The notes beneath the pieces are model-generated. The model did not search any database. It saw nothing but the letters and a program-made list of their open reading frames with translations, and had not been told where the DNA came from. A program made the position numbers and the translations under genes. A stretch of 64,000 bases of DNA from Ptychodera flava (taxonomy: Eukaryota; Hemichordata; Enteropneusta; Ptychoderidae). Positions within the stretch are counted from its first letter, which is position 1; the number at the start of each line of letters is the position of its first letter. The stretch is from contig NC_091933.1 of NCBI RefSeq assembly GCF_041260155.1, positions 4,069,001-4,133,000 on the forward strand. Direction: 5' to 3'. Below, piece after piece: positions 1 to 64,000 of this stretch.

Positions 1-1472
1 GCATGAGGGATGTATTTCATTTTCTTTGGAGTTTCCATCGAAGGTAGATCACTTGTTTCAGCTGGAAAAATAATATTTATCACTACCATGAAACAGATGT
101 GAAAAATAAAATAGCGAGCATATTCTTTTAGCGAGCATATTCTTTCCCTACTGTTTAAGTTTAACAAAACCAGAACTAGCTATGCCTATAGTACCCTATT
201 ATTTGTTGTTAATGAGAAAATGAGGTGAAAGAATTAGCATAAATTTCAATAATTCTTCCTCAGCTCAATTCCAAAAATTGAACTGTTTTTTATGGTTGAT
301 GCCAATAGTTTGATAACAGAATACTATCATCTCAAATTTACACATATGATATCAATAAATGTGTAGAATCAGAAGTTAAATTCTAAGTTGCTGATTATTT
401 TCTTGACAATATCAATTGTGTGAATTGTTTGCATATTTCAAAATCTAGATTAAGAACATTTTGGATATTAAAAGGCTAGATAGGTATCCTTGTAGATTTG
501 GCGATAAACGAACACTCCTATTGAGCAAAACACCTGAGCAACAAATAACTCAACAGCAAAGTTGATAAACTGTTATCACAAATATGACCATCATAATTAT
601 ATTAAATAAATCAATTAATGAAAAAAATAAAATATCTGTCAGTTAAAGTGGAAAATAGCACTAACTCTAAAAATGGATGAGTTGCTATAAATAAATACCC
701 ACACTACGGTATACAGTGATATATTAGTAATGTTAATTCCTTCAGCTATGACACTTCTGTCTACAGGGCACTGGGTCATAAGCCTAAATGTTTTGACCTG
801 TACTTTTTAACAACATGTTTTGTTACTCTGTGTTTTAGTCCTATCTGTCAATCTTTGTGTCTATATGTCAAAAGGTGAATCCCACAATCAGGCGAAGGTT
901 TTAACTGTAATTAAACCAATCCTTTATTTGAAACTTTTTTTATTACAATTTAGTTACAGTTTTCAAACTGAGTTGGCAACTTTTTAACTTATTGAGGAAA
1001 TTTAGTGAGATCGTCAAACAAAAGATTTTCAAAAATGACCTCTTGCCAATATAGAGATTCTAAAGAAATTTGATAACATGTGATAAATAAAGTCAGCATA
1101 TTATATCATTAATAAAAAGTACATCAAAACTTTTATAATTGATTTGATATATTCATTTTAAAATATATTAGGAAGTGCATCATCAATTTCAAAAAATGAC
1201 AAGAACTGAAGAAGTGTACTGTGACCTGCTTTTCAATAATTTCATGATTGTATTTTTGTATCAAACTAGAGCTTTGCATAGCCGTACAGTACAGAGTTTA
1301 CAATTGACTTTTTGAGCAAAGATGATGTGCATTGAACAGTTACTTGGACATATCTTTAATTACAATAAAGTACCAACTTTTTCAGTTATCACTTCTGCAG
1401 CTCTATAAGCGGTATGCATTGTTTCTTTTGTTTTACATGCAGGTTAGATAATTCTAGTTACTTTTTCAATTT
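1..1472. other. AT-rich non-coding stretch, no gene recognised
   Basis: No recognisable protein, RNA gene or clear transposon end is visible here. A minus-strand AATAAA lies at 925-930 and could serve the possible last exon of the zinc-finger gene, whose stop would be near 1473. The stretch is probably 3' untranslated or intergenic sequence. Confidence 0.4.
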
Positions 1473-3421
1473 CTAAGATATCATTTTGCTCCATTGAACT
1501 GTGATAGTGACATCTTGCCGTGAGTATGCACTTTCTTCTTGCAGTATGACCTGAATTGTATCTTGGCCAGGGACCTTATCAATGACAATGAAATTACCAT
1601 GAAAATGAAATTGAAACTTCAGCAATGCTGAGGACTTCCAGTTATCACATTCAGGTTCAGGTCAGAAAGAAGGAACATGTATTATCAACCTAACTGACAA
1701 CAATTAGGAAAATTTTGGATACTATGAATAAACATGAACAGTTGTGTGGATACCTAAAAGTTTCAGGTAGGTGAAATACAATGAAAATTGTTTATCATTT
1801 GAAATAACTATGTTTCTCTACAGAATACCTCTTGCAAAATACAGTTCCCTAAAATATGGTCAAACTCAGCCAAAACAAATAGCATGTGTACATTACGATT
1901 AGAATGTGTAAGACAGGTAAAGATTCTCCGATACTAGGATGGATTGTATGTGACAGGTATAATAAACCTCTTGATAAGTGCTGACATACTGAGATAAAGG
2001 TATCAGAGTAATGAATTTCAGTTGTAGGTAAATTGCATTCATAGTGGGAAGTATTGTACCAAAAAACAGTATAGATAAACAAAGACTTCAAATATTTCAA
2101 AAAACAGTAGCAGACATGACATTAAAAAATATACTTACACAAGTGTGACAACTTGACTATACCTTAAACATACTTTAAAATTTAACGTAAGGACAAAAAT
2201 TATTGTTGTGATTTGATAATGTATTACATCACTTGTGCAGCAAGTCACCCTTTGTTTTGACTGTATTTTGACTTGTAAACTATTGATTTGAATGCCTTAA
2301 CTGCAAACCAATTGAAAAGGTCACAGTACAGGTTGTTTCTACTGTTTTTGTATTGGAAAATGGATGGTGTGTCTCTGTACTTGCCATGATAAAAGTGAAC
2401 AGTCCACAACGCCACAGTAGTAAATTTTGAATTTGTGATGTTAGTATACAAGCTGCATATTGGCTACTCATATGCCTGTTGCTTCACATTGCATTGTCTA
2501 TGTTTATCTTCAAATGCTTTCCTATATAAAAATAAATCTCCTTACTAAGTTACTAAACTCTGTATTGAACCCAAGCCATGACAAGACTTGTAATGTTAAT
2601 TGATGATTACAGTTGTGATATGCACTGTGAGTACAAGAGGTCACACTATCGATTAGAGGCTGTAGAAAGGTCACACAGTATCATTTATCAAGATCTAATT
2701 ATCCTTGTACAGATACACTTCACTTTGTGACTTTTGTGTTGCAATTGATAACTACTGTTACCTCCACTTAATGTGGCAAAGTTTGCCTCCTATTAACGGA
2801 TTATCCAAGACTTTATCTTCAATTATTATAGAGTTTTTTGTGTTCATCCATTGATTTTAAACTATTATCCCCATTAACTCTGTGACTTCTCTAGCTGTTA
2901 TCTAGGCACCAGTTTGCTTATTAACCAACAATATTAAAATATTTACTTTGTTTACTAATGAGCCACAGAAGCTTGTTAAATCTGTGCTATAGTTTTAGGA
3001 ATCAAATTCACCAAATTGACACAGAAATCTTGAGAAACAAAATAATTGTACACAAAATCACAAAAGGGGATCTTGATATTACCGGTTTATCAGATTGACA
3101 TTGAAACTAGCCTGAAGTGAAAGTGAAATAATTAAGTGAGAGCAATACAATTCAAAATAACTAGACCTACCCTCTGCCAATGAGATAATCAGTAATATTG
3201 CAAACCTTTTTGAAGGTTTATTACTGAAAACTATATGTTATTAAATCAGTTTGATTGTTCTTCAGATCTTTATCTGTGATAGACATTACACTGTTCATGG
3301 CCTAACACATCAAATTTTTAAGCAGTTTCTCAGCGGTTGTCATGTTCTGTTCTTTGTCAATGTTAAACAATAAAACCTCACCTTTCTCCATAATTACCTC
3401 CACTCTGGTCAGACCATCTGA
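1473..3421 (-). CDS. possible 3' exons of the zinc-finger gene (unconfirmed)
   Basis: Two short open stretches fit the splice phase of the upstream zinc-finger exons. The first is 3382-3421, with acceptor TCAG and donor GTGAGG, reading SDGLTRVEVIMEK plus one base. The second is 1473-1627, ending in TAG and containing VPGQDTIQVILQEESAYSRQ. The phases agree only if the exon before them ends at 4097 rather than 4048. I do not recognise the peptide, the acceptor at 1627 has a weak pyrimidine tract, and further exons could lie between. This is a proposal from phase and composition only; it could be chance. Confidence 0.22.
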
Positions 3422-4047
3422 CTGATTCAAAATACATTTCTAAAATCTTGCTGAATATCAACTTTTGAAATGGGGCACTAACAGCTGATAAATTGGAAAG
3501 TTTGAATGAATTTAAATGCCATAGTACCGGTCTCCAACAATGCTATTAAAGCCCTTTTACACTGAATGCCTATTCAAACACCCACAGCTATTGTTAACCT
3601 TGCAGCCACAATTCAGCTACTAACAATGGACCACAAAGAACCTTTGCATAAATATCTGCATACGTAATTTAAGTGAAACCAATAGTGGTGCTGCCAACTA
3701 TCCTGGGGTCAGTAATGTGAGGTCATCAGCATTACTATCCTAACTTCTTGAAGTGTAATGGGAGACAACATACCATGAATACAGGATGTATGATTTTTCT
3801 GTGAAACAATTATGATACTGTTTCTCAAAAGTGTAAGGCATTTCTCGAACAGCATTTTGGAAAGCAACAAGAAATATTGATAAGCATTTTCCCATTCAGG
3901 GTAAGGTCTCATTTGTTTGCTTGTTTTGGCATCTTTTACAATGAATTAAATTAGATTCTGACAAATTATCACATGTAATTTCATTATTTTATATGTACTG
4001 CTTGCATCACCATATATGAATTAAAGATGAAAGAAAACCTCTCTTAC

Positions 4048-6265
4048 CACTTTGGTTATTTGGCAAATTTCTTCCGATGATTTCTTCATAACTTACAGCT
4101 GGTTGTTCAATAATACTGATATTTCCCCCACATTTTGTCTTTTCAAGGTGGTACTTAAGGCCGTTGGCACTGAAAGAAAAATGTTATTATCAAATTTTAA
4201 CCAGGGCAGCTGAAATGAATGGTGCGCAGAGTATTAAATTTGTTCATATCATATTAATTGTTGATAGCAAGTTCTTGATGACAGATCAGCTGGTGTGTCA
4301 ATATATAAATCTACAACTTCATATATTTTATTCAGTATGCACCCCTGCAATCAAATATTTGATACAATGACCTTGACATTAAGATTAGAATTAACATGTC
4401 CACAAGTTTACATACCTGTCTTTGAGAATTTATTTATCACAATTTATATTAAACACTCTGAATTTTACTCATGTGAGGAAATGCAATTATTCTTGTATGT
4501 TGATTCTATATCAGATAACACTGCTTTATAATAACATTTAGCCAATATTTCAGAAGGAAAGAATAAAAAAGACATTAAAATAAAATTTGTTGCCATAAAC
4601 ACTAATTGAAAACATTTTTCCTTACCTTTTAAAAGTTTTCAAGCACTTGCTGCACGAATATGGCCTTGTTTCTTCGTGTGTTTTAATGTGATACCTCAGA
4701 CCAGGCGAGCTACTGAGAACTTTATCACATCCTTCTGTTGGACACTTCAAAAGTTTCTGTGTTGATGACTCTTGATTCTGTGCAAACTGGAGCATTTTTT
4801 CTGTTTTGTTGTGTGGTCTCGATTTCTGTGGCATGAATATGTGGACATAATCTCACATGAGTAAAAATTTGCTTGTATTTCATCACGGTCTGTCGAAATA
4901 TTGGTTACAGACAAACGTTCAGATTCTACTGTGGTTGCGAAATACAAACAATCGAAATACTGTTTACAGTTATCATGACTGCCCTAATTTGCTTTGTTTA
5001 CATTTCACAGACTTTCACACCTCATATCAATTGCATTTATCCAACAGCATGGCAAACCACAGTGTGATCTCCGGGTCCCTATCTCGTGAGTTTCAGTTCT
5101 GTGCGTACGTGCAGTTGACATAATACAACACAACTATTGGGAATTCAATGTTTTCTATGTAGTGGTTCTGCATTTTAAACAAATTAAAAAAAAATATTAC
5201 ACAGAATTTTTACACATGAAGGTAGCTCGCTAAAATGTCTATTATACACTGTGTAAATGTAATGACACTACCGGCGAAATATGACAGAAAACGTACGTGT
5301 ATATCTGATGAAATTCTTGCGCACTGTGCCACTTGAAGTATGACTTCGCATATCGAAGCCGGTCAACCTCGGTACGGCGCTAGGCCACAGTTTATCATGT
5401 AGCTTCTCTGATGGTCACTGTGTCTACGCAAATTGCCATTAAATTAAAAAAATATCGCCGACACGCGTAGAAAACTTTGTCATCAAAAGAAACAATATGT
5501 GTAATGTAAATGACGACTTGTTGATTTTTCGCATAATAACTAAGTTACAAGAAGTATGTTTCTAATACTTGTAACAGTTGACATTTCATAGGTTACACAA
5601 GGCTATGTAACACCAACACTAATATTACAGCTAATGAATGAACCTAACGCAACTATGATGTCATGGTGTGTTTCTTTTTAGATGTTCGAAATTGCAAGTT
5701 TTAATCTTCTGATGATGTACGTCAGCTACTGGGTCGATTTACGGAAGTAAAATAGTAAAACTAGGCTTAAATGATGGCCAATGCTGTCTCGAACGCAGCT
5801 CGTTTGCGATGAATGAAACCGCAGTCGCTGTGTTGGGTTCCGCACTTCATTCAAAACAACACCGAAAGAACACACTAAAATCATTACAAAGTGACAGAAT
5901 CAGGCAAAACGTCAGGTACATGGTGATTACTCGTGTTATAAGTGTGACGTTTAAAATATATTCGCCTCTTGTCACAACCTCCAGTACCTAATTCCCCTTA
6001 TTCAACTGCATCAATGAAATAGTAAGACTGACAGACGGCAAAATCTATCGCCGAGAGACGTAGTAATTGCGATTATTCAACTGATTGTACTGTGAAAGTC
6101 GTAATTAAGAACAACATGCATGCCAAAAAAATGCTGCTGCTTCAGAAAATTACATCAGAATTTTTGGTAATTTCTTCTGATTGAAAGCCGTTCAGCAAAC
6201 CAAAGTTTTTGAAAATTTTTCTCGAGAAAGTTTATAGGCAAAATACTTACCACAACCGACGCCAT
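4048..6265 (-). CDS. C2H2 zinc-finger protein, 5' exons
   Basis: Three exons are proposed. Exon 1 is 6251-6265 (ATG GCG TCG GTT GTG then GTAAGT), exon 2 is 4626-4825, and exon 3 runs from 4169 down to 4097 or 4048, since both positions have good GTAAG donors. Phases agree. Exon 2 carries one complete finger (CPTEGCDKVL, then GLRYHIKTH) and the start of a second (CSKCLKTF). Splicing to exon 3 completes that finger as SANGLKYHLEKTKC, giving C-C-H-C ligands. Such fingers normally bind DNA or RNA in the nucleus. An ATG at 4832-4834, in the same frame, is an alternative start if exon 1 is not used. The GLxYH spacing recalls JAZF1/ZNF512-type fingers, but I cannot name an orthologue. More exons are expected downstream, towards position 1. 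Confidence 0.6.
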
Positions 6266-7172
6266 GATGGCTATTGTTGAACGTCTGTAGGGACGCATAG
6301 TAACCGTAAATAACTCGCAAGCTTATTGGTAATTGTAGGTCACATGGCTTCGTAAAAGTAACATGATTGGTCAGTTTTTTAAAATGTTGCATACATAAGA
6401 GGACTGGCTCTTCTTTTACTTGTCAATCATACGCTGTTGTGGACAAGTATACCAAGCGGTCAGCACCCCCAAAAATGCTGCCTCGCAAAAATATTTTTCA
6501 CCCATGGCGAAACAATGTAGCTAATCGAAAGTACAGCTGACCTTCGATTTTAAATTTTCACATGATGGAAAATGATAGGTTTTTTTTCCGATTTACTTTA
6601 GATATAGGAGATATTTTCAATAATATATTTTCAACCTACTAGAGTAAAAATGGAACAGCCTTTTGATTGAGGGACTGCCTTTTTGGAGAGCGGGAACTTC
6701 CAAAAGGGGTTTCCCTGCATCCAATTTTGTTGTTCTGATCCCTCTAATTGCCCTTGAACCTGTGACAATTCACCTCAAGGGCCGAAGCAGGGACTAGTTC
6801 TGTTTGAACTATATACATAGTTCCGTTATACAAAATGGTGAGTATATATTTTCAAACTCATGCATGGTAACATAACAGGCAGGTGACTGCAACCGCAATC
6901 ATGATGTTCAGCTGTCTCGCTTCTTCTCTCATGGACTAGAGACGTTTGACATCCATGGTGCGGCCGTTCATGGCACTTCTAAACTCAGTATTAGTTATAC
7001 TATGGCGGGAAGCATACAGACTACCTCCATGCTTGTGCCTACCACGTACACCCCGCATGCGACGGCTGTAGTGGTTAACGCAATTTTGTAGTTCAATCGC
7101 AGCAAACTTACCCCTTGTCAGTGTCATCACTAAACAGTGGTGAGATGACCCCTTAGATCTCACGTGGTAGTG

Positions 7173-7329
7173 AATATATATATATATATATATCACGTGG
7201 TAGTGAATATATATATATATATATATATATGGCGGGAATATTTTAAAGCGTAGCGGGGAGAATCAAAGTGTAGCGGGGAGAGGCTAAAGCGTAGCGGGAC
7301 CGCTACGCTAAAACGGCCTGGGGAGAACA

Positions 7330-7428
<99 letters not shown>

Positions 7429-7463
7429 TGTATATATTTACCGTATATATTTACCATATATAA

Positions 7464-7500
<37 letters not shown>
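7173..7500. repeat. (TA)n microsatellite cluster
   Basis: Long alternating TA tracts occur at about 7173-7192, 7208-7230, 7332-7425 and 7467-7500. The first two are each preceded by the same CACGTGGTAGTGAA block, a short duplication. The cluster lies in the proposed first intron of CENPK. The length is likely polymorphic and may be imprecise in the assembly. Confidence 0.9.
7238..7330. repeat. GTAGCGGG short repeats with a palindrome
   Basis: Three spaced copies of a roughly 10-bp GC-rich word (AAAGCGTAGCGGG, AAAGTGTAGCGGG, AAAGCGTAGCGGG) sit between two TA tracts. The last copy runs into its own inverse (GCGTAGCGGGACCGCTACGC). It looks like the edge of a mobile or satellite element; no coding sense is seen. 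Confidence 0.5.
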
Positions 7501-7501
<1 letters not shown>

Positions 7502-8755
7502 TTGTTGTTTACAATCATAAATTTGGCAAAAATATTATGTGAAGCAGGTAAGTGTTTCTGTAATATAACCTGTAGTACTTGCAGTTTAAGTTTCATAGTG
7601 CATCTACGCACCTGATTAATGAACAAAGTCTATTGAAGAATACTGAATCCAAACTGACTGTTCATCCAATCCAATGGTTTGGTTGAATTACCAGAACCAT
7701 AGCATGTAGAAACATGGAATTATGGGGTCACAGAACAAATAAAAACCACTGTGGGGAATATATTTGCAGTACAGACATGGGCCACTGCTCATTCAATGTG
7801 ACACCAATGAAACTCACAGTTGTTGATCAAGAAAAACATGGCATGGGTTTTAATTATTACAACTAACAGTTTTACAGAGCAGGATGTTGCATCCGTTTGC
7901 ATGGTTATGTAGAAAGGTGTGATGGGAAATCTGGTAGTGTAGAGAATTACTTTGGAATCATATCACATTTATAACACCAATAAATTTAACTGTGAAGAAA
8001 ACCATAGATTAAGCTTGTCGCAAACTTGTCTATGTTAACATATTCTGTGTGAATAATTTACATTAAATGTGTGGCAGTAAGTGTCCCAAAAAATGGATTC
8101 CCTTATTTCGCAGAAAATCCTGCCATTGACTATACATACTATACACATTGCAAGTTTTAAGGTCATGGACAGTAAATGTACAATACAACTTTTGTTCTTT
8201 CATATGTATTAAAATTGAATTTCCTATACCATGAAAACAAGTACAAACTTTTTTGATTCAAATTTGTGACAACGTGTAACAAAAGTGAAGAGTGTTATAA
8301 AGTTTGTGCTCCTCATAAACTCAGAGGTTTGCCACACTAATCAGTATGGTCAATGCACGGTGCAGTGGTCTACACTGTGGTCTGCTCCTGGCAATATTTA
8401 GCTGGCATGCTGAAGGTAACTACCCCTACATGAATGAGCAGCGGCCAATATCTCTACTGCAAATATATTCCCCTCATTGTTTATATTTTTTTCTTTGATT
8501 CCATGTTTCCAAATTTCCAGGTTCCGATAACTCCGCCCAATGCATCCCAATATATCTACAAGTGCAAACGACTGCCACACAAGCATCACTGATAAAATTT
8601 GTCCAAATTTCTAGCAGCAGTACCAATTTCATGCACATGCAACTATATTTAACAACAAACCTACCGCCAAAAACCGTGCTATCATGAACATAAGAAAATG
8701 ATACTGCAGATACACTTGATAATATCTCTACTTTTTGAATGTACTACATTTTAAG

Positions 8756-11700
8756 GAGGCAGCCATCTCAGGAAGACAACAAGAAGGAATAAGAACACTG
8801 AAAGCTGACTGTCAACAGTTATGGACTGATATACATAAGGTAATTTGGCAATCAATCAATCAGGAAATCAATGAAAAAAGTGACGTAAATTAAACCTACC
8901 CAATCTCAGTATTTAAGGCAAGGTATATTCAGTGGGTGTTAATAAGATCTGCATGAAATATTCCATAAGTCTTGCAAAAAAGATAAACTTTGAATTTGTT
9001 CCCACCAGTAGGTAAATTTATAAACAGGAAGGACTTGGCTAACTAATATAGAATTTGAGGTTGAGTCTGCACTTTTAAACACCTCGGTAGTAATTGTCCT
9101 ACATTTACCAAAGGGCATCTGTTGGTTATGTATATTTTAATATTGAGTAGGAAATTCTTTAGAAAGATGATGATGAGCAAAAACCTTTTGGAGATCACAA
9201 TATTGATTAACATAGATGTTGTTGTAGGTGTACGCTTTCTGAAATCGTTGAATGTGGGAGAAAGCATCAATATTTGCATATAGATAATTCTACTGGTCAG
9301 ACATCTCTTCACAAACTTCAATGTTACATGAGATGCACTGTTTGAATGGAATTGTTTGAGAAGAGCCGGGATTTTCGAGTCTATGGCAGCATGTAGAAGT
9401 TACAACACGTCCTATTTTGTGTGTCATTGGTTATAATTTTCAAAATGCCCAGGTGAAAAGATTTGATATGAGATGTTGGGGATTACTGTACTGATAGAGA
9501 ATACTGCATAGAGGTGATGTTCAGCTGATGATGTAATACACATGTATTCATAAATGCATACTGTCAATATGTCAAGGTCATGATTTCAAAGTTGATGAAT
9601 TATTCAAAAAGCATGGTGCTACCTTTTCCTGAAAATGCATATTATAAGAAATCAGCAAAATGGGAGGTCTCTGGACTCAGAGAGTTTCTCAAAATATTCT
9701 CCAGGATTAGCTTATCAAGCTGCAATATTGCAGGCTGAATGATTTTGCATTGAAAATGTACATGTTAATGTGTTAGACATATAATATCCCATTATCGTTA
9801 CTAGTTAGATCATAGGTTCCTGAAACAAGTGAGAAATTAGCATATTGTAGAAAAGATAGTGTTAAAATGTTGTTGACTTTGATCTCTTAAAATATGTTCA
9901 CAGAAATATAATACCCTTTCCATTTTTTCTTTCTGATCTTCTAAGGTGCACCATGATGTTGTAAACAATCTGCCTATTGAAACAGATAATGGAACAAACC
10001 CAGTGAGTACATTATACTATTACCGTAAATATATCTAATATGTAATCATAAAGCTAAACTTTGTCTTTTTTGTTGATGCATAATTAAGGGCTAGTAGCTG
10101 TAACTGCTGATGGTCTTTTCACTATTTTAATTTTTTTATTGTCAAATGCAAGTTCTTGTTCTATTCCCGAAAGTATATTGAGGCAAAAACTATTTAGTTT
10201 GTCAATGCAGCCTCTTTGCGTGTAAAATGCAATATATTGTTTACATTTGAATTCTAGTCTGGACCAGAATTTACTTATCAACGATAACCATGCAGTTTAC
10301 TCATGTGCGGTACAGGCTGAGTTGGCAATCTGAATACTGTGTATCTCAACATGCTTTGGGGAGTAGAACAAGAAACTGTATTTGATATCATAAAAAATAA
10401 AATCGAGAAAAATTGTCAATCATTACAGCTACTGGCCCCTAACAGTTAGATTGTTTTCATTATTTCCTTTGCTTGAATGTATATCATTGTGATATCTTCT
10501 TCAATGCATTATTTTAATGTTACCACTCTGGACTTTAACGTTTATTTTGCCAAAAACAATACTCTTCAACATATTGTCGAGTTAATTGCATGTGGTTCCA
10601 TGGAGCATAAAGATTAACAAACATTGATGTTTTTACAGATGGTAAGGGTGTTTCAAGCAAAAGAGAGCAGAATACAAGGAGAGATTGATGTCTTCAAACA
10701 GACACCATTGAACAGTATGTATACTATACATGACTCCTACAAATAATTGTCAACGCTCTAATTGTCAAGTCCAATGAGTAATAGATGCAGTGTTGAATTT
10801 TAAAAGATTTTCTCAGTTGTCACATATGAAAGTTTTTAATGAGGGAAGGAAATCTTACGTTGTGAGGTGTTGAAAATAAAAAGGCCTAATTGATCAAAAG
10901 TGATAATGAATAGCGTAGACTGTCTTACAGGCCTGCATTGGCTACCCAGTGTGGGCTTCTCCTGCCATGATTAGTGTAGCCCAGCCCATTGAGCTGGTTT
11001 AACCAGCATGCATTCACCATGTGTTTGCCTTTCGACTGGTTTAGCTGACCTAACAGTGCAAATCAGTCTAGGTCAGAGATAAGAAACTGAAGGGCAACTA
11101 AGAGCTGTCAGAGAGTCTGTAAACAACCTTTGTTTTTCATTCTCACTCAATCAAAGCATACTATATTTCCAGACAATACTTTTGAAAATAATGAAATGGT
11201 CAACACTGCTTTAATATGACCTTGTTTCACAGACAAGGGAGGCTACAGTCTATGAATTGTAAAACATGCAAAGATACAACCCATTGAGATGACTTCAAAC
11301 TGAAGTGTCTTTCTGGTACGCATTGTTATTGATAGCATTTGATGTTGTATCTATTTTCATTCCAATCTCCTGTAGCTCTGCCATTGGATGTTGATGTATT
11401 GAAGGCAGTCTTGACAGATGAACTTCAAACCTCTCTGAAACAACTCCAGGAAACCCTCTCCAATGTGGAAGCTCAAAAGCAGGAACTCCAGGCTGACTTA
11501 AAAAAGTAATAAAGCTTGCTTGTTTTTCTTTGATTGCAATGAGGATCATCAAGATTGCATTATACATTTCATGAAAAGTAAAAATCACTCCCTATATGAT
11601 GTATGAGCTCTGTTAACATTGCCAATGATTTATAACTATACACTGTTGGTATCTGGTATCATGTCTACACCCACAAAGATTTGCAATTTTCTTTATTTTA

Positions 11701-14700
11701 AGCTTACGTCATATTCTGTCACCGCCAATGAAATGATGGATGTCCAGATTTTTCTATCAAGATTTTGTGATAAATTGTGTAGCTTACATAGGCTAGGATC
11801 TACTTCAAAATAAAAACTGCTTTGCTGTTTAGAAAACCAACTCATTTTGACAAAAATTCTCTTGGTTTTATTTTACATATGTTTTCCTTTTACTTGAACC
11901 ACAGGGCTCAGGAACAGCTCTATCAACACACTGAAGTGCAAGAAGCAATCAAGTCCAAGCTCCAAGAGGAAACTACTGCTAGTTCTACAGTGTATGTAGG
12001 ATATTGCAACAACTATGATGTGCTATAGAGGGCCAGTAGCTGTAACCTTTGATTAATTTTGTCATTATACATGGTTTCAGTGTTAACTACAAATTCTTGT
12101 TCTGCTCCTCAGTGCATGTTGAGATACACAGTATCATGCTGGTCAACCAAGTCTGTATATGTGTAGATTGCATTATTGTTGTTGACAAGAGAATTCTGGT
12201 CAGGACTACAATTCAAATGTAAACAACGGTATTGACAAGCCAAATAACAGGTGTTTTGACATGCTTTGGGGAATAGAACAAGAACTTGCAATTAACAGAC
12301 ATCACAAAAATGGTGAAAAATTATCAAAAGTAACAGTTAAAAGGCCCTTTAAAACTTATTGGAAGTCCAATATTGTGCTGTGATTAACTTAGAATACACT
12401 TCACTAAGCTTAGGACTATTGGAAATCAAATATTGTGCTGTGATTAATTTAGAATATACACTTCACAAAGAACAAGTACTTACATGAAGTATGGATCTGG
12501 TGTTAATACATACAATGACTGTATTCCTCCTACTGTACCTTTGTGAATATGTAAACTGCACTTCATTCAGACTCTGTAGGGTTTCATGGCTTATCTTCAA
12601 TTAAAAAAAATCATTGTTGTTTCCAGGAAAATGATGCGGAAGAAACAGAAGAAATTAGAAAAGTACCTCAGTGATCTTGATGAGAAGGTCTCCGACTTTC
12701 TTTCCGAACATTTTCCGTCACCAACAGCTGATGATGCCCGCCAGTCCATGGGAAGGGTAGGTAGCTGGTTCTGAATTCTCAACAGTGTGTAATGTATCTG
12801 TGTTTGTTGTCTATGTGTCTATGTGTCTGTGTGTGTGCAGAATATCAACTTTAGCTTTAAAATGGAAATGGTTGTACCACAGTCAAAAGGGAATCAACCA
12901 ATGTGTGATTACTTTTCATACACCTCAAGCCTAACTTAGAAAATTACATTACAGATACAGTATGCTTTAATTAAATGTTTTCACCATTTCACACTCCTGT
13001 TTCCCTGAGGTCTATATTTGCCATACAAGACAATTTTGCCTTACCAAACTTTGGTGGTACAGGGGCTCATTCCTGCACTGTCAATAACTGTCAATACCGT
13101 TTTGTATCTCAATCTCTGCCATGCCCAATTCACTAAAAACCATGCAGTTTAATAAACCAAAAATTGAATTTTATTCTTTGCATCAAGTGTGATATTTACG
13201 TCCTTGTAGCTGTCAGGTTTGCCAATTATAATGCAAATGTGCAATATTTCATTTAGTATTACATCATCAAAACAATGTATCTGTTCTGCGTAACATAAAC
13301 AAACAGCGAACTGGCAGATAACTGTCAGAAAGGCAATCAATGGAACTCTCAGACATGGGGTCATGAATATACAAATTTCATTTAGTAATGGACAGGAAAT
13401 TTTTAGCTATCCCTTGGCTCCTAAGGTAACAGAGAATATGAACTGATGTAGATACTTAAGTCTTAATTTTTAATTGCAACTTCAGAAATTGCATACAAGA
13501 TCCAGCATTGCAATTCTCATTCATGCAATTCTCATGGGCCACAGATCAAAGTTCTGTCAATAAAGCCGTTGGAAAATTATTTCTCCTCATATTTTCTGGA
13601 AAACAGTTGGAGAGTAAAATATTTTTTTTTTATTTTTCTAGAGAATCAACAACTTTCCTAAATAGTTTTGTAGTATGAATGCTCAGTCACGTATAGTTTT
13701 GATATTTCATTTTCGCTACTATTATTATGTATTTACTAAGAAATGAAAGAAGAACTGATTTAGCTCTGAGAAATATTGCTGTATGGTGGGATTTCTATGA
13801 CTAATTTTACCGTCTTGAATAGAGTCAAAACTAGCAGAAATAGAAGTGCTGATTTTCCTAGAACAGTGTGTTTAGTTCTGCCCAGCATTAGGCTGCACTG
13901 TGCAATAGTGTTCCAGAGTGGAATATCATCTTTCATTTCTCACCAGCATTTGGATCAAAGTGTCTCACAGTGTTAGAAGTGATATCTAGGTGTAATATTC
14001 AACAAATGTTTGATTTTCTGCATCACACAGAGGTCTTCATCTGGACAGCGCACAATGGATGAATTCATGCATGGGAAAAAGATGACATCACTTCAAGGAC
14101 TTATTCAGGTATGATGATAATTTGCTGATTTTTTGGCACCTGATATTTTACAATTTGTTTTCTTTGCATGTAAACAAATGCTCACTGTATGACATATGAA
14201 CCAGCTACATACTGATTGTGAGGACAAAGAAAAATCATGGTAGTTTGTCATTTCAGTCCCAGTTCCCTGTACAGAATGTCCACAATTCACCATTGAAAAC
14301 AATGAATTCAGACCAAACCAAATTTGTGAAAGGGTTAAAATCGATATTTTCCAAATTGGGACCTCAGACTTATTTTGTAAAATTTTGTTGAATGATATAT
14401 AATAATACTGTATCTCAACTTGTTTCCTCCTCATTCCCTGTAAACTGATCCACAATTACCATTGATAACAACAGGTTCGGGGCCAAACCATGATGGTGAA
14501 ACAGTTAATGTAGCTCTCCAGTGACCTTCATGTTGCACTTTGTCGTAGCATCCCACCCAGGATAAATATGGCATCTTAGCCAAGAACATGCCAATTTTAG
14601 CATATGTGACTAATGGGTTGCAATGACATGTAACAAATATTAGTTATGAAACATGACACCACTAACAGTGCTGACATACAATCCTTGTCTAAAGTTACAG

Positions 14701-15363
14701 TCATCTGGTGTGTGAATGAACCATTTAAAGCGGATGCTATAAATGTTGACATGCCACTGCCTTTCAGCTGTAAAGTTGTTTGTAAATTTATGCCATAGCT
14801 GTTTACAGAGTGCAAGGCAAATCTTACAATGCTTGAGTTATAATACATTACAAGCATTGTAATATATTATCCAAGTGTTAAACCGCTTTAAATATTTCTT
14901 CTGCGCAGTGAATTGGGAAAACTCAGTTTTTATCCATTGCTAATGATGATCATAACCACCATAAACCACAGCATTTTATATTTAGCGTATTGTTTGTCTG
15001 TAAACTTAATGTGAATTTTATGAAAAGTATGGAGTACTTTTCCCAAGGGGTTTAATATAAATTTGATGTGACAAAATAAACTTTTCTTGTGCTTTCTCAC
15101 AATTCATCATTCTTGGAAATACTAGTAACCTATTGTACCCAAAAAGTACACAAATCTAAATTCTTCCTGTTGCTCATATTTCATTTTGATTTTTTCTCCA
15201 TCAGAGGTTAATGAAAGCCCAGCTTGAGAGGCCCCATGATCCTTACATACCTGTACAAGTTAAATATTGGCCACCGTACATCGAACTTTTACTCAGAAGT
15301 GGAGTGATTCTTCACAAACCAGATGATTCCAATTTCATCAGATTAACACCATTTCATTTGTAA
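8756..15363 (+). CDS. CENPK: centromere protein K, inner-kinetochore (CCAN) subunit
   Basis: Eight exons with matching phases: 8756-8839, 9946-10002, 10639-10714, 11376-11505, 11905-11991, 12627-12756, 14031-14108 and 15205-15363 (TAA). They give 266 residues against about 269 in human CENP-K. The C-terminus is diagnostic: PHDPYIPVQVKYWPPYIELL followed by LRSGVILHKPDD matches the vertebrate PHDPY...WPPYVELLLRNG block. The middle is coiled-coil rich (repeated Leu/Gln/Glu, residues ~75-150), as expected for the CENP-H/I/K complex that links centromeric chromatin to the outer kinetochore. The first coding exon is uncertain. An ATG at 6835-6837 followed directly by GTGAGT would add only Met in phase; a second candidate is ATGCTGAAG ending near 8415. 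Introns contain two MITE copies. Confidence 0.93.
10087..10440. mobile_element. near-palindromic MITE, copy 1, in a CENPK intron
   Basis: About 354 bp with inverted ends: AGGGCTAGTAGCTGTAA on the left, and the complement of AGGGGCCAGTAGCTGTAA on the right. Further inside, CAAGTTCTTGTTCT is mirrored by AGAACAAGAA. It has no coding capacity, as usual for a non-autonomous DNA transposon. The reverse complement matches the copy at 12029-12348. I see no clear target-site duplication. Confidence 0.7.
12029..12348. mobile_element. near-palindromic MITE, copy 2, opposite orientation
   Basis: About 320 bp, starting AGGGCCAGTAGCTGTAAC and ending with AGTAACAG...GGCCCT. Shared words with copy 1 in inverted orientation include CATGTTGAGATACACAGTAT and the block around TTCAAATGTAAAC. 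It lies in the CENPK intron between 11991 and 12627. The identity between copies is moderate, so the insertions are not recent. Confidence 0.7.
14255..14515 (-). repeat. dispersed repeat with two internal half-copies
   Basis: Two related blocks (about 14268-14340 and 14434-14512) share CCCTGTA..., TCCACAATT, CCATTGA and CCAAACCA words and end in a GTGAAA...GTTAA motif. The reverse complement resembles blocks at 21981-22072 and 53507-53598. It is non-coding and intronic in CENPK. The family is unnamed. Confidence 0.5.
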
Positions 15364-15425
15364 TATTTATGCAGAGTTTCTTTTTTATCATGTTTCGATG
15401 TTTGTGTCTATGTAGAAAGGAAGAA

Positions 15426-15428
<3 letters not shown>

Positions 15429-15467
<39 letters not shown>
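15429..15467 (+). repeat. (GA)n microsatellite
   Basis: About 19 GA units followed by a short GT run, in the 3' untranslated region of CENPK about 65 bp after the stop codon. Confidence 0.95.
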
Positions 15468-15469
<2 letters not shown>

Positions 15470-16017
15470 TGTGTTTGTGTTTCACTGTCTGCTGTGGTCA
15501 ATCAGGGATGAGCAAATCTCTAGTTTGAACTCTTGGACTACCGGTAGTAGTTTTTTAAATGACTAGGTTAGTAGTTTGTTGTTTTTACTTGCCCAATAGA
15601 TCAATTATTCAGCTTGTCACATAACTGTTAGCCATAGGAAACTGAGACTGGGCTGGTGATCTTAATTGACTTACCAGCCAGTATGGTAATGGCTTGAAAA
15701 TGATTTGTTTACCCTAGTGTTGAGTACTTTTGATATGAGTATGTACTTTTTACTGTCTACTGCCATTACATTTATAACCATTGTTATTTTTACATCATGG
15801 ATTACTATAGAAAAAACATGAGGTATCTTTTATCCCTTGTATATTGTCTTAAACTCAAGTTACTTTGAAAGTACAATTTATAATAATTATATTCAACCTT
15901 TCGTTTGTCTTTAAACTTCATGTAAATTTTAGAAAAGTGATATGTAAGTTTTCATATGTATAAAGTTCGTCTCCATTTACAATGGGCTTTTAATGTTGTT
16001 TTACAGAAATTTGATTC

Positions 16018-16023
16018 AATAAA
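16018..16023 (+). terminator. polyadenylation signal candidate for CENPK
   Basis: AATAAA lies 655 bp after the CENPK stop and is followed by a T/G-rich stretch (TTTTGTAAGTTGTCTTTGT), a fitting downstream element. It is a plausible end of the CENPK transcript. Confidence 0.5.
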
Positions 16024-16478
16024 ATAATTTTACATTTTGTAAGTTGTCTTTGTATTGAATAGTGTCTTCATTAATATCTCAGACAGATATCTCAGACAAT
16101 TAAAAAAACAGTTTAACAATGTGACTCCACCTTCCGTTCCCATTGTCTCTCAGTTATCAGAGTTTGTGTACTACCTCAAAAATCTGAATGACTCTGATGT
16201 GTGAGAGATAATCATACCTCTTGCAAACAATCAAAAGCAATGTTAACAGAATAGTATTGAGAAGAAAAGATATTGTTTCTCAAATTATGACATACAGGTT
16301 TTGTTTTTGAAGGCTGGTGATAACTTGCATAATTGATAAACCATGACATGAATTGCACATTTTTTGACCTGTACATCTTCTGCCATACAAAGTGTATAGT
16401 AATGAAAGAGTGATGTGAACGAAATGTGCACAGTTCATAGATTCCATGTGCCAACCATTTCTATTTTGTGCAGTTGTA

Positions 16479-16509
16479 CATAGACCCTAGTTTTTCTCTA
16501 GGGTCTATG
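16479..16509. repeat. perfect 12-bp hairpin
   Basis: CATAGACCCTAG and its exact inverse CTAGGGTCTATG flank a 7-nt loop (TTTTTCT). The same CATAGACCCTAG word recurs once near 26457. It may be a fragment of a fold-back element or a transcript-end structure. Confidence 0.6.
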
Positions 16510-17519
16510 GTTTGTATTGATAAAGTGTCATTCAAAAACATTTCAGAAAAAAAAAAGGAAAAATAAAGAGCTGCATGGTCCAGCATCTATGGTGGAGTTT
16601 GGCATTGAACTAGACAAAAGATTGCTACGGTAATAGCACGGTCCAGAATCATAACACAGCAAGGATAATAGCACAGGGTCACTTCCAATCTCTGTGGCTT
16701 TTTAAAAAAGGTCAAGTTTGTGTTATAAAATGTTTCACATATATAATATATACTTACTGTTAATGTATTAAGTGGCTGGACCCTGCGGGTGATGGTAGCT
16801 AAACTGACAATGTTTTACAGTAATATAATGACATGATTGATAAGTCACCATCTTTGAGTAAAGTAATAGTTGTGTGACAGAGTTTGCAAGATGTCATTTT
16901 CACAGCAAAGTTTATATGCTGGAAACCTTAGCATTTAGCGCTTTGCATTGTGAAAATTATACATGGTGTACGTACTAATGCCACAAGATATACATGAAAT
17001 GACAGATATTAGAAATGTGAATCTTATACAGTACTTGTATTGACACAGGCTGATAATCAATCATTGCTTCAGAATACTTGTAATGATTTGACAAAGATGA
17101 AGGAAAATGGAAAACTCTGCATGTGTGACATTGACTTTGGTAAACTGATCTGCACTATCTTTAGGAACAGAGTTAGTAGTTTACTGGTTGATTTTTTTGG
17201 TGAATTCATATTCTACACTGACAAGACTGTGAAGGTAGCTTAAGGGGGCGCTGCACCCAACACAGCATATTTTGCTCAAAAGTCACTTTTTTGCAAATAT
17301 TCATTCTTTAATTAATTTGTTAACCGAAGATTAAAATATTGGCTGGGTTCACCTTTTAGCTCGACAAGCAGTGGTAAGTTGCATCATAAAGAAGTCTTAA
17401 TCTATGCAAATGTATGCAACTCACCCAATTTCCTGGCTTCTCTTTTCTCCCAATTTCAGTATTTCCAAAGAATGTAACTCCACTCTGGCTTGGTTAATAT
17501 TATAAACGACTGTTTTGTT

Positions 17520-17905
17520 TGGCAATAAATTTCTTACATTTTGAATAAGAGGCATTTTAATTTTGTTACGGAATCATGTTTTTATTAACTGTTTTGAGTG
17601 TAAGTCTTTCAACCCTTGCCATTTTAGAATGAGGATAGATAATGCAAAATAAAATAGTCTATTTTTCCACACATACTCTTGTTTGAAGTGAAATATTACA
17701 TTTCAGAAAATGGTACCGAGTTTTTGACTCAGGCAAATTTTTATCATTTAGGTTTTTTACCCCAAATATACATGCCCTTCTTCTTTCGAGTAAATTATTG
17801 CTACCATGCAAAACTTTAGATTCTCTGCTTTTTGAAAATATATAGTAAGAGGGACTTTCCTTGTCATTTTTGATGAGAAATATTCCTTTGAAAAAACTGC
17901 TGGCA
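17520..17905. repeat. diverged dispersed repeat, copy A
   Basis: About 385 bp that aligns by eye, in the same orientation, with 28660-29055. Shared words include TTTCAACCC[TC]TGCCATTT, AGAAT[AG]AGATAA-type blocks, TTGAAAATATATAGTAAGA and TTTGAT-AGA-ATATT. Identity looks roughly 70%, so it is old. No ends are resolved; the left side may start near 17244 (GGGGGCGCTGCACCC). Confidence 0.55.
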
Positions 17906-18210
17906 ATGTGCAGCTCCACCTCAGCACAGAACACTTTTTGCTTGAAAGTCTGCCACAAGTCATGGGAGATGAATGGCGCCCTCAACTTGTCATTGTGATA
18001 TCTCTGACATCGCTCAGAACCACGGTCCCTCTTGTGGAGGGACTGTGTCAGAACGGAAGAGTGATTCATCCTGCTCATTTTGATGGTGTTGGATGACATT
18101 TGAAGTGATGTCAGTTGGAATCATTTTATGCATATCATATATAGTGCAGATTAGCTGACAAAATGCAGTGTAGTAATGTGTTGGATTCCTGTATCCATAC
18201 ACTTAAAGTC

Positions 18211-18480
18211 AGATAAAATTCCAGGACTTTTTCAGCAATTTTCAAGGATTTTCTTCGGTCCAAAATGCCATTTTCAAGATATAATTTTCACGTCTCATTT
18301 TTTTATCAAATTGCATATCATTTTTACGATATCACAACTGATAATTTTGTCATTTTTGAAAAATGTTGGATGGATAATAAATTCTCTGGGCTTTCCAGTA
18401 CTCCATTTCAAGGGCGTTTTCAGGACTGTTCCTGGAAGCTTCAAAATTCAAAGAATTTCAAATAGCATATGGACCCATGT
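18211..18480. repeat. probable transposon-derived repeat (AAATTCCAGGACTTTTTCAG type)
   Basis: The block begins with AAATTCCAGGACTTTTTCAG and a CAAGGATTTTC word, and its right side has TTTTCAGGACTGTTCCTGGA and ATTCAAAGAATTTCAA. Such wording is common in dispersed DNA-transposon remnants of aquatic animals. No clean ends or target duplication are seen. Confidence 0.35.
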
Positions 18481-20439
18481 TCTGAACAATCTTTTGATGG
18501 CATTCTGTCAAAATGTAGCAGCTTCAAACATCCATGGGTAAAAACCAAGTTGGCATCAAACCAAAGTCAGTGAATAGCTAGTAAATATCCAGTGTCTGGC
18601 TGAAATGATATCATGTAAGTTGTAATAATACTGCTGTACTTCTCTAAAGCAAAGACATCTATAAATGAAGCAAAACAGTATTTCATTTTTATGAAATTTT
18701 ATTCAAATTTTACACAACAGACTTACAAAGCTTCCACAATGGCATATCTTTCAAAAAATGGGGAAAACATTTACATTTCTGTACATCATTTTGCAGATCA
18801 AAAACATTCCTAATAAAATTACTGGCATTCGTACAATACGGAATCTACTCCTGCTTTGTTGGTGAATGACTCACCTTCAATAAAATTAGATGTGTTTGGA
18901 GAAACATAACTCAATTCATAAGCACTATAACTGAAGTCATGACAATATGTTCACATCAACATTGCTGAATATTCAATGAGAAAAAGCAAGATAAAACATT
19001 CCTTGTTGGTGTACAGATGTCTTGAGCTCAGTTGAAATCTTAACATAGAGTCCTTGGCACCAACTCATACAGGTCTTTCATTGTAATAAGAACAATAATT
19101 TATCAAGGGGTTTCTTCTAACAAGATGTAGCATATTCTGCGTTATGCAACAGCACTGATATCATCTCATCACATGTATCTTAGGACTTTTTAATGTCTAG
19201 ATCTAAGTGGTGATGCAGGAAATTAGAGAACATTATTTTCAGTAGTATTTACAAGTTTTGATATTGTATGACGCACTTTGACACGTGTTTGTTCTGAATT
19301 AAAGTGAACAATAAATGAAAGACAAAAAGAATATAAAATTTGAAACAGCTCATTGAGGACATTCCATTATGTAAAAGGGAAGACTGGTAGGTGCAGCATG
19401 AAATTCAAGGAGAATATGTACTGTATGATAAGTTGGAAAGTTCTACTTTCTACAGGCAAAGTTGTAGCTGAAATATCATGTATGAAAACATGAAATTAAC
19501 TGAACTGAATGAAACTAAAAATGTTACGAGTCAAATATTTAAAGCACAGCATGACTGCCAGGGTGGAAATATTGCAATAGAACACTGTGAATCTCAATGA
19601 AAGTTCATCAATTTAATAAGTTTATATCTTATTATCAGAGATCTACTTACACATCTCAATGCTAAGGTTGACATACTTGCCTGTTGACTGACCCACATAC
19701 CTACATTATTATCACTATTGGTATTTATATACTTGAAGGACATATGAAAAATTGTAATTGCCAGTATGTTTTCCAAAATTTTATAACTTATCTTTGGAGA
19801 GAGTTTATATAACTGTGTTCTTTGAATTCTGATATCAAGAAAATAGCAAGATTTTGACTTGGACTTGCTGTTCAGTAAAATTTAATGTCTATACTGATTT
19901 AAAGAGCCATTTCTGGATATAAAGCATTTTGATCATTATCGTTTGATTCTTATAAAGGGCATAATTTGTGAAATTATGTTGGTTGTTTTTGTCCCTTTCT
20001 AAGATGTCTTAATTATTCTGCTGGCTTTATTATGATGAATGATCTATTAATAAATGTCCAATCAAGCTTTACTTACAGCTCAGGTATCATATGCAATTAC
20101 TGTGAAGAATGGATATTAATCCAAAAATCTTATATCATCAACACTGTGCAAAATGCTTGATATATGTTCAGTATAGTTACATATATGGAACACAACATTC
20201 ATCAATGGCATACATAGGGTATATCTTTGTATATGGAACATATCGATGCACTGGTGTATGTGATGTATATCTATTCAGAACAAGAGTATATGCATACACT
20301 GTACTTGTGAATTTTACTTGTATACGTATGTGTGTACTGAACGTACACATTTGAGCAATATACAGAATCACCAGATCACTATACCGGTATGTATAATATT
20401 GTCATACATCAAGCATTTTACCCAGTGCAATGTTTTGTG

Positions 20440-20551
20440 TTTTCTATCTAAAGGCAGGGTGAGGGCAGTATTTGGATAATAGTTTTGTGCAGACCTGTAC
20501 AGTTAATTAGATTGTCCAAATACTGCCCTCAACCTGCCTTTAGATGGAAAA
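20440..20551. mobile_element. fold-back (hairpin) element
   Basis: The arms 20440-20480 and 20511-20551 are about 41 bp each and inverted, with about 3 mismatches (CTAAAGGCAGG, GAGGGCAGTATTTGGA). A 30-nt loop separates them. Its size fits a tiny MITE; the same fold would also be a pre-microRNA-like hairpin if transcribed. No target duplication is evident. Confidence 0.65.
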
Positions 20552-21310
20552 CTTAAAAACACTGATGATCTAGGATTACCTTTGCAGCCTGCACAATACA
20601 ATAATATTTATTTCTTTGAAATGTGGCAAACTGGTGACTTTATCTCATTAAAGTAACCAGGGAAGAAATGTCTCAAACAGTTTGACATTTATGTACAATG
20701 AGCTAAAGATTCTTTTCTATATTTTACAGGGATCCACAGTTACCTTATTCTACTAGTAAAAACTGTTATGCAAGGGTTTTGAATTGATAGGCATTCTGGT
20801 ATCACCAGCAGAATACTGTCCTACAATGGATGTTTGTGCATATTATTGCTGTTTGGATGTATTTATGGAAAGCAATTGGGTGTGCACATGAGATGGCTAT
20901 GTTGTGTATAGTATGCATTACCCAACATTTGGCTTTGTGGAGGGCATGTGGGAATGTTTTGGATACAGGTTGAATCTAATGCCGAACCTGATGTGTTAGT
21001 CTGAGGGGGCGTTAAATTACTGTGGGTACTAGTCTTTTAACTTTGGGGAGAATCGCTATGTAGATTGCAACCTTGTGTCCTTGATGTCAAGTTCAAGTGA
21101 AGTGAAGGATGAGGTTTATGAAACAGCATAATGAACACAGCTACAGACAACTGCCTTCTCTTTAGAGAGAGCTGAGAGGGTGCTGAATTGTTCCAGGTTT
21201 TGAGTGAAGACAACTAGACAGGTATTGTATAGAGGATTTCCAGTGTATGCCAGGTACAAGCAGAAAATGAATCTGAGTAGATGAAGTCTGAACTCTGAAC
21301 TGTATTCTAG

Positions 21311-21316
21311 TTTATT
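21311..21316 (-). terminator. polyadenylation signal candidate for UQCC6
   Basis: A minus-strand AATAAA about 410 nt downstream of the UQCC6 stop codon. It is the nearest canonical hexamer that I noticed on this strand. Confidence 0.35.
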
Positions 21317-21722
21317 AATAAAGGTTTTTTTCTGATTGGACAGACAACACTGAATATGTAGACATTCTACTGTGTTGCTCTCATGCAATCATTGATACAG
21401 GACCGGATAAGACCCTGGCAGTGTCTTTGAATTACCTGCACATATAACAGAAATGTCACAATGTTCAATTCAATTTAAGGAATGACCAAGGGCTGTATGG
21501 TATTATGGGTGATATCAGGGACTAAGGGCTACATTTGCAAAGTGTGATTTTGACAAAAACTGATGGAGATATCCCACTAATATGAATGAATAGTTGTACA
21601 CATTAGGAATGATAGAGTTAACAGACTGTCATGATTTATGGTGAGAAGCAGGGAATTATCAACAGAATCTGAATCTAACTCTGATGTCAATAAATTTATC
21701 GTCCAGTTCTGCATACATGTTT

Positions 21723-24700
21723 TTACTTTTGATCTTCTGCAGTCTCAGTAGAATTCCCAGCAGGTAGCTTGTCAGGGTCATCACCATTGTCTTCAGTTTG
21801 ACCAGGTACTGACTACAAATGCAAAACAATGAAGAAATATAAATTTAGCAGTTTTTACCAATATTTCCATTTAAAGCTATGAGTAGTGTGAAAAGTTATT
21901 CATTTAATAAATATTGTGGTAGGGAACTTGTTAATAGAACTGATATGAGGAAGAAGTATGACGAAGACTGGTGGTAAATTTTAACCCTTTCACCACCATG
22001 GGTTGGCCAATACCTTTTGTTATCAATGACGATTGTGGACCTGCTTGTTGGGAATTTGAAGTGAACAGGTTCATGAAAGGTATAAAATAAACATTTGCGC
22101 CTATGGATCTGGAAGAATGAATATTAATTAGACTGTTACTTTGAATTGCCACTTCTACTTCTACTAAATACTTTAGCCAATTTGTAATTTTTTTGAAATT
22201 GTGGCAAATATATACTTCTGCATTGCGATTATTTGTTGTGCAGTATTTTTTTCTTGGAGCATGTGGAAATGCTAAGATTTTGTTTTGTTAACACTGCCTG
22301 TATCTGTAATGCCTTTATTATTCTGGACAGTTTGTAAAATCTAGACTCAAGTCATCTGCAACAATGTAACTAGTGGGAGTTTTGCTGGTTCCTTTAAAAT
22401 TTTGCTTGCTCCGCCTGTAGCTTTGCAAAAAAAATCAGAGGAGCAATGTTTTTTTCCTCGTCCAAAGGGTCATATTGTAAATTATGCACATGACATGATA
22501 ACAGTATTTACAGAGGAGTGAGAGTCAGCTTTGATTTTGATTATTCACTCTAACTATTGGCCACAATCACACCATGGAAATAGTGTAACTTCCGATACAT
22601 GTGATAAACCTGCCAGTAATTGAAACTAATTATTTCATTTGGGGTCGTGTGTTCTCAGCCTCAATTCAAACACGATGACTTCCGCCATGTTTAAGTTTGA
22701 ATTATCTATGGTCCAAACACAGGCGACCCAATAAGTTCTGAGTTTTTCACACTGTTTTCTCTATCATTTTCTCTTCTTTCTTCATGCTCTGAATGATCGG
22801 AATAAATAAAATAAATGGTTTGTATAACCTAACCTAGCCTCTACAAGGGCGTATCTCTCATACACACATGCTGTAATTAATTAGTCAACACAACTAATTA
22901 TGCTAATCCGTGGACTTATCAGAGGTTGGTCAACATCGGAAAGATAGTGATGTTAATGAAAAAGGAGAAGGTATGAAGATCTTGGGAAACATGTCCCGAG
23001 GACGTCCGTAAACCTAGTGGACGCTTATATATTCATGATATGCGCAAACAAACACTGCTCATTATTCAAAAATAAACGGGAAGTTAGATCGAAAGGAACG
23101 CTGGAAACGCGCATGCTTTTCATTGCCAAGCGCCAAATTCTAACATAACTAATTATGGTCCTGCTCCATGTAACAAATGCCACCCAGAAAGTATCGACCG
23201 ACCAAGCAGAAAAAGATTGCCGGAGTGGCCGTTTCATGAGTTTTTCAACAACATTATATAGATGTATGTTTCATGTCGTCGTTTTCTGGGAGTGTATATA
23301 CCAAGTATAATTTACAAACCGCGTCGTGATTCAAGGCACAATGGTGACACATTAACAGGAGCACACACTGGAGAATTTTGGCCAGCACTGTGATTTTTTT
23401 AAACCAGTCACCTTCATTTCTCTGCACTCGCTATTAACTCCATGTCTACCGGTAACATATCGTTATTTTCTGTCTCAAAGTACGTACCAGCAACAGGCCT
23501 TTGACGTCAAAGTCGGTTGTTTTCTGGTATACGGTAGCAACCAAGCTCATGACTAGAATGACTCTACGGCGTCAAAGAGTTAATCTCGCCGGTTACTTTT
23601 TTCTCCTAAAGAGATTTGGTCGCTACATGGAGCTAGTTTCTAGCTCCATGGTCGCTACTAGTCTAGGGAATTCATCGATTTTCAATCGCGCCTTATACTG
23701 TTAGTGCACAAAATTCCCGAAGCGGCGCACGGGCTATGAAACTTCGTTTGTACTGTTAGGCTAGCTTTGGGTCCATAGCTGTGGTGTTTTCGGACGGGAT
23801 TTCTGCCTTTTACGGCTGGTTTTGACTTTAACGTCACCACCACAGCCATGGGAACGTCCATGTTCTGCCCGACAGCACGCTTGTCGCAACTTTGTTTGTC
23901 GATATTTCGAAAATTTTCCACCCAAATTGCCAACACTCATCGACAACATGGTTATTAGGGGCCTACCACTACCAGAAATCCGCTCAAAAATCACCAAACT
24001 ATCGCCGTTTTCCAGCTTTTTCCGACATGACTACTCGCAGACCGTTCTTTTTCTGGCGTACAAGCGATTGACGAGGCTCAGTGCAGCCCGTCACTAAAGT
24101 CACGTCAGCGGTGACCTCGCAACATCGACACACAAACTGACATCACCGATGATGTCGGCCACTACGTTAAGAAGCCTGTGAGAATTTTTACCAGCACTGT
24201 GAATTTTTTAAACCAGTCACCGTCATTTCTATTCACTCGCTATTATCTCCATGTCTGCCGGTAACATATAGTTATGGAGAAGTTTAGTTACACGTAATTA
24301 CGTTCCATCATCAGCTGATCAGTGATACCATACGTCGCGTACGTGTAGAACATACGTTCGGAACGGCAAACAACACCTCTAGGCCCACACATACAAAATG
24401 TGGTCATAATTACGTGTAGTATTTTTTAGATATTCTTGATTATTTCCGCGAATTTAGACAAGAAACCTTGTAAACTATCATGGAAAACATCTTTGATACC
24501 ATAATATTTCGTAGAGTTTGCACCAGCGTAAGCAGTACTTGCTATATGATTTCCTTACATGGACGAAATGTTGTTGTCTCATTCCACTTGTTATCTGACG
24601 CCGCCCCAAAGAGTTCTCCAAACCATATAAAAAACTGTATCAAAGAAAATCGGCTGATTAATTCGAGGATACGAGCTAGAATATTCCTCATATAAAATTA

Positions 24701-25767
24701 ATGTTTCTTAAAACTCAAACGAATTTCCAATGTTTATGAGAAAAATACAGCAAAATTATTAAGGCAGACCACCGTCCCTCCACCCACGGACGGTGGGCAG
24801 ACAAAACCTTAGCAACACCACCCGATTGAGAGAACCACGCTTAACCACGTACACAAACTTTGACCCTAGTCAAAATCAGGCTTGTCCCGGGAAATATGTT
24901 TACAAGTTTGCCCACATATAACAACGTAAAGGTCAAAGGTTTCAATTCCGACTTCTGCTTTACGGACGTCCTCATGCCATGAACTGCAGGCAAGGCACTG
25001 GCAGGGTTTGCACTGTTCGCGACCATTTAAACGTTTGAAATTAGAGTAGCTGACTCTCCTCGGCCACCAAAATACATTGGCTGCAGTAGATTGTGGATAA
25101 ATGGTCATGACTGGCCGCAATTTGGTAATTTCTGGACACATTTCAGGAGAGCTTCTTACCTTCCCGTTTAAGTAACCATTCCTATCTTTCGCGATGTTGA
25201 CAACCCGTAAAATCCCTGATAAGTCCACGGATTAGCATAATTAGTTGTGTTGACTAATTAATTACAGCATGTGTGTATGAGAGATATACGCCCTTGTAAT
25301 GGAGTGTAAAATAAATAAAGAGTCACAGAGGCTAGGTTAGGTTATATAAACCATTTATTTTATTTATTCCGATCATTCAGAGCATGAAGAAAGAAGAGAA
25401 AATGATAGAGAAAACAGTGTGAAAAACTCAGAACTTATTGGGTCGCCTGTGGTCCAAAGAGTGCCCTTGAACTATTTCCAAGAATGCAAAAGTTAATGAA
25501 TGACTGCAAACTATCACAGTACAGACTACTTTGCATTCCAAACATACAACAAGGATTTTCCCAGTATTTTCTCAGTGGTGAAAGCCATGCATCAAAAGCA
25601 CTTTTAGCAAGGGGCTTGAACATCTGCTTAATTGGTATCTGATACTATCTCATACTTACCAGGTCAGGCTTGTAAATCACGTGGACAAGCTGGGCTCCTG
25701 CAAGCATGGTGACAAGCCCTGCGGTTAAAAACTTGAGATACTGAGACCAAGGTACTCCTGCAGGCAT
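21723..25767 (-). CDS. UQCC6: BRAWNIN, complex III assembly microprotein
   Basis: Two coding exons, 25660-25767 (ATG) and 21723-21812 (TAA), give 65 residues against 71 in human C12orf73/BRAWNIN. The N-terminus MPAGVPWSQYLK followed by a hydrophobic helix (residues ~13-31) and YKPDL at 32-36 matches human MPAGVP...YYRPDL. The family sits in the mitochondrial inner membrane and is needed for early assembly of ubiquinol-cytochrome c reductase. The tail (from residue 37) is acidic and poorly conserved. Its first coding exon lies just downstream of UQCC5. An in-frame TAG precedes the ATG by eight codons, fixing the start. An AG at 25792-25793 could also act as an acceptor for a separate transcript. 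The 3.8-kb intron carries a 2.7-kb transposon. Confidence 0.9.
21981..22072 (+). repeat. dispersed repeat (AACCCTTTCACCAC type)
   Basis: This 92-bp block opens with TTAACCCTTTCACCACCATG, contains TTGTTATCAATG and TGTGGACCTG, and closes with GTGAACAGGTT. It is closely similar to 53507-53598 and, inverted, to part of 14255-14515. It lies in the UQCC6 transcription unit. Confidence 0.6.
22718..25451. mobile_element. 2.7-kb DNA transposon with ~200-bp terminal inverted repeats
   Basis: Ends read CACAGGCGACCCAATAAG and its exact inverse, flanked by GTCCAAA on both sides (22711-22717 and 25452-25458), a 7-bp target duplication (8 bp, GGTCCAAA, if the end is shifted by one). The inverted repeats extend inward to about 22950 and 25195 with few mismatches. 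The interior has a ~100-bp direct repeat (23371-23470 and 24179-24277). No transposase motif is recognised in its open frames (the largest is minus 24866-25228), so it is probably non-autonomous. The superfamily is unsettled: P- and hAT-like elements make 7-8-bp duplications. The interior has more CpG than its surroundings. It lies within the UQCC6 intron. Confidence 0.85.
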
Positions 25768-25828
25768 TCTGAATGCTGTCTTGATGTCTGCCTAGGTACA
25801 GATAATATTACTCACAGAGACTCTGGTA

Positions 25829-26892
25829 TTAATGTTGATCTTTTTCTTCTGCTAATCTCTCTGCTTGTTTCCTTCGATGAACATCATCTAAAAAATATGA
25901 TGAGTAAAGACATATAATATCCATTATTCTAGATATCCACTGTATACTTCGACTTTTACATATGACAATTACAAATATCATGGCAAAACAGCTGATGCAG
26001 GAACATTTCAAATTACACAGGGACTTTCCCACAAAAATATAAACAGCATATTTGTACAGAGATGGCAAGAAACCCCCTGTATTATTGAAATAAAACTGAG
26101 CATGCATATGCAAAAGTGCTGACCACGTTTCCGCTGTTTCTCAACCAAAAAAAAAAAAATTACAGAAAATACCAAAAGAACAACATGTAGCCGACAGTTG
26201 ATGACAAGAATATTTCTCTGTTGCATGTTTGCCTGCACTCAAGTTGCCCATAAACTGTAAATCGTACACAACTGCTTGCAAAAAAATATACGCAGCTGCC
26301 AGTGCCACACACTTTTCCTTGTTCACAATACATGACAGTGCTGTATACATTTGAGAGACATAAATATCAATGTAATAAAAAGCTATTCACTCGGAAACAT
26401 CAACTGGGGTTCTAAAAGGTATCGCTTCATTGTTGGATGGTGACTGACAACTTCAACCATAGACCCTAGATATCAAATGAAATTGAAATGAAAGAGAGAG
26501 GGAAAAAGAGAAAGGACACGAAAACATACGAATATCTGTTTCACATTAAACAGGCCTCTTGTTCTGCGGCCCCACCACATCGAAGTAAATGTATGCTACG
26601 GTACTGTCATGTGACGATACAGATCATTGGAGATCTCATCCCAGCCAACATTACAAGTTGATAATGTCTGAATATCAGATGAGATGTTCGGAGTTTTTTT
26701 AGAGTCTATAATGATATGAAACTTACAAAACGTTTCGCCACCAGGTGCTATTCTAGCATTTATCATGGTCCATTCTATTGCCGCTCCGACCAAAAAGAAA
26801 ACCGGTAAGAATCTATATATCCCGAAATACTTCTTGCCTGGCCACTTCTGAAGTAATCGGCGAAGTCGTCTGCTCCGCAACTGAGAGGGCAT
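25829..26892 (-). CDS. UQCC5: SMIM4, complex III assembly microprotein
   Basis: Two exons, 26727-26892 (ATG) and 25829-25887 (TAA), give 74 residues against 70 in human SMIM4. GKKYFGIYRFLPVFFLVGAA and EWTMI match human GKQRFGIYRFLPFFFVLGGTMEW. The splice joins ETF|YDVHRRKQAER, matching ETFYDVYRRKASER, which confirms the intron. It has a basic N-terminus (residues 1-21), one membrane helix (~24-40) and a charged C-terminus, as expected for a mitochondrial inner-membrane protein working with BRAWNIN in cytochrome b/complex III biogenesis. The stop codon is followed 61 nt later by the UQCC6 ATG in another frame, on what appears to be the same exon (25660-25887). Confidence 0.92.
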
Positions 26893-29800
26893 TGACTACG
26901 GACATGTGGGACACGCACCGCGTGTGTGCAGCCGTTGACTGTCGACCTTTCCTTCGTCGAGCACTACTTCTGCACTTGGAATGCAATGAAACTACTCTGA
27001 AAGAGTAAGTCGTGATCACGATTGACCAAGGAAAAACTCTATGTGTTATATAAGCTATTAACCGGCATGCAGGACTAGTCAACCGTGAGGCGAACTTTGC
27101 GTAAGGTCAAAGCGATTCATATCATTTCGTAATCAATGCACTCAACATGCTCAAATATTAGCCATTGCTTCAGATTCAGATTTGGATTTGGTTGCTCGAG
27201 ATCAGTGAAACCTACGTGCATGTGCAGTTGGAATAGTCTGCATGCAGATAGGAAATACAAAGCCTGAAACTATTAAAATGTCCGAAAGATGGGTACCATA
27301 GTGGATACGATCATGTGGAGATGCTTCATTAACTAAAGAAGTCATCAAAATAGATGTCTTGTCACATACATAATTTTTTCAGTAAGTGTTTACGAATTAT
27401 TTACAGGAAATATTTTGCAGAGAAAGGTTAACAAAGAAAAATATTTCGATCGTTACATACTAAGGTTTTCCTTTTAAGTGGCACAAAGTTGCAATTGATA
27501 ATTTCAGAGTGGAAGGAAACAAATAAAAAAAGGGAAAATGGTAGAAAAATAATTGTGGTGAATGGCAGTTTATACTCAAGGTTTAAGCATCAGAACATAA
27601 TCTATGTTTATTTCAACATTTTCTGATAAGGAAATTTCCATGTTTTGACAGAAATCTTTATTTACAAAAGTTCAAAGTGTAATTCAAAACGTATATTATT
27701 GATTTTCACCATACCACACTTTGTCCGAAAAAGTGTCTGAAAGTTTGAAAAGAAAATATTTCAATTCAGTTTTATTACATTTTAATTCATTTTCAATATA
27801 CCTCTTCCCTATAAACCAACCAGTGCAAGAAAACCATTGAACATAACAAGACATCTGGGCATAGGGGCTCAGTGTCTGATGTTTTCTTCTTGTTTGTGTT
27901 GATTTTAATGAAAACATGGAGTAAAAACAATATAGCTGAAACATGATGATATATTTTCAGTGTTTTGTTTGAAATTATAAGCAATAAATGTAATATGAAG
28001 TGTAAAATGAAAGCCAGAACTTTACGCATCCAACCCGAACGAATTCTGCCCAGACAAATACATTCAAGTATACAGAAAGTAATACTTGGATTTGTTTGTC
28101 TGGTAAGAGTGGTAGTTCTTGCAGAGTGTGCATCATGCTGTTCTGGCTTTCATTTTTACATTTTGTTTTTTATTTATTACTTTAATTTTGGAACAAACAT
28201 ACATTATGCATGTTTCAGCTATATTGTGATTTTACTGTATGTATTCATAAACAAACAAACAAACACACAAACGATGAGAAATTATTGGAGACTGAGCCCT
28301 CTGTGATCTAGGTAGGTATTTTTGAAAGCTTTCCTGCCTAGTGTGAAAAGTTATACCTGCGTTTATGTAATTATATCTTGACTGTCTACCCAACTAACTC
28401 ATTTCCATCTGCCCATTGGACGGGTGTTCCCTGTAACAAGTATTTCTTTAAAATCCTATTCATGCAACAAAGACATGTGATATGAATACTCATATTTTTT
28501 AACCTGATTCTTAGGGACCTTTCAGTTATTATTAGGAGGGTGGGTCGGGAATGGGGCGTAGGAGGGGTGTCATATTTTTTACAAACCTGCCCTCCACTCT
28601 TAATTAAATTCTGTGAAATGTTTACATTATTTTCTTTAAATACTGTATGAAAAACTGGTCATTTTTTTTGGAAATAAAATTTCTACATTTTGATTAATAG
28701 TCCTTTCAATTTTGCATATCATGATTTATCACTTTTTGTTCGGAATGTCACTCTTTCAACCCCTGCCATTTGTTAGAATGAGAATAGATAATACAGACAA
28801 AATTGTTCCAAATGTAGATTTCCAAATCTAGTTTTCAAATGAGATATTAAATTTCACAGAGTAGTATCAACTTTTTGCTTAAATCAATTTTTTAACATTA
28901 AATACAAAAATTGAGGTCTATCTCAAAATGTACTCCGGGCATCCTTCAAGTAAACCTACCATACTTAACTTTGGATTCTCTGTCTTTTGAAAATATATAG
29001 TAAGAAGGGATTTTCATGTCATCTTTGATAGAGATATTGCTTCTGAAAAATGTGCGTTGGCTAAGTGCCACCCAAGGTAGTGCATGATCCATTAAGGGTT
29101 AATTTTGAAGGGTTTTCTGGTAAGTAAGACCTAGTATAAAGTATATATATGAAAAACAAGGTCAAATTCCACAGAATTGGCAAATGATAGGGGCACAAAC
29201 AAAGAGGTGAGGACATAGGTGAACATTAGTAAACATGGATGTCAGCCGGGCAAAGCAGTTCCTGTAAAGTTATAAACGCATTATCAAGCTCTCAATTTAT
29301 ATAAACAAAGAAATACCTAGTTATATTTATTATTATTAGCTACTATTATTATACTGTAATACTTTATCTTTATTGAAGAAAATTTTAACTTATTTTTGTA
29401 TCATACTTTTATTGCCACAAATGTGATGTAAATCCTATATTTACAAGCAAGCAATAAAAATATTATTATTATTATAATTTGGAACCGCGGGGGGGGGGGG
29501 GTGTTATGTTTCACAAATTGGAAAAAAGGGGGAAGGTCACAATTTAGATAGGGGTTTTGGAGAGGGTCAAATCACATTTTACATAGCGGAACATCCCTGA
29601 GTTCCCCTGTCTCAGAGCCTCCCCCTACGAAATAACTGACAGCTCCCTTATGATATTTAAAAAGTCTTGAAAGAGGAGAAATGTGCCACATCGGAATCCA
29701 AAGCCAACTGCATGTAAAAGTACCGGAAGTAGCCGATGGCAGCCCTCTACGGTTTACGGCAGAGAGGAATTTTAAATAGTTTTCTGTATATTTGTATTAG

Positions 29801-30343
29801 AGGCTTACAATGGGACAAAGAACTTTGATAAAAGGATTTGAAAATGACAATTTTGCATAGGTATTCGGTTAGGTTACACAAACAACGTTTTCAAACGGCT
29901 GACAACGCTGAGGTCTGGATGTTTATTAATAACTCATTTGCTGGACATTGAAAACAAGGACGCCACCAACGGTGACCTGATACAAAAAATTTCCGATTGC
30001 TGGTTTCAGTCTGCAGATTCATTGTTCTCGCAGAGGATTAAGAGTGGCCTTTAAATATCATAAATAAGGTAAAGTATGTTCAGTTGATTCATAGAATGCG
30101 TCTTTTTATCCCGAAGATGAATTTTGTTAATCTCGATCTACATTTCTCCATTGAAATACAGACGGTATTCGATTAATCACACCTCGATACAAGTGGTCGG
30201 GTGCAAGGTACATGGCATACACTGCTTGTCTATTCGTGTTACTGAAACCCTTCGCACAGCGCTTTGTTAACATAACGAAAAAACATTTTAAGGAAGTATT
30301 TAACGGTTATTATTTTCTTCCCATCTACAGCCACGAGACAGGT
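26893..30343. other. divergent interval between UQCC5 and TDG
   Basis: It holds the UQCC5 promoter side (right of 26892, richer in CpG, for example around 26870-26960), a transposon-like element at 28513-29648, and the probable TDG promoter and 5' exon. GTAAAG after AAATAAG near 30069 could be the 5' UTR donor, and TCTACAG at 30324-30330 the acceptor just before the TDG start. No further gene is recognised. Confidence 0.5.
28513..29648. mobile_element. non-autonomous DNA-transposon-like element with nested old repeat
   Basis: The left end AGGGACCTTTCAGTTATT and the right end, inverted (AGGGAGCTGTCAGTTATT), are imperfect inverted repeats. Each is followed inward by a G-rich stretch (GGAGGGTGGGTCGGG versus GGGGGAGGC). 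The inner side of the right part has a 13-G run (29489-29501) preceded by an ATT repeat. The middle (28660-29055) is copy B of the dispersed repeat seen at 17520-17905. No coding capacity is apparent. No target duplication is resolved. Confidence 0.55.
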
Positions 30344-33300
30344 ATGGACTACCCTCAGCCGCCTCATCAACCCAGCCCATATTTGTAAGTACCAAAGTGG
30401 CAAAAATCCTGTGTACAAAATTTACAGCAGTCAATGTTGTCACATGCAAATTTGGCTTCACACCTGTAAATTGCCGTTCAAAGACAAAACATATGTAAAT
30501 TAACCGTAACTGTCACCAGACCTTCCTGAAAATATCTCAGCCGTCCTTCAGTTTAATTTCTCTTGTTTTTGTTCTGTGGATTTTCTTTCCTTTTTCTGAG
30601 GAAAATCCACATAAAGGTTTAGCAAATTGTATGATGACACAATTTTCCCCATTAATGTGGCAGGCTGTGTTTGCTTTGCAAAATTCAAAAGAAATAGTGT
30701 ATTCAAATTCTGCCTTGAACACTGCTGACAGATGTGAACAAAAATAATACAGCATGAGAAAAGTACACATTCAGCTTTACATGTTAAATTTTAAGTATAT
30801 GAAGTTAGTTTGATACGGAAACCACTAATTTCACAAGTAAAAACATCTGGCTCTGCTGGTCAGGACACATGTATAGACAGACACTGAATGGGAACCCCAT
30901 TGTTTTTCTTTGAATGGGTCACAATGGGTCCATGTGAAGGTTACCAACAATTATCAACAACAGTAGTTTTGTCAATCAGTGACTGTCTGAAGTAGTGCAT
31001 GTGTCACTTTTCTTGATGGTATGAAAGGTAGAAAAATTGTATATGTTGCTCTATGTGGGACTGTCTCAGATTGTCATATTTCAAAAAGTGAAATTCTCTT
31101 GTTTTTAGAAATCCTCAGTGAACCTCACTTTGGCTCATAAATTGGTGGCTGCAAGAATTATTAACCCTTTCCTGCCAGACAGTAACAACTGTATCACTTC
31201 CCCATCAGCAAAGTCAGTAAAAAGCCGTATTGAGCCAAAACATGACATATTTTCACCCACTTGGCTTGGTATGTTATAGAGTCTTTTGTCCAAAAAAATC
31301 AACTTTACAGTATTATGTTTTCAACAGCCTTCAAATGTACAGTATTATGTTAAAATACATCATATGGAATACGTTGTGTTTCATTAATTTTAACCATCTT
31401 TACCTGGTGGTGAAATATGGACTTGGCAGGAAAATTATTAAAAGAACAAAAAACAAACTATTTCAAAACCAAATTAAATTTTTACTCTGGACAGTGGCTT
31501 TGTGTGCTGCTCGTAAATATCCCATGGTTAACATGCATAACCTCAATGTCATGGTGAATGATGATATTTAGTATGAAATTTTAAATGATTTCCAAGTGTC
31601 TATGTGCTTTCATGCCACACTTCAGGGTTAGTCATACTGCCTGTAGAAGATGTATGCAGCAAACAAGGTTCAGTAACCCTTTGAACTTTTGTGAGTGACT
31701 GAGGGAAGAAAAAAAACTAAAGACATTGTCCAAAATTAAGATTGTGACTTGCACATCAAGCTCATGCAGGTATCAATAAATTTGTCAACAGTGAAACATT
31801 TGTATTTACAACCCCATATAAATTTAAGTTCCATACTCACAAATATAGAAAACAACGGAGTAAAAGCAAAAAGGGAACTTGACATTAAATGCAATTTTGA
31901 CATTTTCTTGCAGTATATATTTTATTGTAACTTAATTTCATCCTGTACGGTATGTTGTACTTTTGATTATGGTTTCTCTACGTGGGGGTAGAGTAACCCT
32001 GATTTGAATATGTCCTTGTTTCACATTTGAGTATTATTCTGTAGCTGTATGCAGACTTTTACATGGTACCTCCTATAAGACATCAACGCTTTGCACTCTT
32101 GAACTTTTTGTTCATAGGGAGGGGGAGGGGAAAGGGAAGGGGTTTTGAGCAAGATGCTAACTCTTCTGAGCCTATGTGACAATCTGAGATGGTCTGTGAG
32201 AAAACACCTTACTATGCACATAGTGAAAGTGGTGGATGAATGAAGAAACATGATTTTTCAAAAGTGTGTGTCAATATTGTGTTATTTTCACTTGAGGTTC
32301 AGTAATACAGGTACAGGTAGGATTGATCATCAGCAACACTTAAGACTAGTTATGATGCCATGGAAACAAGTGTTCATCAGAGTAGCAAGATTTCAACTGT
32401 GTACATGTTAGTGAAGAACTAACTTTTATTTGCCTTACCCTATCCAATAATGTTGATGTACCTACACCGTAAAGCTGTGAATATAGATGTATACCATTGA
32501 AAACTCTGGCCAAGTGAATTTTACCAGTTAGAGTTGTTTATTGATCAGTTTCATCCTGTGTGAATGATTATATGAATGCCTTGTAATCCTCAATTTAGCA
32601 TGATATGTTGGTTTCAATCGGGTTCTAACTCACAACGTACGGCACCCAGTCACCTAGTGGAGAAGCTACAGACAAAACTGCTCGGCGATATCCCCAATCT
32701 CAAAAAAGATTGGTTCAATGACCGAGCTAAGTTGTTACAATTTTTCTGACTGCGACCCCTGCATGTCTTTTCTCATTCTAAATCTAGTCACCCTTTGGTT
32801 AAGATGGAACCGCCAGACCAGAACATGGTTAAAATGGAACCTCCGGATCATCACCAACAAATGATGATGATGCAGTATCACCACCAGCAACAAGCACAGC
32901 ATCCACAGCACCCACAACAACACCATCAACACCCACAGCACCCGCAACAACACCATCAACATCCACAACATCCACAACATCATCAACAGCACCCACAACA
33001 CCACCAACAACAACAACACCCACAGCAACACCTTCAATATCAACACCAAATGCAGCAGCAGCAGCAGCAACAGCAGCCGGCAGTTTCAAACACTCCAACA
33101 AAGGGAAGGAAGAAAAAAATCAAGCAAGAAAAAATAACAGATGCATTCCCAGCCAAAAAAAGGAGGAAAGTTGACCGATTCCAAGGAATGCCAGAGGAAG
33201 AGGTTCTGAAGAGAACACTACCTGATCATTTAGATTATAACCTTGATATAGCCATTGTAAGTTGTTGTTTCAGTGCTAACTTCTTTGCTTATATCGTTGA

Positions 33301-36030
33301 CTGTTCTTCGCAAAGCATAATGGGGCAGTGTGCATGACCATGACAGTGTCCTTGTTAGATTTATCTTAGTCATTCTGGTATTCCTATTGCCTGATATGTA
33401 ACAGCATCAGTCATGTGATATATGATGGCATGAGTCATGTGATATGTGATAGCATAAGCCATGTGTATGTTTATAATTTCCATTCTCATAACATACATAT
33501 AAGCCATGAAGGTAAGATAACTAGCAAAAAAAAGAATTGAGAAATTATTGCTACAGCATGCTGGTTTACGTGACAAGATGCTTGCTGCTAACTTGGTACC
33601 CATGTAATTGGATCTAAGGCAAGCTAAGTCGTTTAATAACGCTTATCAATATATGCTTGCCTTTCAAAGTATTGCCCTCTGTATCCAACACTGAATACCT
33701 TGTATATCTTTTCAGGTTGGGATTAATCCAGGACTCTTTGCTGCCTTCAAAGGTCATCACTACGCGGGACCTGGAAATCATTTCTGTAAGACCTTTTTAC
33801 CCCCATTTTTATCAGTTTTCAGGAAATAGATCTTGTGAATATGGAAATTCTATATGAATGGTGACAATTCAGACAAGTCAAAACTCAATTCAGTTTTCGA
33901 TAATCCTGTAATTTCTGTGATACAATAGCCCTTTTGCGAAAAAGAACTGTCAGTGCTACCTTTAAATGTAACATTGTAGCAAGTCAGTATTTTACATCAA
34001 AGTGTAAATCAGGTTGAAAGGATTGTAAGACTTTCACTGCATAGTTTGCATTGAAATCTTATCCAACATAATTTGCCGTGTTGTAAGCACAGACAGGCTA
34101 ACCACATGCTATCAAATAATTTACCAGTTCTTTATAACAAAGGACCACAGAATTCTTTTCAAAAAAAATTCTCCCTATGTTTACATCTGTCAGCTTGGAA
34201 TTCTTGTACTTTCATTTCAGGGAAATGTCTGTATCTGTCGGGATTAATACCGGAACCGATGACGTGTCTTGATGATCACAGATTGAAGGAGTATGGTATT
34301 GGCTTTACTAACATTGTAGAACGAACCAGTAGAGGAAGTGCTGACTTAACAAGGTTTGCTTTCATTCATTTCCTTCAGTGTTCATACACACTTACATGTT
34401 ATACCCATGTCTGTCCATAAGTCTGTGTGGGTGGTGGTTTCAAAATCTGCCCATTGTAGTGTGACACACAATAAAGTTCACAAAGATGAGCACTTCTTTT
34501 TGGTGTTAGACACTAAAAGTAGAAGTACGTAGAGCCAGTATTTGGGTCAATCATATCTTTTTGGCTTTTTCATAATATTTAATCTCATGGTACAAGAAAG
34601 GAAAGGAAAAATGTATTGAGTTTTGTATTTTGATAAATGTTACAGTATTTGCGATTTTAAAACTGAGAGAGTGTTACAAGGCAAGCAGGAAGATCAAACC
34701 AGTGGCTTAGTTATTTTTAGGTGATGAAATTCAGGAAAGTACTGAATTGATTCATGAATTTGACGTTTCTGCTGCAGAAAAGAAATCAAAGAAGGTGGAA
34801 AGCTGTTGCTGAAGAAGATCCAACAATACAAGCCTAAGATTGTGTGCTTCAATGGCAAAGGAATCTATGAGATATTCAGCGGCAAAAAGGACTTTGAGAT
34901 TGGCAGGCAACCAGAACCTATAGAGGGCACAGATACAGTGAGAGAATCCCAATTCTTTGTTATTCAGTGTGTGTGTGGGATGAGTTTCCTAATTTTTGAA
35001 TGTTTGATACAACCTGATATGTACTATTGCAAGTGGATTAGAGTACGATAGCTATCTCATTAGCTGTATGTGTAAACCACAGTAGTTACCTCAATAGTGA
35101 TAGCATTTGACTTTATTAAACTGCATAAAACAATGAGGGAAATGAAAATTCAAAAGACACAATGAAGAAATGGGATCATGCATGTGATAATCCTTTCCTC
35201 ACACAATCAGAGATGAAACGGATGAATTCCCAACTTCTATGTTATCGCTCCTTCTCTCATTAATGTTTGTACTGTTTAGTTTGATACAGATTTCAATGTG
35301 AATGATAAAGCAATGACTGATACGACAAAATAAATGTAATTATCCCAGTTTCTCTCTATGACTCTTATTTAATGTAACTTTTATTGCTTTTCAGGTTATT
35401 TTTGTAATGCCTTCTTCAAGTGCTCGATGTTCCCAGTTTCCCAGGGCAACAGACAAAGTGCAGTTCTACCTCCAGCTGAAGAAATTGCGAAATGATCTGA
35501 CTGGTAGACCCCATTCACCAGATCCTATCATACCTCCACCACCTCCCCCAAAATCCAAGTCCAAGGGAGCCAAAGTCAAGACCGAAAACAACATGGCCAA
35601 CTCGTCCCAGCTCCAGCCCATCTTGTATGAAAACCAGGGATTTGTAGCAACTGCCCAGGCATCTTCAATGAACGCGATAGTGAAGTCAGAACCTCCTGAG
35701 GAGCCCCAAGGACCAAACAGCATGGGATTTGTCATCAAGCAAGAGCCACCTGACAGTGGATACGGTATCAACTCATTTGAACCCGGCAGCTTCATCGATA
35801 ATATTCCGACCATTCACAACTATCCTGCTGATCCGGCCATGGGTCACGGTATGCAGGGATGCATGCCGCACAGTAGAACAGTCATGCCCAGTGCATCAAG
35901 CCACAATCAGAATATTCAGCCCCAACAAGCAAACAACTTGGATCACCAGCTGCCGAATTTCAGCGATGCCTTCCAGGTGAAGCAGGAAGGTGGGCCTAAT
36001 ATAACATCATGTCATTACAATCCTCAATAA
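30344..36030 (+). CDS. TDG: G/T mismatch-specific thymine DNA glycosylase
   Basis: Six exons in phase: 30344-30384, 32788-33256, 33716-33785, 34221-34353, 34778-34937 and 35395-36030, giving 502 residues (human about 410). The glycosylase core spans residues ~140-320. [10 protein letters not shown] holds the catalytic Asn (N174), followed by [30 protein letters not shown] and [14 protein letters not shown], all hallmarks of TDG in the uracil-DNA glycosylase superfamily. TDG removes T or U from G mispairs and 5-formyl/carboxylcytosine in active demethylation. QEKITDAF with KKRRKVDRF (127-145) matches the vertebrate PCNA-binding degron. Unusual parts are a His/Gln-rich tract (35-110), PPPPPP, and seven hydrophobic-K-x-E SUMO motifs. 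The start follows a TCTACAG acceptor, so a 5' UTR exon is expected. Confidence 0.96.
32590..32760 (-). repeat. possible tRNA-derived SINE fragment
   Basis: Read on the minus strand, GTTGTGAGTTAGAACCCG resembles a degenerate B box with its preceding arm, next to ACTAGGTGACTGGGTGCCGT. No convincing A box, tail or second copy is seen in this window. It lies in the TDG intron, ending just before exon 2. Confidence 0.25.
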
Positions 36031-36357
36031 AATGTCCATTGATCTGTCATTTCAAGCAAATTGTTGAATAATTTTTTTCAGAATAGTCCTGTGAAGACTT
36101 CTCAATCCAAAAAGAACAATCGTTTTCAAAAATGGTACTTGTAGTACCACCTCGTTCTGACTGACATCAGGGATTTGTTTTTTCTGTAATTTTACCTTCC
36201 TGCCATCAGTACTGAAATACAGTAAAAATCACCAAAACATCTACTGACACATGTCTAAATACAGGGTGCAATTTCATGGTCACCAGCACACCTTTTTCCT
36301 TTTGACAATACAGTATGTGTGTTGTAAGAGATACCAAAAATTTAAGTGTAAGAAACA

Positions 36358-36363
36358 AATAAA
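36358..36363 (+). terminator. polyadenylation signal candidate for TDG
   Basis: AATAAA 328 nt after the stop codon. Another AATAAA (36026-36031) overlaps the TDG stop codon itself (CAA TAA AAT). The later one is the more ordinary choice. Confidence 0.4.
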
Positions 36364-38143
36364 CTTTCTCAGTCTCTGTGCAATGATGTTCATATCCTTC
36401 CATTGTTGAGCCAGACACCCATTACAAACTTCAAAAAGTTGTGTTTGTACATACTTGTCAATACTGCCCAGTCAGCTTTGTGTGGGCTCCTGTTCTTTCA
36501 TCAGATGATAGAAACACTTAAACACTTTCTATTTGTTTCACTGTGCAAACTCAAATCATGAGTGGAAAACAGTTTTGCCCAAAGATGTTTTTTCCAGCAA
36601 TGAAATGACAGTTTCAGGTATAGGGCACAGCCCTAACTCCAGTTGTAATGTCTACATGTCAATCATTGAAGTAATCATTTAAAAATGTGTCAGTCTTTTT
36701 CATGAAATTACTGTCATTTGTATACCATCTGTTCCCTATGTAGTCTTGAGTGTCTTGTACTTGTCGCCACCCAGGTAGAATAATTTGGAAACTGTCAGAT
36801 TCTGTCAAAGTTGTAAGAGATTCAAGTGGTATTATTTGATGTGCAGTCTCTGTTTAGAAGTGATTACTGAGTATGGAATATCAACAGTGCTCTTGATCCA
36901 CTGCCAAAGAAACAACACACAAACGTGTATATCAGGAGAAAGGGCATCATTAAGAATTCATAGAAATTTTACTTTTTTGTGTTGAAAAAGGCACTGAAGT
37001 AGTTAAGTTGAAATGAGACAGGTTGAAATACACAAAGTTCAGCTGATAACACATAAAATCAGGAAACTGATAAATGTTAAAATGTTTGGTTGAAGGAAAA
37101 ACAAAAAGTCACGGTACACTGAAAGAAATTTTTGATCACACTCAACAAAAGGAAAATAATGAAGTAAAGAAATGAGTCAAGTTTGCTTTGAGTGGTTTTT
37201 ACCATGGATGTTTTACATCCATGCATTTACCTACAGCCTGGTCGCTGCAACTATTTGCATTTTTTCCATAATATCTTATCCAATTCTATCCCTTTTTCCT
37301 ACATTGAAATTCAACAACGGAAGCTCTTTCACTGTTTACTTGATTGCCCTCAGTGACCTATCAGTAATAACATTCTCCCTTCTACTGTCTATGGTAATAA
37401 TGGGCAAATGTAAATTTTGAATCGCCATTTCAAAACAAAGTCATCAGAGCTACTTTACTGTTGTTACATAACAGCTTTGTAAAAGAATACAATTGTGATT
37501 GTTGATGAATACAGAAGGGCAAGTTCATTATAATACACATGAATTGTTTGCTATTACTGGTACTTGAGTATGGTAGTCAGCCATCTTTTGAACTGTGATT
37601 TCAGCAACCATGCTTTGTGTCACACCCTTAGAACCTTGTGTTGTATGTTCATACATTTCATGTTCAAGTGTAATTACTAAAATATACACACCTATCAGTT
37701 GTTAAATATGTCATCTCTTTTCTTTAAAAATGAAATGAAGAGTATATTGTGGCTGTGATAACGTCTGATCAAAGCATCGCACAGGAAACTTTACCAGGTA
37801 TCTGTGTTCTACTTACCTTGTGTTTATTGCCATATGAAATATTTGTCTGACCATGAAACTAATTTCACTTTGTGAGCACCAAAGTATATGAAAAATGATC
37901 CTTCCATAAATATTTCTATTAATTTCTGATAGTGGGTATAATTAGCAGTTGTCTCACAGTTGAACAGGAGATTTTCCTGTCTCAACCTCTCCACCCACAT
38001 TTCAATAGTTGTCAGTGTATTCCAGCCATTGAAAACAATTGGTTTGTACTATGGCATCGGTATTGAAGGGGTCCTCTACCTTCCTGAAGGCAATTATAGT
38101 CATGGCTAATCATGTGTAGAGTGTGTGCCTTCTTTGTTCTCCC

Positions 38144-38253
38144 GTCATCATTATCATCATCATCATAATCTTTATTATCACCATCATCATCATCATCATC
38201 ATCGTCATCATCATCATCATCATCATCATCATTGTCATCATCATCATCATTGT
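38144..38253 (+). repeat. (CAT)n trinucleotide microsatellite
   Basis: About 35 nearly perfect CAT/ATC units with scattered variants (CGT, TGT). It creates poly-His and poly-Asp open frames that have no gene context. Confidence 0.95.
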
Positions 38254-41200
38254 CAGTGCAATTGGTTTGTAAACTGGATTCCACATGAGTATGATACTGT
38301 AATTTTCGTTGTGGCTAGTACTTTAAATGTAGAGAGAGCTCATGTTGAAATTTGAAGATTTTTTAATGTGATTTTAATACTATGCTTCTTCACTAAAGGT
38401 AGATCTTTTCATACTACTGTATTTTTAGTAAATTATGTATTGGAAGATTTTCTGTTACCCTAGGAGGAGAGAGTCAGTGTGTGAAAATTTACTGCATTGA
38501 ATGTGATGCGGTCAGTAATATTTTTACATAACACAGAAAAAACTGTACATTTTGCTTCTCTTGGAATAGCTGTTATCACTTTTATAGTAGGAAGTGTCAC
38601 CTGTAGATGGATTTGTTTGCTCAGTAAGAATGACATTTTGGGATTGAATGCCAATCTTCTGTGCAGGAGTATGGTTGCAAGGATTGTTTCCTTGATGAGA
38701 CTTGTCATTTTAGACTTCAGATACTGACACAGCAATTATTTGTCAAAGTTGCAGCCAGTGGTTCAAAATCAAGCATGGTCCAAATGAGCTGTCTATTGCA
38801 ATGATTTGGACAACTACTTGAAGGTGCTTGATTCACCCAAGTGGCCACAGCTGCAAACCGATTTTGTACTGTAACCAAATATGGTTACTTTTAAAAACTT
38901 TACTATGGATTGATAGATTCAATTTTTCTTCAAATGAAGCAGTAAATGTATGACTGGTATCAGAAAGGTTGACCAAGGTTACCACTTTGACATTCCCCAC
39001 CAACCTAGGGGGACTGGAATTCAGGATAGAGTAAGTGTCCAGGGGGTACCTGTCCTAGAACCAAATTATTATTACCAGAACTAAATTGGCACATGTTCTG
39101 TTCTTTGGGTGAAAACCCTGAAATATCCAGTAAATTCAGCAGGGTATTTTCTCAGAAAAGTGAGAAACATAATTAGTACGATATACAGAACTTTCAGCGG
39201 TCTGATAGACTTTGTGTTCAATGTTATATCATTTTGTATGATTGCAGCTATGGCGTGTGCAAGAATGAGAGACCTTGTAATTGTGTAATTTCAACAGTGC
39301 GTCTATTGTAGAAATTAAATTAAATTGTTTATTACATGCCTCATCACAGCGACCATTTTTTACAATGTCAAGTTGTGAATTATTTTGTTGAACAGGCACG
39401 CAATTATTTTGATGAAAAATTTAGCCAAAATCTTTATTATCTATTGCCGAGCATGTCTCAGTTGACAATAAATTGAGACTAAAGAATCTGTGACAGGTTA
39501 TTCATCGTTGAAAAATGTTTATTTTTTAACATTTATAGAAACAGGGCATGGGAAATTCATGTGGAATACCATAAGGATTATGGTAACACATTGTCAAACT
39601 TTGTAACATTGCCATCAGCTTCACAAAATGTGGAAGTAAATGCATGCATGGATAACTGCAGCAAATCATTTTGCTGCAGTTTTGCTGATTCACAGCTCAA
39701 AAATTAATTCACTTTATCCAGATTGTCAAAATCTACTAGTTTTGCCTTTAATGAAGATTCATGTCTGATGGATTTTAGTTCGATTCTCGTTCTTTAACAG
39801 CCATGATCCAGCAGTGAATATGGCATTATGTTGATATGATTAAGGGTCTGTATGTTCTTGACGTTACACATAGCCACCAGCTTTGTAATGCAATGAACAT
39901 AATTAGGTATACACATACAGAGCCTACATACAATGATTTTTTGCTCACAGCCTATACCATCTATGTTATCATGTACAGCATGTGTGATAGGAATGCGTTC
40001 TACTTGTCTTGAAAATTTAATATAGTGCAACTTCTTTTAGCTCATTTCTGCTCTCTTTTGAGCAGATTTACAAAAACCAGAAAAATATTTTGAGGTCAGA
40101 GGCATGTAATAGAAATAACTTGGACCGAACATGGGAATAATATGCTTCAAAATAGGAAACCATTTGTACTTCGGTCCTATGGCAAGTGGTTGTCTACCAA
40201 CAAATATAATTCTTACATTTGGTCTAAAAACATTACAGTAGTGCATGTGCTGATATTTTACAGCGCTGTAGAGAATCTTACTATTGTATGTTGACAAATA
40301 AAAAAAATATTGTAGCTGATATAGTCACTATTCTGATGAACTTAAATAGTGTTTGTCGTGTATATGTATTCTTTTGGTGAAGGGAACCGTAGCAATTTTA
40401 ACTTTCAATGTCATATTGCTGGCCATTTTATTGCATCTGTATTTCATGGGCGTCTGTATTTCTGCCCCTTTTTTTGAGAAGATGCTTTTTATTTATGTAT
40501 AAGATTATTTATGAACACATACGTGTCATTTTAATACATATTGACATAGATAAAAAAGTATTTATTGTGAAAATTGTGTGCAAAATGATTCAAATTGAGA
40601 GATGGTGAACTATCTGTGACAGCAAACGCAGAAATAAAAAAAAATATCAGTAGCAGAGTTACTTTTGTGTGTGAGAATTATTTTTTTGGCTATGGGAGTT
40701 GTTGAAATCATTCACTGCGTGTAAGATATGCATGGAATGGGATGGTGACTGAGAGTCAAGTACATGCTCCATTGGTGGACCATATTGTATTGAACTTTGC
40801 TGACGTGTCAGTGGTTTACTTAAACAGGAACTTCCCCTATAAAAGCCAGATTATCGTAAATCTATGCAAATGTAAAAAAGCCGCCCTACTGATCGGACAT
40901 GCAGTGTTTTGTGAGTATATCGCAACTAAACTTGAGTTGAAAATAAACTAAAAAAATGTTCCGTTGTTTGTCGGAGAACGCATATGTCCCAAAATGTGTT
41001 CCCTTTATGACCATTTGACCCCTCTTTGCATATGTCACGAAAGTGCCGATCATGATTATTCAAATTTCTCATACGGTCTAAGCTATGCTCTGAGAATTCA
41101 AAAACTCCCACCAAGTGTATGCAAACAGCAGCGTCATCTGTAATCGCCCTATCATGCGCCCATGGTCCTGTAACTTCCCCGTTTAAAGGCCTATGTTGGC

Positions 41201-41975
41201 GTCAGATTGTCTTGCAAGGAAATTTGTTTACTAAATTACAATTTCAATCAAAAACAAAAGCCTTTGACACTCCGTAATCCTTTTAGGGACTAGAACAAAC
41301 TTGATCCTGGGGATCAAGTCCCTGGCCTTTAAGCTTTCAGCTAAAAGCAGCAACTGTACACTGAGAATTTGTTTTTATATATACTTTCTATGTTTTGTCT
41401 ACTTCATTTTCACTTGTGCAGTGAGATAGTATCTATATACATTATAAAAACTTGCTTGAAACATTTAATTGCAAAACTCACCACTGGTGGTGCTCAATTC
41501 AGAATGACAAACAGTTGTGTACAACATGACAATTGAAGTTTATTCTCTATAGCATTTCCAGTGGATCATTATTGGAAACACAGTCCAACCTGTCTTAGTA
41601 GTGCTCAACCACACAGAGTTGACTCTATATTCTCTTTATAATGGTCACCTTGGTGACAGTCCCATAACATTTTAAATGTTAAAGGCCCTCTACTGAACAG
41701 CTACCTCTCATATGTATAATGGATAGCATCTGGGACTCTGAACGACCCTGTCAAAAGATATGAAGACTGAAAATCAGAAATTACTCTTATTTGACAGTTT
41801 TACATCTTTAAGAAATTGAAAGTTCTATGATTTTAGCGATCATGAAAAGTCAGAGAAGCATGAAACCTGTTGTGGGTAATAGAAATAATCTACAACAGAG
41901 TGTGTCCACTCAATGCACAGTGTCCACTCAATGCACAGTGTGATACCACAAAGTCTTGGTAAGTAGCAACACTAG

Positions 41976-42233
41976 TAGACTCTCTCACAGCCCCTTGTCT
42001 GCTACGCAGCTCTATCCTCAACCATATGGTGATGCGCCCTCAACGGTCTTTCTAGCAAGTGAGGCTCACCAAGCCACCCGGGTTATAGCGTAGCCGAACT
42101 TGGGGCTCCTTGCTGGCTTCGCTGGCTCGCTGAGCAGAGCTTTGCTCGGCTCACCATCTGAGGGTGGTATTATGGTCTGAGGTGAGGCATGGATCATGGA
42201 GGTGAAGCCCACGAGGGGCTGTGAGAGAGTCTA
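41976..42233. mobile_element. 258-bp MITE with 9-bp target-site duplication (Mutator-like)
   Basis: The terminal inverted repeats are TAGACTCTCTCACAGCCCC and its exact inverse. The perfect direct repeat CAACACTAG flanks both ends (41967-41975 and 42234-42242). A 9-bp duplication is typical of Mutator-like elements; Merlin is an alternative. The GC-rich interior has no coding frame, and includes a GGCTCGC/GCTCGGCTCACC stem-like region. Perfect ends and duplication suggest a fairly recent insertion. Confidence 0.88.
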
Positions 42234-43108
42234 CAACACTAGCTACTTGATTCCTGATTACACAATATAGAAAACTCTGAAGCAGAATTCATTTCTTTAA
42301 TTTTATTTTCTCCCTTATTCCTTTCCAAATAAACTTTTCCCATGATAATATACATGTACAAATTTGAAGCTTAAGTATTATACATGGAAAATAACCATAC
42401 TTGTTCAAATACTGTCTTCCACATGCAATAAATATACCCAAGATTTCTAGTATTTTTTGAAAGCAGAAAAGACACCATAATTTGACAAAGCAAACCTAGG
42501 CTGTAAACCAACCATCTGGCTTTCAATTTTTTTATGTTTCAGAATAAAAATATGAAGAAAATTGACAAAATATGGTTCAAAAGAAAATGCATGCTTGCAC
42601 TAAGTGAAAGTTTTGACAAACACAAAGCCATGGAAATAATAATTCTGATGCATGCAAAATAAACTGTCAAGAGATCAGTGTGGACATTGTGGGTCTGTCT
42701 GTGTCTCAGATATCTGTTTGTAAAGTGGGTGACTTAAACAAATTGGCTGAGCTAGTTTCTTTTTTCACAAAAGATCTTTAACCTTATTTCTATTTGCATA
42801 CAATAAGGCTAAAAGCAAGGCAGACTCATTAGATATGTTCAGATAGTGCCATGACTTTTGATGGCACACATGGAGAATTGCATGGAAGATGTGATGTAAG
42901 AAAACGGATGGCTGTCCAGATTTCAACTGAGGTGACTTATCATACTCTGACCTGACCTGACCTGCAATACCCGACTCTGACCTGACCTGACCTGCAATAC
43001 CCAAATCTGACCTGACCCAACATGCTTTGATTCCTGCAATACAATACCCCAACTTGAAAACTTGATGAATCAATACTCATATGGGTTCAACATATATTAA
43101 GTGATTCA

Positions 43109-43114
43109 TTTATT
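43109..43114 (-). terminator. polyadenylation signal for COG5
   Basis: A minus-strand AATAAA about 210 nt beyond the COG5 stop codon, the first canonical hexamer that I see downstream. Confidence 0.5.
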
Positions 43115-43323
43115 GAACACCACAATTTAAAGTTGGTTTCCATATAGGAGTAACTAAATCTGTCCTCTGATCATAGTTTTCTAGCCTTAAAAATCACAAG
43201 TACACTGACATGTAAGAAGGACCTCATAGCAGTGATCTCTGTGATTTCAGGTGTACTGCTGTTCTCATACTATATAGCCATTGTATTATAATTCAGATGA
43301 TGAAGGCAATTCCAATGTCAGAC

Positions 43324-54756
<11,433 letters not shown>

Positions 54757-55207
54757 GTTGGCAATTTCTATGCATTTACTTATTCGCAAACTGTAAATTC
54801 GTTCATCAAAATATAAATTAAAATTACTCATAGGTCTTACAACCCAGTAGAAATAGATTTTTATACATCAAAATCATAAATTTAGATTTAAAATTATTTT
54901 AAATACTATTATATGCGTAATAAAATGAAATCAAGATATTCATGCAAAGAAGTTGTACGACAGTCTGGAAATGTAAATCCGAGTTGTTTGTTTGTGTTCT
55001 CTTCACACACGCTGGTATATCGAAACACAGTTAAGTAGCCACGCACGTACACTTAATTGTACTCCGAACCTGTACTCCTAGATTTCTCCAATTCATTTGC
55101 ACATGCAACGGGTGTATCATCAGATTAAAACAGAATGAAAACTTTCAAATCAAACGGGAGCGCTTTACTAAGGTAACCGCAGCTAGCACTGCGCTCTACA
55201 CGTTCGA
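54757..55207. promoter_or_regulatory. shared promoter interval of COG5 and DUS4L
   Basis: The two start codons face away from each other 451 bp apart, leaving room for two 5' UTRs and a common core. No TATA box is placed convincingly for either gene. CpG dinucleotides are scattered near the DUS4L side (55020-55210). The human COG5/DUS4L pair has the same arrangement as I recall it. Confidence 0.6.
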
Positions 55208-62823
<7,616 letters not shown>

Positions 62824-64000
62824 CATACACTGAATTAAAATTATGTCAACAATTAAAACATTGAGGTATCATTTTATGGGTTGCATATTTAGACGAAATG
62901 GAATGGCACAAACTATGAAGGGGTCATATGTTTTTTAAATTGAACTTTCAATTTTCGTGAATAAAGAATTTTAAAAAATACGTCTCTCAATCAATATTTT
63001 GTGCATCTATTCAATTTGCATCTTATGAGGAATTTAGATGAGTATGCTAAAGCTCCCTCTTTGTGGTAGTCAAGTGATATGCCAGTCCATTTTCACTCAA
63101 TAGGCAGGGGGTAGGGGCTGGTGGGGGTTACAGTTCACAAGTACAAGGTCAAATACAGTCGAGTCTAATGCCTGATGAACTTGCCATTCAAACTCTCTCA
63201 CTCAAGTTTCATGTGCTTTTCATGATGGGTCATTGGTTCAATGCTCATCAGTAGTCTGGCTGCTGATGATTATTTTTGATATATCAAAACTGCAGCCAAC
63301 CTTATACTGTAAGATGTTTCCAACTTTAATTTGTCAGACTTACAGAAATGTCACTGGAAGAAAACATGCTCAACAAAATTCTGATTACGTACGAGGAAGA
63401 CTGCTCTTGACCATAAATGTAGGTGATAATCAAAATATGTGCAAACACTTTGGGGGATAAATCTTCCTGAAAAATTAAAACTGGAGATTCTTGTTGGTGA
63501 CAGATAATGCTGCACTACTTTCCACCAGAGAGAAAGTGGATAACACATTTGACAAGTCCAACTGCCTAATGTACAGGTGCTACAAATACACTTCACATCT
63601 GCTCCTTTTGGTAGTGTGTCTGTACATGATTACCTGTACATGATTACCTGCCATTTATTTCTTGGGTGTGTGTAGATTTAACTTGATGTAACTACTTTAG
63701 TGGAAGGCTGGAAGTTTGTAAATTATCAGAGTTCCATGTGGTACACCAAAGAAATCATGCAAAGGTACAATTGTAATGTTATTTGGGGTTCTAAAACCAC
63801 ATCTTTCAACCCTTGCAAAAGCACTGCAAGTATATCTGCTGGGTTATCAGCAATCTTCAGAACGTTCAATACTTCTGAACATGTGGTAACAAAACTTGAT
63901 ACATCAGAACAATGAGTGTCAGTTATGTTTTATTAACTTAGTGTGAGACTTGTAAAAATCAAAATTTTCCATAAAATTGATAGAGTTTGCACTCCCTAGA
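62824..64000. other. 3' flank of DUS4L, no further gene recognised
   Basis: AATAAA at 62960-62965, 137 nt after the stop, is a good polyadenylation signal for DUS4L. Beyond it I find no splice-supported coding sequence up to the window edge. A short direct duplication (GTACATGATTACCT, ~63621-63650) is the only structure seen. Confidence 0.55.

Follow-up and report, generated by a model that had tools for sequence, protein, structure and literature searches.

The closest described system is the Drosophila sloth1/sloth2 gene (CG32736-CG42308). Its two products, orthologues of SMIM4 and C12orf73, are both translated from a single bicistronic transcript in which 5 nt separate the open reading frames (ORFs) (Bosch et al. 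2022, eLife, PMC9681215). The support in that paper consists of RT-PCR of the full-length transcript, a cDNA clone and translation reporters. The Kozak context is weak at sloth1 and optimal at sloth2, and reporters with an altered Kozak sequence or ATG support leaky scanning past sloth1. The proteins co-precipitate with each other, and overexpressing sloth2 without sloth1 kills, an effect that sloth1 rescues, which is a sign of dosage balance. A similar bicistronic pair is reported there in lamprey, the sea squirt Ciona and the choanoflagellate Salpingoeca urceolata, whereas in jawed vertebrates the pair is unlinked (PMC9681215). Human UQCC5 (SMIM4) lies on chromosome 3 and UQCC6 (C12orf73) on chromosome 12 according to the same source, in agreement with an earlier note on the DNA studied here. 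In human cells, loss of UQCC5 or UQCC6 lowers the level of the partner (PMC8719881).

We analysed a 64,000-nt stretch of DNA from the enteropneust Ptychodera flava, the whole of which is referred to as the window. On its minus strand, UQCC5 is followed by UQCC6 after a short spacer, in a differing frame and with space for a single exon to carry the junction. The locus comprises the following features:

26501 to 27350, minus strand: CpG-rich block spanning the 5' end of UQCC5, a candidate for the single promoter region; maximum CpG observed/expected ratio (o/e) 1.19
26727 to 26892, minus strand: coding exon 1 of UQCC5 (SMIM4, sloth1 orthologue; PF15114), ATG at 26892-26890, donor at 26726
25660 to 25887, minus strand: predicted shared exon, based on splice-site scores, with the end of UQCC5, the spacer and the first coding part of UQCC6
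25829 to 25831, minus strand: UQCC5 stop codon TAA
25768 to 25828, minus strand: intercistronic spacer of 61 nt, free of ATG, AATAAA and ATTAAA
25765 to 25767, minus strand: start codon of UQCC6 (BRAWNIN, sloth2 orthologue; PF14990), with A at -3
21813 to 25659, minus strand: UQCC6 intron of 3.85 kb, holding a terminal-inverted-repeat element at 22718-25451
21723 to 21812, minus strand: last coding exon of UQCC6, stop codon at 21725-21723
21311 to 21316, minus strand: AATAAA, candidate poly(A) signal for the whole unit

Family profile searches with the spliced products bore out both protein identities proposed in the earlier note. The 74-aa UQCC5 product matched PF15114 (E 7.7e-31; 106.2 bits, curated cut-off 27; covering positions 2-65 of the 67 in the profile) and the 65-aa UQCC6 product matched PF14990 (E 2.8e-20; 72.1 bits against a curated cut-off of 27; positions 1-43 of 46). 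Named hemichordate orthologues were recovered as well: among the 22 proteins listed for UQCC5, the closest named matches were a UQCC5-like protein of Glandiceps talaboti (78% identity) and a protein of Saccoglossus kowalevskii (72%), while the sole match listed for UQCC6 was a G. talaboti UQCC6-like protein (79%). There was no P. flava entry among the 22 proteins listed for UQCC5, nor was the single protein listed for UQCC6 from this species. In the protein collection searched, neither of the two proteins came up for P. flava, although their neighbour TDG did; tiny ORFs that share one message are readily overlooked by annotation. Pattern searches at the DNA level gave 11 matches in viral and 64 in prokaryotic contigs for UQCC5 and 19 in viral contigs for UQCC6, none of which was confirmed, as expected since the collections searched are non-animal. 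A search of solved structures returned one match, bacterial NuoN (E 2.4), to which we attach no meaning.

Every coordinate proposed for the junction holds, that is, the UQCC5 TAA, the UQCC6 ATG at 25767, the 61-nt gap and the difference in frame. The proposed room for one exon with both ORFs likewise corresponds to a predicted exon, which begins after an AG that precedes ATGATG and ends with CTG before GTAAGT. Because the two families are conserved and act in the same step, their adjacency is not an effect of chance ORFs. We consider it likely, with a probability of about 75% and in view of the published Drosophila case (PMC9681215), that the locus is the P. flava orthologue of the sloth1-sloth2 gene, one minus-strand transcription unit with UQCC5 followed by UQCC6. 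A promoter near 26.9-27.3 kb would drive one minus-strand transcript, which would be spliced 26727|25887 and 25660|21812 and polyadenylated after approximately 21.3 kb. The resulting single mRNA would carry UQCC5 and UQCC6 as two separate ORFs, and their co-expression may help to balance two mutually stabilizing complex III assembly factors.

The resemblance to sloth1-sloth2 extends to the orthologous pair, the identical order, adjacency, differing frames and a weak first and better second AUG, while the spacer is 61 nt in P. flava and 5 nt in the fly (PMC9681215). Transcript and translation were demonstrated in the fly, whereas in P. flava we infer them. In P. flava, an intron interrupts each of the two coding sequences. 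By report, the candidates in lamprey, Ciona and S. urceolata have a similar architecture of the same pair; P. flava, unlike these, belongs to Ambulacraria, a group that is not named in the available text of that report (PMC9681215). Human UQCC5 and UQCC6 are the same proteins in the same pathway but lie on separate chromosomes. The bicistronic architecture is thus already known, and P. flava adds a hemichordate member rather than a new kind of system, extending a published animal two-protein gene to hemichordates. The earlier note had presented the dicistronic pair as a surprise, which it is not, as the same pair, order, transcript and stoichiometry argument were published in 2022 (PMC9681215).

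Splice sites were scored with weight matrices of generic frequencies, so that the scores only rank sites. Two further sites bear on whether the locus makes one message or two:

25787, minus strand: best alternative acceptor (first base after the AG at 25789-25788), score 0.9
25810 to 25815, minus strand: GTGAGT donor-like site in the spacer, score 1.0, which would allow a UQCC5-only message spliced to 21812

The acceptor at 25787 lies 20 nt upstream of the UQCC6 start and scores highest among the 17 AG sites that were listed from 25886 to 25765. Its score is close to those of the two acceptors of the UQCC5-UQCC6 gene itself (1.3 and 1.8), if lower than at the four TDG acceptors (3.5-7.5). The donor-like site in the spacer outscores the first donor of UQCC5 (1.0 versus 0.2), and one donor-like site within the UQCC5 intron, at 26575, scores above 3. 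The earlier note had itself cautioned that the AG at 25793-25792 (exon start 25791) might splice a separate UQCC6 message. That AG exists but is outscored by 25787 (-1.0 versus 0.9), and the caution was justified, if somewhat understated, given this better acceptor and the separate protein records in Glandiceps. A 28-nt intron from 25815 to 25787 was also considered and was rejected as too short, 28 nt being below the size of a spliceosomal intron.

Acceptor 25787, which is usable as judged from sequence, would permit separate or fused UQCC5 and UQCC6 messages. Two overlapping genes would be one such arrangement, with a UQCC6 promoter in or near the UQCC5 intron, UQCC6 messages whose 5' exon joins 25787 (or 25791), and UQCC5 messages that either end elsewhere or use the site at 25815. 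The scores at 25787 and 25815, the site at 26575 and the fact that UQCC5 and UQCC6 of Glandiceps are separate protein records are all consistent with this arrangement. Matches of this kind are frequent, however, since roughly 8% of the AG sites on the minus strand of the window (3560 in all) reach the score of 25787, and the Drosophila orthologues share one transcript (PMC9681215). Scanned from 26900 to 25369, the minus strand contains neither AATAAA nor ATTAAA, and this lack of poly(A) hexamers from the UQCC5 start to 25368 also argues against two overlapping genes.

CpG content points in the same direction. Against a window median CpG o/e of 0.29, the shared exon reaches only 0.14-0.29, which ranks between the 24th and 51st percentiles for the window, and no CpG-rich block was found at UQCC6 that would mark a promoter of its own. 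The block at the UQCC5 5' end has counterparts at two other genes, as the first coding exon of TDG (30344) lies within a block at 29651-30450 and a further block, at 54451-55500, is found immediately upstream of the 5' end of COG5 (approximately 54.1 kb, minus strand). Because 8 of the 11 CpG-rich blocks in the window are away from any identified gene 5' end, one of them being a transposon-like insert at 22751-25450, this support for a promoter at UQCC5 is indirect. Taken with the hexamer scan and the Drosophila transcript, we regard two overlapping genes as unlikely. The dicistronic gene claimed in the earlier note stands as the best reading, which the Drosophila case makes likely; that the locus yields one message is the part we infer, in view of acceptor 25787 and the separate Glandiceps records.

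The UQCC6 intron element has terminal arms at 22718-22842 and 25327-25451 that are 99% complementary, and a second pair of arms at 22852-22927 and 25211-25286 that are 97% complementary. GTCCAAA abuts the element on each side, a likely target-site duplication, and CpG o/e is unusually high there. From these sequence features, the element appears to be a DNA transposon that inserted recently.

An acceptor ahead of the downstream ATG, together with 61-nt spacing, also matches the general form of operons in which spliced-leader trans-splicing cuts one pre-mRNA into two messages. The operons of nematodes, tunicates and chaetognaths have a short gap between two genes of one polarity, and Ciona has both operons and trans-splicing (PMC2481426). 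A leader joined at 25787 or 25791 would divide the P. flava transcript in the same way. However, the spacer contains no AATAAA or ATTAAA, although in a spliced-leader operon the upstream gene would be expected to have its poly(A) signal there. Furthermore, hemichordates are not named in the examined portion of the table of trans-splicing animals (PMC2481426), and the stem 'trans-splic' has no occurrence in the available text of the P. flava genome paper, which describes Iso-Seq and RNA-seq data (PMC11175523). Trans-splicing is, accordingly, barely plausible at this locus.

Joining exon 1 (end 26727) to 25787, unlike joining it to 25791, gives an open in-frame sequence consisting of UQCC5 residues 1-55, 7 linker residues and the whole of UQCC6. 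UQCC5 and UQCC6 might then also, or only, be made as one fused 127-residue protein. We give this only a slim chance, because any acceptor has a one-in-three chance of giving an in-frame join and the fusion would drop the UQCC5 C-terminus (YDVxRRK), which is kept in Glandiceps and Saccoglossus; two full separate proteins in Glandiceps argue against it as well. By the same splice choice, the locus could conceivably act as a switch, which we consider a long shot: exon 1 joined to 25887 would give two free microproteins, and exon 1 joined to 25787 would give the 127-residue fusion of the UQCC5 membrane segment with UQCC6. If true, the tandem protein could supply UQCC5 and UQCC6 in an exact 1:1 ratio.

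For a single mRNA with two separate ORFs, the start codon contexts bear on how UQCC6 would be reached. With T at -3 and C at +4, the AUG of UQCC5 is in a weaker context than that of UQCC6 (A at -3, C at +4). Between these starts there are five further AUGs, one of which opens a short ORF:

26753 to 26773, minus strand: 6-codon out-of-frame ORF inside UQCC5, its AUG in strong context (A at -3, G at +4), a possible reinitiation stepping stone

This ORF begins at transcript offset 119 and ends at 140, 146 nt ahead of the UQCC6 AUG. We expected few intervening AUGs under leaky scanning, an expectation of our own that lies outside the published definition. In 5000 synonymous randomizations, the UQCC5 coding sequence showed no AUG depletion (6 observed versus 4.9 +/- 1.1 expected; P(<=6) 0.94). 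Simple leaky scanning has thus left no mark on UQCC5, and the sequence does not favour a plain leaky-scanning model. The mechanism that we tentatively prefer for UQCC6 translation is leaky scanning combined with reinitiation after a short ORF. Some ribosomes would bypass the weak UQCC5 AUG, and part of these would translate the 6-codon ORF at 26773, reinitiate and reach the better UQCC6 AUG. Separately, a 30-codon ORF (26813-26905, minus strand) begins with an out-of-frame ATG at 26905 and overlaps the UQCC5 start, which is relevant if transcription begins upstream of this ATG.

The UQCC5 intron is 0.84 kb long, in phase 1 and placed after F55. Unspliced window DNA across its start reads ETFCK, because T followed by GTAAG is read as TGT AAG. 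Among the 22 UQCC5-family proteins, 8 (P0009-P0013 and P0018-P0020; unnamed or partial) have NFCK at the intron site and then diverge. These proteins appear to be unspliced gene calls across the same phase-1 intron in other animals, which would be insects judging by their best-named relatives. The intron may therefore be old and common to hemichordates and arthropods.

The sloth1 and sloth2 genes are described as paralogues by Bosch et al. 2022 (PMC9681215). Comparison of the P. flava UQCC5 and UQCC6 proteins by blastp gave an E value of 9.5 with only 3/5 identities, and hhalign gave a probability of 0.1% with a UQCC6 alignment built from 2 sequences only, a weak test that lends paralogy no support.

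Upstream of UQCC5, the locus adjoins a gene that bears on the history of the pair:

30344 to 36030, plus strand: complete coding sequence of TDG (thymine DNA glycosylase), which lies head-to-head with the pair and has its first coding exon at 30344-30382

Six coding stretches of P. flava TDG were mapped to 30344-36027, including the short first coding exon and a glutamine/histidine/proline-rich N-terminal exon, and a 388-residue piece matches a P. flava TDG protein (P0024) with 100% identity from end to end, which identifies the species. The UQCC5 ATG (26892) and the TDG ATG (30344) are 3.45 kb apart in head-to-head orientation. Human UQCC6 and TDG are, we presume, also divergently transcribed. 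In Glandiceps talaboti, UQCC5, UQCC6 and TDG are each on a contig 35921338 in length, which we read as one chromosome; Saccoglossus kowalevskii was matched in the protein searches for UQCC5 only. Human TDG and C12orf73 are described as 'neighboring' on 12q23.3 (PMC11714271), a chicken chromosome 1 gene list gives GLT8D2, TDG, C12orf73 and HSP90B1 (printed HSP9OB1) in the part available (PMC12937304), and a review legend describes Brawnin as encoded by a sequence hidden within Tdg (PMC12455275).

As UQCC6 adjoins TDG in human and chicken too, UQCC5 was probably the mover. The simplest reading is that the deuterostome ancestor had a UQCC5-UQCC6 unit next to TDG, from which UQCC5 moved away in the lineage of jawed vertebrates. 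The TDG linkage thus suggests that, when the pair was split in jawed vertebrates, UQCC6 remained and UQCC5 departed. Our literature search found no published use of TDG to tell which gene moved.

Elsewhere in the window, exons at 47211-54217 (minus strand) were assigned to COG5 (conserved oligomeric Golgi subunit 5). Single-exon Pfam matches to COG5_N (25.6 bits) and COG5_C (22.4 bits) are both weak and below the curated cut-offs, and the assignment is tentative. A long tandem repeat at 51083-52201 (plus strand) is open in several frames and is probably a minisatellite, not a gene.
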